Shown one piece after another: positions 1 to 64,000 of a stretch of 64,000 nucleotides of DNA. The DNA is taken from positions 2,170,001 to 2,234,000 of the forward strand of contig NZ_FQWQ01000001.1 of assembly GCF_900129725.1 (NCBI RefSeq), read 5' to 3'. Made by a program: the position numbers and the translations under genes. The notes under the pieces were generated by a model. That model was not told the DNA's origin. It saw only the letters and a program-made list of their open reading frames with translations, and ran no database searches. Each line of letters begins with the position of its first letter. The stretch's first letter is position 1. This DNA comes from Chryseolinea serpens. Lineage in GTDB: Bacteria > Bacteroidota > Bacteroidia > Cytophagales > Cyclobacteriaceae.

Positions 1-846
1 ATTCCCAAAATGATTCCCGACCTCAGTGCAGGTCACATTTCCATTAAATACGGCTTCCGCGGACCCAACTTCGTCACGGTCTCGGCTTGTGCCTCCTCTA
101 CCAATGCCATCTACGATGCCTTCACCTACCTGCGTTTGGGCAAAGCGGATATCATTGTCTCGGGTGGATCAGAAGCTGCTGTGTGCGAGGCAGGTGTAGG
201 CGGTTTCAACGCCATGCGTGCCCTTTCAGAACGCAACGACTCACCCCAAACGGCCTCCCGTCCTTATGACAAGGAACGCGATGGCTTCGTGCTGGGCGAA
301 GGTGCCGGTGCCCTCATCCTGGAAGAATACGAACACGCTAAGCGCCGTGGCGCCAAGATCTATGGCGAAATCCTCGGCGGCGGCATGTCGGCCGATGCCT
401 ATCACATCACGGCGCCCCATCCCGAAGGCGCCGGCATCACCAAAGTGATGCAATATGCCATGGAAGACGCGGGCATCACACCCGACCAAATCGACTACGT
501 CAACACCCACGGCACCTCCACACCCCTGGGCGACATCGGCGAAATTCGCGCCATCCAGAAAGTATTCGGCGATCATGCCTACAAAATGAACATCAGCTCC
601 ACCAAGTCCATGACCGGACACCTGTTGGGCGCAGCCGGTGCCATCGAAAGCATCGCCTGTCTGCTGGCCATCAACCAATCGGTGATCCCTCCCACCATCA
701 ACCACTTCACCGACGACGACGACCTCGACAGCAAGCTGAACCTCACCTTCAACAAAGCCCAACAACGCGAAGTGAAGATCGCACTGAGCAACACGTTTGG
801 ATTTGGAGGACACAATTTCTCGGTGATCCTTAAAAAGGTAGAATAG
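1..846 (+). CDS. fabF: 3-oxoacyl-ACP synthase II (KAS II), 5' end cut by window
   Basis: Condensing enzyme of fatty-acid elongation; it joins malonyl-ACP to acyl-ACP in the cytoplasm. The reading frame is open from base 1, so the N-terminal third lies outside the window. Visible are the nucleophile in VSACASS (Cys about 30 residues in), the first catalytic His in [11 protein letters not shown], and the second in [15 protein letters not shown], followed by the C-terminal NTFGFGGHN motif. The Cys-His-His set marks the KAS I/II class. rnc follows about 780 bp downstream, the usual Bacteroidota order, although here a repeat block separates them. Confidence 0.96.
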
Positions 847-861
847 TTCGGGGAGTCGGCA

Positions 862-1110
862 ATCAGGAGCCAGAATCCAGGAGCCAGGAGCCAGAAGCTT
901 ATTCTCGGACTTCAGTAGCCAGTAATCCTTATTCTCGGACTTCAGTAGCCAGTAATCCTTATTCTCGGACTTCAGTAGCCAGTATCCTTATTCTCGGACT
1001 TCAGTAGCCAGTAATCCTTATTCTCTGACTTCAGTAGTCAGTAATCCTTATTCTCGGACTTCAGTAGCCAGAGTCTTTATTCTCGGACTTCAAGTAGTCA
1101 GGGTTTTATT
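862..1110 (+). repeat. Tandem AGCCAG-rich repeat, about 7 units of 30 bp
   Basis: After a short GGAGCCAGAATCCAGGAGCC stretch there are seven consecutive, slightly degenerate units of 29-30 bp built around CTCGGACTTCAGTAGCCAG (unit starts near 901, 931, 961, 990, 1020, 1050, 1079). There are no spacers between units. The block begins 16 bases after the fabF stop. Reverse-complement copies follow at 1328-1550, and related blocks lie at 7016 and 29572. Confidence 0.9.
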
Positions 1111-1327
1111 CTTAGGAGTCCATGATGTTATTCCTCAGACTTCATTCCAGTGGCTAGAAATCAGTATCAGGCGAGCCTGGGAGCCGAGTCGTTACCCTTA
1201 AGAAAATTCATATTACTGTGATTCCATTCAAGTGTCGCTGACATGTCATCTTCTACCCCCATCTATCACTACTGGACTCCGATTCATCCAACTCAATATT
1301 GGCCACTGAAATGTTGGAGAAGATTCG
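1111..1327. other. Intergenic stretch inside the repeat block
   Basis: Degenerate remnants of the same motif (AGGAGTCCATGATG, TTCATTCCAGTGGCTAG) followed by AT-rich sequence. No credible gene is seen. Open frames here have a composition dictated by the repeat. Confidence 0.5.
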
Positions 1328-1550
1328 GGCTCCTGAACTCTGACTCCCAAATGCTAACTCCCGAAGTCCGAAAGCAAAGACTGTGGTTACTAAAAATACT
1401 AATCACTGGAACACCCAGAACAAGCCTTGGCTCCTGGATTCTGACTCCTGAAGTCCGAGAAAAAGATCTTGGCTACTGACTACTGAATACTGGCTACTAA
1501 GAACGCCGATCACAAGCTCCTGACTCCTGGATTCTGGCTCCTGAACACCG
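1328..1550 (-). repeat. Inverted copies of the AGCCAG-rich repeat
   Basis: Read on the minus strand this stretch gives the same vocabulary as 862-1110 (AGCCAGTATTCAGTAG, TCTCGGACTTCAGGAG, AGAATCCAGGAGCC). The two blocks therefore form a long imperfect inverted repeat of about 690 bp between fabF and rnc. A small 13-bp palindrome TGCTAAATTAGCA (1586-1598) lies between the block and rnc. Confidence 0.8.
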
Positions 1551-1624
1551 AATTCCCCCGCCCCTTGCGGTCCATCACTGTTATTTGCTAAATTAGCAGC
1601 CTGTAAATCAATTGATAGAAACGC

Positions 1625-2359
1625 TTGGTTTGGAAAATCCTCAAAATTCCGAAAGGAAAATCAACAACCGATAAGAAGCTGGTGGCGGCTATTGAAAACA
1701 TAGCCGGTTTCACACCATCCAATCTCGAGCTTTACCGTCTTGCCACGGTGCACAGTTCCATCGCGAAAGAGAACGGGACCGGCTACAAGGAGTCCAACGA
1801 ACGCCTGGAATACCTGGGCGATGCCATCCTGGGCGCGGCCGTGGCCGATTTTCTCTTCAAAAAATTTCCCTTCAAACCCGAGGGCTTTCTCACCGAAATC
1901 CGCTCGCGCATCGTCAACCGCGAGGCGCTCAACCTGTTGGCCCGGAAGATCGGCGTCGCCAACATCGTGCAATACGATCAAAAGAACGCCCACCTGCAGC
2001 AAGTCATCCTGGGCAACACCCTCGAAGCGATCGTGGGTGCCATCTACCTGGACAAAGGCTACCTGCGCACCAAGAAATTTGTCATCGACAAGCTCATCAA
2101 TCCCAACTATAACGTAGACGACCTCGTCAATTCCGACTCGAATTTCAAAAGCAAGATCATCGAGTGGGCACAACGCGAGGGCAAGGACGTGCGCTTCGAG
2201 ATCCTGAACGTTAAGAAAGGGCGTAATCACAAAGAATTCACGGCACAGGTGCTGGTCAACAGCGAGGCCAAGGGCACCGGGTACGGCAACAGCAAGAAAA
2301 AAGCGGAACAAGATGCTGCCTTCAAAACCTGCGAAATGCTGAATTTATTGAATAGCTGA
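1625..2359 (+). CDS. rnc: Ribonuclease III
   Basis: Double-strand-specific endoribonuclease that processes rRNA precursors and structured mRNAs. The RNase III signature NERLEYLGDAIL lies at residues 58-69, with a second acidic motif in LGNTLEAIVGAIYLD; a C-terminal dsRNA-binding domain runs from about residue 170 to 240 and ends in SKKKAEQDAA. The length (244 aa) is normal. A stop codon at 1616-1618 in this frame and no in-frame ATG near the N-terminus leave TTG at 1625 as the only reasonable start. Confidence 0.95.
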   Translation: MVWKILKIPKGKSTTDKKLVAAIENIAGFTPSNLELYRLATVHSSIAKENGTGYKESNERLEYLGDAILGAAVADFLFKKFPFKPEGFLTEIRSRIVNREALNLLARKIGVANIVQYDQKNAHLQQVILGNTLEAIVGAIYLDKGYLRTKKFVIDKLINPNYNVDDLVNSDSNFKSKIIEWAQREGKDVRFEILNVKKGRNHKEFTAQVLVNSEAKGTGYGNSKKKAEQDAAFKTCEMLNLLNS

Positions 2360-2409
2360 GGCGTTATCTGCGCATATTCTGTATTGTTTTTCACTGAAAT
2401 CGTAAGCGC

Positions 2410-4239
2410 TTGAAAATAGGAGGAGCCACCGTCAACCAGATCCCGTTCGACTGGGACCACAATTCTGCAAACATCATCGACGCCATCCACGAAGGCATCC
2501 GCCAACAGGTGAAGATCCTTTGCCTGCCCGAGTTGTGCATCACCGGCTATGGGTGTGAAGATCTGTTTCTGAGCGACTGGCTGTCGGAAAGAGCGTGGCA
2601 GGAGTTGCTGCGCATCCGCGAGCATTGCGACAACATTACCGTGAGCGTTGGGTTGCCCATCCGCCTGGGCGGCATCACCTACAACGGCGCCTGCGTCATC
2701 AGCAACAAGGCCATCAAGGGCATCACCCTCAAACAAAACCTGGCGCGCGACGGCGTGCACTACGAACCCCGGTGGTTCAACAACTGGACCAAAAACGAGA
2801 CCCGCGAAGTGGACTACCACGGCGAAAGGATCGTCGTGGGAGACCTCATGTACACCATCGACGGCATCCGCCTCGGCTTCGAGATCTGTGAAGATGCCTG
2901 GCGAAAACACAACCGACCGGGCTACCGGCTCTATGACCGGGGCGTCGACCTCATCTTCAACCCCAGCGCGAGCCACTATGCCATGGGCAAAAGCCTGTTG
3001 CGCGAAGATGAAGTGGTCACCGAAGGCTCGTCCAAGTTCCACTGCGTCTATGTGTTCGCCAACCTGCTGGGCAACGAAGCCGGCCGCATGATCTACGACG
3101 GCGACATCATCATCGGCCAGCACGGCAAGCTGGTGGGCGTGAACAAGCGGCTCTCTTTCAAACCCTATAACCTCATGGCTACTGAAATCAATTTCAGGGA
3201 GCCCGAAAAGACAGAGATCCTCATCTCCTCCGACATCAAGGACAAAAACGAAGAGCTGGCCCAAGCGCTTTCCCTGGCCCTGTTCGACTACCTGCGCAAG
3301 AGCAAAGCCAATGGCTACGTGCTCTCGCTGAGCGGTGGCGCCGACTCCAGCATCTGCGCCGTGATGGTGGCCGAAATGGTGAAGCGGGCCGTGGCCGAAC
3401 TGGGATGGGAAAAGACCCGTGAAGTCCTGAAACTCAAACCCCACACCGAGCAATGGCAAGCCGCCGTGGGGCAACTCCTGACGTGCGCCTACCAGGGCAC
3501 CCGGAACTCCTCCACCGACACCTACGTGGCGGCCGAAGAACTGGCACGCTCCGTGGGCGCGGCCTTTCACCGCTGGGACATCGACGACGAAGTAAATTCC
3601 TACACGCAAAAGATAACCCACGCCATCGGCCGCGAGCTGAAGTGGGATACCGACGACATCACCCTGCAAAACATCCAGGCCCGCACGCGGTCGCCCATCA
3701 TCTGGATGCTGGCCAACGTGAAGCGCGCCGTGCTGCTCACCACCAGCAACCGCAGCGAAGGCGACGTGGGCTATGCCACCATGGATGGCGACACCAGCGG
3801 CAGCCTGGCCCCCATTGCTGGCCTCAGCAAAGTGTTCATTCTCCAATGGCTACGCTGGGCCGAACAAGCCTTGCAACACGATGGTCTCAGCGCCGTGAAC
3901 AACCTCCAGCCTACGGCAGAACTGCGCCCGCTCGAACGGCAGCAAACCGACGAGTCGGACCTGATGCCCTACCCCGTGCTGGCCGAGATCGAGCGCCACG
4001 CCATCCAGGAGCGCAAGTCGCCATTGCAGGTATTCGAAGCCATGAAGACCACCCACGAACCCGAGGTTTTGAAACGCCACATCCGGAAGTTCTTCACCCT
4101 CTGGTCGGCCAACCAATGGAAACGGGAGCGCCTCGCCCCCTCCTTCCACCTGGACGACATCAATGTGGATCCGCGGTCATGGTGCCGTTTCCCCATCCTT
4201 TCATCGGGCTTTGCAGCCGAATTAGCGCTGCTTCCATAG
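2410..4239 (+). CDS. nadE: Glutamine-dependent NAD+ synthetase
   Basis: Last step of NAD+ synthesis: amidation of nicotinic acid adenine dinucleotide with ammonia drawn from glutamine. It is a two-domain protein. The N-terminal nitrilase-type amidase has its Glu-Lys-Cys triad visible as E41 (PELCITGYG), K108 (LKQNLARDG) and C160 (FEICEDAW). The C-terminal ATP pyrophosphatase has the P-loop SGGADSS near 308-314. The length of 609 aa fits the glutaminase-fused class. The start is TTG, 50 bases after rnc, so co-transcription is plausible. Confidence 0.96.
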   Translation: MKIGGATVNQIPFDWDHNSANIIDAIHEGIRQQVKILCLPELCITGYGCEDLFLSDWLSERAWQELLRIREHCDNITVSVGLPIRLGGITYNGACVISNKAIKGITLKQNLARDGVHYEPRWFNNWTKNETREVDYHGERIVVGDLMYTIDGIRLGFEICEDAWRKHNRPGYRLYDRGVDLIFNPSASHYAMGKSLLREDEVVTEGSSKFHCVYVFANLLGNEAGRMIYDGDIIIGQHGKLVGVNKRLSFKPYNLMATEINFREPEKTEILISSDIKDKNEELAQALSLALFDYLRKSKANGYVLSLSGGADSSICAVMVAEMVKRAVAELGWEKTREVLKLKPHTEQWQAAVGQLLTCAYQGTRNSSTDTYVAAEELARSVGAAFHRWDIDDEVNSYTQKITHAIGRELKWDTDDITLQNIQARTRSPIIWMLANVKRAVLLTTSNRSEGDVGYATMDGDTSGSLAPIAGLSKVFILQWLRWAEQALQHDGLSAVNNLQPTAELRPLERQQTDESDLMPYPVLAEIERHAIQERKSPLQVFEAMKTTHEPEVLKRHIRKFFTLWSANQWKRERLAPSFHLDDINVDPRSWCRFPILSSGFAAELALLP

Positions 4240-4246
4240 GTCAAAA

Positions 4247-4267
4247 CCCTCAAAAAGGGCCTTTTTT
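4247..4267 (+). terminator. Weak Rho-independent terminator after nadE
   Basis: A short stem CCCT/AGGG with a CAAAA loop is followed by a run of six T. The stem is only four base pairs, so efficiency is doubtful. Confidence 0.4.
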
Positions 4268-4328
4268 AAGCCATTATTTTTTTTCCGTGAACACCCCCGG
4301 CGAACGCCGAGTCTTTCAATTAACGGAC

Positions 4329-4336
4329 TATATTTG
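4329..4336 (+). promoter_or_regulatory. Bacteroidota -7 element for lgt
   Basis: TATATTTG matches the TAnnTTTG consensus and ends 6 bases before the lgt ATG, implying a very short leader or leaderless mRNA. No clear -33 TTG element is seen. Confidence 0.4.
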
Positions 4337-4342
4337 CCGGCT

Positions 4343-5497
4343 ATGGCTATATTGAGTTACATCATTTGGAACGGCAGCCCGGAGATTTTCACCATCGGCC
4401 GCTTTCCCCTGCGCTGGTACGGTCTCCTGTTCGCACTGGCGTTCCTGATCACACAGCAGATCCTCTACTACATCTATAAAAAAGAAGGCAAGCCCGAACG
4501 CGACGTAGACACCCTCACCATCTACATGGTGATCGCCACCATCATCGGCGCGCGCATGGGCCATGTGCTGTTCTACCAGCCTGAACTGATCTGGGAAAAC
4601 CCGCTGAGCATTTTTCTGCCCTTCACCCTGCATCCCTTTGAATTCACTGGCCTCCAGGGGCTGGCCAGCCACGGCGCGGCCATCGGTATCCTGTTTGCCC
4701 TGTGGTTATATGCCCGCAAAAAGAAACCGGGACAAGCCTATTTCCAGGTCGTAGACCGCATTGTGATCCTCGTGGCCCTGGCCGGGGCGCTGATCCGGTT
4801 GGGGAATTATTTCAATTCCGAGATCATCGGTTTGCCTACCGAAAAGTCGTGGGGTGTTGTGTTTGTGAACCGCTTCACAGACGCCATCACCAGCCCGCGC
4901 CATGATCCCAATGGCGTGATCGAATCGGTCGAATACCAACGCAACGATTCTCTGCCCAGAGGCCAGAACGGCCGGGTGCCGATGAACATCTATATCTTTT
5001 TCAAGAAGGGCACATCGCCCATGCAAGCCGATGACTTCAGCGACCGCAAAGCCCGCGACATTTTAGCCAATACGCTCTACGAATATTTCGATGCCACCGG
5101 CCCCAACACCGTCACCAACACCGTCTCTCTCCCCGACGGCACACTGGCGTCGCGCATTGTCACCTTCGGCATCGTGCGACACCCCGCACAATTGTATGAG
5201 TCCTTTGCGTGCGTAATCCTCTTTTTCCTCCTGTTGTGGATCTGGTCGCACTACAAGGAAAATCTGCCGCAGGGCAGGCTGCTGGGGATCTTCCTCATCT
5301 GGTGTTTTGGACTGCGCTTTTTATTCGAATACCTGAAAGAACCCCAGGAAGCATTCGAAAACGACATGTTCCTGAACATGGGCCAGATCTTGAGCATCCC
5401 CCTGGTCGTGGCAGGCATCGGCATACTTTTGTGGTCCTTCCGGAAAAAGGACGCGGAGCCGACACCGGCCCGAAAAAACGAAGTGCAAAATTCCTGA
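4343..5497 (+). CDS. lgt: Prolipoprotein diacylglyceryl transferase
   Basis: Inner-membrane enzyme that transfers diacylglycerol from phosphatidylglycerol to the lipobox cysteine of prolipoproteins, the first step of lipoprotein maturation. Several membrane helices are visible. Family motifs are RWYGLLFALAF near the N-terminus, GARMGHVLFY, GLASHGAAIG, the Lgt signature region ALIRLGNYFNSEIIG, and HPAQLYE near the C-terminus. Roughly 70 residues between helices (about 175-250) form a hydrophilic insert, as in other Bacteroidota Lgt proteins. ATG 4343 is preferred over an in-frame TTG at 4334 because it begins directly before the first hydrophobic segment. Confidence 0.94.
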   Translation: MAILSYIIWNGSPEIFTIGRFPLRWYGLLFALAFLITQQILYYIYKKEGKPERDVDTLTIYMVIATIIGARMGHVLFYQPELIWENPLSIFLPFTLHPFEFTGLQGLASHGAAIGILFALWLYARKKKPGQAYFQVVDRIVILVALAGALIRLGNYFNSEIIGLPTEKSWGVVFVNRFTDAITSPRHDPNGVIESVEYQRNDSLPRGQNGRVPMNIYIFFKKGTSPMQADDFSDRKARDILANTLYEYFDATGPNTVTNTVSLPDGTLASRIVTFGIVRHPAQLYESFACVILFFLLLWIWSHYKENLPQGRLLGIFLIWCFGLRFLFEYLKEPQEAFENDMFLNMGQILSIPLVVAGIGILLWSFRKKDAEPTPARKNEVQNS

Positions 5498-5551
5498 TTT
5501 TAGGAAAAGTAGCGTTAAACTTGTTTACACTAGAGTGGGTCTTAGCGTTAC

Positions 5552-7012
5552 ATGATGCGGGCAGTTTTCCTTTTTTTTGCATGCTTATTCTTCGCTTCGA
5601 CGGTTTGGGGCGCTCCGGATGCCGGGGTGGTTGCCGATTCGCTGAAGCGTGCGGCTAAACGCAAGCCTACCCCAGCCGACACCACCGGCCACATCCTGCA
5701 TGTGAACCGCATTTTTATCGTCGGAAACCGCATTACCCGCGATCGCATCGTGCTACGCGAGCTTTCCCTCAAACCCGGCGATACCATTTCCAGCGCCCAA
5801 CTGGCCGCCGTGCTGGAACGCGACCGCCGCAAGCTCATCAACACCCGTCTTTTCAACACGGTAGAGCTCAAACCCCTTGAATTCGAGCCCGACCACATCG
5901 ACCTGCTCATCGACATCAACGAACGCTGGTATACCTTCCCATCGCCCATCTTCGAACTGTCGGACCGCAACTTCAACGAATGGTGGCAGAACTATGGCCA
6001 CGACTTCGACCGGGTGAACTACGGCTTGCGACTCTATCAGTACAACATGCGCGGCCGCAACGAAACCCTGCGGCTCACCGCCCAGTTTGGTTTTCAGCGA
6101 AGGTTCGAGATCATGTACCGCTTCCCCTACATCGACCGACAGCAAAAGCAAGGGCTCATCATCAGCGCCGATTTCACAGAAGCCAAGAACCTCGCCTACA
6201 AAACGCTGGACCACAAACTGGTATACGCCCAAGCGGAACATGTCCTGAAGATCACCCGCGGGGCCAGCGTCACCTACACATACCGCGGCTCGTTCTACGA
6301 CACTCATGCCCTGAAAGCCGAATACCGCAGCACCTCCATCGCCGACACCGTGACCCTGCTCAACGCCGAGTACATGGGCAAGGATCAGACCGAGCAGCAG
6401 TTTGGAGTGCTCTCCTACCAGTTCACATCCGATCACCGCGATTACATAGGCTATCCGTTGCGGGGACATCATTTCACGGGAGGAATGGCCAAAGTCGGAT
6501 TGAGCAAGAGCGACAATCTGCGCAAGTTCGAAATGAACGCTTCCTACTCCCGTTATATTGAACTGAAGAACAACTTCTTCCTCTCCAACAACACCGTGGG
6601 CTACTGGAGCACGCCCAACACACTGCCCTATTCGAACTACAGTGCATTGGGTTATGGCCGGCAGTTTGTGCGGGGCTATGAGGTGTATGTGATCGAGGGT
6701 CCCTGGTATGCGCTGAACAAGACCACGTTTAAGAAGCGAATATTTTCACACATCTATAATTGGAATGCTATGCCCATCCGGCAATTCCGGTACATTCCAC
6801 TTTCTATTTATTTGAAATCCTATGCCGACCTGGGCTATGTGCGAAACTATCCCAACTACACCAATAGCTACCGGCTGGCCGACAAGGTTATTTCGGGCGT
6901 TGGTTTGGGGATCGATGTGGTGGCTTCGTATGATGCGGTGATGCGGTTTGAGTATAGTTTCAACGCGGAGGGGGGACATGGATTCTTCTTTAACTTGAAG
7001 CGGGAGTTTTAG
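5552..7012 (+). CDS. Omp85-type outer-membrane protein with POTRA domain (BamA/TamA-like)
   Basis: Has a signal peptide (cleavage after TVWGA), then one or more POTRA-like modules from about residue 45 (VNRIFIVGNRITRDRIVLREL, followed by RDRRKLINTRLFNTVEL), then a C-terminal beta-barrel ending in FFFNLKREF with a terminal Phe. At 486 aa it is much shorter than BamA (five POTRAs), so it is probably one of the small Omp85 paralogues that insert or export a specific substrate. The barrel repeats have alternating aromatic residues. It follows lgt by 54 bp and may be co-transcribed. The substrate is unknown. Confidence 0.8.
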   Translation: MMRAVFLFFACLFFASTVWGAPDAGVVADSLKRAAKRKPTPADTTGHILHVNRIFIVGNRITRDRIVLRELSLKPGDTISSAQLAAVLERDRRKLINTRLFNTVELKPLEFEPDHIDLLIDINERWYTFPSPIFELSDRNFNEWWQNYGHDFDRVNYGLRLYQYNMRGRNETLRLTAQFGFQRRFEIMYRFPYIDRQQKQGLIISADFTEAKNLAYKTLDHKLVYAQAEHVLKITRGASVTYTYRGSFYDTHALKAEYRSTSIADTVTLLNAEYMGKDQTEQQFGVLSYQFTSDHRDYIGYPLRGHHFTGGMAKVGLSKSDNLRKFEMNASYSRYIELKNNFFLSNNTVGYWSTPNTLPYSNYSALGYGRQFVRGYEVYVIEGPWYALNKTTFKKRIFSHIYNWNAMPIRQFRYIPLSIYLKSYADLGYVRNYPNYTNSYRLADKVISGVGLGIDVVASYDAVMRFEYSFNAEGGHGFFFNLKREF

Positions 7013-7015
7013 GAA

Positions 7016-7075
7016 TAGGAGCCAGGAGCCAGAATCCAGGAGCCAGAGCTTATTCTCAGCATTCAATAGCCAGTA
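7016..7075 (+). repeat. Short copy of the AGCCAG-rich repeat
   Basis: GGAGCCAGGAGCCAGAATCC and following text repeat the motif seen at 862-1110, starting within four bases of the preceding stop codon. Confidence 0.8.
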
Positions 7076-7179
7076 GTCAAAAATCCGTTTCTCCTTACGT
7101 CTCTAAATTCGTTTGATCTTTTTTATCCGGATATAGCCGTTTACATTCTTTTTACTTAGCCTATCCCGGGCGTTATTTC

Positions 7180-8022
7180 ATGCTGAAACCTACTCCGGTG
7201 ATGAAGACGCTGTCGTTCGTGATAAGCTTATTTTTGTGGAGGCCGTTGCTCTTTGCTCAAAGTTCGCCTGTGCTTATGGGTGCGCCGGCTGCAGGATGCG
7301 CCTATGCCTCCAGTTGTACGCGGGATGAGTGGGCGCTCTTCAATAATGTTGCTGGCCTGGCGGACGTGAAGAACACAACGGCTGCATTTACTTACAATGC
7401 TGTTCCATCCTTCAAATTATTCAATCGCATGGCGGCTGCAGTAGCTGTGCCAGTGCGCTTTGGCGTGGCGGGGGTCGGTGTTTACCGGTTGGGGAATGAT
7501 CTGTATAACGAACAATTACTGACCGCGGGATTCAGCAATACGTTCGGACTGGCCTCGCTGGGGATCCGGGTGAACTACGTGCAGTATAATGCGGCGGGCT
7601 TTGGAACAAAAGGCGCTTTCAGTTTGAGCTTTGGGGGCATTGCCACCTTGACACCGGCTTTGTCTGTCGGTGCGCACATCATCAACCTGAACCAGCCCGT
7701 GCTTTCCAAAGCCGACGGAGAGCGACTGCCCACGGTAGTTTGTGCGGGCATCGGGCTCAAGGTTGCTCCACAAACCCGAATCACCACCGAAGTGGAGAAA
7801 GACCTGGACTATCCTTTGTTGTGGAAGACCGGACTGGAGTATCGCTTTCAAAAAAAGGTTTTCTTTCGCACTGGCTTTGCGTTTCATCCCAACGCCGGGT
7901 TCTTTGGTTTTGGATTCAAACCCAAAACGCTCTCCATCGACTATGCCTTTCAATACACCGGAAGCCGCGGTGCACATCACGAAGCAACGGTCGCTTATGT
8001 ATTTAACAGGAAACAAAAATGA
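7180..8022 (+). CDS. Outer-membrane beta-barrel protein, PorV/PorQ/FadL-like
   Basis: 280 aa with a signal peptide ending at LLFAQ; an internal ATG at 7201 would give a more typical signal sequence. The mature part has many short beta-strands with alternating hydrophobic residues and the opening GAPAAGCAYASSCTRDEWALFNNVAGLA, where a WALFNNxAGLA-type phrase is typical of the PorV/UPF0164 barrel group. Its TGA overlaps the ATG of the next gene (ATGA at 8019-8022), so the two are translationally coupled and probably act together. The exact function is unknown. Confidence 0.7.
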   Translation: MLKPTPVMKTLSFVISLFLWRPLLFAQSSPVLMGAPAAGCAYASSCTRDEWALFNNVAGLADVKNTTAAFTYNAVPSFKLFNRMAAAVAVPVRFGVAGVGVYRLGNDLYNEQLLTAGFSNTFGLASLGIRVNYVQYNAAGFGTKGAFSLSFGGIATLTPALSVGAHIINLNQPVLSKADGERLPTVVCAGIGLKVAPQTRITTEVEKDLDYPLLWKTGLEYRFQKKVFFRTGFAFHPNAGFFGFGFKPKTLSIDYAFQYTGSRGAHHEATVAYVFNRKQK

Positions 8023-10097
8023 AACGGCTCCTCGCGGTCGCCTGGGTTGCGTGTGCGACCATCGGCTTTACGCAGGAATATCCCCGCCAGGAAATCGACG
8101 TAAACCAGCTCATCGATGAGTGGTATGGCATCCCGGAATTGGACCTCAACTACAGCGACCTCTACGAAAACCTGGTGCAACTCCTCGCCCACCCGCTCAA
8201 CCTGAACGCCGCCACGGAGGAACAACTTCGCTTTCTTAAAATACTCTCGCCGGAACAGATCAAAAGCCTGCTGACCTATCGCGCCGAAAACAAAGACTTT
8301 GTCTCTGTCTACGAGCTTCAATCCGTTCCCTTATTGGATACGGAAACCCTGCATCGGTTGGCTCCTCTTGTCTACGTTCCCGACCCGACGACCTTGCTGG
8401 ATGCCCGCTTCCTGTCGCGCATAAAAACGCAAAGCGATAGCTATCTCCTGCTTCGCTCTGGCCGCAGTTTGCAAAATGCGCGGGAATACAACACGACAAC
8501 CGATTCCAGTGCGCGGTTCAAAGGTTCGCCGGAGAATGTGTACATGCGCTTTCGATGCACAGTGCCGGGCGAGTTCAGCGTCGGCTTCACCGCCGAGAAA
8601 GATGCCGGTGAAGCGCTGCGACGGGACCCCGCGGCGCAGTATTATGGTTTCGACTATTTTTCTTTCCATGCACAACTCCAACATAAAGGCCGGATCCAAA
8701 ACCTGGTCGTGGGAGACTATCAAAGCCAGTTTGGACAAGGCCTCATGTTGGGCGGAATTTTTGGAATGGGCAAGGGCGGCGAAACCATCACGACCGTGCG
8801 CAGGACGAACATCGGGCTGCTGCCCTACACGTCCGTATACGAAGCCGGGTTTATGCGCGGCGCAGCGGCCACCGTTTCGCTGACGAATGTGCTTTCCGTC
8901 ACCGCGTTCTACTCCAACACCAAACGCGACGCAGCAGTGCAATCCAGCGACACGACATCCGCACTGGCAGAAGACGCCGAAACCATTTTCATCTCGTCTT
9001 TCCAAACCACAGGTCTGCACCGCACACAAAAAGAGTTGGCAGCTCGCCACCAGGTTAGTGACAGGAGTTGGGGCGGCGTGCTGCAGTACAAGGTTGGCGC
9101 CTTGGATGCCGGTCTCCTGTTCAACCGCGTGGACTTTGGCGCCAGCGTCACCCCCAGGGTCACGCCCTACAATCCCTTTGCTTTCAAGGGTTCACAGAAT
9201 CAAAATGTTGGGGGTTATCTCAACTATACTTTTCAAAACATGACCTTCTTCAGCGAATATGCCCGTTCGATCAACGGCGGTGCTGCCTATGCCGCGGGCA
9301 CGCTCTGGAGTCTTTCGGGCAAACTTGATCTGTCGTTGCTGTTCCGAAAGTTTGCACCCAACTTTTATGCATTCTATTCCAACGCTTTCGCGGAAGGCAG
9401 TACGACGCAAAACGAAGAGGGTCTCTATTGGGGATGGAAATATAAAGTGAACCGGCGCTGGACCTTTGCCGGCTACATGGACCTCTTCCGCTTTCCATGG
9501 CTGCGGTTCAGAGCCTATGCACCAACCGAAGGCCATGAGGGATTGCTCAGGATCGTCTATCAACCTTCCCGCACGGTCATGATCTTTGCCGAAGCTCGCG
9601 AAGAAGCGAAGGCACGAAATGAAACCTCCGCCAGCAACAACCTCTATCATCTCCTGGAAGCCACGAAGCATCTCTACCGGGTCAACCTGGAATATGGCAT
9701 CAATCAAGCCCTCCACCTGAAAACCAGAGCCCAGCTCAGCACGCTGGATTTCCGTGGCAAGCAAACTCAGGGTTTCCTCCTGCTGCAAGACGTGACCCTC
9801 AAAACCGGCCCGTTGGAATGGACCGGCCGCTATGCACTCTTCGACACCGATGACTATGACAACCGCCAATACACCTACGAAAAAGATGTGTGGCTGGCGT
9901 GTTCCATGCCAGCCTACTATGGCCGAGGGGTTAGAAAAGTACTCCTGATCGAATATAAAATGAACAAAGCCATCAGTGTTTGGCTGCGCTATGGACAAAC
10001 ACGCTACGTCGGCCGCGAAGAGATTACATCGTCATCGGGAACGATCGCCGGCGCCCTGCAAAACGATGTGAAGATCCAGGTACGGATCTCCTTTTGA
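8019..10097 (+). CDS. Secreted helix-hairpin-helix protein with C-terminal beta-barrel
   Basis: 692 aa with a signal peptide ending near IGFTQ. Residues about 50-115 carry two ComEA-like helix-hairpin-helix motifs (HPLNLNAATEEQL, then VSVYELQSVPLLDTETL), the type that binds DNA in ComEA. The remaining about 560 residues are rich in alternating aromatic strands and end in VKIQVRISF, consistent with an outer-membrane barrel. The start overlaps the stop of the preceding barrel gene by four bases. Family members are common in Bacteroidota but uncharacterised; a role in DNA binding or uptake at the outer membrane is inference only. Confidence 0.75.
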   Translation: MKRLLAVAWVACATIGFTQEYPRQEIDVNQLIDEWYGIPELDLNYSDLYENLVQLLAHPLNLNAATEEQLRFLKILSPEQIKSLLTYRAENKDFVSVYELQSVPLLDTETLHRLAPLVYVPDPTTLLDARFLSRIKTQSDSYLLLRSGRSLQNAREYNTTTDSSARFKGSPENVYMRFRCTVPGEFSVGFTAEKDAGEALRRDPAAQYYGFDYFSFHAQLQHKGRIQNLVVGDYQSQFGQGLMLGGIFGMGKGGETITTVRRTNIGLLPYTSVYEAGFMRGAAATVSLTNVLSVTAFYSNTKRDAAVQSSDTTSALAEDAETIFISSFQTTGLHRTQKELAARHQVSDRSWGGVLQYKVGALDAGLLFNRVDFGASVTPRVTPYNPFAFKGSQNQNVGGYLNYTFQNMTFFSEYARSINGGAAYAAGTLWSLSGKLDLSLLFRKFAPNFYAFYSNAFAEGSTTQNEEGLYWGWKYKVNRRWTFAGYMDLFRFPWLRFRAYAPTEGHEGLLRIVYQPSRTVMIFAEAREEAKARNETSASNNLYHLLEATKHLYRVNLEYGINQALHLKTRAQLSTLDFRGKQTQGFLLLQDVTLKTGPLEWTGRYALFDTDDYDNRQYTYEKDVWLACSMPAYYGRGVRKVLLIEYKMNKAISVWLRYGQTRYVGREEITSSSGTIAGALQNDVKIQVRISF

Positions 10098-10162
10098 AAT
10101 TCCATGCCGTCCGATCCATGGCTTCTGAGGCTAAAAAGACCCATTCCTGGACGGTCTAAAAA

Positions 10163-10188
10163 AATATTGGAACATTCGGTCCAATATT
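10163..10188. promoter_or_regulatory. Inverted repeat upstream of SDR-TetR operon
   Basis: Arms AATATTGGA and TCCAATATT (9 of 9 matching) are separated by 8 bases. This is a probable operator; the likely binder is the TetR protein encoded at 11050. Confidence 0.65.
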
Positions 10189-10201
10189 CCGAACCTTTAC
10201 T

Positions 10202-10217
10202 TGGAACGATCGTTCCA
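10202..10217. promoter_or_regulatory. Perfect 16-bp palindrome upstream of SDR-TetR operon
   Basis: TGGAACGATCGTTCCA is a perfect palindrome 31 bases before the SDR start. It shares the TTGGAAC-type half-site with the neighbouring inverted repeat, suggesting two operators for one regulator. Confidence 0.7.
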
Positions 10218-10248
10218 CATCATATAAACAATAAAATAGCTGAACACC

Positions 10249-11004
10249 ATGAAAAGATTAGAAAACAAGATCGCCGTCATTACCGGAGGAAATAGCGGCA
10301 TTGGCCTGGCCACGGCAAAGGATTTTATCGCCGAAGGCGCCAAAGTGATCATCACCGGGCGCAACGCCACCGCGCTGAATGCCGCGCTCAAAGAACTGGG
10401 ATCAAACGCACAAGGCATAGCCCTGGATGTGGCCAACAGCGGCCAGTGGAAGCAATTCGGTGAGCAACTAAAAGCTTTGACCCCGAAGGTCGATGTCCTG
10501 TTTGTGAACGCCGGCATCGCCAAGTTCTCGCCCATCGAAGCCACCACGGAAGAATTGTTCGACGAGCAGTTCAATGTGAACGTGAAGGGCGCTTACTTCA
10601 GCATACAACAAGTGTTGCCCCTGATGCCGGAAGGCAGTTCCATTGTCTTGAACACCTCCATCAATGCCAGCATCGGCATGGCCAATGCGTCGGTATATTC
10701 GGCGACCAAGGCGGCCGTGCTCACGCTCATCAGAACGTTGTCGGCCGAACTGCTTTCCCGCAAGATCAGGGTAAACGCCGTGAGTCCCGGCCCGGTCACC
10801 ACGCCGCTCCACAGTGCCGGCAAACGGGGCGTCAGCGAAGAACAAAGCCAGCAGGTGGACGAAAGCATCGTCAGACAAATTCCACTGGGCCGTTTTGGCA
10901 GACCCGAAGAGATCGCCAAAGCCGTTACCTTCTTTGCATCCGATGATTCATCGTTTATTTTAGGAGCCGAATTGATCGTCGATGGCGGAATGGCAACCCT
11001 GTAA
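10249..11004 (+). CDS. Short-chain dehydrogenase/reductase (SDR)
   Basis: Classical SDR oxidoreductase of 251 aa. The cofactor motif TGGNSGIG (residues 12-19) sits in a Rossmann fold; NAGI is near 87-90; the catalytic residues are Ser137, Tyr150 and Lys154 (YSATK). After the first strand-helix the sequence TGRN favours NADPH. The C-terminus ends in the usual LIVDGG motif. Substrate cannot be told from sequence. It lies in one operon with a TetR regulator 45 bp downstream and behind two palindromic sites, so it is probably substrate-inducible, a common arrangement for detoxifying reductases. Confidence 0.92.
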   Translation: MKRLENKIAVITGGNSGIGLATAKDFIAEGAKVIITGRNATALNAALKELGSNAQGIALDVANSGQWKQFGEQLKALTPKVDVLFVNAGIAKFSPIEATTEELFDEQFNVNVKGAYFSIQQVLPLMPEGSSIVLNTSINASIGMANASVYSATKAAVLTLIRTLSAELLSRKIRVNAVSPGPVTTPLHSAGKRGVSEEQSQQVDESIVRQIPLGRFGRPEEIAKAVTFFASDDSSFILGAELIVDGGMATL

Positions 11005-11049
11005 GGTTGACATTTTCCTGCCTGCCGGCGATGAAGCCAATGAACCGCC

Positions 11050-11631
11050 ATGCCCAAGGAAAAATTATTCGATACCGATGCCGTGCTCGACCGGGCCATG
11101 GAGCTTTTCTGGAAGAAAGGCTACCATGGTGCGAGCATCAACGACCTGGTGGAAGTCACCGGCCTGAGCCGCAGCAGCCTGTATGCGACCTTTGAAGACA
11201 AACACAAGCTCTATGTCGCGGCACTCCGCCATTATCAAACCTTGCAAAAGAAAGGTTTGACCGAGGCGCTAGACAAGCAATCCTCGGCGCGGAAGAAAAT
11301 AGAGGTCATTTTCCGCGCCTACCTGGAGGCCATCCTGCACGACGCCCATGGCAAAGGTTGCTTTATGATCAACACGGCCACCGAAATGACCAATCAAAAT
11401 AAAGAGCTCGCAAAAATCGTGGGCAGCGATTTCGAGGGTATGGAAGAGCTCATGTTTTCCCTGATCAAACAAGGTCAAAGCGAAGGCACCATCTCTAAGA
11501 AGCAAAAACCAAAAAACCTTGCCCGCTATCTTTTCAGCAGCTACCTGGGCATGCGCCTTACGGGACAGGCTAAGCCGGACCGGGCAACGTTAGAGGATAT
11601 CGTAAAACTAACGCTGAGCGTGCTGGATTGA
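11050..11631 (+). CDS. TetR/AcrR-family transcriptional regulator
   Basis: 193 aa. The N-terminal HTH spans about residues 8-55 (AMELFWKKGYHGASINDLVEVTGLS, then SSLYATFEDKHKLY), the canonical TetR layout; the ligand domain is helical. ATG 11050 is 45 bases after the SDR stop. It probably represses its own operon through the palindromes at 10163-10188 and 10202-10217. The effector is unknown, perhaps an electrophile or quinone cleared by the SDR. Confidence 0.9.
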   Translation: MPKEKLFDTDAVLDRAMELFWKKGYHGASINDLVEVTGLSRSSLYATFEDKHKLYVAALRHYQTLQKKGLTEALDKQSSARKKIEVIFRAYLEAILHDAHGKGCFMINTATEMTNQNKELAKIVGSDFEGMEELMFSLIKQGQSEGTISKKQKPKNLARYLFSSYLGMRLTGQAKPDRATLEDIVKLTLSVLD

Positions 11632-11763
11632 ATCTGAAGCGCTGGGGAACAGAGGCGTCCCGATAAACTCAAAAGAATATCCGGATATATCCAAAACATA
11701 GTAAATTTCAGACACGGATCGCCCTTTTTCCGGGGCGGGTCCTCCACCGAAACGAGATACGCT

Positions 11764-11868
11764 ATGCATGCTACGAAGCTGATTACCCCGGACGTGTTGT
11801 TGGTCATGTGCATCGGGGGCATAGCCTTTATTTTGATCATGAAAGCCATCTTCCGTAAACCGAAGTAA
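11764..11868 (+). CDS. Possible 34-residue membrane peptide
   Basis: ATG-to-TAA frame of 34 codons. The peptide has a hydrophilic start (MHATKLITPD), one hydrophobic helix (VLLVMCIGGIAFILIM) and a basic tail (KAIFRKPK), which reads as an inside-positive single-span membrane protein. No family is recognised, and short frames of this kind can occur by chance. Confidence 0.35.
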   Translation: MHATKLITPDVLLVMCIGGIAFILIMKAIFRKPK

Positions 11869-11994
11869 GGTTTGTCCCGGATTGTGTAGAGATTTGGGGG
11901 TTATGGGCGACCAACTCCGTTTTTAATCGTCGGGAGGGTTTTTGAATCCGGGCATGCTGCCGTTATTTGGGACACTAATTTTTAATACATCTAT

Positions 11995-12723
11995 ATGAAA
12001 ATCAGGCCTATCATCGCCCTCGCCTTGCTATTTATTGCTCACCTGTCGCTCGCCCAGACCACGAAGAAGGTGCTGGAGCTTCCCGAGTTCAAAGGCATTT
12101 ATGTAAACTCCAACTACACGGTTTATCTCAAACAAACCAATAAACAGGAAGTCACCGTAGAAGCTCTCACGGAAATTTTCAGCGTCAGCGACATCAAAGT
12201 GGAAAATGGTATTCTCATGATCAACGTGGACCGCAAACCGGACACGTCCAACAAAAGCCTCTGGGCCAAGATCGACGACATCAAGTTGAACCCCACCATG
12301 AAGCTCTATGTGAGCGTGAAGAGCATCAACGACCTCCAGGTGAATGGCGGCGGCAAGATCATTTCCGATAACTCCATCGCTTCCGACTACATGACCCTGG
12401 GCGTATCGGGCCCCGGCTCGATTGATGTAGACTTGAAAGGAAATACCGTGAAGGCCGAAGTGAGCGGCAGCGGCTTGCTCAACCTCCGCGGCTATGCTAC
12501 TTCCATCGACGCCATAGTGAGTGGCTCGGGCGGCATCACGGGCTACAACTGTCCCCTGGAAACCGCAAAGGTAAAGGTGAGCGGCACGGGCTATTGCAAC
12601 CTGAACGTCACCAACAACATCGATGTCCTGGTGTTGGGCAGCGGCACCGTGAAGCACAAAGGCAATACGAAGACCGCTCAGAAGAAGATTTACGGCAGCG
12701 GCACCGTTGACCGCGCCTACTAG
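11995..12723 (+). CDS. DUF2807 (head GIN domain) secreted protein
   Basis: 242 aa with a signal peptide ending at SLAQ. The remainder has the regular right-handed beta-helix-like pattern of DUF2807, with many Gly-Ser turns (VSGPGS, VSGSG, VSGTG, VLGSG, IYGSG). Such proteins are abundant in Bacteroidota, exported to the periplasm or surface, and of unknown role. It appears monocistronic, with about 125 bp of non-coding sequence upstream. Confidence 0.85.
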   Translation: MKIRPIIALALLFIAHLSLAQTTKKVLELPEFKGIYVNSNYTVYLKQTNKQEVTVEALTEIFSVSDIKVENGILMINVDRKPDTSNKSLWAKIDDIKLNPTMKLYVSVKSINDLQVNGGGKIISDNSIASDYMTLGVSGPGSIDVDLKGNTVKAEVSGSGLLNLRGYATSIDAIVSGSGGITGYNCPLETAKVKVSGTGYCNLNVTNNIDVLVLGSGTVKHKGNTKTAQKKIYGSGTVDRAY

Positions 12724-12776
12724 AACCTACCGGCTTTCATAGACGTATACCTGCGCACCATGCCTCTTATACGTCT

Positions 12777-13604
12777 ATGACCATAGCCATCCCCACCCTC
12801 CACCTTTTCGCTCCCCTCGACGAAAAGCTCATCACCCTGCTGCGCTCCCTCTCTCCCGACGACTGGCACAAGCCCACGCGCGCCAAACAATGGACCGTAA
12901 AAGATATCGCCACTCATTTGCTCGACGGCAACCTCCGCACCCTGTCGATGTTGCGCGATGGGTACTTCGGTCAGCCCGGCCCTACCGACACTACGTATGA
13001 AGGCATGGTGCGCTATCTGAATGATCTGAACGCCTCCTGGATAAACGGCGTCCGCCGTCTCAGCCCTGCGGTGCTGGTGGATTTGCTCGAGCACTCCGGC
13101 CGCGAATACATCGCCTACCTGCATACACTCGACCCGTTTGGGCCCGCCGTGTTCACGGTGGATTGGGCCGGCACAAACCCCACACCAAACTGGTTTCACA
13201 TCGCCCGCGACTACACCGAGAAGTGGCATCATCAGCAGCAGATCCGCGAAGCCGTGAATCGCTATGGCATTGCCTCGCGCGAATTGTACTACCCCGTGCT
13301 GGATACTTTCCTGCAAGCCCTCCCCCATCATTACAGGAGTGTGACGGCCTCCACCGGAAGCACGGTGAAACTCCACATCACCGGCTTAGCGGGAGGTGAA
13401 TGGTACCTGGTCCGGAAAGAAAAGGGATGGCAGTTGACAAAAGAAAAGACGCCGTCGCTTGCCGAGGTCACACTCGACGATGACACGGCCTGGAAACTCT
13501 TCACAAAAGGATTGACGCCCGAAGAAGCACGCCGTCTTGTTTCAATAGCTGGCGAGCGCGTTTTGGGTGAGCCTCTCTACACCCTGGTGTCGGTGATGGC
13601 GTGA
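12777..13604 (+). CDS. DinB/maleylpyruvate isomerase N-terminal domain protein
   Basis: 275 aa. The N-terminal half is a four-helix DinB-like fold; candidate metal ligands are His47 in KDIATHLLDG and the HH of YTEKWHHQQQIRE near residue 145, the usual spacing for MDMPI-type metal sites. The C-terminal part (about 185-275) resembles an SCP2-like small domain. Members act as thiol-dependent isomerases or transferases, but Bacteroidota lack mycothiol, so the substrate is unclear. It ends 8 bases from the convergent gene at 13612. Confidence 0.75.
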   Translation: MTIAIPTLHLFAPLDEKLITLLRSLSPDDWHKPTRAKQWTVKDIATHLLDGNLRTLSMLRDGYFGQPGPTDTTYEGMVRYLNDLNASWINGVRRLSPAVLVDLLEHSGREYIAYLHTLDPFGPAVFTVDWAGTNPTPNWFHIARDYTEKWHHQQQIREAVNRYGIASRELYYPVLDTFLQALPHHYRSVTASTGSTVKLHITGLAGGEWYLVRKEKGWQLTKEKTPSLAEVTLDDDTAWKLFTKGLTPEEARRLVSIAGERVLGEPLYTLVSVMA

Positions 13605-13611
13605 GAACGTA

Positions 13612-14796
13612 TTACAGCTGCAGCCGGATCTTCATCCGGTTAAGCACGGGCACCAATGACATCACCGCCACGGCAAACACCAGCGACCAGAGTATCCCCA
13701 CAAATCCCTCGCGCAAAAACGACGGCCAGTGCAGGTGAAAGGTCTCCATCAAGGCATATACGACGAAGGGGATGATGTAGGTAAGCAAGGGATTGGAAGC
13801 GGCCGGTTTGATGAAGTTTGTCCATCCGCTGACTTTCTTCAAGTCGATAAGCCAATATAAAAACGAGAAGATCACCACACAGGCTGCCGCACTGAACAGG
13901 CACCAACTGGGTGTGGCGTGGATCTTGGAGATTTGAAAATACGGACGCAACAACACACCGCCGATGATCAATACCACGGCATACACGGCGGCGGCATTGA
14001 AACGCTGTTGGTTGGTCATGCTCTTTCCATGGAAAAATATCAGCGAGAGGATGATCCCCATCAGCACCAGCGAGGTGTGCGAGGCATGGCCGCCCTGGCT
14101 AAACAAAACATGCCACGGGGAGGCGTGTTCTATGGTTCTGCCCAGCGCATAATATCCGATACAGAACACGACCGTCGCCGATAAAGCAATGAGATTGCCT
14201 CGGAAAGCCTGGTAGCAGATACAGCCCAACAAATAGGCCCATCCGATCAATCCCAGGATGCCCCACCAGTGCGGTTTCATATACTCCGTGCCGTCTTCGC
14301 CTCCGCGATAGATGAACGCAAGAGCGATCAGGATGATCACACCGGTTGCCCGCAGGCGATATTTCAGGGCTTTACTCTCTGCGTTATAGACGTTCCAGAT
14401 CAGGATCACCGCCACATAGAACAACAGCGACCACACGCCGATCGGGATGGGCATGGCGGCTTCGTTATAGTCGCCTTCGGCATTCACCATGAACACGCCC
14501 AGCACCAACAGACCCAGCGTGCGGAAAAGGATATGCCCCTGCAATTGCGCAGGACTGTCGCCTTTGGCTTTCCGGCTGGCGATGGCAAAGGGAATGGACA
14601 TGCCCACGATGAACAGGAAAGCGGGGAACACGGCGTCCACAAACGTCATGGCGTCGGCATCGGCGGGCATGTGTTTCATCCACGCAGGGATGCCGTGCAC
14701 ACCGGCCAACTCATTCACGAAGATCATGGTGAGGATGGTGATGCCGCGAAGTGCATCGATGGAGAGGATGCGTTGGGTGGTAAGTCCGTTGTCCAT
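13612..14796 (-). CDS. DUF5009 / heparan-alpha-glucosaminide acetyltransferase-like membrane protein
   Basis: 394 aa with about 10-11 membrane helices. The N-terminus RILSIDALRGITILTMIFVNELAG and the following PAFLFIVGMSIPFAI are the characteristic opening of the HGSNAT/YeiB/DUF5009 group, which transfers acetyl groups across a membrane to sugars. In Bacteroidota it often accompanies glycan metabolism, and here the GH18 chitinase is transcribed divergently from it. Acetylation of an amino sugar is a reasonable but unproven guess. Confidence 0.8.
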   Translation of the reverse strand: MDNGLTTQRILSIDALRGITILTMIFVNELAGVHGIPAWMKHMPADADAMTFVDAVFPAFLFIVGMSIPFAIASRKAKGDSPAQLQGHILFRTLGLLVLGVFMVNAEGDYNEAAMPIPIGVWSLLFYVAVILIWNVYNAESKALKYRLRATGVIILIALAFIYRGGEDGTEYMKPHWWGILGLIGWAYLLGCICYQAFRGNLIALSATVVFCIGYYALGRTIEHASPWHVLFSQGGHASHTSLVLMGIILSLIFFHGKSMTNQQRFNAAAVYAVVLIIGGVLLRPYFQISKIHATPSWCLFSAAACVVIFSFLYWLIDLKKVSGWTNFIKPAASNPLLTYIIPFVVYALMETFHLHWPSFLREGFVGILWSLVFAVAVMSLVPVLNRMKIRLQL

Positions 14797-14949
14797 TGTA
14801 AAAATTTATAAGCACCGAAATTAAATTAAATTGAAATCCTGACGAGATTTAGCGTCAAATAATTTTATAAACAAAACATAACACAACACACATTTAGCAC
14901 ACGCACACACTTATCATTTCATTCCACCCTTCATCCCTTTTTGCAACCT

Positions 14950-16080
14950 ATGAAAGATCGTATCCTCCCTGTCGTTATGCTCGTGGCCATGGCCTGCTGC
15001 ATAACGGCCTTCATCAACACACCACCCAAAAGCAAGAAAGTGGTCATCGCCTATGTCGGCGGCTTCCGTGGACTGGTCAATGCCGATTCCATCGACGTGC
15101 GCAAACTGACACACATCAACTATGCTTTTGTCAATGTGAAAGACAACGCTGCGTGGTTGGAGAACGAAGCCACCGACACGGTGAACTTCCGGAAGCTCAA
15201 TCTGCTGAAGCGCATCAATCCCGAGCTGAAGATCCTCATCTCCATCGGCGGCTGGGCGTGGAGCGACAAGTTTTCGGACGCCGTGCTGACGGAAGCTTCG
15301 CGAAAAAAATTCGCGCAAACTTCGGTGGCCATCATCAAAAAATATAAGCTCGATGGCGTTGATATCGATTGGGAATATCCGGCCATGCCCGGCGAAGAAG
15401 ACAACGTGTATCGTCCGGAAGACAAACAAAATTATACGCTCATGTTCAAAGCGATCCGTGAAGAACTGAACGCGCTTGAAAAGCAGACGAAGAAAAAATA
15501 TTTACTCACCACCGCCGTGGGCGGGTATCATGAATACATCGAACATACCGAGATGGACAAAGCACAAGTGTACCTCGACTATGTGAACATCATGAGCTAT
15601 GATTTTAAAACGGGTGCCGACAGCATCACGGGTCATCACACCAATTTGTATCCGTCTAACGACTACGCTACCGAACGTTCTACGGATCGTGCCATCACCG
15701 AATTCATTGCTGCCGGTGTGCCCGCATCCAAGATTGTGATGGGCGTAGCATTCTATGCCCGGTCGTGGACGACGAGCACCCCCGACAACAGGGGGCTGAA
15801 CCAACTGGCCGTGCAAGCGCAGTGGGGCGGTGGCTACTCCAAACTAAAAGAAACAACGATCGACAAAAATGGTTTTAAGCGTTATTGGGATGAGAAGGCC
15901 AAAGCGCCCTACCTGTTTAACGATGAGAAAAAGATCTTCATTTCGTATGATGACGAGATGTCGATTACCGAGAAGTGCCACTATGTTACGGCACACAAAC
16001 TCGGTGGAGTGATGTTTTGGGAGTACTCGGAAGATCCAAAAGGGTATCTTTTGGGCACGATAAACCGGGAACTGAAGTAA
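14950..16080 (+). CDS. Glycoside hydrolase family 18 (chitinase-like)
   Basis: 376 aa from ATG 14950, with a hydrophobic signal sequence (LPVVMLVAMACCITAF), so it is exported. The GH18 TIM barrel is evident: INYAFVN near 57, LKILISIGGW near 94-102, the active-site motif DGVDIDWEYP with the acid Glu142, INIMSYDF around 210, and the terminal GVMFWEYSED strand. It hydrolyses beta-1,4-GlcNAc links in chitin or peptidoglycan-like polymers. No separate carbohydrate-binding module or T9SS domain is seen. An upstream in-frame TTG (14941) was not preferred. Confidence 0.93.
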   Translation: MKDRILPVVMLVAMACCITAFINTPPKSKKVVIAYVGGFRGLVNADSIDVRKLTHINYAFVNVKDNAAWLENEATDTVNFRKLNLLKRINPELKILISIGGWAWSDKFSDAVLTEASRKKFAQTSVAIIKKYKLDGVDIDWEYPAMPGEEDNVYRPEDKQNYTLMFKAIREELNALEKQTKKKYLLTTAVGGYHEYIEHTEMDKAQVYLDYVNIMSYDFKTGADSITGHHTNLYPSNDYATERSTDRAITEFIAAGVPASKIVMGVAFYARSWTTSTPDNRGLNQLAVQAQWGGGYSKLKETTIDKNGFKRYWDEKAKAPYLFNDEKKIFISYDDEMSITEKCHYVTAHKLGGVMFWEYSEDPKGYLLGTINRELK

Positions 16081-16264
16081 ACGGGGGTCGACAGGGCGTA
16101 AAAGAGGTTAAAGTGCCCGATTTATATCTTTTTCTTTTTAATAAAAATTCTTATTACTTTTAAATGTTTATTGTCAATCTTTTCTGAGGCCCTCTCCCCT
16201 CGAGCAGTAGTTCCAGAAGACTGTCAGTTTACATTAACTAATTTCTCATTTATTCTTTTTAACA
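16081..16264. other. Long leader before RRM gene
   Basis: 184 bp, AT-rich at its 5' part, with no gene. Cold-inducible RRM genes often have long structured leaders, but no specific fold is evident here by eye. Confidence 0.3.
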
Positions 16265-16588
16265 ATGAACATTTACGTTGCCAACATCCCTTTTAAGGCA
16301 TCCGAACAGGAATTGAAGGGATTATTCGAAGAGTATGGCGAAGTTTCTTCAGCCAAGATTGTCATGGACAAAGTAACTCAGCGTAGTCGTGGTTTCGGTT
16401 TTATCGAAATGTCAGACGAAGCTGCTGCCCGTCAGGCTATCACTAGCTTAAACGGTTTCAACTTCCTGGGAAAAACCCTGGTGGTGAACGAAGCAAGACC
16501 CCGGACTGATGCACCCCGCAGTGGTGGTGGTGGCTACAGAAGCGGTGGTGGCGGTGGTTTTAACCGCAGAAGCAATAACGAGTATTAA
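16265..16588 (+). CDS. RRM-domain RNA-binding protein, glycine-rich tail
   Basis: 107 aa. A single RRM covers residues 1-80: RNP2 is IYVANI (2-7) and RNP1 is RGFGFIEM (41-48), both with the aromatic residues that stack on RNA. The tail is Gly/Arg-rich (GGGGYRSGGGGGFNRR), like plant and cyanobacterial cold-induced RRM proteins. A strong terminator follows, so it is monocistronic. It probably acts as an RNA chaperone at low temperature. Confidence 0.93.
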   Translation: MNIYVANIPFKASEQELKGLFEEYGEVSSAKIVMDKVTQRSRGFGFIEMSDEAAARQAITSLNGFNFLGKTLVVNEARPRTDAPRSGGGGYRSGGGGGFNRRSNNEY

Positions 16589-16610
16589 GACAACCGATAT
16601 TGTATCAGAA

Positions 16611-16640
16611 AAAGCCTTGCGTGACGCAGGGCTTTTTTTG
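16611..16640 (+). terminator. Rho-independent terminator of RRM gene
   Basis: Stem AAAGCCTTGCG / CGCAGGGCTTT (one G-T pair) with a three-base loop, running into seven T. Confidence 0.85.
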
Positions 16641-16749
16641 TGTCTTGTTTTTTTGGCGTATACCCATTCCGTTGAATCACCCGCCTGTAACGCGAAAAGT
16701 TGCGCAAAGTTCATATCCCCTGGATCAAATTTAAAACCTGAAAAACCAC

Positions 16750-16781
16750 TTGTTTTTAGTCGAAGAATTTTGTAAACTTTG
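16750..16781 (+). promoter_or_regulatory. Candidate promoter of DoxX gene
   Basis: TTG at 16750-16752 and TAAACTTTG at 16773-16781 resemble the Bacteroidota -33/-7 pair, with one extra base within the -7 motif. It lies 25 bases before the ATG. Confidence 0.4.
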
Positions 16782-16806
16782 TATCTCACCAAAAACGGAA
16801 CTAGCT

Positions 16807-17262
16807 ATGAATGTGATCACCAATGTGGAGCGGTGGGGTAATAGTCATCGCCCTGGATTTTTGGATGCGTTTCGGGTACTGTTGGGTGCCTTCATTACCT
16901 ACAAGGGGCTGTACTTCATAACGCACATGCACGACCTTGAAATGACAACTTCCGGTATTAATGTTTACTTCGCCGGTATGACGCTTGCACACTATGTTGT
17001 GTTCGCACATATTTTGGGCGGACCGCTGATTCTCGTGGGGCTTTTCACACGCATTGTGTGTCTGATTCAATTGCCCATTCTGATCGGCGCCGTATTCATG
17101 GTAAACTATCCGGCAGGATTTCTTTCCATAGGACATCATATGGAACTTTGGGCATCACTAGTTGTCTTGGTTGGCTTGGTCATCTTCATGGTGTTTGGTG
17201 CGGGAAAATTTTCCATCGACGCCAAGCGCAGAAGAGAGATGGAGGCAGCTCATCTAACATAA
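16807..17262 (+). CDS. DoxX-family membrane protein
   Basis: 151 aa from ATG 16807; a TTG 57 bases upstream lies in the promoter and is less likely. Four hydrophobic helices with the DoxX pattern: DAFRVLLGAFITYKGLYFI, a long hydrophobic second helix pair around LAHYVVFAHILGGPLILVGL, and a C-terminal amphipathic charged end. The family includes quinol-oxidase subunits and small redox-associated membrane proteins; specific function is unknown. A terminator follows immediately. Confidence 0.8.
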   Translation: MNVITNVERWGNSHRPGFLDAFRVLLGAFITYKGLYFITHMHDLEMTTSGINVYFAGMTLAHYVVFAHILGGPLILVGLFTRIVCLIQLPILIGAVFMVNYPAGFLSIGHHMELWASLVVLVGLVIFMVFGAGKFSIDAKRRREMEAAHLT

Positions 17263-17285
17263 CCCTCTATCTAACCTAAACCGAA

Positions 17286-17314
17286 GGGCATCTGCACAGC
17301 AGGTGCCCTTTTTG
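17286..17314 (+). terminator. Rho-independent terminator of DoxX gene
   Basis: Stem GGGCATCTGC / GCAGGTGCCC (one mismatch or wobble) with an ACA loop, followed by a T-rich tail. Confidence 0.85.
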
Positions 17315-17351
17315 TTTTAATTCTCTATCTTCATGGCCCTAGAAAAGACGC

Positions 17352-18845
17352 ATGAAGTATACCATCGGTATTGATATCGGCACCGGCAGCACCAAGGCAG
17401 TGGCCGTGGACGTTTCGGGCCAGGTGCTGGCCACCGCCCAGCAGGCCTACCCCATTCTCACACCCCAACCCAACCTGAGCGAACAACAGCCGCAACTGAT
17501 CCGGCAGGCGTTTGTGCAGTGCATTCTCCGCGTGGTGCAGGAAGTCAAGGAAACGCCGGCCGGTATCGTCATCAGCAGCGCCATGCACAGCCTCATCCTG
17601 GTAGACAACCAGGGCGAGCCGCTCATGAACATGATCACCTGGGCCGACAACCGGGCCGCAGCCACCGCCCGGCAGATCCAGAAATCGGCCTCCGGTGAAG
17701 CGATCTACCGCCAATCGGGAACACCCGTGCATGCCATGACCCCGCTCAGCAAGATCGTATGGCTCAAAGAACATCAACCCGACTTGTTTAAGGCCGCCTA
17801 TAAATTCATTTCCATAAAGGAATACATCTGGTTTAGCCTTTTCGGCACGTTTGAAGTGGACTACTCCATTGCTTCCGCCACGGGTTTGTTCAACATTGAA
17901 GAACTACGTTGGAACACCGATTCACTAAGCTTGTGCGCCATTACGACCAACCAACTGAGCGAACCAGTACCCACGCACCACACGCGCAGCGGGCTCGCCC
18001 CTGCCCTTTCGGCCGACCTGGCACCGGTAGCTGCTGTGCCCTTTTTTATTGGCTCCAGCGACGGTTGTATGGCCAACCTGGGCAGCTTTGCTGTAACGCC
18101 CGGCATCGCCGCCCTCACCATCGGCACCAGCGGGGCCATACGGGTGGCCAGCACACGCCCGACTTATAACTTCAAGGCGATGACGTTCAACTACCGACTG
18201 GATGAACAGACGTTCATCTCCGGTGGCCCCATCAACAACGGTGGCTATGTCCTGAAATGGTATGCCGAGGTGTTCCTTCAACGGACCCTGGCCAGCGGCA
18301 AAGACTATGATGCCCTGCTGGACGGCCTGGACGATGTTCAGGCGGGCGCCAACGGTCTCATCTTTTTGCCCTACATCCTGGGCGAACGCGCGCCGATCTG
18401 GGACAGTGACGCCAGTGGCGCTTTTTTTGGGATCCGAAACTTCCATACACAGGCCCATTTCACGCGTGCTGTAATCGAGGGCATCTCCATGGCCCTTTAC
18501 AGCATCGCTGTGGCGATGGAGAAGTCGGGGTTGGAGATCGATCGGATTCACGTGAGCGGGGGCTTTGTCCATTCCCAGGCCTGGCTACAGATCCTGGCCG
18601 ACGTTTTCAACAAGGAGATCTGCCTCATCAATCCCGAGGACGCCTCGGCGTTGGGGGCAGCCTATCTTGGGTTGAAGTCGCTGGCCCTCATTTCAGACTA
18701 TGAGGTGTTGCGGTCGTCGGAGCGGGTTTCCTATTTCCCCACAAAAGAGAACCACGAGCGCTACGTCAAGTCTTTCGCGATGTATGAAAGGCTATACGAA
18801 AACCTGAAAGATGAGATGGAGGATATCCAACAGCTGAGACGTTAG
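17352..18845 (+). CDS. FGGY-family carbohydrate kinase, probably gluconokinase
   Basis: 497 aa, the usual FGGY length. The N-terminal ATPase-fold phosphate-1 loop is GIDIGTGSTKAVAVD; substrate-side residues occur in WADNRA; the C-terminal domain has the phosphate-2 region ALTIGTSGAIR and the adenosine motif HVSGGFVHSQAWLQILADV. ATP-dependent phosphorylation of a sugar or sugar acid is secure. Gluconate is favoured by the overall pattern (ISSAMHSL, the GERAPIWDSDASGAFFG block), but xylulose-type kinases are close relatives. It ends overlapping by four bases with the convergent gene at 18842. Confidence 0.85.
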   Translation: MKYTIGIDIGTGSTKAVAVDVSGQVLATAQQAYPILTPQPNLSEQQPQLIRQAFVQCILRVVQEVKETPAGIVISSAMHSLILVDNQGEPLMNMITWADNRAAATARQIQKSASGEAIYRQSGTPVHAMTPLSKIVWLKEHQPDLFKAAYKFISIKEYIWFSLFGTFEVDYSIASATGLFNIEELRWNTDSLSLCAITTNQLSEPVPTHHTRSGLAPALSADLAPVAAVPFFIGSSDGCMANLGSFAVTPGIAALTIGTSGAIRVASTRPTYNFKAMTFNYRLDEQTFISGGPINNGGYVLKWYAEVFLQRTLASGKDYDALLDGLDDVQAGANGLIFLPYILGERAPIWDSDASGAFFGIRNFHTQAHFTRAVIEGISMALYSIAVAMEKSGLEIDRIHVSGGFVHSQAWLQILADVFNKEICLINPEDASALGAAYLGLKSLALISDYEVLRSSERVSYFPTKENHERYVKSFAMYERLYENLKDEMEDIQQLRR

Positions 18846-20176
18846 CTGCGCTTCAGTTGGATGAGGGTGAGTTCAGGGGGCATGCCGATACGCCCGGGGT
18901 ATCCTACGCAGCCAAAGCCACGGTTCACATACAGGTATTGATTTCCCTCCTGGTAAAGTCCTGCCCATTGTTTGAAGCGATATTGCGCCGGGCTCCAGGT
19001 GTAGCTGCCCAGGTTCACACCAAGCTGGTAGCCGTGGGTGTGACCCGACAGCGTGAGGTCGATGTCGCCATATTCCGGTCTGATCTGGGCATCCCAGTGC
19101 GTAGGGTCGTGTGAGAGGAGTATTTTCACAGGAGCTTCTTCCGTGCCGGGATAAGCGAGGTTGAGTTTGCCGTATTTCGGGAAGCGGTGGGCTGGACCCA
19201 CACCCCAATTCTCAACACCAAGAATGGCGAGCTTGTCGCCTCCTGTTTCCAGGAAGCGGTGTTCATTCATCAGTAAATCATAGCCCAGGTGCTTGTGGAC
19301 CGCCAGCATGTCTTCGAAGTTTCTACGCTTAGCCTCCGGGGTGGACCACTCCCGGTAGTTGCCATAGTCGTGGTTGCCGGTGACGGAAAACACGCCCATG
19401 GGGGCCTTGAGTTTTTCGAAGAGGGGGACGTAGTCTTTTGCTTCCTTGGTTTCGATGGTCACCAGGTCGCCGGTGAAGAAGATCACATCCGGCTTTTCCT
19501 GCATTAACAAGTCAACCCCACCCTGGATCGCCGTTTTGTTGAAGAGGGACCCCGTGTGGATGTCGGAGATCTGGCCCAGCAGGATGCCATCGAACGCTTT
19601 GGGAAGATGGGGCAGGTAGATGACCTGCTTGCGTACTTTGTAGTTGTGCGCACCCGTGAGTATGCCAAACGAAAGACCTGTTAACGGCACGCTGCCCGCG
19701 ACGATGGCCGTGCGCGAAAGAAACTCGGAGCGTGAAATGAGCGAGTCTTCGTCGGTGAGTTCAGTTTCTTTTAGCCGTCGTTTTTTCATGAAACGGTTGG
19801 CCAGCAGGATTCCCCGGCGGATGTCGTCGATGACCACGAAGACGAGGAGCAAGATCTTGGAGAAATAAAGAATGGCCAGCACGATGACCAGCCATTGCCG
19901 GAGCTTTTCGTTGGAGATGTCGATGAGTACAACCCAGATCAACGAAAACACAGAGAGGATGGACGTGAGCCAGAAAATGCCACGCGTGCTGTTCTTCACC
20001 AACCGATGCGAAGCGTGACTGGCCGTGCGTATAGCCTGGTAGGTATAAAGATCCACCAGCAGCATGAGCAATATGCCGCCGGCCGTCATCAATATTCTAT
20101 ACCCGATTCCTTCGCCCATTATGTCCTGAAGAATAAGGGTCAAAGGTAACGAGAAATCAAAAACTTTAGCCCGCAA
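18842..20176 (-). CDS. Membrane-anchored metallophosphoesterase (paralogue 1)
   Basis: 444 aa. The first about 130 residues hold three to four membrane helices; the calcineurin-like domain follows with all metal motifs visible: ISDIHTG (D-x-H), FTGDLV (GD), GNHDYG (GNHD), LLSHDPTHWD and SGHTHGYQLG (GHTH). This is the YaeI/LpxH-like membrane-tethered class. An adjacent paralogue at 20247 has the same layout. A twin-arginine-like RSEFLSRTA stretch precedes a short hydrophobic segment, so the catalytic domain may face the periplasm. Confidence 0.88.
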   Translation of the reverse strand: MRAKVFDFSLPLTLILQDIMGEGIGYRILMTAGGILLMLLVDLYTYQAIRTASHASHRLVKNSTRGIFWLTSILSVFSLIWVVLIDISNEKLRQWLVIVLAILYFSKILLLVFVVIDDIRRGILLANRFMKKRRLKETELTDEDSLISRSEFLSRTAIVAGSVPLTGLSFGILTGAHNYKVRKQVIYLPHLPKAFDGILLGQISDIHTGSLFNKTAIQGGVDLLMQEKPDVIFFTGDLVTIETKEAKDYVPLFEKLKAPMGVFSVTGNHDYGNYREWSTPEAKRRNFEDMLAVHKHLGYDLLMNEHRFLETGGDKLAILGVENWGVGPAHRFPKYGKLNLAYPGTEEAPVKILLSHDPTHWDAQIRPEYGDIDLTLSGHTHGYQLGVNLGSYTWSPAQYRFKQWAGLYQEGNQYLYVNRGFGCVGYPGRIGMPPELTLIQLKRS

Positions 20177-20246
20177 ATCTTCCGAGCTACCTGCGAAGGC
20201 TTTGAACCGGGTTATCTCCCGGTATGACCGCGGAAAAAATTACCCG

Positions 20247-21497
20247 TCAGGCCCGTTTCAACTCGATCAGGGTGATCTCTGGTGGCATCCCAATCCTACC
20301 CGGATATCCCAGGTAGCCAAACCCGCGATTCACATATAAGTATTGCGATCCTTCCTGGTATAGTCCTGCCCATTGCTTGTAGGCATACTGTGAGGGGCTC
20401 CATTTAAATCCGCCGATCTCCACACCAAACTGGAATCCATGCGTATGGCCGGCAAACATCATGTCGATATCCGGGTGCATGTTGCGGACCTGCGCATCCC
20501 AATGGCTGGGATCGTGTGAGAGCAACAGCTTCACAGGCGCCTCTTCTGTTCCTGCGTAGGCGTGATCCAAACGACCATATTTTGCAAATCGTTTTCCGCC
20601 GTAGTTCTCGTTTCCCAGAATAGCGATCTTTTCGCCATTCGATTCCAGGAAGCGGTGTTCATTCATCAGGAGGTCGAAGCCCAGCAGGCGGTGTGCTTCC
20701 ATGAGGTCTTTGAAATTCTTTTGCTTGGCTTGCATCGATGGCCAGGCGTGATAGTCGCCGTAGTCGTGATTGCCGGTCACGGAGTAAACACCGAGGGGTG
20801 CTTTCAATTTGTTGAAGATGTCGATGTACTCCTTCACTTCGCGGGCTTCGTTGTTCACCAGGTCGCCGGTGAAAAAGATCACATCGGGTTTTTCATCGAG
20901 CGCCATTTGTACGCCCCCTTTCACGGCCACTTTGTTGAAGAAACTACCGGAGTGGATGTCGGAAAGGTGAGCGATCTTCAGACCGTCGAAGGCTTTGGGA
21001 AGGTTTGGCAATTTCACCACCTGCCGTTTTATTCTATAATCGTGTGCACCGGAAATGATGCCGTAGGCCATGGCGCCCAGGGGGACGCTTGCCGCGACGA
21101 GCGCTGTCTTGGCAAGAAATTCAGAGCGGGGAATGGCTGTGCCGGCGGTATCACCTGAAGCGCCTTTATTAAAGAATTGCACTACCCAACGCACACCGCG
21201 TTGAAGATCGTCGACAAACAAGACGATGACACCAAAGAACTTTGAAAGATACATCATTGATAAAGCGACCCTCACCCAGTTTCTTACGTCGGGGTGATAC
21301 TTGTAGGGATCGCCAAAGGTGTACCACAACAGTGCCACTAAACTCAACAGGGTGAGCGTCCAAAATCCATAGCGAAACACGCCTCGCCACGGCTCACCCC
21401 AGTTTTGCGAAACGACGGACACGCCTTGGTAGACATAGTAATCAATCAGTAAAAAGAAGAGCGCAACGATGGCAACGGTCATAATCCTGGGTTTCAT
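20247..21497 (-). CDS. Membrane-anchored metallophosphoesterase (paralogue 2)
   Basis: 416 aa, collinear with the gene at 18842 over the full length: N-terminal membrane helices, PRSEFLAKTALVA, then LSDIHSG, FTGDLVNN, GNHDYGDYH, LLSHDPSHWD and AGHTHGFQFG. The two are a tandem duplication in the same direction, 70 bp apart. Strong conservation of the C-terminus (AGLYQEGSQYLYVNRGFGYL) shows both are under selection. Substrate unknown; phospholipid or cyclic nucleotide hydrolysis are options. Confidence 0.88.
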   Translation of the reverse strand: MKPRIMTVAIVALFFLLIDYYVYQGVSVVSQNWGEPWRGVFRYGFWTLTLLSLVALLWYTFGDPYKYHPDVRNWVRVALSMMYLSKFFGVIVLFVDDLQRGVRWVVQFFNKGASGDTAGTAIPRSEFLAKTALVAASVPLGAMAYGIISGAHDYRIKRQVVKLPNLPKAFDGLKIAHLSDIHSGSFFNKVAVKGGVQMALDEKPDVIFFTGDLVNNEAREVKEYIDIFNKLKAPLGVYSVTGNHDYGDYHAWPSMQAKQKNFKDLMEAHRLLGFDLLMNEHRFLESNGEKIAILGNENYGGKRFAKYGRLDHAYAGTEEAPVKLLLSHDPSHWDAQVRNMHPDIDMMFAGHTHGFQFGVEIGGFKWSPSQYAYKQWAGLYQEGSQYLYVNRGFGYLGYPGRIGMPPEITLIELKRA

Positions 21498-21611
21498 ATG
21501 TAAGTTATTTTATACGCGTTTCAGGGGGAGAGGTTCTTCCCGTGAAAGCGGATTGATGGCTATTATTTGAACGGTAAGCCAATCTCTTCGTGTGGTTGGA
21601 GTTTTTTGAAT

Positions 21612-21656
21612 CCGTACAAAAAGAAAAAGTCGTCCTACTTTCGTAAGACGACTTTT
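21612..21656 (-). terminator. Terminator of the RND efflux operon
   Basis: Stem AAAAGTCGTC / GACGACTTTT with a 12-base loop. On the minus strand it runs into CTTTTTCTTTTTG, just beyond the RND stop codon. Confidence 0.75.
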
Positions 21657-21676
21657 ATAAAATTTTATTCTATTTT

Positions 21677-24600
21677 TTAATTCAGGGCTACTGGCGTACC
21701 GGGAAGAGGTTCGTCTTCTTCTCCGTGATGGTGCGCCGCGGCTACTTCCGGTTTTATTTTGAAAACACGTGCCTTGAGACGGGCCACCAGCAGGTACATT
21801 ACCGGCACCATGAATAAGGTCAGGAACGTACCGAAGATCAAACCAAAGATCATCGTCCACGAAAGCGGTCCCCAGAAGGCCACGTTGTCGCCTCCAAAGA
21901 AGATGTGTGGCTTGAACTCGGTGAACAATGTCACAAAGTCGATGTTGAAACCGACCGCCAGCGGGATAAGACCCAGGGTAGCGGCCATTGCAGTCAACAA
22001 CACGGGTGTCATACGGGTTTTGGCGGCTTCAACAATCGCCTCTTTCAACTCCATGCCTTGCGAGATGAGCAGGTCGGTAAATTCCACGAGCAAGATACCG
22101 TTGCGCACGACAATACCGGCCAGCGCCATAATACCTACGCCCGACATGACGATGGATATTTCCATTTTGAAGAACGAGAATCCGAGCAACACACCGATGA
22201 CACTGAATATGATCTCAGACAGGATGATCAGTGGCTTGCTGGTAGAGTTGAACTGGATCACCAGGATCATGAAAATAAGCCCCAGTGCCACCATACCGGC
22301 CACGCCAAGGAAGGCCGAGGTTTCTGCCTGGTTCTCTTGCTCGCCCGTCATCTTGATGGATACTCCATCGGGTTTGGGAAAATCTTTCAAGCTGTTCTGA
22401 ATCGCACCGACAACTTCGTTCGGGTTGAAGTCTGACAGCACGTTCGACGCCAAGGTGATCACACGTTTCTGATCGATCCGCTTGATGCCGGCAAAGCTGT
22501 TGCCGTAGTCAATGGTGGCAAAGGCGGAAAGCGGCACCTGTCTCACCACACCTCCCTGACTCATGTCGCGATACGTCACCGGTAGATTCATCAGCGTGTT
22601 AATGTCATTGCGTTGGGATTCTTTGATCCGCAATTCAATGGGATAATCGTCATTCACGTCGCGGAAGCGCGATACTTCCAGACCATAGACGGCCGTGTAC
22701 AGCACATTGCCAATCTTAGCCGTAGAGATGCCCTCACGGTTGGCTTTTTCGCGATCGATCTTGATGACGATCTCTGGCTTGTCGCTCTGGAAGTCAGACG
22801 CGAGGTCTTCAACACCAGGTATCTGCAAAGAGTCAAGGTAGCGTTTGGCACGGTCGGCGGTTTTCACAAGAATGTCGAAATCCTCCGCGGCGATTTCAAT
22901 GTTGATCGCCTTACCGGCAGGAGGACCACCTTGTTCCTGGTCCACGGAAATTTCTGCGCCAGCGATACCTTTAACAGCATTCCGGATCTTATCTAAGAAG
23001 TCTCGCGAAGAACGGCCATTGCGCTTGGCGAAGCTCACAAAGGCCACGGTCACTTTGCCCAGGTGCGGTTGAGCCTGGTTACCCGCAAACTGGTCTTCAG
23101 CCGCGCCAACCGAGATGTTTGAGATTACTGACTCAACGATCGCCGTATCCGTACCAATGGTCTTGATCACACGGTCCTCCACGATGTTGGTAATGGAATC
23201 GGTCACATTTTGATGCGTACCAATTGGCAAACGCACGTATGCATAGATAAAGTTAGGATCGCCTTTCGGAAAAAATACCACGGGCGGCTTGCGTATGGCG
23301 GTGAACACGATGGAGAAGAAAAACAGGCAGATTACTGAGGCAATAACCCCGTACGGTCTCCATCCTGCCAGGCACCAAGTGATGGCATTCGAATATCCCT
23401 TTTGAACGAAGGGCCAGGCGCGCGTCTGGAATTTGGAGATCACTTCTTCCAGCACAAAACGGTGCAACGCATAGATGCCGAAGATGAATAAGGTAAAGTT
23501 GCCCATGCCGATCGACCCGGTCACGTAGAACAGCAAAGCGATGGCGGCAAAGATCACGAGCGATATCTTGAAACCTTTTGTAAACTTCGGTTTGTTTTTA
23601 TGATCGTGATCGTGCGGCTTCATGAAGTCGGCCGCAAACACCGGGTTCATGATGTAGGCTACGACCAGCGAGGCCAGCAAGGCTACGATGAGGGTGATCG
23701 GCAGGTAAACCATGAACTTCCCGATCACACCCGGCCAGAAGGCTAAGGGCACGAACGGCGCCAATACTACCAATGTTCCAGAAAGCACGGGCATGAACAC
23801 TTCACCGGCAGCGATTTTCGCAGCTTTGCGAATGGGTACTTTTCCGTTGTCAAACACGCGGTGCGTATTCTCGATCACTACGATAGCATCATCTACCACG
23901 ATACCGAGTGCCAGCAGGAACGAGAACAAGGTCATCAGGTTCAGCGTAAAGCCAAGCGTGGGGAAAGTGAGAAAAGCGATGAAGCTCGATATCGGCACCG
24001 ACAATCCCACAAAGATGGCGTTGGTGGCACCCATAAAGAACATGAGGATGAGCGTTACCAGTACGAAGCCGATGATGATCGTGTTGATCAGATCGTGCAA
24101 CGTGGTGCGCGTATTCTCCGATTGATCTCCTGTGATGGTGATCTTGGCTCCTTTAGGTAGGATACTCGTTTCAAATTCCTTTACAATCTCCTGGATCTGG
24201 TCCGAGGCATTGATGAGGTTCTCACCGCCGCGTTTCACCACTTGCAGGGTCACTACGTTTTTCTCGTCCAGACGCGCGAAGCTTTCTTGTTCCTTGTGCG
24301 TGTCCAGTACGTCCGCGATGTCTTTCAGATACACTTTGCCGCCCTTGGTAGAACCTACCACGATGTTGCCCATTTGTTCGGCCGAATTAAATTCGCCGTT
24401 CACCGTTATGGAACGCTTCATGCCGTCGACAGAAAGCTGTCCGCCGGCGATGAGCACGTTCTCGCTTCTCAGTGCTTGTGAAATGTCGTCGAGGTCTACA
24501 CCCGCCTGGGCCATTTTAAAGAGGTCGGCGTTCACTTGGATCTCGCGATCCAGGGCGCCCGCGATGTCGACGCGACGGATCTCTTTCAGGGCTTCGATAC

Positions 24601-25105
24601 GGTCCTGCATTTGTTCAGCATATTCTTTCAACGTTGCCAGGTCGTAATCGCCCGACAGGTTGATGAAAAGGATGGGCACTGCGGAGATATCGATGTCTAC
24701 CACCTGGGGTTCGTCCGGCATGTCGTTGGGCAGATCGGGCTTGGCCTTGTCTACCGCTTCCTGCACTTCGCGCTTGGCGTCCTTCACTTCCACATCGGGT
24801 CGAAACTCGATGATCACGTTCGAAAAGTTCTGTACGGAATTGCTGGTCACCTTCTTTATACCGGCAATGGACTTCACCTGCTTCTCGATTTGTTTCGAGA
24901 TCAGGTTTTCGATGTCTTCGGGCGCGCCGGGATAGGGCGTGGCCACGTAGATCTGCGGAAACACTACTTCAGGAAAGTTCTCCTTCGGCAGGCTGTTATA
25001 GGTCATGATCCCCGCCAGGCAGATGATCACGGTGGCCACATAAATGGCCACCTTGTTGTCGATCGACCAACTGGTGGGTTTAAATTCTTTTTCGATGTCT
25101 TGCAT
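21677..25105 (-). CDS. RND-family efflux transporter permease
   Basis: 1142 aa inner-membrane pump with the RND layout: one N-terminal helix, a large periplasmic loop, a block of helices with the proton-relay region LLALGIVVDDAIVVIEN near 410-425, a second periplasmic loop and a second helix block ending at FMVPVMYLLVARL. It exports small molecules using the proton gradient together with the adaptor and TolC encoded upstream. A cytoplasmic linker contains HDHDHKNK and the C-terminus contains AHHHGEEDE, hinting at metal binding. It is last in the operon tetR-tolC-adaptor-RND. Confidence 0.93.
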   Translation of the reverse strand: MQDIEKEFKPTSWSIDNKVAIYVATVIICLAGIMTYNSLPKENFPEVVFPQIYVATPYPGAPEDIENLISKQIEKQVKSIAGIKKVTSNSVQNFSNVIIEFRPDVEVKDAKREVQEAVDKAKPDLPNDMPDEPQVVDIDISAVPILFINLSGDYDLATLKEYAEQMQDRIEALKEIRRVDIAGALDREIQVNADLFKMAQAGVDLDDISQALRSENVLIAGGQLSVDGMKRSITVNGEFNSAEQMGNIVVGSTKGGKVYLKDIADVLDTHKEQESFARLDEKNVVTLQVVKRGGENLINASDQIQEIVKEFETSILPKGAKITITGDQSENTRTTLHDLINTIIIGFVLVTLILMFFMGATNAIFVGLSVPISSFIAFLTFPTLGFTLNLMTLFSFLLALGIVVDDAIVVIENTHRVFDNGKVPIRKAAKIAAGEVFMPVLSGTLVVLAPFVPLAFWPGVIGKFMVYLPITLIVALLASLVVAYIMNPVFAADFMKPHDHDHKNKPKFTKGFKISLVIFAAIALLFYVTGSIGMGNFTLFIFGIYALHRFVLEEVISKFQTRAWPFVQKGYSNAITWCLAGWRPYGVIASVICLFFFSIVFTAIRKPPVVFFPKGDPNFIYAYVRLPIGTHQNVTDSITNIVEDRVIKTIGTDTAIVESVISNISVGAAEDQFAGNQAQPHLGKVTVAFVSFAKRNGRSSRDFLDKIRNAVKGIAGAEISVDQEQGGPPAGKAINIEIAAEDFDILVKTADRAKRYLDSLQIPGVEDLASDFQSDKPEIVIKIDREKANREGISTAKIGNVLYTAVYGLEVSRFRDVNDDYPIELRIKESQRNDINTLMNLPVTYRDMSQGGVVRQVPLSAFATIDYGNSFAGIKRIDQKRVITLASNVLSDFNPNEVVGAIQNSLKDFPKPDGVSIKMTGEQENQAETSAFLGVAGMVALGLIFMILVIQFNSTSKPLIILSEIIFSVIGVLLGFSFFKMEISIVMSGVGIMALAGIVVRNGILLVEFTDLLISQGMELKEAIVEAAKTRMTPVLLTAMAATLGLIPLAVGFNIDFVTLFTEFKPHIFFGGDNVAFWGPLSWTMIFGLIFGTFLTLFMVPVMYLLVARLKARVFKIKPEVAAAHHHGEEDEPLPGTPVALN

Positions 25106-25125
25106 AAAAAGGATAGGTTAATGCC

Positions 25126-26274
25126 CTAGTTGGTTTTAATCACTTGTCCGTCGTCCAGACCCTGATAGCCGAAAGAAACAATCTTCTCGCCGGCTTTAAG
25201 ACCCTGTACTTGTGCCTGGTTGTCGTATACGCCGTCGACCTTCACCACTTTCCTGCGGGCTACGGTTTGTTTGCCGTCGGTTTCGGATATGAATACGATT
25301 TTCTCGTTGTTGACGGATTGTACCACGTTTACCGGCACGACGATGGCTGCAGGTTCGGTGTGGAAGATCACTCTCACGACGCCGGTCATGTTAGGGCGAA
25401 GGTTAGCTTCCGCTGGCAATTTCACTTCCACGGGGAAAGACCGCGAAAGGGGATCGATCGTTTTTCCTACGAACGTTACCGTAGCCGAGATATCTTTGCC
25501 CAACTCGGCAATGGTTACCGTCACTTTGTTTCCTTTTTTGATGTTGGTCACATACGCTTCGGAAACGGCGGCTTTCAACTTCAGGTTGGATGTGTTCACA
25601 ATGCGCGCAGCGGGCATACCGGGGGCAATGTTTTGCCCAACCTTGGCCGTTACTTCATCCACGGTGCCACTGTAAGGGGCCGTGACGCGCGTCATGCTAT
25701 TTTGCTCTTGCAGTGACGCCACTTGTCTTTCGAGATTTTCTTTGGTGGTCTTGGCCTGCAAGTACTGCACTTCGGTTCCGATCTTTTGATCCCAAAGATT
25801 TTTTTGGCGTTGGTACACCGTGGTAGCTAATTCCAACTGCGACTTCATGGCTTCTATGTTGCGTAGGATAACCGAGTTATCGATCTGTGCCAACGCCTGT
25901 CCTTTGGAAACAGCGTCGCCTTCTTGCACATATACGGCCGTGATTACGCCAGCAGCTTTAGAGCTGACCTGGATGTTGTCTTCCGCTTCCACGCGACCTT
26001 GCGTCTGCACGAAGTAATCAAATTTGCGCGGCGCCAGCTCGGTGACATTCACTTCTTTGGCTCGCACCTTCACAGAGTCAGGGTTGGCCTTGGCGATCTC
26101 ACCCTCAAGTTTCTGTATCTGTTTCGTAATATCCGCCTGCTGCTGTTTCAGCTTGGCCAACTCTGCCTTCTTATCGTCGGGCGAAGCAGCGCTGCACGCC
26201 GCTAAGATGACGGCAGTCAGAATGACGGCAAAACGTGTGTATATCGTGGCTTTCATAAAATGGTTATTTTTCAT
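25126..26274 (-). CDS. RND efflux periplasmic adaptor, lipoprotein
   Basis: 382 aa. The signal sequence ends in the lipobox LAAC (Cys27), so it is membrane-anchored by lipid. A heptad-rich coil follows directly (KKAELAKLKQQQADITKQ), then the barrel-sandwich domain with SSKAAGVITAVYVQEGDAVSKGQ, a second hairpin, the lipoyl half TAPYSGTVDEVTAKVGQNIAPGM, and the beta-barrel domain. It bridges the RND pump and TolC. The first ATG or the one at 26256 could be the start. Confidence 0.92.
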   Translation of the reverse strand: MKNNHFMKATIYTRFAVILTAVILAACSAASPDDKKAELAKLKQQQADITKQIQKLEGEIAKANPDSVKVRAKEVNVTELAPRKFDYFVQTQGRVEAEDNIQVSSKAAGVITAVYVQEGDAVSKGQALAQIDNSVILRNIEAMKSQLELATTVYQRQKNLWDQKIGTEVQYLQAKTTKENLERQVASLQEQNSMTRVTAPYSGTVDEVTAKVGQNIAPGMPAARIVNTSNLKLKAAVSEAYVTNIKKGNKVTVTIAELGKDISATVTFVGKTIDPLSRSFPVEVKLPAEANLRPNMTGVVRVIFHTEPAAIVVPVNVVQSVNNEKIVFISETDGKQTVARRKVVKVDGVYDNQAQVQGLKAGEKIVSFGYQGLDDGQVIKTN

Positions 26275-26286
26275 TGGGTTTGGTTC

Positions 26287-27747
26287 TTATTTTGCAGGTT
26301 GTGCTGTTGCATATTTAGAAGGATCGAGTTTGGCATATGCTTTATCCAGATCGATCTTTGCGACAATAACATCATACAAAGCATTGTAATAGTTGATCTG
26401 CGCTTGCTTGAGGCTGTTCTCCGCATCGGTTACTTCGATATTGGATCCAACACCTTGCTCGTATTTGATCTTGGTCACTCGCGCTACCTTGTCGGCCAAC
26501 CGCATGTTGTCTTGCTGCGACTTCAATGTCTCCAGGGAGTTCTTGTACAGAAGCGTATTTTGTTCGATGCTCAGATCGATACTTTGCTTCAGGGAATTGT
26601 AATTATTCTGAAGCTTCAGCAAGGCCAGCTTGGATTGCTGGATCTGATAAGTGTGCTGCAAGCCCGTGAATATCGGAACGTTCAGCGTAACGCCGAAAGC
26701 GGTGTAGGGATACCAGCGGTCCGGTCCGAACTCGGCCGTGTTCGCGATCTTGGATTCGGTCTTGAACAATCCGCCGATGGTCGGCGACTGCGTTCCGTAG
26801 CCCATGTTCAAATAGCCGGAAAGACTGGGCAGCGAGTTCGAATATTTGTTCTTGATGTCCAACTCCTGCAGTTTGCGTTGTGTGTCGAGCAATTTGTATT
26901 CAATACGGTTCTTATAGTCCCAGCCATCCTGATACTCGTTGAAGAGGTTCTCATTCACCCGCAGTTCGTCAAGGTTGCCCACTACGGTGAGCTCCTTTTC
27001 CATGGGATAGTTCATTTGAAACTTCAGCAAGGCCAGGCTCAGGTTCTGAGAGTTCACAAATTTCAACCGGTCGGTCTTGAGGTTATTCAGAGACACCTGG
27101 ATGCGATCCACGTCGATAGCCTCCGAAAAACCGTTTTTGTTCATCTCGGTTGTATTTCTCAGCAGGGTGTCAACGCGCGCAATGTTGTCGTCGAATAGTG
27201 CAATACGTTCGTTGTTCACCAACACTGCATAGTAGGCTTTGGTCACCATTTCAACGACCTGGATCTGGGTTTGCTCTTCTGTTTTATAAGCAAGATCCTT
27301 ATAGGTGTCGGCGGCCTTCAACCCTACCAGGTAGCTTCTGCTGAAAAGCAGTTGGTTGACCGTAATGCCGGCCGTGCCGTTACTGGGCAATTGAAAAACG
27401 TTTTGAAAAGCTACCACATCTCCGTTTTCGATGCCGGGAATTTGACTCAGGTCGATAATACTTGGCTGGCCTGCGGTGTACTTGCTGTAAAAACGAGGCA
27501 GCTTGGGGTTGTGTTGGAGCGCCACACTACCGTTTATCTGGGGCAATCCAATGCCGGTTGTTTCTTTTACTTTGGATTCCGAGATCTGCGAATCAACACG
27601 TGCGTTCTTCACAGCCACTGCGTTGGTCAGGGCATACGAAATGCTCTCGTCCAGGGTGAAAGAGGTTTTTTCGTCCGACTGAGTTTGGGCTGTTACCCGT
27701 AAGGGCACAACCAAACTAAATAATAATAGGTAATAAAGGGATTTCAT
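26287..27747 (-). CDS. TolC-family outer-membrane efflux protein
   Basis: 486 aa with a signal peptide ending at RVTAQ. Two repeated halves of long coiled-coil helices with short beta-strands between, typical of TolC: the first half runs from SFTLDESISYAL, the second starts near RKLQELDIKNKYSNSLPSLSG, and the end has the conserved EVTDAENSLKQAQINYYNALYDVIVAKIDLDKA motif. It forms the outer-membrane channel of the tripartite pump. 12 bp separate it from the adaptor gene. Confidence 0.93.
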   Translation of the reverse strand: MKSLYYLLLFSLVVPLRVTAQTQSDEKTSFTLDESISYALTNAVAVKNARVDSQISESKVKETTGIGLPQINGSVALQHNPKLPRFYSKYTAGQPSIIDLSQIPGIENGDVVAFQNVFQLPSNGTAGITVNQLLFSRSYLVGLKAADTYKDLAYKTEEQTQIQVVEMVTKAYYAVLVNNERIALFDDNIARVDTLLRNTTEMNKNGFSEAIDVDRIQVSLNNLKTDRLKFVNSQNLSLALLKFQMNYPMEKELTVVGNLDELRVNENLFNEYQDGWDYKNRIEYKLLDTQRKLQELDIKNKYSNSLPSLSGYLNMGYGTQSPTIGGLFKTESKIANTAEFGPDRWYPYTAFGVTLNVPIFTGLQHTYQIQQSKLALLKLQNNYNSLKQSIDLSIEQNTLLYKNSLETLKSQQDNMRLADKVARVTKIKYEQGVGSNIEVTDAENSLKQAQINYYNALYDVIVAKIDLDKAYAKLDPSKYATAQPAK

Positions 27748-27755
27748 GTTGTGGT

Positions 27756-28400
27756 TTATCGTTGGTTTACTGGGGTTACTTCTATAGCCTTCTTCTCTTT
27801 GTACTTCTGATACAACTTCCGTCCTTTTTCAGTAACGAGGCCGTGTACAAAGTGATCGAAGATTTCCATTTGCACGTCGGCCAGCTTGAATTGTTGCTGG
27901 GGAAATGTACGATCATCAAAAACGATCTCTACCGTGGCCATTCGAACGATGCTCAGCACTTCGGTGTTGAGCTCGGGCCGGTAGTAGCCTTCGGCAATGC
28001 CCTGGTCCAGGTTGGCTTTCACCGAATCGTAGATGCAGCTCTTTTTAAATTCCTGCCAGATGGCCCAGGCCCGCGGGTGGTATTTCTGAAGATCGAACAA
28101 CAACGAGGGATTGATCTCCTCCATGTTGCGCTTCAGACAAATCGAAAGCTTGGCCAGTTCGTCGATCGCGTTTTCTGCGCTCACCCGGATCTCGTCGAAT
28201 TCTTTCTGGCCTTCCTTGAGGTGCATTTGGCACACCATGGTGACCATATCTTCCTTATCGGCAAAGTGCTGATAGAGGGTCTTCTTGGAGACGGTGAGGT
28301 GGCGGGCGATGTCATCCATAGAGATGCTGCGCACGCCGTATCGCATGAAGAGGCCTTCTGCCCCTTTTAAAATCTTGCGTTTGATGTCTTGTTCTTCCAT
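27756..28400 (-). CDS. TetR-family repressor of the efflux operon
   Basis: 214 aa from the ATG at 28400; an upstream in-frame ATG at 28466 would place codons across the operator and is rejected. HTH: ILKGAEGLFMRYGVRSISMDDIARHLTVSKKTLYQHFADKEDM. It is the first gene of the operon, 8 bp before tolC. The perfect 13-bp inverted repeat at 28412-28451 directly upstream is almost certainly its operator, giving autorepression together with the pump. Confidence 0.92.
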   Translation of the reverse strand: MEEQDIKRKILKGAEGLFMRYGVRSISMDDIARHLTVSKKTLYQHFADKEDMVTMVCQMHLKEGQKEFDEIRVSAENAIDELAKLSICLKRNMEEINPSLLFDLQKYHPRAWAIWQEFKKSCIYDSVKANLDQGIAEGYYRPELNTEVLSIVRMATVEIVFDDRTFPQQQFKLADVQMEIFDHFVHGLVTEKGRKLYQKYKEKKAIEVTPVNQR

Positions 28401-28411
28401 AAGGGTTGCAA

Positions 28412-28451
28412 AACTATGGAAACTATTTACATTACAAAAGTTTCCATAGTT
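28412..28451. promoter_or_regulatory. TetR operator (13-bp inverted repeat)
   Basis: Arms AACTATGGAAACT and AGTTTCCATAGTT match perfectly with a 14-base spacer, 11 bases upstream of the tetR ATG. Confidence 0.8.
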
Positions 28452-28527
28452 TCCTTGAACGCTCAAAGCGGGCTATGGTTCCACTTTTTCGTAACTTTTT
28501 AAGAGAATTTCTTCGGAAATATCAGCC

Positions 28528-28905
28528 TCAACCGTTTGAACCGGTGGAACCGGTCGTGTCGCCTGCTTGGGTGTTTTCTTCCCAGCGGCACCATTTGTCC
28601 TTCATTTTTTGTTTGAGGGCAGCCCGCTCATCGGGGCTCATGGACGAAAATTTAGCATAGAACTTATTCTTCCAGTGGGCTTCGGCGGGATGCGGGCGAT
28701 GCCAGCCGCGTTTTCCGCCCCCAAAGCCGGAGAACAGGATCTTAGACAACAGGAACAAACCCAGGGCCTGCCAGAAGGTGATAACGGGACCGGCAAACAA
28801 GGCCGGGACAAGCCAGTTCCAAAGGCTCATCGTCACCCATCCAAAGACAAAAATCGCCAAAACGCCCAGGGCCACACACGCTACAAATTTTACTACTCGG
28901 TTCAT
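28528..28905 (-). CDS. Small membrane protein co-transcribed with ECF sigma
   Basis: 125 aa, two hydrophobic segments (about 8-30 and 36-58) followed by a hydrophilic C-terminal region with KFSSMSPDERAALKQKMKDKWC, a motif reminiscent of LTXXQ/CpxP-like or heavy-metal-sensor helices. It begins 11 bases after the sigma gene stop, so it is in the same operon. It could be an anti-sigma or sensor partner, but no family is firmly recognised. Confidence 0.7.
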   Translation of the reverse strand: MNRVVKFVACVALGVLAIFVFGWVTMSLWNWLVPALFAGPVITFWQALGLFLLSKILFSGFGGGKRGWHRPHPAEAHWKNKFYAKFSSMSPDERAALKQKMKDKWCRWEENTQAGDTTGSTGSNG

Positions 28906-28916
28906 AATCCAATGCT

Positions 28917-29480
28917 TTAAATGTCTTTATACAGTCGTTGTAATTTTTTTCGCAAAGCGAGGATCGCATAGCGCTTCCTCGACAATAGGGTATTGATCGA
29001 AATGCCCGTTTCCTCGGATATTTCCCGGAAACTGCGCTCTTCAATCTCATTGAGTATAAAGATCTCGCGCTGCTCGGCGGGCAAATCGTCCAGGGCTTCC
29101 ATAATGGCGTCCCAGATCACATCACGTAAATAGGCGTCCTCGGGAGTATTGCCCAAATCGGGCAAGATATCCTGTAAAGTAAGCGGCGCATCGTCGTCCG
29201 TCCCGGCAAGCGTCTCGAGATCGGCACGTTTCGGACGGGCGGCATCGCGGCGATAACGGTCGATGATCTTGTTCCGTGCCACCGAAAATAGCCAGGAGGT
29301 GACACGGTCCAGGGACTCTATCGTGTCGTAGCCGGCTACGAACTGATAGAATACATCCTGCAGAATGTCTTCCGCCTCCTCCACAGAAGAAACCCGGTTG
29401 CGGATAAATCCCAGCAACTTGTCCTTCTCCCGGAGAAATGTTTGCTCTTTCATTTGCATGGCCAAGTCCATCGCTTCCAT
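28917..29480 (-). CDS. ECF-type RNA polymerase sigma factor
   Basis: 187 aa. Region 2 contains VEEAEDILQDVFYQF and SWLFSVARNKIIDRYRR; region 4 contains LPAEQREIFILNEIEERSFREISEETGISINTLLSRKRYAI. Several in-frame ATGs (residues 1, 4, 9, 11) leave the start uncertain by a few codons. Its partner downstream is a small membrane protein. Regulated genes are unknown. Confidence 0.9.
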   Translation of the reverse strand: MEAMDLAMQMKEQTFLREKDKLLGFIRNRVSSVEEAEDILQDVFYQFVAGYDTIESLDRVTSWLFSVARNKIIDRYRRDAARPKRADLETLAGTDDDAPLTLQDILPDLGNTPEDAYLRDVIWDAIMEALDDLPAEQREIFILNEIEERSFREISEETGISINTLLSRKRYAILALRKKLQRLYKDI

Positions 29481-29571
29481 TACGCTTAGTTACCTCCTAA
29501 GTCGGGACAGGAGGGCGGATTATTGTAGGATGGGGGTGCAAAATCAGTATTAATTGGAAGAAATCAGAATT

Positions 29572-29801
29572 TAGGAGCCAGGAGCCAGAATCCAGGAGCC
29601 AGGAGCTTGTGCTCGGCATTCAGTAGCCAGTATTCAGTAGCCAGTAGTCAGTATTCAGTAGCCAGACTCCTTCTTCTCGGACACCATAGCCAGGGTCCCT
29701 ATTCTCGGATTTCAATGGGCCCAAAGTCTTTGATTTCAGGCTTCGTGAGTCAGGGTCCGGTAGTCAGTCCCAAGCTACTGGCTACTGGCTCCTGGATTCC
29801 G
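29572..29801. repeat. AGCCAG-rich repeat block with inverted arm
   Basis: The 5' part (29572-29660) is a run of AGCCAGTATTCAGT and GGAGCCAGGAGCCAGAATCC; the 3' part (29775-29800) has the reverse complement CTACTGGCTACTGGCTCCTG. As at 862-1550, forward and inverted copies face each other across less regular sequence. The block lies between the ECF sigma gene and the hybrid kinase gene. Confidence 0.85.
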
Positions 29802-29875
29802 CGAAAAATTTGCCCCATAAAACCCAATCTATCCCTAACTTATGGCCACCAATCATTGTTTTTCCCCCAATTGGT

Positions 29876-32362
29876 ATGCAGTATTTTCGCGATAAGCTTT
29901 ATCCAACTTCGGTGAAACGGAAGATCCTGGCGGGGTTTCTCCTGGCCTTTGTCGCCATTTTGCTGGCTTTGGGGATCACTCATTTTGGGTTCCGCGAGAT
30001 GCTGGATACCGTGAACGAGCTATCGGCGCCGAACCGGAAGTTGGATGCTTTGAATGATATTTTTCAGGAGATCACGGCCCTGGATCAACTCCAGCGGGCA
30101 GAGGCCATCCGGAATCCGAGGAAACCCTACAAAGCGTTTCTCAAACAATCCAAATCCCTCGGCAATAAGATCGACTCCCTGGGCTTGCTCAAATGGGATA
30201 CGGCGCAACGCAGCCGGCTGATCACCATAAAGCAGATCCTGCAGAAAAGGAATTCAATGTTCTTTTCCTATCTGAAACTAAAATCCGAAGTAGCCGACAA
30301 CCGCCGCCTCTCCATACGGCTCGACACACTCTCCACCATCCTCCAACATGAAAAGATCCTGGTCGACAGCAGTGTCGTGACGACGGAAAAGAAAACCATT
30401 ACCACCTACACGCGCGATTCGGTTGCCGCTCAAAAAGAACGGTCGGGGTTGGGCAAGCTCTTCAGTAAGAAAAAGAATAATCCACCGGCCACGACACACG
30501 TCAAGGTCCAGGAAGAGCTTAGCGTGACCGTTGACACCCTGGCGGTGTCGCGTCAAAATAAAGCGCTCGAAGAAGTGGAGAAGATCGTGACGGACCTCGA
30601 GAAAGATCAACGCGCCGAAAATAAAAAATTGTTGCAGCAAGAGTTGGAACTCATCCACGCTAACAGCCTGCTCATTAATAAACTGCTCAGCATCCTCCAC
30701 GACGTGGAGAATGAGGAATTGGCGCAGATGCACGAAAAGAACGACCACGCCATTGCTCTGGTAACAAAAAGTATTTCCAACATCGGGCTCCTGCTCGGCG
30801 CGTTCTTCCTGGGGGCAGCCCTGCTGGTGTATTTGATCTGGGTCGATATTGGCCGGAGTAACTATTACAAAGAGCAGCTCGAGAAAGCAAAAGACGAAGC
30901 CGAAGAATTGAGCCAGATCAAGCAGCGCTTCCTGGCCAACATGAGCCACGAGATCCGCACACCGCTGCAATCCATCATCGGGTTTGCCGAACAATTGAAA
31001 CACCGCGGACAAACCCGCGAAGCCATCGACGCCATCCACAGCTCTTCCGAACACCTGCTCCACATCGTGGACGAAGTGCTGGACTACAGCCGCATTTCCA
31101 GCGGGAACTTCACGTTAGAACAAGAGCCATTCGACCTCTTTGCACTCGTGCGCGAAGTGGAATCCGCCCTGCGCATACAGGCCGACCGCAAAGCCCTGGC
31201 CCTGGTGCTCAACGTTGAACATGCCCGCGATTTTCAATTGCTGGGCGATGGCTTCCGGCTGCGGCAAATCCTTTATAACCTCATGGGTAACGCGATCAAA
31301 TTTACCGCAAAGGGATCGGTGAAACTTTCGGTGACGACCGTGGAGGATGAGGAAGACGCGTACATACGCTGCATTTTCGAAGTGACCGATACCGGCATCG
31401 GCATACGCCCCGAGGACCTGGAGAAAATCTTTAATCAATTCGAACAAGCCAGTGCCCTGATCGCGCGTCACTATGGCGGCACGGGATTGGGATTGACCAT
31501 CGTAAAATCATTGGTCGAAGCCCAGGGCGGATCGCTGGAAGTAGAGAGCGTGCCGGAGAAAGGCTCGACGTTCCGGGCAACCATTCCCTTCGCGCGCGCC
31601 ACGGCCGGCACACCGCGACACCCGACACAGAAAAAGCAACCGAAGAGCGCCTTCACCGGAAAAGTACTGGTCGTCGACGACGACGTGATGATCCTGCGAC
31701 TGTGCAGCCTCATCCTTCAAAAAAACGAAGTGAATTTCACCACCTACGACGAAGCGCAAGATCTCATCGGCCAAGCGCCCGACGCCACGGTGTCGCACAT
31801 CCTGATGGACATTCGCATGCCCAACATCAACGGCGTGGAACTCTGTCATGCGCTGCGAAAAAAATATCCACCTCAAACACGCTTTGTCGCCCTCACGGCA
31901 CACGTCTTTCCCCAGGAGCGCCAGCAATTGTTGGACGAAGGCTTCGATGTAGTCCTGTCAAAACCCTTCCGCGAACATGAACTGCTGGACGTGCTGGGCA
32001 TCGACGCCGACAATGCCGACGCCCTGGATCCCAATCTTTCCATGTTGCGGCTCATGACCCTGGGGGATGAGGCACTGTTCCAGTCGGTCTTGCAACAATT
32101 TATCGAAGAGACAAAACGCGATGTCGTGAACCTGGATCTGGAATTGAAACATATGCGCGCCGCGCCTATCCGTGAGATTGTTCACAAGCTGGCGGGACGG
32201 ATCGGGCAGATGGGATCTTCTGAGCTATCGGGAACGTTGCGGGATATTGAGATGCAGTTGGCCGACGGTGTGGCGTTGCAGGATGTATTGCAGCCGTTGT
32301 TGGATGCGAAGGACGGTGTGGAGGGATTGTTGATGAGTATTCAGGTGAATGTGGTGTCGTGA
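29876..32362 (+). CDS. Hybrid histidine kinase (sensor-HisKA-HATPase-REC-HPt)
   Basis: 828 aa from ATG 29876, which directly precedes the first membrane helix (ILAGFLLAFVAILLALGITHF). An extracytoplasmic helical sensor follows, then a second helix (IGLLLGAFFLGAALLVYLIW). The H box is NMSHEIRTPLQS; the ATPase domain shows NLMGNAIKFT, DTGIGI and GGTGLGLTIV. A receiver follows (VVDDD, MDIRMP with the phospho-Asp, SKPF). The last about 110 residues look like an HPt domain with VHKLAGRIGQMGS. Together they form an internal phosphorelay whose HPt could pass phosphate to a separate regulator, perhaps the convergent NtrC-type gene. Confidence 0.9.
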   Translation: MQYFRDKLYPTSVKRKILAGFLLAFVAILLALGITHFGFREMLDTVNELSAPNRKLDALNDIFQEITALDQLQRAEAIRNPRKPYKAFLKQSKSLGNKIDSLGLLKWDTAQRSRLITIKQILQKRNSMFFSYLKLKSEVADNRRLSIRLDTLSTILQHEKILVDSSVVTTEKKTITTYTRDSVAAQKERSGLGKLFSKKKNNPPATTHVKVQEELSVTVDTLAVSRQNKALEEVEKIVTDLEKDQRAENKKLLQQELELIHANSLLINKLLSILHDVENEELAQMHEKNDHAIALVTKSISNIGLLLGAFFLGAALLVYLIWVDIGRSNYYKEQLEKAKDEAEELSQIKQRFLANMSHEIRTPLQSIIGFAEQLKHRGQTREAIDAIHSSSEHLLHIVDEVLDYSRISSGNFTLEQEPFDLFALVREVESALRIQADRKALALVLNVEHARDFQLLGDGFRLRQILYNLMGNAIKFTAKGSVKLSVTTVEDEEDAYIRCIFEVTDTGIGIRPEDLEKIFNQFEQASALIARHYGGTGLGLTIVKSLVEAQGGSLEVESVPEKGSTFRATIPFARATAGTPRHPTQKKQPKSAFTGKVLVVDDDVMILRLCSLILQKNEVNFTTYDEAQDLIGQAPDATVSHILMDIRMPNINGVELCHALRKKYPPQTRFVALTAHVFPQERQQLLDEGFDVVLSKPFREHELLDVLGIDADNADALDPNLSMLRLMTLGDEALFQSVLQQFIEETKRDVVNLDLELKHMRAAPIREIVHKLAGRIGQMGSSELSGTLRDIEMQLADGVALQDVLQPLLDAKDGVEGLLMSIQVNVVS

Positions 32363-32368
32363 TATACG

Positions 32369-32545
32369 GCGCATCAAACGGCTCTTCGCTGTGGCGTGAT
32401 GGGATAAAATGTTGTTGGTGAAGAACACCAACAACGGCGAGGGGATGGGAATATGGTTGTGGTGAATGGGCGCATCAATGGGACTCTTCACCGTGACATG
32501 GCGGGTTAAAAATGTTTGTTGGTGGGACACCAACAAACGGGGGTG
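32369..32545. repeat. Two tandem units each carrying a hairpin
   Basis: Two related units of about 80-100 bp start at GCGCATCAA (32369 and 32470). Each ends in a perfect hairpin: GTTGTTGGTG/CACCAACAAC (32411-32435, 5-base loop) and GTTTGTTGGTG/CACCAACAAAC (32514-32538, 3-base loop). The extra T in one arm is matched by an extra A in the other. The pair sits between convergent genes, so a terminator role is possible, but there is no T tract. Confidence 0.75.
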
Positions 32546-32573
32546 GAGGCCCTGTTTGGGAAGATACCAAAGG

Positions 32574-33932
32574 TTATTCGATGCCGTATTTTTCGATTTT
32601 TAGATACAGGGTCTTGCGGTCGATGTTCAGTATACGGGCCGCCTTGGATTTGTTGTAGCGCACTTCTTTCAGTGTTTTCATGATCATTTCTTTTTCCTGC
32701 GATTCTTGCAGGGCTTTCAGATCGTAGACCGGCGTGTCGTTGTTGGGTTTAGGCTGGGGGTTGCGGATGGTTTCCAGCATTTCTACGGGGAGGGCGGCGG
32801 CGGTGATGAGGCCGTCGTTGGTGAGGAGGACGGCGCGTTTTACCACGTTTTTCATTTCGCGGAGGTTGCCGGGCCATTCGTAGGTGCGGAAGATCTCGGT
32901 CACTTCTTTGTTGAAGCCGTTGACGTGGCGATCGAGTTCGGTGTTGGCCAGTTCGCGGAAAAAGTCCAGAAACTCGTCGAGGTCCTCTTCGCGATGGCGG
33001 ACGGCGGGCACTTTTAGTTTGAATTCGTTGAGGCGGTGATAGAGGTCTTCGCGGAACAAGCCCTTCTTTACGGCTTCGGCCAGGTCGTCGTTGGTGGCGG
33101 TGATGATGCGCACGTCTACTTTGACTTCCTTATTGCTGCCGATGGGTTGGATGATGCGCTCCTGGATGGCCCGCAATAGTTTTACCTGTACTTCGTATGA
33201 AAGGTTGCCCACCTCGTCGAGGAAGAGCGTGCCTTTGTGGGCATCTACGAATTGGCCGACCTTATCCTGGACGGCGCCGGTGAACGAGCCCTTGGTGTGG
33301 CCAAACAATTCACTGGCCGCAAGCTCTTTGGAGAGCGCTCCACAATCGACGGCTACAAAGGGGGCCTTGGCGCGGGCGCTGAGGCGATGGATGGTTTGGG
33401 CTACGTTCTCCTTTCCCGTGCCGCTCTCCCCTTCTATGATCACCGACATGTCGGTGGGCGCCACCAGGCGGATATACTCATGCAAACGCTTCGCTTCGGG
33501 GCTGGTGCCCTCCACAAATTGCTTGGGTGCTGTCGACTTGGGTTGGATATTGACCGAGGGCGTCGGGGCGTTTTCTTTTTTTAACGCCTGCTGGAGCAAC
33601 ATCAGCAATTCGTCGGGGTTCACGGGCTTGGTGATGTATTCATAAGCCCCCATCTTCATGGCCTTTACCGCCGTGCGGATGTCGGAAAAGCTGGTCATGA
33701 TGATGACCTGGGTGTGCGGAGAATGCTTTTTGATCTCGGTGAGCACGTCCATGCCCGTGGTGTCGGGCAGGCGGTAGTCCAGCAAAACGAGGTCGAATGC
33801 TTTGGTTTTCAGCGTTTGCAGGCCATCGTGACCCTTGTGGCAAACGGTGACGGAAAATCCTTGCTTGGTAAGAAATCCTTCCAGTATCCTGGAAAAGGTC
33901 AAGTCATCTTCAATTACGAGAATCGCGCCCAT
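32574..33932 (-). CDS. NtrC-type sigma-54-dependent response regulator
   Basis: 452 aa in three domains. The receiver (1-120) has VIEDD, the phosphorylation site LLDYRLP and TKPV. The AAA+ domain (about 140-370) has Walker A EGESGTGKE, the sigma-54 contact loop GSFTGA, and Walker B GTLFLDEVGNL. The Fis-type HTH at the C-terminus is NKSKAARILNIDRKTLYLKIEKYGI. It activates sigma-54 promoters when phosphorylated. A cognate kinase is not adjacent in the same direction; the convergent hybrid kinase is the nearest candidate. Confidence 0.93.
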   Translation of the reverse strand: MGAILVIEDDLTFSRILEGFLTKQGFSVTVCHKGHDGLQTLKTKAFDLVLLDYRLPDTTGMDVLTEIKKHSPHTQVIIMTSFSDIRTAVKAMKMGAYEYITKPVNPDELLMLLQQALKKENAPTPSVNIQPKSTAPKQFVEGTSPEAKRLHEYIRLVAPTDMSVIIEGESGTGKENVAQTIHRLSARAKAPFVAVDCGALSKELAASELFGHTKGSFTGAVQDKVGQFVDAHKGTLFLDEVGNLSYEVQVKLLRAIQERIIQPIGSNKEVKVDVRIITATNDDLAEAVKKGLFREDLYHRLNEFKLKVPAVRHREEDLDEFLDFFRELANTELDRHVNGFNKEVTEIFRTYEWPGNLREMKNVVKRAVLLTNDGLITAAALPVEMLETIRNPQPKPNNDTPVYDLKALQESQEKEMIMKTLKEVRYNKSKAARILNIDRKTLYLKIEKYGIE

Positions 33933-33948
33933 ATGGGGCTAAAATAAA

Positions 33949-33980
33949 GAAGAAAGCTGGAATAATTCCCAGCTTTCTTC
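33949..33980 (-). terminator. Terminator of the PepSY-like gene
   Basis: Perfect 12-bp stem GAAGAAAGCTGG / CCAGCTTTCTTC with an 8-base loop. On the minus strand it is followed by TTTATTTTAG. Confidence 0.75.
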
Positions 33981-34015
33981 CAATCGGTTGTTTACAGGTT
34001 GTGAGGACAAGTCGA

Positions 34016-34318
34016 TTAGTCGACTTTCTTTCCGTCCTTGTTGAACTTAACGGTCTTTGTTTCTGCACCGTTCTTCAGCTCTACTTCATAAACATCGCCA
34101 GCTTTGTAGGCCGAGCTGATCATCCAGCCACGATATTCTTGAGCTTCAAGCGATTTTTTAACGGCTTCGGGAAGTTCTTCAGATTTGATTTTTACTTTTT
34201 CGCCTTGCTGCACTTCAGTAGGAGCAGCTACAGCTTTATCACTTTCAGTTGCATTTTGTGCGTTTACAAATGCTACACTCGACAAAAGGGCTGCAGCAGC
34301 GATCATTACTTTTTTCAT
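34016..34318 (-). CDS. Small periplasmic PepSY-like protein
   Basis: 100 aa with a signal peptide (MKKVMIAAAALLSSVAFVNAQ). The mature part ends in a PepSY-like beta-alpha unit: ELPEAVKKSLEAQEYRGWMIS followed by AYKAGDVYEVELKNGAETKTVKFNKDGK, as in putative BLIP/PepSY proteins of Bacteroidota. It is probably periplasmic; function is unknown. It is monocistronic with its own terminator. Confidence 0.8.
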   Translation of the reverse strand: MKKVMIAAAALLSSVAFVNAQNATESDKAVAAPTEVQQGEKVKIKSEELPEAVKKSLEAQEYRGWMISSAYKAGDVYEVELKNGAETKTVKFNKDGKKVD

Positions 34319-34629
34319 GACAGTTAGAATTTAGTTGAACATTTAATTATGATTAGCCTACTACGAAAGAAAGTGCCAACGGCCGCAGGACCAATAAGCT
34401 ACTGTTTATCAGCACCTTAAAAAACCAAGAATAGAAATTGTGTAGTCAGAAGTTGTAGAGGTATTCTACAGGATGAGATTATAGTTCCACAGATACTGTG
34501 AACCCGTGGAGATAAAAACCAACAAAGGGGTCTAGTGTAGTTAACGAAAAGTATCAAATGACGGTTACAGCATCTGCCCGGAGGCACATGCTGTAACAAA
34601 CGTGATGCAACAGAAGGGACAGGCGGTGA
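34319..34629. other. Gene-free stretch
   Basis: About 310 bp between two minus-strand genes. It presumably holds the promoter of the PepSY-like gene. No clear TAnnTTTG element or stem-loop stood out. Confidence 0.4.
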
Positions 34630-34980
34630 CTATGGACGGGATTCCTTTTTTTGTTTGTTCTCTTCGATGAGGTAAGAGCCACCCAAGCCCAAGCCGCCGA
34701 AAATAAACAGCATGGAAAAGTAGGCCACTTCTTCCATATAAAAGGCGTTGTCGAGCCAATATCCCATCAACAACCCTAAACCTGCCCCGATCATCAGCAA
34801 CGATGCACGCAAGGGCCCGGACGTGTTACTCCGCCTTGGGGCGATGGCATTCGGGTCCATACCTTTTTCGATCATGGCCATACGCTCCTCATTGGCGTAT
34901 TTACGGAGATAAATGACCATGATAAAGGCCCCGATGGTGGCGACGATGGGAATGAATACCCCGATAACTGCGACTTCCAT
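34630..34980 (-). CDS. DUF6249-like small membrane protein
   Basis: 116 aa, about three helices: residues 5-25, 60-77 and 86-104. Between them is the cytoplasmic sequence YANEERMAMIEKGMDP, a phrase typical of DUF6249 proteins, which neighbour ECF sigma/anti-sigma genes in many Bacteroidota. It is divergent from the ECF sigma gene at 35171. Function unknown. Confidence 0.8.
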   Translation of the reverse strand: MEVAVIGVFIPIVATIGAFIMVIYLRKYANEERMAMIEKGMDPNAIAPRRSNTSGPLRASLLMIGAGLGLLMGYWLDNAFYMEEVAYFSMLFIFGGLGLGGSYLIEENKQKKESRP

Positions 34981-35170
34981 AATTGTAAGGATTTTGTTTA
35001 AATCTGCCTCTAGGACGCGGGGGTTCGAGGCCAGGTTACGGACTTTTGAAAAAATCCTGTGACCCCACCAGGTTGACAGGACAAGCCACCGCTCGCCATA
35101 TTCAAAGTTTTTTGATCCCCGGGTGGCGAATCTGTAACTTCCCTTGAAAAGAACGCGTCAAAGCGCTGTC

Positions 35171-35728
35171 ATGACGATCCCTGCGGAGCATACCATTATC
35201 GACAGAATCCTGGCCGGTGAGCCCTCCGTGTATGCGGAGCTGGTGAACAAGCATAAAAGCTATGCGTTCACCATCGCCAACAAGATCCTGCAAAATCGCG
35301 CCGAGGCAGAGGAAGCCGCACAGGACGCTTTTATAAAGGCCTATCATCATTTGTCGACCTTTAACCGGGAGGCAAAGTTTTCAACATGGCTGTATCGCAT
35401 CGTGTTCAACACGGCTATCAGTTATAAACGCAAAAGCCGCCACACGTTCCAGTCGATCGAAAATACGGTGCTGGAATATTCTCCCGATGGGGAGGGCACG
35501 CTGGAGCGGACCGACAAACGCAAGTACCTCGCCCTGGCCATGGCCCGCCTCAATGAAGCGGACCGCACGGCCCTGACCTTGTTCTATCTCGACGAACTTT
35601 CGCTGGAGGAGATCGCCGAGATCACAGGCATGCAGGCCAACACGGCCAAGGTGCGCATCCATCGCGCCCGGCTGCGGCTGGCCGACGAGTTAAAATTGAT
35701 CTTAAAACAGGAAGCGTTAACTTTGTAA
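35171..35728 (+). CDS. ECF-type RNA polymerase sigma factor
   Basis: 185 aa from ATG 35171; an in-frame TTG at 35144 is less likely. Region 2 has RAEAEEAAQDAFIKAYHHL and FSTWLYRIVFNTAISYKRK; region 4 has LDELSLEEIAEITGMQANTAKVRIHRARLRL. It is followed after 3 bp by a membrane protein of anti-sigma architecture, so the pair forms a standard stress-responsive switch. The stimulus is unknown. Confidence 0.9.
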   Translation: MTIPAEHTIIDRILAGEPSVYAELVNKHKSYAFTIANKILQNRAEAEEAAQDAFIKAYHHLSTFNREAKFSTWLYRIVFNTAISYKRKSRHTFQSIENTVLEYSPDGEGTLERTDKRKYLALAMARLNEADRTALTLFYLDELSLEEIAEITGMQANTAKVRIHRARLRLADELKLILKQEALTL

Positions 35729-35731
35729 CGT

Positions 35732-36286
35732 ATGAAAAAGATACCCCAGGCCCTTGAAGAAATGCTTTTCGACTACCTCGACGGCACCCTCAACGCTGCC
35801 GACAAGCAACGCCTGGAGACGGAGCTCAGCCACAACCCCGAGCTGAAAGCCCGCCTGGATGAACTGCAAAACGTCGAACTGTGGCTATCCAAAATTTCTC
35901 TGGAAGAGATACCCTCGCGCAATTTTACCCAACAAGTCATGGGCAAGCTGGACCAATACCCGGCCCGGTCCTCGACGCTGATCTCCCGTAATGGAATATT
36001 TCTGCTGATCGGCATCCTGGTGGCCGTTGGGCTGGCCACCATTCTGGTTTCTTCCGGTGTCTTCGACGGGGTTCAAACCACGATCAACCTAAACCAGGAA
36101 TTGCCCCAGAAATATATTCCGAAGAACCTGCCGCAATTCGTTCCGAAGAGCCTGCCGGCCATTGCCTTGAGTGGAAAGCTGATCGTCAACATCGTCATCC
36201 TGTTGAACCTGGGGTTGGCCTGGCTGGTGTTGGACCGCGCGGTATTGAGACCCCTCTTCCAGCGCCGCATGCACGCAGGACACTAG
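35732..36286 (+). CDS. Probable anti-sigma factor (membrane)
   Basis: 184 aa. The N-terminal about 90 residues are cytoplasmic and helical (EEMLFDYLDGTLNAADKQRLETEL, typical of anti-sigma N-termini, though no zinc-binding H-x3-C-x2-C is present). One membrane helix lies near 87-107 and a second near 150-170. It starts 3 bp after the ECF gene. Direct inhibition of that sigma factor is inferred from layout. Confidence 0.8.
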   Translation: MKKIPQALEEMLFDYLDGTLNAADKQRLETELSHNPELKARLDELQNVELWLSKISLEEIPSRNFTQQVMGKLDQYPARSSTLISRNGIFLLIGILVAVGLATILVSSGVFDGVQTTINLNQELPQKYIPKNLPQFVPKSLPAIALSGKLIVNIVILLNLGLAWLVLDRAVLRPLFQRRMHAGH

Positions 36287-36380
36287 TTTTCGTCCTTCCT
36301 CCCAACTTCCGGGATAGATTTGATCGGTTTCATGCTTCATTGCCCATTGTTTCTTACCTTAAAAGACTCAATGCCGAAAC

Positions 36381-37712
36381 ATGAACGCACCCGCAACCGC
36401 CTTCCGTAGTGCCATCGTAGCCGCCCTCGGCGGCTTTCTTTTTGGATTTGACACGGCCGTGATCTCCGGCGTGGAAAAGTCCATCCAAACCCTTTGGTCC
36501 CTCGACGATTTCGCGCACGGCTTCACTGTGGCCGCAGCGCTTATGGGCACCGTGATCGGCGCCCTCATCGCCGGGCGCCCCGCCGAAAAATACGGACGCA
36601 AAAAAATACTGCAAGCCATCGGGCTCCTGTACCTGGTCACCTCGCTGGTGACAGCCCTCACGCCGGCCTGGTCGCTCTTCGTCATGTTCCGCTTCCTGGG
36701 CGGGATTGGGGTGGGCGCGTCGTCCGTGGTGGGACCGCTCTACATCTCCGAGATCTCGCCCGCCCACTCGCGCGGCAAACTCGTGGGGTTGTTTCAGTTC
36801 ATGGTGGTGAGCGGCATCCTCATTGCTTTTGTCTCTAACTACCTGCTGTTTGGCGTGGGCGAAGATTCATGGCGCTGGATGCTCGGTGTGCAGGCTGCCC
36901 CTGCCCTGCTCTATTTTGTGATGGTGTTCTTTGTCCCTGAAAGTCCAAGGTGGCTCGTCAAGCATGGCAGACCGGATGAAGCAAAGCAAGTGTTTACAGA
37001 TATCGGGGAACCTCAGCCTGCCGAGGCCATAAAAAAAATCCAGGCTTCACTCCATTCGGACACGGATGTCAAGGAAAGCGTTTTCAATGGACAATATAAC
37101 AAGCCCATCTTCTATGCCGTCGTGCTGGCGATGTTCAATCAGCTCTCGGGCATAAATGCGATCATGTATTATGCGCCCCGCATTTTTGAAATGACTGGTT
37201 TGGCGAAAGACACGGCACTGTTGCAGGCGGTGTCCATCGGTGTCACCAACATGATCTTCACGTTGCTGGCCCTTTCTGTTATCGACAAGTTTGGAAGAAA
37301 GACGTTGCTGGTCATTGGCTCCGTGGGGATGGTCATTTCGCTGGGGTTGGTCACCCACGCCTTCTACACAAAACAATTCGGGGGCTATGCGGTGATGTTC
37401 TACCTGGTGGGTTTCATCGCCTTCTTCGCTTTCTCGCAAGGCGCCGTGATCTGGGTTTTCATCTCTGAGATATTTCCCAACAAAGTGCGATCGCAGGGAC
37501 AGACCTTGGGGAGCTCAACACACTGGATCATGGCCGCCGTTATTTCGTGGACCTTTCCGGTGCTGGCAGAATCTTCTGAGATGGGGGGCTTCTATTCCTT
37601 CCTGATCTTCACGGTGATGATGTTGCTGCACGGGTTCTTTGCGTGGAAAGTGCTGCCGGAGACAAAGGGAAAATCGTTGGAGGGGATACAGGAGTCATTG
37701 GGAATTCATTGA
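36381..37712 (+). CDS. Sugar-proton symporter (MFS sugar porter)
   Basis: 443 aa with 12 membrane helices. Sugar-porter signatures are present: GFDTAVISG in helix 1, AEKYGRKK, GGIGVGASSVVGPLYISEISPAHSRGK, PESPRWL before the central loop, QLSGINAIMYYAPRIFE in helix 7, DKFGRKTLL and the C-terminal PETKGKSLE. XylE/AraE-like; substrate probably a pentose or hexose. There is no catabolic cluster next to it. Confidence 0.93.
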   Translation: MNAPATAFRSAIVAALGGFLFGFDTAVISGVEKSIQTLWSLDDFAHGFTVAAALMGTVIGALIAGRPAEKYGRKKILQAIGLLYLVTSLVTALTPAWSLFVMFRFLGGIGVGASSVVGPLYISEISPAHSRGKLVGLFQFMVVSGILIAFVSNYLLFGVGEDSWRWMLGVQAAPALLYFVMVFFVPESPRWLVKHGRPDEAKQVFTDIGEPQPAEAIKKIQASLHSDTDVKESVFNGQYNKPIFYAVVLAMFNQLSGINAIMYYAPRIFEMTGLAKDTALLQAVSIGVTNMIFTLLALSVIDKFGRKTLLVIGSVGMVISLGLVTHAFYTKQFGGYAVMFYLVGFIAFFAFSQGAVIWVFISEIFPNKVRSQGQTLGSSTHWIMAAVISWTFPVLAESSEMGGFYSFLIFTVMMLLHGFFAWKVLPETKGKSLEGIQESLGIH

Positions 37713-37751
37713 GAAGGGTTTGCGCGTCAAGAGTTAAAACGACAATAACTT

Positions 37752-38171
37752 ATGGCAAAGAATAAAACCGCCGAAACTGAAGTCAACGTGCATGACTTTA
37801 TCGATTCCTATGTAGAGAACGAGCAAAAGAAAGCGGATAGTTTTCGTTTGATTGACCTCATGAGCGAATGGTCCGGATGTAAACCTAAAATGTGGGGACC
37901 AACCATTATCGGGTTTGGAAGTTATCATTACAAATATGCCAGCGGGCATGAAGGCGACGCGCCGTTTATTGGGTTCTCGCCGCGCAAGACAGAGTTTTCA
38001 TTGTACGTTTTTTCGCCGACAGAACAAAGCAAACGGCTGCTGAATGACTTTGGTAAATTCAAAATGGGAAAATCCTGTATTTCCATAAAGAAGCTGTCGG
38101 ACATCAACCTTGCGACCTTAGAGAAACTGTGTAAACACGCCATGGTCTACCTCAGCGAACATCATTCGTAG
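37752..38171 (+). CDS. DUF1801-domain protein
   Basis: 139 aa, compact alpha/beta protein with the DUF1801/YdhG-like pattern: a helical N-terminus, then GCKPKMWGPTIIGFGSYHYKYASG, FIGFSPRKTEFSLYVFSP and KSCISIKKLSDINLATLEKLC. Cytoplasmic; function of the family is unknown. It ends one base before the convergent gene at 38172. Confidence 0.82.
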   Translation: MAKNKTAETEVNVHDFIDSYVENEQKKADSFRLIDLMSEWSGCKPKMWGPTIIGFGSYHYKYASGHEGDAPFIGFSPRKTEFSLYVFSPTEQSKRLLNDFGKFKMGKSCISIKKLSDINLATLEKLCKHAMVYLSEHHS

Positions 38172-38966
38172 TTATTTCCTGGAGGCTTCCGCACACGCTT
38201 GGACAACACGTATTGAAGCTGCACTTTCACCAAATCCTTCGGCCGCGACCTCGCGCAGTGGAAATTTTTGATATTCTCCTATCAGACAGTCGCAGTATTT
38301 GTTGACGTCATTCGTTTGTTCGAACTCCGTTCCGGTGAGTTCCTTCTTCCAATTTCTGATCATGGCGTCGGCTATCGGGGCGGTCCAGTTTATTCCCGAC
38401 GAGAGGAGACAGTCCCGGATTCCCAATGTACCGAACTGCGATTCCAATTCCTGAAGAACTTCCGTGGCCTTGTTGTCTTCAAGTCTCGCCTTATATTTCT
38501 CCTTTAGTTCAGGATTATTCGTTATTTTTTCGAACGCGCATACGCAGTATGCCTCCCGTGATTTTTCATCGGGAATAATCCGACGATTTCCATCCACGCA
38601 TCTTTTGATGGGGATTCTCAGCCCATTGATGTCGACGTACTGCCCCGGAGAAGCTTTGGCAAGCAAGTTAAAAACAGCAACCAGCACAAAAACGCCAAAT
38701 GAAATGGCGAAATATCTCAGCAATATGAGCGACTTGAATGCGAACCGATCCTTCGAGAAGCCGCTGCCGATCAGCCAGGTCGAAAGCAGCAGCACCAGCA
38801 CTACTCCCGTTATGATTCCAGGGTTGATCCATGATCCAACTTGGGTACTGCCTTCAATATATTCTCCTCCTGCTCCCAAAAGCAGGAAAAACCCGATAGC
38901 TATCTTAAATCTCTTCAAAGTGATTGTTGATGTTTTGCCTTGCAATAATAACGAAAACAATTCCAT
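38172..38966 (-). CDS. Uncharacterised membrane protein with cysteine-containing tail
   Basis: 264 aa. Three hydrophobic segments lie in the first about 110 residues, followed by a soluble region with paired cysteines: YCVCAFEKI near 140, a single Cys in IRDCLLSSG, YCDCLIGEY near 220 and a last Cys close to the C-terminus. The CxC motifs with helical spacing could form disulfides outside the membrane. No family recognised; codon use resembles neighbours. Confidence 0.7.
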   Translation of the reverse strand: MELFSLLLQGKTSTITLKRFKIAIGFFLLLGAGGEYIEGSTQVGSWINPGIITGVVLVLLLSTWLIGSGFSKDRFAFKSLILLRYFAISFGVFVLVAVFNLLAKASPGQYVDINGLRIPIKRCVDGNRRIIPDEKSREAYCVCAFEKITNNPELKEKYKARLEDNKATEVLQELESQFGTLGIRDCLLSSGINWTAPIADAMIRNWKKELTGTEFEQTNDVNKYCDCLIGEYQKFPLREVAAEGFGESAASIRVVQACAEASRK

Positions 38967-39129
38967 GTTGGAGTATTCGTGCCTTCGGTCAGTTACTTTT
39001 GATTGGCAGATTCAACCCTTTGCCTACACTAATTGCAGGGTTGCACTGCAACGATTTTGCGGTTTCCCGGAAAACTGCAGACTAAACGTTCACACTGCAC
39101 CGAATCACTGGATTTCACTGTAAAAAATT

Positions 39130-39420
39130 GCAAATTGAAATTTATAAATCCCGAAGTGATAAAAGTGGCAACGAGCGCTAAACGCCTTATCAATAACCTT
39201 TGACATCGTCACCATAGTAATTGCAGCGGCCATATTCTTTTCGCTCGCTATTCCAATCCGGTTATTTGTCAACCATGCAGAAAAGGACGCGCAGGATCTT
39301 ATTGAACAGATTCGAAAAGAAAATATTGCAGAGAAAGAAAATGCCGTTAACCCTACACTCAAGCAGCGGAGAGTCTGGGGTTCTCATTTATCAACCCGTC
39401 GTCGCAGCTATCGAACTTAA
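39130..39420 (+). pseudogene. Possible frameshifted small membrane protein remnant
   Basis: A frame open from 39163 to the TAA at 39418-39420 encodes a hydrophobic helix (TFDIVTIVIAAAIFFSLAIP) followed by a charged coil (EKDAQDLIEQIRKEN), which reads as real coding sequence, but it has no start codon. Two other frames just upstream contain protein-like stretches (QIEIYKSRSDKSGNER), suggesting one or more frameshifts. Confidence 0.3.
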
Positions 39421-39483
39421 AATAAGGCCTTTTCCAACTTCGTATTGTCAGCTATTCTCCGTTGCGCCCGCCATCCGACAACC

Positions 39484-39930
39484 TCAATCGAAAACTTTCA
39501 TCTTTGCCATTACCGCGCGCATAGTCTCTTCAGGGCCAATCCACTTTTCGATATTTTCGCGGATCTGGTCGATCATTTCCCGGACGATCTCTTTCCGGAA
39601 GCCAAATTTGATGGCAAAGATTTCGCACAACCGCTGTTCTTCCACGTGAATGTTTTTGTCGACGGACATCATGTGAACCAGGTCGTATAGCTGGTTGAAC
39701 TTTTCGCGGTCGCTGCCCGGAACCTGGAACCGGACGTCAGACAGGTTGCGCTGCATCTCTTGTAGTTCCTGTAATGAGATGTTATTTCGTTGCGCTGCGT
39801 ACTTCAACAAGCGTTGTTCCTCTGTTCCCAGACCGCCATCGGCCGCGGCCATCTCGATCAGGTTGCGCATATGGCTTTTCGCTGTGGCCTTCCCCATCTT
39901 GAAAAGTTCGATGACGTCGTCGATATTCAT
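39484..39930 (-). CDS. TerB-like helical protein
   Basis: 148 aa, all-helical. Internal repeats of acidic motifs resemble the TerB/DUF533 group: NLIEMAAADGGLGTEEQRLL and VHMMSVDKNIHVEEQRLCEIFA, where the D-x-x-x-x-x-x-E-x pairs are the usual TerB metal-binding pattern. Cytoplasmic; role unknown (the family is linked to tellurite and membrane stress). Confidence 0.75.
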   Translation of the reverse strand: MNIDDVIELFKMGKATAKSHMRNLIEMAAADGGLGTEEQRLLKYAAQRNNISLQELQEMQRNLSDVRFQVPGSDREKFNQLYDLVHMMSVDKNIHVEEQRLCEIFAIKFGFRKEIVREMIDQIRENIEKWIGPEETMRAVMAKMKVFD

Positions 39931-40138
39931 GACACCGGATATTTTCTACCAAGATAGTCAAGTGCCATCATCTTTGTGCGCGTTTTTTCGTCCAAATGAT
40001 TAACGATCTGTTACATTACGATATACAGAAATTTTCGGAGACGTTTGCGGGCAGTTGCTTGAGACTTGCGCTAATTTTGGCGTCGTGGAAGCATGGCTTA
40101 GTCCTCATGGCGTGGCGGCCACTAAAGGTCGCGATGTT

Positions 40139-41188
40139 TCATTTTTTATTTTCCACGCGAACAAACGACGTCGGAATAAAACGCTCAAAATTTTTAAACC
40201 GATATCCTACCACCAAGACCAGGTTGAGATCGTGCATCGAAAAGAATGCCGGGTTGATTGGCATATAATAGGCGTCGTAGGTGAAGCGCACTTTCGCATA
40301 AAAGTTATCGCCATTGTAGCCTGTATTCACACCTGCCGATGCGGCGAATTCCGTGTTGAAGGAAGTCTGTCGACCCGAGTCGCTTTTATAAATATTCAGC
40401 GCCACTCCCGACCCGGCCAGGATAAACGGTGAAAAGAAAATCGCTCCACCGCGTGCGGCAACATTGATCCCATAGCCCGGCATGATCAACAAACCCGGCG
40501 CTTGAAGGTAATACAAACCCGCTTGTTTGCCATAGGTCTCTGCATGGTCATGTTGCTCGGGCACGAAGCGGGTTTCGGTCCCCAACGACCGATAGAAGGG
40601 CTCGGCCCGGATAAGAAAGGAGCCTGCGGTCTTGCGTTGAAGTTCATTTTGAAAATACGCCGAGCGAAGCGAATAGCGGTGTGCATTGAAAATGTAAATA
40701 GCCTGAACGCCCAGGCGCAACATGTGCACGTCGGGTTGGCTGACGTAGGTGTCGCCCTCGGCCGTCGAGATCATGCCCTTGCTGTCGCTATAGAAAGCGC
40801 GGAAATAAAACTTCCGCATCGTGTAGCTCCCCGATATTTTGAATTGCTTCAGGCTTTCATTCTGCGCGTTGAAGATCGTGGACTTGCCCGTGGAGAATGT
40901 TGCGTCGAAATCGATGATTTTGTAGGTAAGGCCAAAGCCAACGATGTCGTTTGCATTGTTGAACTTCCCGCTGAAGGGCGAATCGCTGGTGCGTTTGGAG
41001 CCATACGTGAGAGAATTGCTTTGCGCGCCATAAATCAATCGGACATCGTTGCGCAGGCTAAAGATGCCGATGTAGGTGGGATCTGCATCGCGCGCACCCG
41101 TCACTCCTCCCCTACGGCCATGACTCTTCGGCTGCGCGGAACACACCGTCACAGTCACGAAAAACAGAAACCAGTAGCTGTATTTCAT
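40139..41188 (-). CDS. DUF4421 outer-membrane protein
   Basis: 349 aa with a signal peptide ending at VCSAQ. The N-terminus of the mature protein has DPTYIGIFSLRNDVRLIYGAQSNSL, then many beta-strands with alternating aromatic residues, consistent with a barrel. This matches the DUF4421 family of Bacteroidota. Function unknown. It is preceded on its promoter side by a short piece of the dispersed TCCCTGGATTCTGG repeat (41245-41275). Confidence 0.78.
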   Translation of the reverse strand: MKYSYWFLFFVTVTVCSAQPKSHGRRGGVTGARDADPTYIGIFSLRNDVRLIYGAQSNSLTYGSKRTSDSPFSGKFNNANDIVGFGLTYKIIDFDATFSTGKSTIFNAQNESLKQFKISGSYTMRKFYFRAFYSDSKGMISTAEGDTYVSQPDVHMLRLGVQAIYIFNAHRYSLRSAYFQNELQRKTAGSFLIRAEPFYRSLGTETRFVPEQHDHAETYGKQAGLYYLQAPGLLIMPGYGINVAARGGAIFFSPFILAGSGVALNIYKSDSGRQTSFNTEFAASAGVNTGYNGDNFYAKVRFTYDAYYMPINPAFFSMHDLNLVLVVGYRFKNFERFIPTSFVRVENKK

Positions 41189-41279
41189 GCGACCTTTTTT
41201 ATACCCTTAAGTTAAGGATGAATCGGCAACTACCGCGCGGCTTCTAATGCTTGCTCCCTGGATTCTGGGCTCTGATTTC

Positions 41280-41672
41280 TCAAAGCTCGACGGCCAGCAA
41301 CTCACCCGCTAACTTATGAATCCCTATTTCCAATTTCTTCAACTGTTCCGGGCGTGGTTTTTTTCTTCCGGTCGCATAGTGATTAATCTGGCGTTGGTTG
41401 ATGCCGGAGAGTCTTTCCAGCGCAGCGTTGGTGAATATGCCTTTGAAGTAGTTGAGGAAACTTTGGCTGTCGTACTTGTAGATCACAACATACTCTTTGT
41501 TCTTTAGCCAATCAGGAACTTCATTGTGTTTAACGTAGAGTTTAAGACCTTCCTTCAAATTCTTCTTTGCCTCCGCCACAGTCTCGCCGGCACCATACAC
41601 GCCTGGAAATTTTTCAATCCAGGCACCATAGTCTTCCGGGCCTTTTGAAATAATCGCTCTAAGCTTTCTCAT
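41280..41672 (-). CDS. hicB: HicB-family antitoxin with C-terminal HTH
   Basis: 130 aa. Residues 1-60 are the HicB partial RNase-H fold (KGPEDYGAWIEKFPGVYGAGETVAEAKKNLKEGLKLY), and the C-terminal half carries a helix-turn-helix (NAALERLSGINQRQINHYATGRKKPRPEQLKKLE). It neutralises HicA and represses its own operon. Its partner toxin gene upstream is frameshifted, so it is currently an orphan antitoxin that may still bind the palindrome at 41920-41943. Confidence 0.88.
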   Translation of the reverse strand: MRKLRAIISKGPEDYGAWIEKFPGVYGAGETVAEAKKNLKEGLKLYVKHNEVPDWLKNKEYVVIYKYDSQSFLNYFKGIFTNAALERLSGINQRQINHYATGRKKPRPEQLKKLEIGIHKLAGELLAVEL

Positions 41673-41705
41673 GTTTTTTTTTATTTATTACTGAACAGAA
41701 CCCGT

Positions 41706-41881
41706 CTAAAGCCCCATATCTTTTACAATCCTCTTTCGCAACCCTTCGGCTATTTCTCTCGCCCCATGAAACGGAACCGGATATCGAACACCATCTTTTC
41801 ATAAATATAGTGGCTCCCCTCGGCCCCCACCCAAATCCACCCACTCCGACGAATCCGTCTATGGAATTCTGAATATTTCAT
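41706..41881 (-). pseudogene. hicA: HicA toxin gene, single-base frameshift
   Basis: From ATG at 41881 the frame reads MKYSEFHRRIRRSGWIWVGA and then GSHYIYEK with the conserved catalytic His. It then shifts: the expected continuation DGVRYPVPFHGAREIAEGLR is in the next frame and ends at TAG 41706. The total of 176 nt is one short of 59 codons. The lost base falls in an A-run (41796-41799 on the plus strand as TTTT). Either an inactivating mutation or a homopolymer sequencing error. Confidence 0.85.
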
Positions 41882-41919
41882 AGCTAACGGGTTAAAAGAT
41901 CAACTTGCGAGGACCCAAC

Positions 41920-41943
41920 AAAGGTAGTAAAATTACTACCTTT
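41920..41943. promoter_or_regulatory. Probable HicB operator
   Basis: Inverted repeat AAAGGTAGTAA / TTACTACCTTT (11 of 11) with a 2-base centre, 38 bases upstream of the hicA ATG. Confidence 0.75.
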
Positions 41944-41974
41944 TAAAGGCTACCTCCTCAAAAAAAGAATCGCC

Positions 41975-42022
41975 CAAAACAAAAAAAGACGCAAAGTCCA
42001 CCTTGCGCCTGCACTTGCGTCT
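41975..42022 (-). terminator. Terminator downstream of the small secreted protein gene
   Basis: Stem AGACGCAA / TTGCGTCT around a 20-base loop; on the minus strand it runs into TTTTTTTGTTTTG. Confidence 0.55.
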
Positions 42023-42130
42023 GATAGAACGCATTAAAAATCATTTTGATAAGCGTGCCTATAAACAACGCACCGCCTGATGCCCAGTGGCTTCTAACTC
42101 CTGGCGCTAACTCACACTGCCTGCCATTCG

Positions 42131-42448
42131 TTAAAAACTCTTCGTACTATCGCTACCATCAGCCTTTTTCTCCTTCGGCATCGGGCATTCGATCTTCCAT
42201 TCGCGCGCCAGGAAAAGTGTTCCCTCTTTTGCGCTTTTCACCACGTCGTTAAGCTTCTTGCTGAATTTACAGCCGATGTCCACATAGCGGTATTTCGCGC
42301 CATCGACAATGAAATTGAAATGACAAGTGTTGCTGGCCTTGTGGGTTTTCATACAAATGAATTCAACATTATCGCCCTGGTCGGCACGAAACGAAGCCAG
42401 CACGATAAACAAAGCGACAGGAACAAGGCGGATCAGGAAGGATCTCAT
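42131..42448 (-). CDS. Small secreted protein, unknown
   Basis: 105 aa from the ATG at 42448, which begins a clear signal peptide (MRSFLIRLVPVALFIVLASF); the longer frame upstream would bury it. The mature part has three Cys (EFICMKTHK, SNTCHFNF, DIGCKF) and a fourth near the C-terminus (KIECPMPKEK). No family recognised. Confidence 0.6.
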   Translation of the reverse strand: MRSFLIRLVPVALFIVLASFRADQGDNVEFICMKTHKASNTCHFNFIVDGAKYRYVDIGCKFSKKLNDVVKSAKEGTLFLAREWKIECPMPKEKKADGSDSTKSF

Positions 42449-42510
42449 AATGGATTGGGATGGGCATTTAATTCTGTAAAGGTAAAGACAACCGCCCAGC
42501 CACAAAACAA

Positions 42511-42535
42511 AAAAACCTGGGGTTGCCAGGTTTTT
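42511..42535. terminator. Bidirectional terminator beside ahcY
   Basis: Stem AAAAACCTGG / CCAGGTTTTT with a 5-base loop; T-rich in both directions. On the minus strand it ends ahcY. Confidence 0.85.
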
Positions 42536-42560
42536 TTGTTTGTATAACGATCGTTTCGGA

Positions 42561-43871
42561 TCAGTATCTGTAATAATCCGGTTTGAAGGGGCCCTTCACA
42601 TCCACGCCAATGTATTTGGCTTGAGTGGGGGTGAGTACGTCCAGTTCAACGCCGATCTTTTTCAAGTGGAGGTTAGCCACTTTTTCGTCCAAATGCTTAG
42701 GCAGCATGTACACCTCGTTCTTGTAGTTCTTCGTGTTTGTCCAAAGCTCCAACTGTGCCAGGGTTTGATTGGTGAAGGAGTTCGACATTACAAACGAAGG
42801 GTGACCCATCGCGCAGCCGAGGTTCACCAGGCGGCCTTCGGCCAACAGGATGATTTCGCGGCCGTTGGCCAGCGTGTAGATGTCCACTTGAGGTTTGATG
42901 GTATCCTTCTTGCCATTCTTGTTCAACCAAGCCACGTCGATCTCGTTGTCGAAGTGGCCGATGTTACACACGATGGCTTTGTCTTTCATGCTTTCGAAGT
43001 GACGTGACTGGATGATACCGAAGTTACCGGTAGCCGTCACGATGATGTCGGCTTCTTTGGCAGCGTCGTCCATTTTCTTCACGGCATAACCGTCCATAGC
43101 GGCTTGCAGCGCGCAGATGGGGTCGATCTCCGTTACGATCACGCGTGCACCGGCACCGCGCAGGGAAGCGGCAGAGCCTTTACCCACGTCGCCGTAGCCG
43201 GCTACGACCGCTACTTTACCGGCGATCATCACGTCGGTGGCGCGACGGATCGCGTCTACGCAAGATTCTTTACAACCGTATTTGTTGTCGAATTTCGATT
43301 TCGTTACCGAGTCGTTGATGTTGATGGCCGGCAGGGGCAACTTGCCATTGTGCATGCGCTCGATGAGGCGGTGCACACCGGTGGTGGTTTCTTCGGAGAT
43401 ACCACGGATGCCGGTTACGAGTTCGGGGAAGCGATCCAGCACCATGTTGGTGAGGTCTCCACCGTCGTCGAGGATCATGTTCAAGGGCTTGCCGCCTTTG
43501 AAGGCATGGAGGGTTTGTTCAATACACCAGTCAAATTCCTGTTCGTTCATCCCTTTCCAGGCATATACCGGAATACCGGCAGCGGCGATCGCGGCGGCGG
43601 CATGGTCTTGCGTGGAGAAGATATTGCAGGAAGACCAGGTCACTTCAGCGCCCAGCTCAACAAGGGTTTCGATGAGCACAGCGGTCTGGATGGTCATGTG
43701 GAGGCATCCTGCGATGCGTGCATCTTTCAATGGCTTCTGCTTGCCAAATTCCTCACGGAGGGCCATCAAACCGGGCATTTCAGCTTCCGCCAGTTTGATC
43801 TCTTTGCGACCCCATTCAGCCAGGGAGAGGTCTTTTACCTTAAAAGGGAGTTTTTTCTCGTCAACAGTCAT
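42561..43871 (-). CDS. ahcY: Adenosylhomocysteinase
   Basis: 436 aa cytoplasmic NAD-dependent enzyme that splits S-adenosylhomocysteine into adenosine and homocysteine, relieving product inhibition of methyltransferases. Visible signatures: [17 protein letters not shown] near 80-97, [13 protein letters not shown], the NAD-binding [10 protein letters not shown], and the C-terminal KPDYYRY with the conserved Lys-Tyr pair. Length is normal. It is monocistronic between a promoter at 43902 and the terminator at 42511. Confidence 0.98.
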
Positions 43872-43901
43872 TTTATTTGATTTTTTGCTTTAATAGACCT
43901 C

Positions 43902-43909
43902 CAAAAGTA
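43902..43909 (-). promoter_or_regulatory. Bacteroidota -7 element of ahcY
   Basis: TACTTTTG on the minus strand matches TAnnTTTG and lies 30 bases before the ATG. The -33 element is not clear. Confidence 0.5.
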
Positions 43910-44103
43910 CGATAAAGGTTTTTAAATAACTACATGCCCCGGCAGGCAAAGGCCTATAAGTTTAGGGCGCGGCTTTTTGAGCATTTAATGGCCATCCAAG
44001 GCCCGCTATTTTTTTAAAGCCGGCGGTGGGCAGGCTCGAACGATATTGGAAGGGGTGCTGTTATTCCAAAAATCATAACCAATAATCTTATTTACGCTAA
44101 CGA

Positions 44104-44184
44104 ATGAAAACCATTATAAAGCCGGTTATCCGGGTCGACATTGTGTCGGATGTTGTTTGTCCCTGGTGTTATATTGCGCCCTAA
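44104..44184 (+). pseudogene. Truncated DsbA/FrnE-family gene (N-terminal 26 codons)
   Basis: The frame reads a FrnE N-terminus, VDIVSDVVCPWCYI, including the CPWC redox motif, and then ends at a stop two codons later instead of continuing with the usual GKRRLE. The rest of the gene is absent nearby, so this marks a deletion or insertion breakpoint at about 44178, where sequence character changes to AT-rich. It is not a piece of the frnE at 46910, which has different sequence (CPFC) and orientation. Confidence 0.75.
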
Positions 44185-44226
44185 AAAACGCGAAACAAAT
44201 CCAATCAACCCTAGATAAATCCAATC

Positions 44227-44316
44227 AACCCTAAGATAATCAGGGGTTTAAACTCTAAATAATCTGGGAGTTTTAACCTAAATAAACCTGACAAACCCTA
44301 AGATAATCTGGGCGTT
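44227..44316. repeat. Three tandem hairpin-like units
   Basis: Units of 22-24 bp with core CTAAGATAATC flanked by complementary ends: AACCC...GGGTT (44227-44248), AAACTC...GAGTTT (44250-44273) and AACCC...GGGcgTT (44294-44316). A fourth, less complete copy lies just upstream. Confidence 0.55.
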
Positions 44317-45386
44317 ACCCTCAAATTTGAAGTAATAGTGGGCATAAGCTGTATGCGTTATTCTTTTTATGGCTGCTTGAGACTCTTTCCAACATCGCGG
44401 CAAATTTCGTGGTATTCGGTGTTGGCAGAGTTTGAGGATGATATTGCGTAAATGGGATGTGCCTGCCAGGTAACTTCCCAAGTCATTCCTGGGCGTGGAC
44501 ACGATTAGCCTTTTGAATCTCTTGGAGTGAGAAAAGGTTTCGAAGAAATGCAAAACTTGTTGATGCCTTCCCGTTGTTCGGCAAACGTCTACATCAGACG
44601 TATACGCCTCCATCGATAACAGGCGGCAACACAAAGTTATCTTTTAGAAAAATTTGAATGGAGGCGAAGTTAATGGGGTAATCGAGCACAGTGATATCAT
44701 AGATATCGGCGGTCTCCGGTATTCATTTGAGATCTAATCTAGGCGCTGCTGTTGACTCCTACATTATGATTCGATTTACTGTGGGAAAATCGAGTTACAC
44801 AGAATTCAGCTGAAGTCGGTCAAACTGTCTGATTCAGTTAGCTGGCCGCGTAGCCCTGATTGTCCAAAGTCGGCCTTAAGATGCGGCCTTGATTAGCGGA
44901 ATCCATACAACATCAAGATGATTCCTTCCGCCCAAGGATAGGAGTAGTCACAACGTTCCTTATGGTGTGATACTGAGAGTAGCTCATCGACTGCCACCAT
45001 GCTAACGATATCTTCTGTGCAATGGCCGTGTCGGGCAAGAAGCTACTCTCAATCTAACTCTCCAGATAGTATTAAAAGCCCCATCGCGACATAATGTCCG
45101 GTGGGCCCGGGAGTTGATCACAAACCTTTTCTCTGGTCGACGGGCACATTCCGTTGTTTACCTACAGGATTATGTTAATAGCATAACCCTTGAAAGCCCT
45201 CTGAGACCTCCGATTCAACTTCCACACTTGCTGTGCATACTGAACGGCTTCTAACCTGACTTGCGATCCACCATGAAAATCCTCAATCGCCGAGCATCCT
45301 AGTACGGAACTACGTTGTGGATAGAAATCAAGATGACTTTGGCGAAATCGTTGTGGGGGGGGTTAAGGTACCCTCGCTTTAAGAGA
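44317..45386. other. Gene-poor degenerate region at the accessory border
   Basis: About 1.07 kb with no convincing gene. A 118-codon minus-strand frame (44278-44634) begins in ordinary sequence and ends inside the hairpin repeat; it has no recognisable motif. The remainder is full of stops in all frames and looks like decayed sequence. Confidence 0.5.
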
Positions 45387-45887
45387 TTATTTTATTCGCT
45401 TTTCGTATAAAAAACTGCCTTTCCTATTAGGAGATGGAGTTTTTTTCAGTTTCTTCTCAACAACAAGTTTCTTCAGGACTCCAGAAGTAGCAGAACTACT
45501 TAGACGCACGCTGTACAAATCCACGCATTTTCCTGTTATTTCTAGAACCGACCTCGGTTTTTCCAAGTAGTCGGTATGTAATAATTCTATAATGGTAGCG
45601 GTTGTCGCGGGGCGATTTTTTTTTCGATGAAGTAGACTGAAGTCTGTGTTGAGTTTAAGAGGGAATTCAAACCTAAGAAGTTCGTCTGGATACTTACCGA
45701 GTGCAATAGCTATGGCTTTGATCGTATGCATATTAGCAGCGTGCCTGCCATTTTCAATTCGCGAGATTTGATTCACTTCCATTTTAGACTCCGTTGCCAA
45801 CTGATCCTGCGACCATTGCTTCTCTTCCCGCAGACGCCGGACGTGTTTTCCAAAAGCCTTTTGAAATTCTTTATCCTTATTCCTCAC
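45387..45887 (-). CDS. XRE-family transcriptional regulator
   Basis: 166 aa. The N-terminal Cro/C1-type HTH spans about 8-65 (FGKHVRRLREEKQWSQDQLATESKMEVNQISRIENGRH), followed by about 95 residues without a recognised domain that contain a probable second winged-helix-like segment. Such stand-alone regulators are typical of mobile elements in Bacteroidota. Lower GC than the core genes. Confidence 0.85.
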   Translation of the reverse strand: MRNKDKEFQKAFGKHVRRLREEKQWSQDQLATESKMEVNQISRIENGRHAANMHTIKAIAIALGKYPDELLRFEFPLKLNTDFSLLHRKKNRPATTATIIELLHTDYLEKPRSVLEITGKCVDLYSVRLSSSATSGVLKKLVVEKKLKKTPSPNRKGSFLYEKRIK

Positions 45888-46061
45888 TCAGGGCAAACTG
45901 CGCCCCCTTAATGGTTAGTTTATTATCAAATTTGTATATAAACTGATTATTCTATATTTTTGATAGAGTTTAAAGAGAACCAAAAAACCGAAGGCATTCT
46001 TATTGGCGATGCCTGAGAAACACCGCGTAGGTCACAATGCCCAAATTTGAATCCATTTGAT

Positions 46062-46690
46062 CGGTTGAGTTTCCCTTCAAGAAAATAAGCCCAGCGAAGA
46101 GGGGCCTTCAGATTTTTCGTTACATGATTTCGAGTCGTTAGCGGCATATTCCATTCTCCGTATGAAACAACGTTGAAAACTAGTTAACCCAATTTTGGAC
46201 AAATTGTCCAGACCAATTTGATTATCGACTGTGAATGTTCAGGATTTCTCAGTCAATTTAAGAAGGTAAGACCACCTGAAAACATAATGTCATTCCGCGC
46301 CATTGGGCTTTACAGTAGTTTTCGTTAGGATTTTTTGGAAATGACAGGAGTCATTTGATAATTTTAGAGTAGATGCAGCTGCAATAGCTCCATAGCGCTT
46401 TTAGAATAAAGCTTTTGATTCATGAAATCACGATTTTTAGCTCAGATGACCATAGAGGAATTCAAAATTCTTTTGAGAGAAATTTTGAAGGAAGTATTGG
46501 ATGAAGAAAAACGAACTGGTCTGGATACCGATAGCTTATTAAACACTCGGGAGGCTGCCCTTCTGTTGAATCTAGAGGTCACAACTTTATACGACAAAAC
46601 TTCTCAACGATTAATACCACATTATAAGCGCGGTAAAAAAGTATTGTTCAAAAAGTCCGAGTTGCTTGCATGGATTGAGGCAGGAAAAGT
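46062..46690 (+). repeat. Segmental duplication, copy 1
   Basis: About 630 bp nearly collinear with 48475-49080: both contain the same leader, the palindrome TGGACAAATTGTCCA (46196-46210; 48609-48623) and an HTH gene. Identity is high, with scattered small indels in the leader and one codon lost in the gene. Confidence 0.85.
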
Positions 46691-46751
46691 TGCAACTACA
46701 CAAGATATCCAAAAAGATGCTTCCCAACATATTTGGAAGAGAATGCCCTGA
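46422..46751 (+). CDS. Helix-turn-helix (excisionase-type) protein
   Basis: 109 aa. Residues about 40-85 are a MerR/Xis-like winged helix (LLNTREAALLLNLEVTTLYDKTSQRLIPHYKRGKKVLFKKSELLAWIE), the HTH_17 pattern found in excisionases and mobilisation regulators of Bacteroidota elements. A helical N-terminal extension (MTIEEFKILLREILKEVL) precedes it. A second, broken copy lies at 48833. The conserved 15-bp palindrome in both leaders is a candidate binding site. Confidence 0.82.
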   Translation: MKSRFLAQMTIEEFKILLREILKEVLDEEKRTGLDTDSLLNTREAALLLNLEVTTLYDKTSQRLIPHYKRGKKVLFKKSELLAWIEAGKVATTQDIQKDASQHIWKRMP

Positions 46752-46909
46752 TTATTTCCCGCCAGTGAGGGTTTTGTATTTTCCAAGCCTTCCGCGCGGC
46801 TAATGGTCGCTGGTATTGGGGTTGCCCCTAGTCATAAGGTTGCCAAAGCACATATCAACACAATAAGAACTTTGGGTGGAAGAAAGGAAAATCCAAATAA
46901 AAATCAAGC

Positions 46910-47575
46910 CTAACGGATTAACTGTTGTCGCCATTCGTCAAAGGATTTTTGAAGTGCACTTAAAAATGCGTTGCTCTCTTGCGCCCCTGATATAGCATAC
47001 TTTCTGTTAAACACAAAAAATGGTACGCCACGAACACCTACTTGCCTGGCCTCATCAATATCTGCTCGAACATTGTCGGCATAACTTCCGTTTTCCAATG
47101 CTGTTTGCAAAGCATTTGTGTCCAGTCCTATCTCTTTTCCCAGCTCAATGAGTGTTTGATAATCATCTATGTTCTTTCCATCGGTAAAGTACGAGCGGAA
47201 TAATATTTCTTCAGCTTCATTTTGTCTATTGTCTTGCTTTGAAAAATGCGTAAACCTGTGAGCATTAAAACTGTTCGCAACAACGGATCTTTCAAAATTA
47301 TAAGTCAGACCTACTTGTCTTGCCAATTGCTTTACGTGGTCATTCATCCCTTTCGCCTGCTCGATACTCATGCCTTTATGTTCTGACAAAAATTGATGTA
47401 TATTTTTATCAATTCGTGTTTTAATTTCTGGGGCGAGTTGAAAGCTCTTCCATATTACTTGCACTTCGTCTTTATCCGGAAATTGCGATAATGCATTTTC
47501 AAATTTTCGTTTTCCAATATAACAGAATGGACACATCACATCGCTCCATATCTCAACTTTCATTTTATCTTCCAT
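46910..47575 (-). CDS. DsbA-family oxidoreductase, FrnE type
   Basis: 221 aa. Thioredoxin fold with a helical insert: IWSDVMCPFCYIGKRKFENAL carries the CxxC motif (CPFC), and the cis-Pro region is GVRGVPFFVFNRKYAISGAQ. FrnE-type proteins are cytoplasmic disulfide isomerase-like enzymes tied to oxidative stress and polyketide pathways. The start may be the ATG at 47575 or 47563. The palindromic region 47690-47754 upstream probably controls it. Confidence 0.9.
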   Translation of the reverse strand: MEDKMKVEIWSDVMCPFCYIGKRKFENALSQFPDKDEVQVIWKSFQLAPEIKTRIDKNIHQFLSEHKGMSIEQAKGMNDHVKQLARQVGLTYNFERSVVANSFNAHRFTHFSKQDNRQNEAEEILFRSYFTDGKNIDDYQTLIELGKEIGLDTNALQTALENGSYADNVRADIDEARQVGVRGVPFFVFNRKYAISGAQESNAFLSALQKSFDEWRQQLIR

Positions 47576-47722
47576 ATCTGACCTGCTGTTAATTCTTTTG
47601 CGTTCTTCCCGGTTGGCCTTGAGCCATCGTGAACACGAATAATAGGATGTACTTCACAACATCTTTGATTTGACTTCCTTTTTTAGCAAATGTATGTACT
47701 TTTAATATACATTAGTAACTCC

Positions 47723-47754
47723 TATACTACAGTATGTCGGTATACTGTAGTATA
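47723..47754. promoter_or_regulatory. Perfect 13-bp inverted repeat upstream of frnE
   Basis: TATACTACAGTAT and ATACTGTAGTATA separated by 6 bases. TACT...AGTA half-sites recall HxlR-type operators, and frnE genes often sit beside an hxlR gene, but no such gene is present here. Confidence 0.7.
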
Positions 47755-48195
47755 TCACTAGTAATACAGCAAAAAATTGAGAAGCTTGAGTTTTACATCA
47801 TCGCCGTCGCATTGACAGAAGAAGAAAGGGCAAAAGAATTCAACGAGTTAAATTCAACGGGTTCACTTTATTCAAATCAAATAAAGGTGGGGAATGGTTT
47901 GGGGAGATTCGATGCCCTTGACCACTTTATTTCGCGAGGATGTGACCAGCGCAAATTAAGTGATTGGGTGCTGGTGCATATTAAGTACAGGAAAAACGGT
48001 AGTGAAGTTATTTTGACAGATGGTAGCCATCAAGCCATTGCCTATGATATTGAAGTGATTGATGATGTATACGTTGTGGGAGTTGAAAGAAATGCAGACG
48101 GTAAAGATGTACCGAAATACTGGAAAAACGGTAGTCCAATTGTTTTGAACCAAGGATCGAGCGCCACTGGCACGTTGGGTATTCTTGTTCAATAA
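47734..48195 (+). pseudogene. Chimeric frame: repeat-element sequence joined to YWKNG-repeat protein fragment
   Basis: The 153-codon frame is a mosaic. Bases about 47908-47965 are the left end of the 210-bp element (CTTGACCACTTTATTTCG). After that the translation shows a Bacteroidota YWKNG repeat: KYRKNGSEVILTDGSH, then DDVYVVGVERNADGK and PKYWKNGSPIVLN. The upstream part has no recognisable family. It is most likely a remnant of a larger surface protein gene broken by an insertion. Confidence 0.6.
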
Positions 48196-48211
48196 GAATT
48201 GCCTCTGTAAC

Positions 48212-48420
48212 GTGGACATTTTGCTACCCTTGACCACTTTGTTTCGTGAGGGTGTGATCACCTAAAGTTATTTTATGAGGATCATGCCCTATACAAGTAT
48301 AACTTCCTCAATGTCAAAGGGTGTGATGGTCAATTTGTCGCGGAACCGATTGATTGTGTTACGAAATAAGGTAGTCACCGAAAAACGAAATGAAGTGGTC
48401 AACGACCTCGGAATTTCTAT
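48212..48420 (+). mobile_element. 210-bp MITE-like element, diverged copy
   Basis: Same layout and length (209 bp) as the copies at 52403 and 61157: GTGGACATTTTGCTACCCTT at the left, TTTCGTGAGGGTGTGATCACC inside, and AGTGGTCAACGACCTCGGAA at the right. Confidence 0.7.
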
Positions 48421-48474
48421 TTTAGCAGGTGAATTTGTCGGTACGTATAGTGTTCACGGGGTGATTTTGCGGCG

Positions 48475-49080
48475 CGGTTGAGTCTCCCTTCATGAAAATA
48501 AGCCCATCGGAAAGCGCCCTCAGATCTTTCATTACGTGATTTTGAGTCGTGAGCGGCTTATTTCATTCTCCGCATGAAACAACGTTGGAAACTAGTTTAA
48601 CCCAATTTTGGACAAATTGTCCAAAGCAATTTGATTATCGACGTGATTGTTCAGGATTTTCTCAGTCAATTTAGGAAGGTCAGACCACTTGAAAAATAAC
48701 GTCATTCCGCGCCATTGGCTTTACGGTAGTTTTCGTTAGGATTTTTTGGATATGACCGGAGTCATTTGATAAGTTTAGAGTAGATGCAGCTGCAACAGCT
48801 CCATAGTGCTTTTAAAACAAAACTTTTGATTCATGAAATCACAATTATTAGGTCAGATGACCATAGAGGAATTCAAAATTCTTTTCAAAGAAACTTACAA
48901 TGAAGTATTGGAAGAAAAACGAACTGGTCTGAATACCGACAGCTTATTAAACACTCGGGAGGCTGCCCTTCTGTTGAATCTAGAGGTCGCAACTTTATAC
49001 GACAAAACTTCTCAACGGTTAATACCACATTATAAGCGCGGCAAAAAAGTATTGTTCAAAAAGTCCGAGTTGCTTGCATG
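48475..49080 (+). repeat. Segmental duplication, copy 2
   Basis: Second copy of 46062-46690. Its right limit coincides with the left end of the 210-bp element at 49079. Confidence 0.85.
48833..49080 (+). pseudogene. Second HTH (excisionase-type) gene, truncated by element insertion
   Basis: Codes for the same protein as 46422 through KKSELLA, then runs into the inserted 210-bp element (CGESEVADHL is element sequence) and stays open until 49366. About 25 native C-terminal residues are lost, and the long tail is not a real domain. Confidence 0.75.
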
Positions 49081-49291
49081 TGGAGAATCCGAAGTGGCTG
49101 ACCATCTTTTTCCGTTTTGCCCTGACCATCAATTTTCAGATGACGTGACCACCCAATTCCGCCACCATTTGACCAGAAACGAGTCTAGCAATCAAGGGGT
49201 TCGAAACCTAGGCGAAGTTCAAGTCCCTCAGGTAACTTTAGCTGGTCACGCCCTCCTGAAACAACGTGGTCAATGGGGTCGGAATCTCCAC
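49079..49291 (+). mobile_element. 210-bp MITE-like element inserted in HTH gene
   Basis: Ends TGTGGAGAATCCGAAGTGGC and TGGGGTCGGAATCTCCAC; 213 bp. The interior is diverged but retains several TGACCA boxes. Confidence 0.7.
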
Positions 49292-49299
49292 GCTATGGG

Positions 49300-49502
49300 C
49301 GGCAAATCAATTTCGAAACCCATTCAATATTTCCAGGAACCAGGTGATGAGAGCTGCCAAGATTAAGTCGAAAACCACTTACCATAAGGTGGTCGAGGAC
49401 CTTGTGACTCTCGGATATTGCAGATACAAGCCGTCGTATCATCCTTCTCGACGAAGCGAGCTATTCATATTGTTTAAACTTGGAGTTATACAATATGACT
49501 AA
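49300..49502 (+). pseudogene. C-terminal fragment of a mobile-element protein
   Basis: Translation NISRNQVMRAAKIKSKTTYH and the continuation LVTLGYCRYKPSYHP matches a phrase common in small DNA-binding proteins of Bacteroidota integrative elements. The 5' part is missing, cut by the preceding element. Confidence 0.55.
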
Positions 49503-49593
49503 AGGATAAGCTGGAGGTAGGATGAGGAACTAGTTAAGTATATCCAATCCATTAAACTATTTAGCGTCGCCTATTCAAAAAAAATAATACGCG

Positions 49594-49929
49594 TTAAGTC
49601 TTGATTATAGGTAGGTTGTTTCCTATATTAAGTGAATGGAGCCCATCGCGCTGTTTCGCAAGAAACACGATGATGGGTTTCTTTATGTCAATTTCGGAAA
49701 CTCTTCCATCTATAATGATTGTACTGTAATTAGCGAAACTCTTAAGAGGGCTACGAAGCCGGCTGTAGAACTTCAAGTGTCGGAGAAGTGGATTGTCGAA
49801 TGGGAGCGGTAGCCAACCGTAATCAGAACTCCGAAAACAAACCATGGGATACCTAATCCAATGAACAACAATAGGGAGATCTAACGACTCAAGTTTAACG
49901 TACGGCGGACAGATACTTGCGTATGACAA
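49594..49929 (-). CDS. Doubtful 111-codon open frame
   Basis: No motif recognised; the amino-acid mix is protein-like in its C-terminal half (SEIDIKKPIIVFLAKQRDG), but there is no context support. It could be a gene fragment. Confidence 0.25.
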   Translation of the reverse strand: MSYASICPPYVKLESLDLPIVVHWIRYPMVCFRSSDYGWLPLPFDNPLLRHLKFYSRLRSPLKSFANYSTIIIDGRVSEIDIKKPIIVFLAKQRDGLHSLNIGNNLPIIKT

Positions 49930-50086
49930 AGGAAGTCTATTCAGGCAAACAGAGCGAATGCGAAGTGAAAAAATAAAAAGAAGAAAGACCTAAGGCTGTT
50001 AGCCGATGTCGCATTTCAAGAAAGTTTTTAAAAAATATGAGAGTCATGCCTTTAGTCCTGTAGACACAAATAAAACCCTAACAAAT

Positions 50087-50704
50087 ATGAAAGCAAAACT
50101 TGTACTTCAATTAGCAATTAAGATTACTTTCCTAGTTTTTCTATTTGCATCTATCGGTTCATTCGCGCAGGAAACCTATACAGAGAATGTCAGATTTGTA
50201 CACACTGGAGCAAGTTCCAGCAACCCCAAATTCTATAATCAAACAGTCTTCCCAAAAAACGGATACTATGCTATAAGTGTTGATTATTCGCCTGACGGAC
50301 AATCAGGGTGTGGCTGGTGTTATCCAAACGATAGAAATCAAGGTACACCGAAAATAAACAATTATGGAGAGAGTGTGACACTTAGTACAAAGTGCGATGG
50401 GTTACCATGTAACTTCTATTACGCCATTACTTTTAAAAAGTACTTTTTTGACGAAACATTAATTAAAATAACAAAGGACAATGAGGAAAATTTATCTTCT
50501 AATATTTGGGCCGAGAATACGGGTGGTAAAGAAATTGAATTAATCTATAAGGTGGAAACATATGACCCGGGTTCAGCTAAGTATACAAGTAGAACATCAT
50601 CCGTAAAAATTCCTGGATTCTCAAAGACTCGACTAATCCCTCGCTATAAGAGGATTGACAATACATTAAGAGAAGATTTTCTGACAGCTTTATATACAAA
50701 ATGA
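50087..50704 (+). CDS. Secreted protein of unknown function
   Basis: 205 aa from the ATG at 50087, which begins a clean signal peptide ending at GSFAQ; a longer frame from 50006 would put 27 hydrophilic residues in front. The mature part is beta-rich with two Cys pairs (SGCGWCYPN and TKCDGLPCNF). AT-rich compared with the core genes. No family recognised. A 210-bp element follows 33 bp after its stop. Confidence 0.65.
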   Translation: MKAKLVLQLAIKITFLVFLFASIGSFAQETYTENVRFVHTGASSSNPKFYNQTVFPKNGYYAISVDYSPDGQSGCGWCYPNDRNQGTPKINNYGESVTLSTKCDGLPCNFYYAITFKKYFFDETLIKITKDNEENLSSNIWAENTGGKEIELIYKVETYDPGSAKYTSRTSSVKIPGFSKTRLIPRYKRIDNTLREDFLTALYTK

Positions 50705-50736
50705 AATCGGGCACGCCCATTCCGGGAAGAGGGGGC

Positions 50737-50946
50737 TGGAGATTCTGCTACCCGTGAACACCTAATTCCGCGGAGGTGTGAGCAGTGATAAGTTAACTTA
50801 GGATTCCAGACGGCACATAGATTGCAATTGATTAGTAGCCAACGAGGCAAGTGGTCAATTGATTGCGGAATCAGTTGACCGCACCCGCGGAATGGATTGA
50901 TCATAGGCTCGCGGAAAAAAGTGTTCACAGGTCCCGGAATCTCCAC
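50737..50946 (+). mobile_element. 210-bp MITE-like element
   Basis: 210 bp with ends TGGAGATTCTGCTACCCG and AGGTCCCGGAATCTCCA. The inside keeps GTGGTCAATTG and TTGACCGCA boxes. Confidence 0.65.
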
Positions 50947-51156
50947 TATATCGTCAAACCGGTGGAATTTGACAATTTCGCACAGACCGTCATTGATTTG
51001 GGGCTGTATTGGGTGGTATTAAACAAATTTCCGCACTAAATACCTGGCCAGCACGCATTTTCATTATTTTCTGAACTTCGAAGTTTTATAACCCCGCTGT
51101 CCAGTTCTCTGTCACAGTGGTTTCAAAATCTTGATGATGGCTTAATTTTGATCACC

Positions 51157-52299
51157 ATGGATACAGTCCTAAGAATACTGATTATCGAAGACGTTCAAGA
51201 CGATGTTATTCTTATAAAACACGCCCTTAAAAAGGACGGCATTCAATTTGAAATGGTGCAAGTAGACTCTCAAGAATTGTTTGTCAATGCCTTGCAAGAG
51301 TATGGCCCGCATGTCATTTTATCAGACCATTCTTTGCCCCAATTCAATTCCATGGAAGCTTTGAAGATTTGCCGGAAGCAGGGTCTGAATATTCCCTTTA
51401 TTCTTGTTACCGGCACCATGTCGGAAGAATTCGCTGTCAGCTGTCTTAAACTAGGAGCCGATGATTATGTGTTGAAACTAAACCTCACCAGACTTTCATC
51501 CGCCATAGTCAACGCCCTCAAACAAAAAAAGGCAGATTCAGAACGAAAGGAAGCGGAGAGAGCATTGCAACGACAAAACAAGGAACTTGTAAAAATCAAT
51601 GAGGAGTTAGATAAATTTGTTTATAGCGTTTCGCACAATCTAAGAGCCCCCTTAACATCCGTTCTTGGACTCGTAAACATTGGACGTCTCGAGGATGGCA
51701 AGAAAGATGATTCGTTTCAACCCCTGTTCGATATGATGGAAAAGAGCATTCGGAAATTGGATGCCACGCTGAAGGAAATCCTGGATTACTCCCGCAATGC
51801 GCGCAGCGACATCAATATTGAAAAGGTTGATCTTGCTTCGATCATTCAAATATCTTTGGAGAGTTCAGAATTTATTGAGGGATATGACCAAGTAAAAAAA
51901 GAAATCTCCGTTCGCAACGATGAGATAGCCTTCTACTCCGATAGCCATCGCCTGGGGGCTATTTTTGATGACCTCATATCCAATGCTATCCGGTATCGCG
52001 ACATTTACAAAACCCAATCGAGGTTGGCAATTGAAGTTGAAATAACTGAAAGCACTATGCATATTTTTTTTAAAGACAATGGTGTCGGCATAGCAGAAGA
52101 ACTTGTTCCTAGAATCTTCGAAATGTTCTTTAGGGCAACCGAAAAAAGTGAAGGGGCGGGCCTTGGTTTATACATTGTAATGGAGATGACAAAAAAACTT
52201 AGTGGGACAATTGAGGTACAATCGATCTTTGGAGAAGGCACTGCGTTCCATTTGATAATTCCAAATGTGATCAACAAACAGATCTATGATACCCAATAG
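51157..52299 (+). CDS. Receiver-histidine kinase (REC-HisKA-HATPase)
   Basis: 380 aa from ATG 51157; no membrane helices, so cytoplasmic. The N-terminal receiver has IIEDVQDD, the phospho-Asp in ILSDHSLPQF and a Lys in YVLKLN. A coiled coil (KADSERKEAERALQRQNKEL) leads to the H box VYSVSHNLRAPLTS, then ISNAIRYRD, DNGVGI and GAGLGLYIV. The receiver-first order suggests control of its kinase by an upstream phosphodonor. No partner gene is adjacent, and it stands between two 210-bp elements. Confidence 0.9.
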   Translation: MDTVLRILIIEDVQDDVILIKHALKKDGIQFEMVQVDSQELFVNALQEYGPHVILSDHSLPQFNSMEALKICRKQGLNIPFILVTGTMSEEFAVSCLKLGADDYVLKLNLTRLSSAIVNALKQKKADSERKEAERALQRQNKELVKINEELDKFVYSVSHNLRAPLTSVLGLVNIGRLEDGKKDDSFQPLFDMMEKSIRKLDATLKEILDYSRNARSDINIEKVDLASIIQISLESSEFIEGYDQVKKEISVRNDEIAFYSDSHRLGAIFDDLISNAIRYRDIYKTQSRLAIEVEITESTMHIFFKDNGVGIAEELVPRIFEMFFRATEKSEGAGLGLYIVMEMTKKLSGTIEVQSIFGEGTAFHLIIPNVINKQIYDTQ

Positions 52300-52402
52300 C
52301 CTCAAGGGCTTTACGAGGTCTTCGCTGCACAACGCTATAAGTTGATAAGAAAGAGGCACAAGGGTTCGACTGTTTCATAGTCACTTATTAACAACTACTC
52401 TA

Positions 52403-52611
52403 TGTGGAGATTCCGAGTTGGTTGACCACTTCATTTCGTGAGGGTGTGATCACCGTAAGTTAAGCATGGATTCAATGGTGTTGGGACGTAACTTCAAGAT
52501 AGTCAATACGAGGTGTGGTCAATCCCTCGTGGAATAAATTATTCGATGGTCCGGAAAGTTGTGGTCACAGGAGTACGAAACCTAGTGGTCAACCACCTCG
52601 GAATCTCCACA
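52403..52611 (+). mobile_element. 210-bp MITE-like element (reference copy)
   Basis: 209 bp with terminal inverted repeats TGTGGAGATTCCGAGTTGGT and CACCTCGGAATCTCCACA, internal TTTCGTGAGGGTGTGATCACC and several TGACCA/TGGTCA boxes. A second right end (CCCGGAATCTCCA, to 52652) follows directly, suggesting nested or aborted insertions. Confidence 0.85.
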
Positions 52612-52687
52612 CTGGCTCGTGAAATGAAATGGTCAACTACCCGGAATCTCCAATCAGCAAGAAAGTCGGGCTAATTCAAAAAAATAG

Positions 52688-52717
52688 AAAAACCCCGACT
52701 TTCAATCCGGGGTTTTT
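52688..52717. terminator. Rho-independent terminator
   Basis: Stem AAAAACCCCG / CGGGGTTTTT, 10 bp, loop of 10 bases. It is about 390 bp after the kinase stop and may have belonged to it before element insertion. Confidence 0.65.
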
Positions 52718-52750
52718 AAAGGACCAAAGATAAGGACCCATACGTTAGAC

Positions 52751-52770
52751 TTTAGCCCTTCGGGGCTAAA
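52751..52770. other. Hairpin with TTCG tetraloop
   Basis: Perfect 8-bp stem TTTAGCCC / GGGCTAAA closed by TTCG, an unusually stable RNA tetraloop. There is no T tract, so the role is unclear. Confidence 0.6.
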
Positions 52771-52943
52771 TATAACACAAGCCAACTAGACATTAGAGGA
52801 CATGTATGTTACTTAGCTTTTTTTTGACAAAGGGAATGTATGCCGGCAAAAAAATCCAACCTGTATTATTTCCAATGTCCGCTATTCATTTTCCAATTTC
52901 GCCTACGGGATGGCCTTTGTCACTTTTATAGTTTGAAATTCCG

Positions 52944-53093
52944 TTAGCAAAACGAGTTAGTCCTTTGATCCATCAGGTAGTAAGCAACCTGCGATGCCAC
53001 CAGGAACGCAAACAATACGCCTTGTGAATGTACGATCAAAGCACTATTACCACCTTTGTGAATCAGCTTTTCACTGCAACACATCCCTCCCAT
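52944..53093 (-). CDS. Possible 49-residue membrane protein
   Basis: ATG-to-TAA frame starting MGGMCCSEKLIHKGG, then a hydrophobic stretch (LFAFLVASQVAYYLM). A dicysteine lies near the N-terminus. It is divergent from the helical-protein gene at 53197, 7 bases from the FNR-like box. No symmetric -7 element serves this side, so regulation by the boxes is uncertain. Confidence 0.4.
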   Translation of the reverse strand: MGGMCCSEKLIHKGGNSALIVHSQGVLFAFLVASQVAYYLMDQRTNSFC

Positions 53094-53100
53094 CAAAGCA

Positions 53101-53166
53101 TTGACTTTAATCAATGTTCTAATTGATTATTTTCAATCTCAATTAGTCAAAGACGGCCTAAATTTG
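53101..53166 (+). promoter_or_regulatory. Dual FNR-like boxes and -7 element of the 53197 gene
   Basis: Box TTGACTTTAATCAA (53101-53114, centre 53107.5), second box TTGATTATTTTCAA (53123-53136, centre 53129.5) and TAAATTTG (53159-53166). Centres are 51.5 and 29.5 bp from the first base of the -7 element, identical to the promoters at 56640-56735 and 58272-58337. Confidence 0.8.
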
Positions 53167-53196
53167 CATTCAATTTATACTAAATCGAGGTTTTTT

Positions 53197-53460
53197 ATGG
53201 ACACCTTTTGTGATCAAGTGATAACTGCGATCAAGGCTGCAGAAAACGAGGGTGAATTAATAAAAGTTATTAGCTATTCTATGTCACGGCTCCGGCTGGT
53301 GAAAAATTCCAATCATGAATTCAGTTACATCATAAGCATAATTCTCTCACTTCGAAACACTGACTTAACAAATCTTTCTTTGCAAACCCGCCACAACATT
53401 AAGCTTGCAATTGCTATTTTCGGGCAATTCCAGAAGGAAAAATCGGAACACATTTCCTGA
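53197..53460 (+). CDS. Small helical protein (family member C)
   Basis: 87 aa from ATG 53197 (MDTFCDQVITAIKAAENEGEL). The longer frame starting with TTG at 53101 is rejected because it runs through the two operator boxes and the -7 element. It is predicted all-helical and aligns with the proteins at 56349 and 54705: an IKAA.NE.ELIKVIS block, a basic patch SRLRL, and the end IKLAIAIFGQFQKE. The family is not recognised. The promoter is under the FNR-like boxes at 53101-53136. Confidence 0.75.
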   Translation: MDTFCDQVITAIKAAENEGELIKVISYSMSRLRLVKNSNHEFSYIISIILSLRNTDLTNLSLQTRHNIKLAIAIFGQFQKEKSEHIS

Positions 53461-53475
53461 TCAATTACCGCATCA

Positions 53476-53587
53476 ATGCGGCATTTCGGACATACTGTTT
53501 CTCCGCAAGATCAAATCGGCTTCGGACGAGAAAGAGATGGAAAATGTCATTGAGCGTTCGATTCAACGTCTGAAATTAAAAACGTAA
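53476..53587 (+). pseudogene. Broken copy of the small helical protein gene
   Basis: DNA similar to the start of the gene at 54705 (opposite strand), with an extra base that shifts the frame; only the middle is readable as KIKSASDEKEMENVIERSIQ before a stop. It lies 15 bases after the intact gene at 53197. Confidence 0.7.
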
Positions 53588-53765
53588 ATAGCCATCTATT
53601 TAACCTTGTTCTTATCATTTTTCTGGACAGGATGATTTGAAAAAAATACTGCTTCTATATATAGCTTTGCTACTAGCAGCTCCAGTTGAAATGCTTTTAT
53701 TCATCGGCCGTCTTCTTTGCCTTCTCCCTACCGGCGAGATCTCTACAAATAGACTGTATCAAATA

Positions 53766-54629
53766 TTATCCAAGGTACTGTTTTAATGCCTTGCTCCTTG
53801 AAGTTTGCCGGAGTCTGCGGATACCTTTTTCCTTTATTTGTCTTACACGTTCACGGGTAAGGTTGAACATGTCTGCAATCTCCTCAAGGGTCACGGCTGG
53901 CCGACCATTGAGGCCATAATAAAGCGATATGACATCGGATTCCCTTTGAGTCAACGTGGCAAGGGAACGTTGCACATCCTGCTGTAACGAATTACTGATC
54001 AGCGTTGAATCCGGTGTCTCCTCCGAATCATTCTCCAATATGTCAAGCAGACCGTTCTCCTCTCCCTGTACGAAGGGGGCGTTGATAGAAGCTTGCCGGG
54101 TTCCCATTTGCACGGTATCCCTGACTTCTTCCGGTGCGATCTCCAGAACCTCGGCAAGTTCCTCAGCGGAAGGGTCGCGTTGGAATTTTTGCTCCAGCGC
54201 GGAAAATGTCCTGTTGAGTTTGTTCAGAGAACCAATCCTGTTCATAGGAATCCGGACAACCCTGGACTGTTCGGCAACGGCCTGCATGACCGATTGCCGG
54301 ATCCACCATACTGCGTAGGAAATGAATTTGAAGCCCCGCGTTTCGTCAAAGCGCATGGCGGCTTTCACTAACCCGATATTGCCTTCGTTGATCAGATCCC
54401 CTAAAGACAAGCCGAGATTTTGATATTGCTTGGCTACGGAGACTACAAATCTGAGGTTGGCTTTTACCATCTTTTCAAGGGCGGCCTGGTCACCTGCTTT
54501 GATACGCTGAGTCAGTTTCACCTCCTCGTCGGCCGTAATAAGGTCAACTCTCCCGATCTCTTGTAAATACTTATCCAACGATTGGGTTTCGCGGTTAGTG
54601 ATCTGCTTCGTGATTTTAAGTTGCCTCAT
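53766..54629 (-). CDS. RpoD/SigA-like sigma-70 factor (probably alternative copy)
   Basis: 287 aa, the length of Bacteroidota primary sigma factors. Regions: 1.2 [20 protein letters not shown], 2 [15 protein letters not shown] to [19 protein letters not shown], 3 [20 protein letters not shown], 4.2 [20 protein letters not shown]. It keeps all DNA-contact residues. Its place after an FNR-like promoter, an oxoamine synthase gene and a helical-protein gene argues for a second, condition-specific copy rather than the housekeeping one, but the rest of the genome is needed to decide. Confidence 0.9.
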
Positions 54630-54704
54630 GGTTCTTTCTCCGAGTTTTTGGAATAAACACTATAACCGCTTGAATAATTCGGCCCTTCTCTTTGTAGGCG
54701 CTTC

Positions 54705-54953
54705 TTATGGTCTTTGAAGTTTCCGGAACATACCGATGGCGATGTCCATATTCTGTTCCGCTTTTTCGGAAGTATCCTCCAACCTGGCTTGATCGAGGGT
54801 CTTATCCATGGCCTGGATGAATCGCTGAATGATATGGCCATTGATGTTCTTGGACTTCAGCCGCTGGATCGAATGGCGAATGATATTTTCGATCTCTTTC
54901 TCGTCCGAAGCCGACTTGATCTGGCTGAGAACGGTTTGTCTGAAATGCAGCAT
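54705..54953 (-). CDS. Small helical protein (family member B)
   Basis: 82 aa, highly charged, all-helical: SASDEKEIENIIRHSIQRLK near the N-terminus and EKAEQNMDIAIGMFRKLQ at the end. It aligns with the proteins at 53197 and 56349. It lies between the oxoamine synthase (22 bp upstream) and the sigma gene (75 bp downstream) in the same operon. An anti- or co-sigma role is conceivable from position alone. Confidence 0.75.
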   Translation of the reverse strand: MLHFRQTVLSQIKSASDEKEIENIIRHSIQRLKSKNINGHIIQRFIQAMDKTLDQARLEDTSEKAEQNMDIAIGMFRKLQRP

Positions 54954-54975
54954 AGGGTCTTCGGTGAATAAAGTA

Positions 54976-56232
54976 TTAAGCCATTTTGGTTACCGATACC
55001 AGTTCCTCTTTGCGATAGAAACCACTGTCTAACTTCGCCTTTAGCTCATTGAATGCGGTCAGGGTTTCATCTACATCGGATAGCGTATGGGAAGCCGTTG
55101 GAATAATTCTGAACATAATAACACCCTTGGGCACAACAGGATAAATTACTACCGAGCAGAATATCCCATAATTCTCTCGCAGATCCATGGCCATGTTGGC
55201 AGCCTCGCCCACACCGCCCTTAAAGAGCACGGGTGTGGGTGGGGTCTGTGAATCACCGACGTTAAAACCATTTTCTTTCAGACCCGATTTAATGGCTTTC
55301 ATGATCTTTTTAAGGTTAGCCCGCAGCTCCGGCTTTGTCCTGAGAAGTTCCAGGCGCTTCAGCGTGCCGATGACCATTGGAAGGGGTAAACTCTTGGCAT
55401 AGATCTGTGACCGCACGGTGTAGCGAAGGTACTTGAGCACGCTCTTATCGCCCGCGACGAAGGCACCTATGCCGGCCATCGATTTTGCAAAGGTCGCGAA
55501 GTACAAATCGATCGTGGGTTGAACGCCTTGCTCTTCACCAACACCGGCACCGGTGGCGCCCATGGTTCCAAACCCATGCGCGTCATCCACCATAAGCCTG
55601 AAATTATATTTCTTTTTCATCTCAACTATCCCTTTCAGGTCGCCCATCTGGCCGGACATTCCGAAAACACCCTCTGTTATAACCAGGATTCCCCCACCGG
55701 TCTCATTGGCTAACTTGGTTGCACGCTGCAATTGTTTTTCCAGACCTCCCATATCATTGTGGGGAAAAACGAAACGTTTGCCCATGTGCAAGCGGACGCC
55801 ATCAATGATACAGGCATGAGATTCCGCGTCGTACACGATGACATCCTTGCGGTCGACCAGCGCGTCAATAATGGAAAAAACACCCTGATATCCATAGTTG
55901 AGAAGCATAGCGTCTTCTTTCATGACAAATCCGGCCAACTGCCTTTCCAACTCCAGGTGATGGACTGAATTTCCGGACATCATTCGGGCGCCCATTGGCG
56001 AAGCCAAACCATATTTAATGGACGCCTCAGCATCGGCCTGCCTTACTTCGGGGTGATTGGCCAATCCTAAATAATTGTTGAGGCTCCAGTTGAGTACCTC
56101 TTTTCCGTTGAACCACATCCGGGGCCCAATGTCCCCTTCCAGTTTGGGAAAGAAAAAATAGTCTTCGGGTAAATGGGCATACTTGGCGAGCGGCCCCGTT
56201 TCCATCTGTAGTTTTTCAAATAAATCTTTCAT
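54976..56232 (-). CDS. PLP-dependent alpha-oxoamine synthase (serine/cysteate palmitoyltransferase-like)
   Basis: 418 aa fold-type I PLP enzyme. Motifs: NNYLGLANHPEVRQADAEA, PMGARMMSGNSVHHLELE, DAESHACIIDG (His stacking on PLP), VDDAHGFGTMGATGAGVGEE, and the PLP lysine in FATFAKSMAGIGAF. This is the Bacteroidota group that condenses an amino acid (serine, glycine or cysteate) with an acyl thioester to begin sphingolipid or sulfonolipid synthesis, related to KBL and BioF. Exact substrates cannot be told. It is co-directional with genes at 56349, 54705 and 53766. Confidence 0.88.
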   Translation of the reverse strand: MKDLFEKLQMETGPLAKYAHLPEDYFFFPKLEGDIGPRMWFNGKEVLNWSLNNYLGLANHPEVRQADAEASIKYGLASPMGARMMSGNSVHHLELERQLAGFVMKEDAMLLNYGYQGVFSIIDALVDRKDVIVYDAESHACIIDGVRLHMGKRFVFPHNDMGGLEKQLQRATKLANETGGGILVITEGVFGMSGQMGDLKGIVEMKKKYNFRLMVDDAHGFGTMGATGAGVGEEQGVQPTIDLYFATFAKSMAGIGAFVAGDKSVLKYLRYTVRSQIYAKSLPLPMVIGTLKRLELLRTKPELRANLKKIMKAIKSGLKENGFNVGDSQTPPTPVLFKGGVGEAANMAMDLRENYGIFCSVVIYPVVPKGVIMFRIIPTASHTLSDVDETLTAFNELKAKLDSGFYRKEELVSVTKMA

Positions 56233-56348
56233 TCACTCTGTCGTATTAAAAATTATGCTCACGGGGGCAAATAATAGATGGCAGAACCGTATCGATCGAT
56301 CGAGCTAGCTTAGGCCCTAAAAGGAATTTGAATTGACTCTTGCATTGA

Positions 56349-56612
56349 TCAGCAAATGCGCTCCCGGTTTTCCTTCTGGATTTCTCTGAAAATGGCAATA
56401 GCAAGTTTGAGGTTGTTCTGTATTTCTGACGACAAGCCAGAGGCTTCCGTTGTCCCGAGGGAAACAATCATATTCATAATGTAACCGGTTTCGTTATAGG
56501 AATTCCGGTCTATCCGGAGCTGGGACATTGAATGACTAATCACCTTGATCAGTTCAGTTTCGTTTCTGGCTGCTTTAATCTCCGCGACAATTTCGTTGCA
56601 AAAAGCTTCCAT
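56349..56612 (-). CDS. Small helical protein (family member A)
   Basis: 87 aa from ATG 56612 (MEAFCNEIVAEIKAARNETEL). The frame is open up to 56705 but that part covers the operators and the -7 element. Aligned start and length agree with the gene at 53197, including the FC near residue 4-5. It is first in a probable minus-strand operon followed by the oxoamine synthase, family member B and the sigma factor. Family function unknown. Confidence 0.75.
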   Translation of the reverse strand: MEAFCNEIVAEIKAARNETELIKVISHSMSQLRIDRNSYNETGYIMNMIVSLGTTEASGLSSEIQNNLKLAIAIFREIQKENRERIC

Positions 56613-56639
56613 AAATGCATTTTCTCTAATATATCGACT

Positions 56640-56735
56640 GCAATTTATGCCGCATTTCCTTATTTTATGTTGAACATAGTCAACCATTCCATTGACTTTA
56701 GTCAATGAGAATATTGATATATTGGAATAAATTGC
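56640..56735. promoter_or_regulatory. Divergent promoter with shared dual FNR-like boxes
   Basis: Boxes TTGAACATAGTCAA (56670-56683, centre 56676.5) and TTGACTTTAGTCAA (56692-56705, centre 56698.5). Minus-strand -7 TAAATTGC begins at 56647; plus-strand -7 TAAATTGC begins at 56728. Each -7 is 29.5 bp from the nearer centre and 51.5 bp from the farther one, so one box pair can serve both directions. Confidence 0.85.
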
Positions 56736-56752
56736 CGCAAGACCAGCGAACC

Positions 56753-57475
56753 ATGCTTAGAAACTTTTTGTCCGAGAACTTCCGGCTCAAAACAGACCAA
56801 CTCTTTGAAGTCCTGACTGTAGAAGAACAGGACTCATTAATGGGATCTGGGGTCACGCATGAATACAAGAAAGGGGAGATCATTTTCCGTGAAGGGGGCA
56901 TTCCAACCGGAATATTTTACATCAAGGCCGGAAGGGTGAAAAAATACAAGACCAACCCAAAAGGGAATGAACACATATTCTACCTCTGTAGCCAAGGAGA
57001 ACTTCTCGGCTACCATGCTTTGCTGGGTGAAGAGTACTACATGGACTCGGCGGCTACTATCGAAATTTCGCTGATCACCTTTATCCCAAAAGATGGTTTT
57101 TTGAAGGTCCTTCGAAGCTCCACAACCTTTTCCAACGCGCTGTTAAAAGCACTGGGCCATGAGTTCAGTTTTTTCGCCAATAGCATCTCCAACCTGGCCA
57201 CGAAGTCCGTGAAGGAACGCCTGGCATTTAATCTTCTAATCCTGGATGAAAAGTTCAAAAATAAGGACCTACCCCATGAAGGGAACGAGATCATTCTCTC
57301 CCGAACCGATCTGACCAATATGGTTGGGACGGCCAAAGAGACACTCGTAAGGCTTTTGCAGGAATTTATGCGTGCGGGGCTCATTGAGAAAACGGACAAG
57401 ACTATTCGCATCCTTGACCGGAAAGCACTGGTGAAGGAAGCCAATTTGATGGGATCAAATACAAAGAAACTCTGA
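56753..57475 (+). CDS. CRP/FNR-family regulator without iron-sulfur cysteines
   Basis: 240 aa from ATG 56753. An ATG at 56705 is rejected because it lies in the operator, upstream of the -7 element. The N-terminal cyclic-nucleotide-binding-like domain has KKGEIIFREGGIPTGIFYIKAGRVK and the C-terminal winged helix has LTNMVGTAKETLVRLLQEF. In the recognition helix the E-T-L-V-R pattern resembles FNR rather than CRP and fits TTGAT-type boxes. Only one Cys is present (FYLCSQGE), so a classical 4Fe-4S oxygen sensor is excluded. It probably activates its own promoter and those of the cluster. Confidence 0.9.
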   Translation: MLRNFLSENFRLKTDQLFEVLTVEEQDSLMGSGVTHEYKKGEIIFREGGIPTGIFYIKAGRVKKYKTNPKGNEHIFYLCSQGELLGYHALLGEEYYMDSAATIEISLITFIPKDGFLKVLRSSTTFSNALLKALGHEFSFFANSISNLATKSVKERLAFNLLILDEKFKNKDLPHEGNEIILSRTDLTNMVGTAKETLVRLLQEFMRAGLIEKTDKTIRILDRKALVKEANLMGSNTKKL

Positions 57476-57487
57476 GCGCCGTCGCTA

Positions 57488-57616
57488 TCAAAAGACTTGC
57501 AGTACGGTCAGGATCAGGTAAACAAGGATCATCATCAGTAATACACCGTACAAGATGAGGTCCACGCGGATGTAATCCCGGTATTGACGGAATAGGTTCT
57601 TCATTTTTTTGAACAT
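57488..57616 (-). CDS. 42-residue membrane peptide in the methyltransferase operon
   Basis: ATG-to-TGA frame, 33 bp after the methyltransferase stop and on the same strand. The N-terminus is basic and hydrophilic (MFKKMKNLFRQYRDYIRVD), followed by one long hydrophobic helix (YGVLLMMILVYLILTVL) to the end. This is the form of small bitopic inner-membrane proteins that attach to larger complexes. No family recognised. It ends 12 bases from the convergent FNR-like gene. Confidence 0.6.
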   Translation of the reverse strand: MFKKMKNLFRQYRDYIRVDLILYGVLLMMILVYLILTVLQVF

Positions 57617-57649
57617 CTGGCTTAGTTGTCTTTTTGTTTAGTATGATGG

Positions 57650-58246
57650 TCAGAATATTTTCTCCCAAAGGTGCAAGGCACCGTTGTAAAGATCATCCAC
57701 CAACCTGAAGCTTTGAGGAACAATCGAGAAGGGGCTATGGTAAGTGGCCAGTCTCACCCCCAGCGGAAGACCGGCAAGCTGTTCAACAGTGTGCATGGAA
57801 TAGGTATCATAGAGCCGGGGATCAAGTTGGACCCGGTCGTCGATCCTATTGGCAAGGTCAACATTTTCAAAGAACGGATTAAAGAAATAGAATGCGTTGA
57901 AGTCCCTGAAATCAACGGAAGTGATGTTGGCATGGATGTATCTGGTATTGGTGATGTCATAGGAGGAGCAAAGTTTTCGGGATAATTCTACCAAATCCGA
58001 CCGTTGCTCGACGCCCGTAAATTGGCCCTTGGTGCTGGCAGCGCCTACCATACAAAATTTACCGGCTCCTGAGCCAATATCCAATACCCTTGAACCCGGC
58101 ATTCCGGCCAGGAACTCGGATGCGGTTTTGGCAACAGAAACCGGTGTCCAATGTTTCGGGGACAAACTGCTGATATTCTGGGGATAGATTGCGTTAAAAT
58201 CTTCGTCGGTTATATCAATATTTAAACGAATGAATTCGAAGATCAT
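57650..58246 (-). CDS. Class I SAM-dependent methyltransferase
   Basis: 198 aa. Rossmann fold with motif I VLDIGSGAGKFC (near residues 54-65), an acidic residue after strand 2 (FTGVEQRSDL), and NAFYFFNPFFEN at the position of the usual NPP/DPP-type motif IV. The substrate is unknown; the small size and N-terminal ITDEDFNAIYP phrase do not match rRNA enzymes that I recognise. The start at 58246 is 25 bases after a -7 element (TAGCTTTG) and dual FNR-like boxes. A membrane peptide follows in the operon. Confidence 0.85.
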   Translation of the reverse strand: MIFEFIRLNIDITDEDFNAIYPQNISSLSPKHWTPVSVAKTASEFLAGMPGSRVLDIGSGAGKFCMVGAASTKGQFTGVEQRSDLVELSRKLCSSYDITNTRYIHANITSVDFRDFNAFYFFNPFFENVDLANRIDDRVQLDPRLYDTYSMHTVEQLAGLPLGVRLATYHSPFSIVPQSFRLVDDLYNGALHLWEKIF

Positions 58247-58271
58247 GTGACGGCTGCTTATTGAAAGTAAT

Positions 58272-58337
58272 CAAAGCTAGGACTGATCCGTGATTTGTCC
58301 CTTGATACATCTCAATTTGCGCATTGATCAAAATCAA
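58272..58337 (-). promoter_or_regulatory. Dual FNR-like boxes and -7 element of the methyltransferase operon
   Basis: TTGATCAAAATCAA (58324-58337, centre 58330.5; perfect FNR consensus), TTGATACATCTCAA (58302-58315, centre 58308.5) and TAGCTTTG on the minus strand starting at 58279. Distances to the -7 element are 51.5 and 29.5 bp. Confidence 0.85.
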
Positions 58338-58618
58338 TCATCATCCTTGAAGATAACGAAAATGAACCTCATGCCGAACACGGAGGAAGGCCTGATACTT
58401 TTAATGCCTGGAGTGCCCTGAAGATTGGAAACAAGCGGATAGGTAATTAGATCCTCAATGATTTTGGAGTTGCCTCCCAACTCCGTGTAGATGAGCGCCT
58501 GGTTTTTGGAACGATCTGGAAGTTTTGACATTCCAATTTTACGGCCACAACAGAGATTTTTTTTTACAGTGAACAATCTACTATTCAAATCACAATGGCG
58601 ACTTACCTGGTCAAGCAA
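58334..58618 (-). pseudogene. Fragment of a CusA/CzcA-type RND metal pump
   Basis: The frame contains the N-terminal periplasmic phrase of heavy-metal RND pumps: SKLPDRSKNQALIYTELGG, then IIEDLITYPLVSNLQGTPG and SVFGMRFIFVIFKDD. Only about 70 codons survive, out of about 1000. The homologous part ends right beside the FNR-like box, showing that the regulatory locus abuts decayed sequence here. Confidence 0.7.
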
Positions 58619-58776
58619 TGCGAGGTCATTTTCAGAAAGAAAGAATGATCCTAAACGGTTACGGGCAGTAGCAAATAATTAGCTTGAAAAAACCAGTGGG
58701 CAAACGTTATTTCTTAAGGGTGTCACACTCGACGTTTGCTATCCGCAGAGGCCATGCGTTTTGAACCTTGATGTCC

Positions 58777-59886
58777 TTATTGAACAACCACCTTTCCGCT
58801 CATCAATACACCATTGACACGGACTTGGATCACGTAAAAACCACTTGCCAAATTGGAAAGCGTTATTTTGTTTGGAGAGGGTTGGTCTGTTTTCGCAGCA
58901 CTCAGATCTAAGGCTGTGAAGTTCTTCAGGATATCGACCAGTTCAAGTATTGAACCGGGATCGGCGCTTTCTATCGTGAGCGTTTCTCGTCCTACCGGAT
59001 TTGGATATATTCTCAGATCACTCTCAAGATCAATTTTTGCGGAAACCAGTTTTGAATACGTGAACCTCCCGTCGTAGTCGGTTTGCATGATCCTGTAGTA
59101 GCTATTGCCACCATAGGGCGCGTGATCAACCCACTCGTATGATCGCGCAACATTGGTGGTGCCGGCGCCAGCCACGGTGTCAAGATCGACAAAGTTTTTA
59201 GCGTCAACCGTTCGTTGTACGGTAAAGAATTGATTGTTCTCTTCGGAGGCTGTCACCCATTTTAAATGGACCTTACCCTCGGAGGGAGTGGCTTCAAATG
59301 AAAGGAGTGTTATGGGAAGCACGACCGATGACGAAAATATTCTTGCATACGTCCTGTCGCCGGCGCTGGTGCCATCACCGTTGGTTGAGCTGATAACAAT
59401 AAAAAAATCCACATCGCCGGTGTAGTTTGATGGCGTCTCCCAATCGAAGGTCCATGTTTTGGTGTTGCTGGGTGCCGACGTGCCACTCGGGGAATGACTC
59501 AGATATTCGCGGCCACCGCTTGTTTGCAACACCGTTAGCGGACTGGTGGCCGTCAGGCTACCAATGCTCGGGTCGCCAGGTCCGGCCCCCGAGGGCAGGG
59601 CCACCAGCTCGAAACCATACTTTGATCTTAAAGCATCGGCAAACGACAATTGAAGCGTGTAGTTTGTGCCTGGAGCGAACTGGCTTAGGGGTACCGTAGA
59701 CGTGAGATGAATATTGTTCCAAAGGACCCCCGAAGTCGACAATGGAAAGGTAGTATGGCACGCCGTGCAGTTGTCGTTCCCCGGATCGTTTGCGTTTGCT
59801 GCGGGCGGCGCGCTGGTTGAAAAGGTGAAGGCTAGATCCGCGATGATGAAGACCACCACAACAACGGTTAACAGAGAGTTTTTCAT
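58777..59886 (-). CDS. Secreted choice-of-anchor V protein with T9SS sorting domain
   Basis: 369 aa. Signal peptide, then a CTACH motif (CxxCH, a heme c attachment signature) near residue 40, followed by a beta-sandwich region (reelin/choice-of-anchor V type) and, from about 195, a fibronectin-like segment (ITLLSFEATPSEGKVHLKW, YYRIMQTDYDGRFTYS). The C-terminus from about 295 is a type A type-IX sorting domain (LRIYPNPVGRETLTI to LASGFYVIQVRVNG). It is exported by T9SS to the cell surface or medium and could carry a heme. Confidence 0.88.
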   Translation of the reverse strand: MKNSLLTVVVVVFIIADLAFTFSTSAPPAANANDPGNDNCTACHTTFPLSTSGVLWNNIHLTSTVPLSQFAPGTNYTLQLSFADALRSKYGFELVALPSGAGPGDPSIGSLTATSPLTVLQTSGGREYLSHSPSGTSAPSNTKTWTFDWETPSNYTGDVDFFIVISSTNGDGTSAGDRTYARIFSSSVVLPITLLSFEATPSEGKVHLKWVTASEENNQFFTVQRTVDAKNFVDLDTVAGAGTTNVARSYEWVDHAPYGGNSYYRIMQTDYDGRFTYSKLVSAKIDLESDLRIYPNPVGRETLTIESADPGSILELVDILKNFTALDLSAAKTDQPSPNKITLSNLASGFYVIQVRVNGVLMSGKVVVQ

Positions 59887-59905
59887 TACAGAGAGTTTTA
59901 CAAAG

Positions 59906-59913
59906 CAAAACTA
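59906..59913 (-). promoter_or_regulatory. Bacteroidota -7 element of the 58777 gene
   Basis: TAGTTTTG (minus strand), 19 bases before the ATG; matches TAnnTTTG. No FNR-like box accompanies it. Confidence 0.4.
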
Positions 59914-59968
59914 TACAAATTCAGTTTCCAGCGAATGCCTTCATGTAAAATTTAGGTAAATTCATGGA

Positions 59969-60178
59969 TGGAAATTCCGACCCGCTTGACGACTTTATTC
60001 CGTAAGGGCGTGATCACCATTAGTTAGCAATCGTAAAACTAACTGTTGTTAGAACATAACTTCAAGGTGTTCAAGGCCAATGGATGGTCAATTCCTCGAG
60101 GGATGAATTATACGGTAGTACGGAATGTAGTGGTCACAGGCACACGAAATAAAGTGGTCAACCAACTCGGAATCTCCA
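59969..60178 (+). mobile_element. 210-bp MITE-like element
   Basis: 210 bp, same orientation and internal landmarks as 52403-52611 (GTAAGGGCGTGATCACC, ACATAACTTCAAGG, GTAGTGGTCACAGG), ends TGGAAATTCCGA and ACTCGGAATCTCCA. Confidence 0.8.
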
Positions 60179-60548
60179 GTGAAGGGCATCATAAGTTTAG
60201 ACTTGGTGGCGTCGATATTCCAATGTAAAGTATTAAATTTTTCACACTTCTACTTTCAAGTGTTACAGTCATAAATTCCGCGGCATGGTTTCTATAGCCA
60301 AATGGTCTCACTAAACTAACAAACCAGTATTCCATTAAACCCTAACTTACATACGAAGACATGTAAAATAATTGAAGCGTTAGAATGTCGCCCCAGAAGT
60401 GACGTTAATAATGAGTTTCAAAAAACGAATCGTCTTTCTAAGCGAATCGGGTCTGCTATAGTGTAAAAAATGTCACTAGTACAATTCTACTATTTATCGT
60501 AGTACAATTCTACTACTGGTCTTAAGGAGAATTTTAGAAAGACACTAG
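60179..60548. other. Gene-free stretch with a short direct repeat
   Basis: No gene seen. AGTACAATTCTACTA occurs twice with a 23-bp period (60478-60492, 60501-60515). Confidence 0.5.
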
Positions 60549-60809
60549 GTGGCCTTAATGTTGATACAAGTTTTAGGTTTAATTCAATTATTCTTTCATT
60601 ATGCACTTATTAAAGGTTTAAGCAATGGTGAATACGCTCTGCTTCATACAGGTGGCAATCCGGGAATCAAGACAATTGCCATCTTCCTTCCTCAATCAAA
60701 AAGGGGAATCGTTGTCTTTACAAACGGAGACAAAGGTGATCAATTATATGAGAAATTAATTGGAGAATCTTTTGATTTGGGGAAGGAGATTGTTAACAGA
60801 ATGAAATAG
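60549..60809 (+). pseudogene. C-terminal fragment of a class C beta-lactamase-like serine hydrolase
   Basis: The last about 65 codons match the end of the beta-lactamase/DD-peptidase fold: YALLHTGGNPGIKTIAIFLP (the HTGG box replaces the KTG motif) and GIVVFTNGDKG. The catalytic SxxK part is absent. Confidence 0.65.
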
Positions 60810-60951
60810 AATTCTCCACCCAATCGTTCACCAGCCCAGGAACATTTTATTGCGATCCATCTGCTTAGACCTGCATCAATTTTACCCTTCCGTCGCCTTT
60901 GTAAAATGGCAACTTTTATATCAATTTTACCTTAACGAAAGTGGTTGAGAC

Positions 60952-61119
60952 ATGAAAGCTAAGGCTCTAGAAATTAAAACTATTCCAACCCTTACGGGTG
61001 ATTCTGCTATCCGGTTTATGGAGCTCGTTGAAAGGAATCAAGATATTAGGATCCCTGAGTCTAAGTTGGAGGCCATGAGAAAACGTGCCGAACAGATTCT
61101 AAAAAAAGCTAAAATCTGA
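60952..61119 (+). CDS. Antitoxin-like small protein
   Basis: 55 aa, ATG to TGA. The N-terminal phrase IKTIPTLTGDSAIRFMEL resembles that of the antitoxin at 62324 (IKETPVLKGKDAEIF), and the C-terminal half is a basic helix (LEAMRKRAEQILKKAKI). No toxin gene follows; a 210-bp element begins 37 bases after the stop. It is probably an orphan antitoxin whose partner was displaced. Confidence 0.5.
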   Translation: MKAKALEIKTIPTLTGDSAIRFMELVERNQDIRIPESKLEAMRKRAEQILKKAKI

Positions 61120-61156
61120 TTGGATATGTCGATTAACGACTAAGTAACTGTGTAAA

Positions 61157-61366
61157 GTGGAGATTCCGAGGTGGTTGACCACTTTGTTTCGTACGCCAGT
61201 GACCACAACATTCCGGACCATCAAACAATTTATTCCGCGAGGAACTGACCATCTTTTGCATTGACTATCTTGAAGTTATGTCCCAACACGACTGAACCTA
61301 TGCTTACTTAACTTATGGTGATCATACCGTCACGAAATCAAGTGGTCAAGGGGGTCGGAATCTCCA
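61157..61366 (-). mobile_element. 210-bp MITE-like element, inverted
   Basis: 210 bp; the reverse complement lines up along its length with 52403-52611. Ends GTGGAGATTCCGAGGTGGT and GGGGGTCGGAATCTCCAC. Confidence 0.85.
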
Positions 61367-61689
61367 CTTCACATCTCTTCACTTTAGTTCACGTTTTGCT
61401 GGGCAAATGCGGGGCTCCGTGTAATTTTTGTTGACAGCGGGGCAAATTTTACTTATAAAATATCAACCTGGAAGCCGCATTAACAGACGTTTACAGTTAC
61501 CGTTGTTCTTGACCTAAGAAAGCCCCTTAAAGCTGGTAAATAACCCATAAGCTTAGGGTAGGAAAAGGAAGAACGATAACCGAAAGTATTTCCATTTTAG
61601 GTCGAGGCGAACCTGAAGAGAGATGAAGAGATTATTGAATTACTACCGAGCCTCGAATTTGCTTGCCTTTAAAGAAAGATTTGCTTCAA
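61367..61689. other. Gene-free stretch
   Basis: No coding region or clear signal found; stops in all frames. Confidence 0.4.
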
Positions 61690-61805
61690 AACCACTGGAG
61701 ACAATGGTCAATTGATGACGGAACTTGTGATCACTTGGCGGCGAAATTAGGAGGTAACAGGCTGACTAAAAGAAGTGGTCAACCTACGCGAAATCTTCAA
61801 CCAAA
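61690..61805 (-). mobile_element. Partial 210-bp element
   Basis: Degenerate end with AAGTGGTCAACCTACGCG at 61774-61791 and internal GTGATCACTTGG. It overlaps the 3' end of the GNAT toxin gene. Confidence 0.5.
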
Positions 61806-62323
61806 GTCATTAAATCAAAATACATTAATCTTGTATCCTGACCCTTGTCCTTTGAGGTAAGAAAAATGAATCCATTTTTCTTATAAAATTCAAGAGAGGC
61901 ACCATAAGCATCAACTGTAATATAGCGGCAACCAGTTCGATTGTTAGTGATGAATAGCTCTTTTATATAATCCAGGATGATAGTTCCGATTCCTTGCCCT
62001 TTAAAAGTATTTGAAACTCCTAACCTGCCAATTTTCATTGCCGGATGGCTATTGAAACTTTTACCTGTTGCGAGCTTAAACAGCTTTTTCCACTGGTTTC
62101 CACTGTCTACATCTTGCACTGTTATTTTATCATTTAACAAACTGAAGAATGCTATCAGTTCAGCTTCATTTTCCAGTATATACGTTACAGCCAGGAGCTT
62201 GCGCGCATAGCTTTTTGAATCATTTAGCAGAAAATCATTTAAATCTATATCGCCGCAATTGAAGGGCTTGAATTGATAATCCTGACTAAGTCGGATAAGT
62301 GACGATCCTGCAGGAAAAGGCAT
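61784..62323 (-). CDS. GNAT-family acetyltransferase toxin
   Basis: 179 aa. GNAT fold: the CoA loop is in GRLGVSNTFKGQGIGTIILDYI (R/Q-x-x-G-x-G/A type), followed by CRYITVDAYGASLEFYKKNGF, the standard motif B. Toxins of the TacT/AtaT type acetylate the amino group of charged tRNAs. It starts directly after the stop codon of the 52-aa antitoxin at 62324, the usual layout. The last five codons lie in the terminal sequence of a partial 210-bp element, so the native C-terminus may have been replaced. Confidence 0.85.
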   Translation of the reverse strand: MPFPAGSSLIRLSQDYQFKPFNCGDIDLNDFLLNDSKSYARKLLAVTYILENEAELIAFFSLLNDKITVQDVDSGNQWKKLFKLATGKSFNSHPAMKIGRLGVSNTFKGQGIGTIILDYIKELFITNNRTGCRYITVDAYGASLEFYKKNGFIFLTSKDKGQDTRLMYFDLMTLVEDFA

Positions 62324-62482
62324 TTAGAACTTAGCAATGGCCTGCAAACTGGCAAAATTTTCACGGATTTTTGCCCGTTTGTTAGCGTCTAGGCGGATTA
62401 CTTGAGCAATACTCGTCTTTGCAACGAATATCTCAGCATCCTTGCCCTTTAAAACTGGTGTTTCTTTAATTGGTTTTGCCAT
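62324..62482 (-). CDS. Antitoxin of the GNAT toxin pair
   Basis: 52 aa. Its TAA is immediately followed by the toxin ATG. The N-terminus MAKPIKETPVLKGKDAEIFV and the basic helical end (RLDANKRAKIRENF) match small antitoxins that precede GNAT toxins in Bacteroidota. It is related in sequence to the orphan at 60952. Confidence 0.75.
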   Translation of the reverse strand: MAKPIKETPVLKGKDAEIFVAKTSIAQVIRLDANKRAKIRENFASLQAIAKF

Positions 62483-62744
62483 AATCACTGACTAAACGAC
62501 AACAAATTTAAGAAAGTTTCGCCACCTCCACTATCTTGAAATCAATTAATTCCACCAATACTAAGTATTCCTTTACCATCTTCAAGATCGACAAATGCCT
62601 TTTTCAGTAAAAAAACGCCATTTTCAGGACAGCCCATATTGGCCTCCCGCAATACAAGGTGTAATTTGAAGATTTCGATTTCCTTGAAGTGAGCTAACCT
62701 GGAACTTCCGTGATGATTGACCACCTTATTTCGTTGGTCCGTGA

Positions 62745-63122
62745 TCACCTTTTTTGGGACATACGGTAGTCTCTCGCCTTGTCCGTTCCGACGGAATGAT
62801 GGATGCGGCTCCTCATGAGGCTGTGGAAATTCCGAAGATCATCGACGGCTTGATTTCTCCGCATCACTAAGTTGCAGTACATATTTACCGGGATCGAAGG
62901 ATACCAGATTATGAATGCAGCCAACCGGCATGTTCGATAGTGTGGCGTTGAGGGTGGCCACACCTGGGCAGGAGCCACGCCATAACGCATCGCCTTTTTT
63001 TTATCCACCTCAAAGCGGTACTCGGGCTGGTCGGCCTCCGTCATCCAGTCTATATCCACAACGCTTGGTGTATTTTCAACCAAGTGCTTTACTTGAGTGG
63101 GGAATCCAGTGTGATTGACCAC
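62745..63122 (-). pseudogene. Fragment of an RND pump between element ends
   Basis: Translation shows a CusA-like periplasmic phrase: VDIDWMTEADQPEYRFEVDKKKAMRYGVAPAQV, then a frameshift; a further piece of the same protein can be read in the next frame (NMPVGCIHNLVSFDPGKYVL, on the minus strand from about 62945 to 62880). Ends of the 210-bp element lie on both sides (62699 and 63097). Confidence 0.65.
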
Positions 63123-63255
63123 CCCTGTCCGGAGTAAGGGTCAATGAAATCCGGAGCAAACTGTTGACAGCGGGCAAAAAGCGGCATCATCAGCCCATAT
63201 TAACCTATCAGGTTAATTATACAAATTCGAGTTTAACGTATTGATTTATAGCGTA

Positions 63256-63474
63256 CTATGGAATGTCTTTGATTTTCACTTCAGCAGGGTTGTCTATGGT
63301 CGCCCATTCCCAAAGAATCTCATAATACGCCTCACCACCTATAACTCTTGCGCCAGTCAATCCACCATCAACAGCAAGTAACTTGCAGGTACATTGCGCG
63401 AAATGATACGATCTTTTCGATTCAACGACATCCCCGCATCTTTTACATTTCGCCGCGTTGCGTATGAGGTTCAT
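63256..63474 (-). CDS. Small zinc-ribbon-like protein (DUF7695-like)
   Basis: 72 aa. N-terminal CKRCGD and FAQCTC give four Cys in a CxxC...CxC arrangement, followed by the conserved LAVDGGLTGARVIG. The same layout occurs in small phage and plasmid-associated proteins. Function unknown. Confidence 0.7.
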   Translation of the reverse strand: MNLIRNAAKCKRCGDVVESKRSYHFAQCTCKLLAVDGGLTGARVIGGEAYYEILWEWATIDNPAEVKIKDIP

Positions 63475-63921
63475 AATACTGATTTACAGTCTTTAATGCT
63501 GGTCTTTAACTCCCGCAATATTGCCATTTTACTACCCCGCGAATAACGAAAACATCAACTGCCCTGCTAGAACCAGCAAACTCCCTGTGTACATTTCACA
63601 CGGCGGGAAAAATAGCGAATTTGGCATCAGGTGGGGCGTTGTTATCCTCTATTGTAAACAAAATGAACAACAAGCGCACGACTCAAAATCGTGACCGCCA
63701 TTCCTTTTTTTGATTCTTACTAGCTGTAAATCAACACCTTAAGAAAAACATATTCTTATTCTCAACTAATTTGTCCGCAAATTGCACCGCAACATTTTCA
63801 GCCAAATTTGTTCTGGCATTTTGTGACGAAAGGCAGAGGCAACATCGGATCTGATTCGCTGGTCATTTCGTTGTGTTTGACAATCCCCTAACTTTTCATC
63901 ACAGTGCTAAACAACATTTTT
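63475..63921. other. Gene-free stretch with a tRNA-like arm
   Basis: No gene. At 63677-63693 CACGA-CTCAAAA-TCGTG has the form of a tRNA-Leu(CAA) anticodon arm, but neither D nor T arms are present. Confidence 0.4.
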
Positions 63922-64000
63922 ATGGAATTATTAAAGCAGTATCTGCCAGTCGTCACCCTGATGATAGGTTGGGCCCTATCCCAACTAAGTGACTTCTTCA
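63922..64000 (+). CDS. Start of a membrane protein, cut by window end
   Basis: 26 codons from ATG 63922 to the last base; MELLKQYLPVVTLMIGWALS shows a hydrophobic N-terminal segment. The family cannot be told. Confidence 0.4.
   Translation, partial: MELLKQYLPVVTLMIGWALSQLSDFF

Follow-up and report, generated by a model that had tools for sequence, protein, structure and literature searches.

The window (the whole stretch of Chryseolinea serpens DNA that was analysed, 64,000 nt) contains a gene for a Crp/Fnr-family regulator of 240 aa with a single cysteine (56753..57475, + strand) and, divergent from it, a gene for an 87-aa small protein with four predicted helices (copy 2; 56349..56612, − strand). 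On the strand of copy 2 lie genes for a BioF/Kbl/serine palmitoyltransferase-like PLP enzyme (54976..56232, −), a distant small-protein paralogue of 82 aa (54705..54953, −) and a 287-aa sigma factor of the primary (sigma-A) type, which occurs in the module loci (53766..54629, −). Copy 1 of the 87-aa gene, 52% identical to copy 2, is found at 53197..53460 (+) together with a fragment resembling the 82-aa gene (53476..53595, +; an inverted partial duplicate of 54834–54953, 80%), and a SAM methyltransferase-like gene (Methyltransf_31/25) at 57650..58246 (−). The PLP-enzyme gene is present also on contig 11 of C. lacunae and was not seen in the fetched stretches of the remaining module loci; in a fold search the 87-aa protein matched nothing significantly (best E 0.92).

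Three pairs of FNR-type boxes, each with a centre spacing of 22 bp, accompany these genes, and both their sequence and their coordinates in the first-pass annotation were verified to the base. The first pair precedes the first 87-aa gene (53101–53114 and 53123–53136, i.e. 53101..53136, + strand; centres 53107.5 and 53129.5, predicted to lie at −63.5 and −41.5), with the −7 element TAAATTTG at 53159–53166 (+). The central pair (56670–56683 and 56692–56705, i.e. 56670..56705; centres 56676.5 and 56698.5) is common to two divergent promoters, with the −7 element TAAATTGC at 56640–56647 (−) for small-protein copy 2 and the same element at 56728–56735 (+) for the regulator; the claim that −7 elements flank this pair on either side thus holds. 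The last pair belongs to the methyltransferase gene (58302–58315 and 58324–58337, i.e. 58302..58337, − strand; centres 58308.5 and 58330.5), whose −7 element is TAGCTTTG at 58272–58279 (−). All four −7 elements start at exactly the distances described before, 29.5 bp from the near and 51.5 bp from the far centre, and the 53101 and 58302 pairs have an in-register −7 box on one side only. The consensus TAnnTTTG that had been proposed for all four fits two of them; the two TAAATTGC elements read TAnnTTGC and fit TAnnTTGY (SM5) better. An extra one-mismatch box (58261–58274) is centred on the predicted methyltransferase start, and a third half-site, TTGAT (56714..56718, +), lies 8 bp past the regulator-proximal box.

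With up to two mismatches at a gap of 8, the three reported pairs are the only ones in the window, and gap-8 pairs with one mismatch or none were absent from 60 block-shuffled windows. Single boxes (up to two mismatches) number 132 in the window versus 107 expected by chance, and the exceptional feature is the pairing and register, not the single boxes. In the whole 8.36-Mb genome the pair pattern with up to three mismatches occurs at 13 places versus 3 in the reversed control; at most one mismatch is found for the three window pairs only, all of them inside 5.2 kb and no more than 3.7 kb from the regulator gene, and a two-mismatch pair is located elsewhere, at C8:478467. A one-box search of the same genome (up to two mismatches) returned 27 matches versus 13 in the reversed control, so most of the two-mismatch matches among them may be due to chance. 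Since the 53101 locus partly duplicates the operon that the 56670 pair precedes, these two promoters are not fully independent.

The regulator has a cNMP-binding domain (PF00027, 1.8e-17) and a Crp-type HTH (PF13545, 7.9e-13), which place it in the Crp/Fnr superfamily by sequence. FNR proper holds a [4Fe-4S] cluster with four cysteines. The sole cysteine of the regulator, C79, is invariant across five aligned sequences, and the NCBIfam FNR model scores 77 bits against a cut-off of 228; the single cysteine and the sub-cut-off score set it apart from FNR proper, the oxygen-sensing Fe-S protein. No hcp, nir, nor or related gene names were found among the few neighbours scanned.

The 22-bp pair is kept at all six close-clade regulator loci found (5/5 without the window; five genomes, one of them a Chitinophaga MAG) and also at one methyltransferase promoter of C. 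lacunae, so that boxes and spacing are conserved beside homologues, the check that the first-pass annotation had put forward. Among box pairs in the module, TTGA-N6-TCAA is found in 9/9 (one arm base changed in two) and the spacing is 22 bp in 9/9. Across module loci the 8-bp spacers are 25–30% identical versus 71–93% for the boxes, and the linkers, like the spacers, have diverged while the box pair stays, i.e. the 22-bp spacing is conserved within diverged DNA. The six regulator loci share one ancestor, and the shuffle tests keep this shared ancestry in. For more distant regulator homologues (39–47% identity), the pair is absent from the 400 bp preceding the match in all 26 that were fetched; autoregulatory use therefore looks like a trait of one clade, and the result argues against every Crp/Fnr homologue autoregulating via a tandem pair.

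The third half-site, which the first-pass annotation did not mention, continues the same 22-bp phase and is found as an exact TTGAY at five of the six regulator promoters (CTGAT at the sixth). It was not reproduced in any of 20000 shuffles, its columns are 87% identical versus 37% for the remaining linker, and it was seen at none of the 29 tandem promoters of other genes. A full box at this place would be centred at about −19.5 for the regulator and about −85.5 for the divergent gene. Judging from its position, the site may perhaps serve autorepression of the regulator; it is a half-site only, and with its position at about −85.5 relative to the divergent gene its role could lie at that promoter and not at the regulator's own.

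Scored across 15 gene-facing promoters, the −7 element has its maximum 29.5 bp away from the near centre, with a mean of 4.67 of 6 (2.6 at the next best offset), and none of 5000 shuffles, covering 62 offsets, reached this peak. In the start-site map of F. psychrophilum the −7 box spans −12 to −5 (PMC9723704), and with this flavobacterial frame the operators would fall at about −41.5 (class II) and about −63.5, predicted positions whose frame is borrowed from another genus. The class II register claimed for the near box is thereby supported, and the second operator lies upstream in a fixed register, as in a tandem (class III) promoter. The −7 boxes are poor on several regulator sides (GAGATTGC, GAAAATTG and TTAAATTG).

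The layout is found well beyond this locus. A scan of 390 Cytophagales genomes yielded 38 exact box pairs, 28 of them spaced 22 or 23 bp, and no pairs were found with the reversed control in the same genomes. An in-register −7 box (a score of 5 or more out of 6, displaced from 29.5 by no more than 1 bp, on one of the two sides) was present at 22 of the 24 fetched pairs with 22–23-bp spacing, the exceptions being L225 (score 4) and L229 (score 2); L087 has its −7 box in register yet no long reading frame behind it. Grouped by downstream gene, 10 of 11 groups, one of them a COX1 oxidase, have the −7 box in register, versus a mean of 0.65 and a maximum of 2 of 11 for control offsets (the test keeps the better of the two sides, and so does the control). 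Most order-level pairs with an in-register −7 box have it on one side only, with the spacing still 22–23 bp. A single-box TAnnTTTGC search of 98 family genomes gave 8 of 42 matches at the expected 22-bp gap and likewise 8 of 42 at a 13-bp gap (four of the latter being one nearly identical sequence), and is weak support for the 22-bp gap. The first-pass annotation had read the pairs as a local regulon run by the 56753 regulator: the pairs do cluster around the regulator gene, itself included, but the layout is not confined there, as 22–23-bp tandem boxes with an in-register −7 box are found at many unrelated Cytophagales genes. This recurrence suggests a common mode of activation in the group.

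We consider it probable that these are activator-dependent Bacteroidota promoters with two adjoining FNR-type operators, a reading to which geometry, conservation, register, local clustering and order-wide recurrence all contribute; regulator binding, activation, co-operativity, autorepression and the start sites are predictions from sequence. In class II fashion, one dimer of the 56753 regulator would bind at about −41.5 and cover the position of the weak −33 contact; a second dimer would adjoin it at about −63.5 and lie on almost the same face of the helix (22 bp, 2.1 turns). The −7 box to which they would together bring RNA polymerase starts 29.5 bp away from the near centre. The central pair would drive the regulator as well as the divergent operon (small proteins, PLP enzyme and sigma-A paralogue), and the outer pairs the duplicate small-protein gene and the methyltransferase. 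Excess regulator might cover the −19.5 region via the third half-site and so damp its own promoter. The two-box layout at 22–23 bp would be a recurring Cytophagales type, run elsewhere by other Crp/Fnr proteins.

To our knowledge, little is known about activator action at Bacteroidota promoters, with their −7 box and hardly any −33. The fixed-register layout offers a sequence rule for Crp/Fnr targets and start-site prediction across Cytophagales. In E. coli the alpha C-terminal domain binds upstream of the class II site, where the second box lies here, and the layout raises the testable question of how RNA polymerase deals with a second activator occupying that place.

A somewhat unlikely alternative gives the reading of the core promoters to the module sigma-A paralogue, which would prefer TAnnTTGY and have the regulator as its co-activator. 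The module sigma factor is 76% identical to the presumed canonical sigma-A of the same genome, and of the 13 core regulator/small-gene promoters, 5 have strict TAnnTTGY and the remaining 8 have TAnnTTGG, GAnATTG-like, TAnnTTTG or weaker elements. Where the sigma gene is unbroken, TAnnTTG with C, T or G as the next base is found in 7 of 11 core promoters (TAATTTGG among them is ambiguous), and the two core −7 boxes of G177, which has a split sigma frame, are TTTG-type. In F. psychrophilum, TAnnTTGY forms the SM5 box, ascribed by the authors of that study to an alternative sigma factor (PMC9723704). However, the gene is broken in one genome only, and the 53101 and methyltransferase promoters have TTTG although the sigma gene beside them is unbroken. 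Region 2.4 of the paralogue, within what we take to be its boundaries, is also almost identical to region 2.4 in the presumed canonical sigma-A, and this near invariance leaves a module sigma factor that differs in its −7-reading region unsupported. No second module copy was found in the 20 kb around an extra sigma gene at C10:2266547.

We doubt a broader speculation, in which the locus would be a self-contained, horizontally moving cassette with its own activator and sigma-A paralogue, switched on by two dimers two turns apart, with the third half-site capping the activator, TAnnTTGY reserving the core promoters, and the two-box part being a case of a wider Bacteroidota class (−41.5, −63.5/−64.5). 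A literature search for Bacteroidota promoters with activator sites at −41.5 and −63.5/−64.5 found no description.

It is also unlikely that the near box works alone (class II), with the far box belonging to the divergent transcript or being spare and the dimers not co-operating. In divergent pairs each box is indeed the near box for one promoter, and three single-box promoters of the same genome (L147, L148 and L149; exact box and −7 element, no second box) keep the same register; on the other hand, the 53101 and 58302 pairs and most order-level pairs with a −7 box are single-sided and still keep 22–23 bp. Less likely again is a repressor array, with dimers at −63.5 and −41.5 (plus the third half-site) blocking the neighbouring genes and the regulator itself until a signal arrives. 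There is overlap between the near box and the expected −33 region, the third half-site lies between box and −7 element in the regulator promoters, the box at 58261–58274 covers the predicted methyltransferase start, and some tandem FNR arrangements lower expression in E. coli (PMC11264516). Yet a fixed 29.5-bp offset is needless for a pure repressor, weak −7 boxes such as those on several regulator sides are a frequent trait of activated promoters, and 22/24 fetched order-level pairs, the COX1 oxidase included, have the near box in class II register. COX1-type oxidases are classic FNR-activated genes. Chance palindromes of AT-rich intergenic DNA can practically be dismissed: single TTGA-N6-TCAA matches are frequent, but genome-wide uniqueness of the pairs, conservation in diverged DNA, the shuffles (0/5000) and the 28/38 pairs at 22/23 bp all stand against them.

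The near box resembles that of E. coli class II FNR promoters (a TTGAT-N4-ATCAA-type palindrome at about −41.5); for E. coli FNR-activated promoters with a known start, 19 of 23 sites are at −41.5 within 4 nt (PMC3688515). Unlike those promoters, the ones described here have a −7 box in place of −10, a second box 22–23 bp upstream, and predicted starts. The HcpR1 motif is TTGAC-N4-GTCAA and the DNR motif TTGAT-N4-ATCAA-like, and in two cyanobacteria HcpR1/DNR/NnrR regulators are divergent from their target (PMC1274295, in the part available to us); a similar motif, the absence of the FNR cysteine motif and a divergent regulator are shared with our locus, which differs in its tandem sites with a Bacteroidota −7 and in its neighbours (small helical proteins, a PLP enzyme, a sigma factor and a methyltransferase). 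The nearest solved structure by sequence, PG0396 of P. gingivalis (PDB 2GAU), is likewise a Bacteroidota Crp/Fnr protein and binds its own promoter, but the box proposed for it is similar to the E. coli CRP box, and the available part of the source describes no tandem FNR-type architecture (PMC12040651). The SM5 promoters of F. psychrophilum share the TAnnTTGY match with TAAATTGC, TAACTTGC and TATCTTGT of the core promoters; they serve different genes, their sigma factor is not named in the available part of that paper, and the words FNR, CRP and TTGA are absent from its main text (PMC9723704). Repression from an upstream FNR site is possible in E. coli: the natural far site of yfiD at −93.5 lowers expression, strong repression by tandem FNR comes from far sites between −85 and −95, and melR constructs (Barnard 2003) remained inducible with a second site at many positions upstream (PMC11264516). 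Like yfiD and melR, our promoters have two FNR sites with the near one at about −41.5; unlike in these, the far site, at −63.5, directly adjoins the near one, the spacing is strict, and the arrangement recurs over many genes.

The window contains three pairs of TTGA-N6-TCAA boxes (53101-53136, 56670-56705 and 58302-58337), each with 22 bp between centres, and four -7 elements (the TAnnTTTG-type promoter motif of Bacteroidota), all beginning 29.5 bp from the near box centre, as described in the first-pass annotation. Across the 8.36 Mb genome, where the window spans bases 2170001-2234000 of contig 10, the pair pattern was found at 13 places with up to three mismatches, and the reversed pattern at 3. 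Those with at most one mismatch are identical to the three window pairs, and one other place has two mismatches. An extra FNR-type box with one mismatch is present at window 58261-58274, at a distance of 41 bp from the near box of the methyltransferase gene. It runs into the end of that gene's -7 element, and its centre coincides with the inferred start site; a dimer on this candidate box would repress. Three further loci of this genome (L147, L148 and L149, at C3:488110, C4:499531 and C7:994398) have one exact FNR box and no second box; a perfect TAnnTTTG stands at 29.5 bp, followed by a reading frame. They appear to form a separate one-box class II-like set.

The regulator encoded at window 56753-57475 (+) belongs to the Crp/Fnr family (PF00027, PF13545), and its closest solved relative by sequence is 2GAU, a P. 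gingivalis protein. It has one cysteine only and is therefore not an FNR-type Fe-S sensor. Divergent from it is the gene of an 87-aa protein, of which a second copy (52% identity) is found at window 53197; a distant paralogue of 82 aa is encoded at window 54705. The 87-aa protein is predicted by AlphaFold to form four helices (mean pLDDT 88); searches of Pfam and NCBIfam returned no family for it, and a PDB fold search no significant match. The operon further encodes a PLP-dependent acyltransferase-like enzyme and a primary-type sigma factor (six primary-type sigma genes or gene parts were found in the genome at E up to 1e-40), and the third pair lies upstream of a methyltransferase-like gene.

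Close-clade regulators are found in four of the 196 sampled genomes of the family, i.e. this genome and three others at 71-79% identity, one of which carries two copies. Within the genus, two out of six genomes have such a regulator. When named genomes were scanned, it was also found (74%) in a Chitinophaga MAG, which belongs to another order; from this patchy distribution we infer horizontal transfer, mis-binning of the MAG being possible. The 22-bp pair proposed for these promoters is conserved beside homologues, at all six close-clade regulator loci (five genomes) and also upstream of the C. lacunae methyltransferase homologue (62% identical). With the two further window pairs, the spacing is 22 bp in 9/9 module pairs, while identity is 25-30% in the spacers between boxes, 41-48% in the linkers and 71-93% in the boxes; the spacing is maintained where sequence is lost. 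For the 26 other fetched homologues (39-47% identity), the 400 bp preceding the match never contained a pair.

Of the 18 sides of the nine pairs, we scored the 15 directed towards a module gene (excluded were the reverse side of 53101, the forward side of 58302, and the forward side at 12755 of the fetched locus L073). Matches to TAnnTTTG average 4.67 out of 6 at 29.5 bp and 2.6 at the next best offset, and none of 5000 shuffles (in which common ancestry remains) reached that score at any of 62 offsets. Seven of the 15 promoters score at least 5, and several regulator-side -7 boxes are weak. In F. psychrophilum the -7 box is reported to occupy -12 to -5 (PMC9723704); with start sites taken from that other genus, the operators would be placed at about -41.5 and -63.5.

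A search of 390 Cytophagales genomes for exact TTGAY-N4-RTCAA pairs, allowing gaps from 0 to 30, gave 38 pairs in 38 genomes and none for the reversed pattern; C. serpens itself is absent because all of its pairs deviate from this stricter form at one position. Centre spacing is 22 bp in 8 and 23 bp in 20 of the 38. We fetched 24 of these 28 (G826, G872, G879 and G896 were left out), and in 22 of them one side has a -7 box that scores 5 or more out of 6 and lies no more than 1 bp away from the 29.5-bp position; the exceptions are L225 and L229. Since many pairs are orthologous, they were grouped by downstream gene, and the -7 box is present in 10 of 11 groups with one representative each (the SDR group was represented by L222; with L225, another member, it would have been negative). 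Scored identically, 81 other offsets yielded 0.65 groups on average and never more than 2 of 11. Ten representatives were searched against Pfam; the families named include COX1 (probably of the cbb3 type), DsbA/thioredoxin protein, PRISE reductase, SDR, F420_oxidored-type NADP oxidoreductase, a fatty-acid hydroxylase-reductase fusion, a saccharopine dehydrogenase-like protein and one DUF3103; two are without any Pfam family.

In a class sample of 395 genomes (Cytophagales members and the repeat-array genomes G462 and G506 excluded), 5 of 19 pairs have 22/23-bp spacing. Each of these five has, on one side, a -7 box at 29.5 bp that scores 5 or more out of 6, although in L087 no long reading frame follows. 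The reversed control matched once in each of two further genomes (G200 and G377). The arrays containing TTGAY-N4-RTCAA in G506 (C1; 22 bp apart at the places listed) and G462 (C104) look like repeat arrays, not promoters. According to the order and class pairs, therefore, the layout is widespread in Cytophagales; it probably reaches further, and most copies must be controlled by proteins that differ from the window regulator. The local regulon proposed earlier stands for the regulator's own pair and its neighbours, but the layout is not confined to it. Tandem-bound FNR is already known in E. coli (PMC11264516), so we treat the Cytophagales layout as a variant of it. Among the open-licence PMC papers listed, titles and abstract openings contained no description of tandem FNR-type boxes at Bacteroidota promoters, which is weak evidence of absence.

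The regulator promoters also carry TTGAY 8 bp after the near box (exact in five of six, CTGAT in the sixth), with 87% identity in these columns and 37% in the remaining linker. This third half-site is found in 0/29 tandem promoters of other genes, and visual inspection of the module alignment showed none in the nine other promoters. A dimer on the predicted third site would be centred at about -19.5 for the regulator and would block the promoter, from which we infer possible autorepression at high regulator level; the same half-site, about -85.5 from the divergent gene, may have a role there.

Where the sigma gene is unbroken, 7 of the 11 core promoters (those of the regulator and small genes) carry TAnnTTG plus a C, T or G, a motif shorter by one base than TAnnTTTG; five of the seven are strict TAnnTTGY. 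In F. psychrophilum, TAnnTTGY is the motif of the SM5 promoters, which the authors assign to an alternative sigma factor (PMC9723704). In Parachryseolinea silvisoli the module sigma gene is split into two frames (C7:491938-492797; this could be decay or an assembly error), and both core promoters have TTTG-type -7 boxes (TAACTTTG and GAAATTTG). Together these observations hint that the module sigma may read the shorter box; its region 2.4, hardly different from that of the presumed canonical sigma, counts against this reading, and the one genome is a single event.

This genome has another close relative of the module sigma, a second copy (C10:2266547-2267251; L204:10536-11522; 92% over 232 aa) that sits inside a longer open frame, and the adjoining kinase shares 80% identity with the kinase at window 51148; the surrounding 20 kb contains no box pair at up to two mismatches and no small-protein match. 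An inverted partial operon duplication (window 53393-53595 vs 54834-54953 and 56344-56416) holds the end of the 87-aa gene directly followed by a broken 82-aa fragment, the PLP gene missing between them; P. silvisoli has the same 87-aa/82-aa order, likewise without the PLP gene. A direct duplication of ~610 bp (46062-46672 and 48475-49080; 91%) holds the start of a small gene, which looks like a helix-turn-helix or excisionase protein. A dispersed repeat of ~210 bp (52404-52610, 59969-60178 and 61157-61367; 75-91% identity, both orientations) also occurs outside the window (L204:11478-11686). Directly behind the third pair, a fragment at 58337-58570 (-) matches the start of CusA/CzcA heavy-metal RND transporters.
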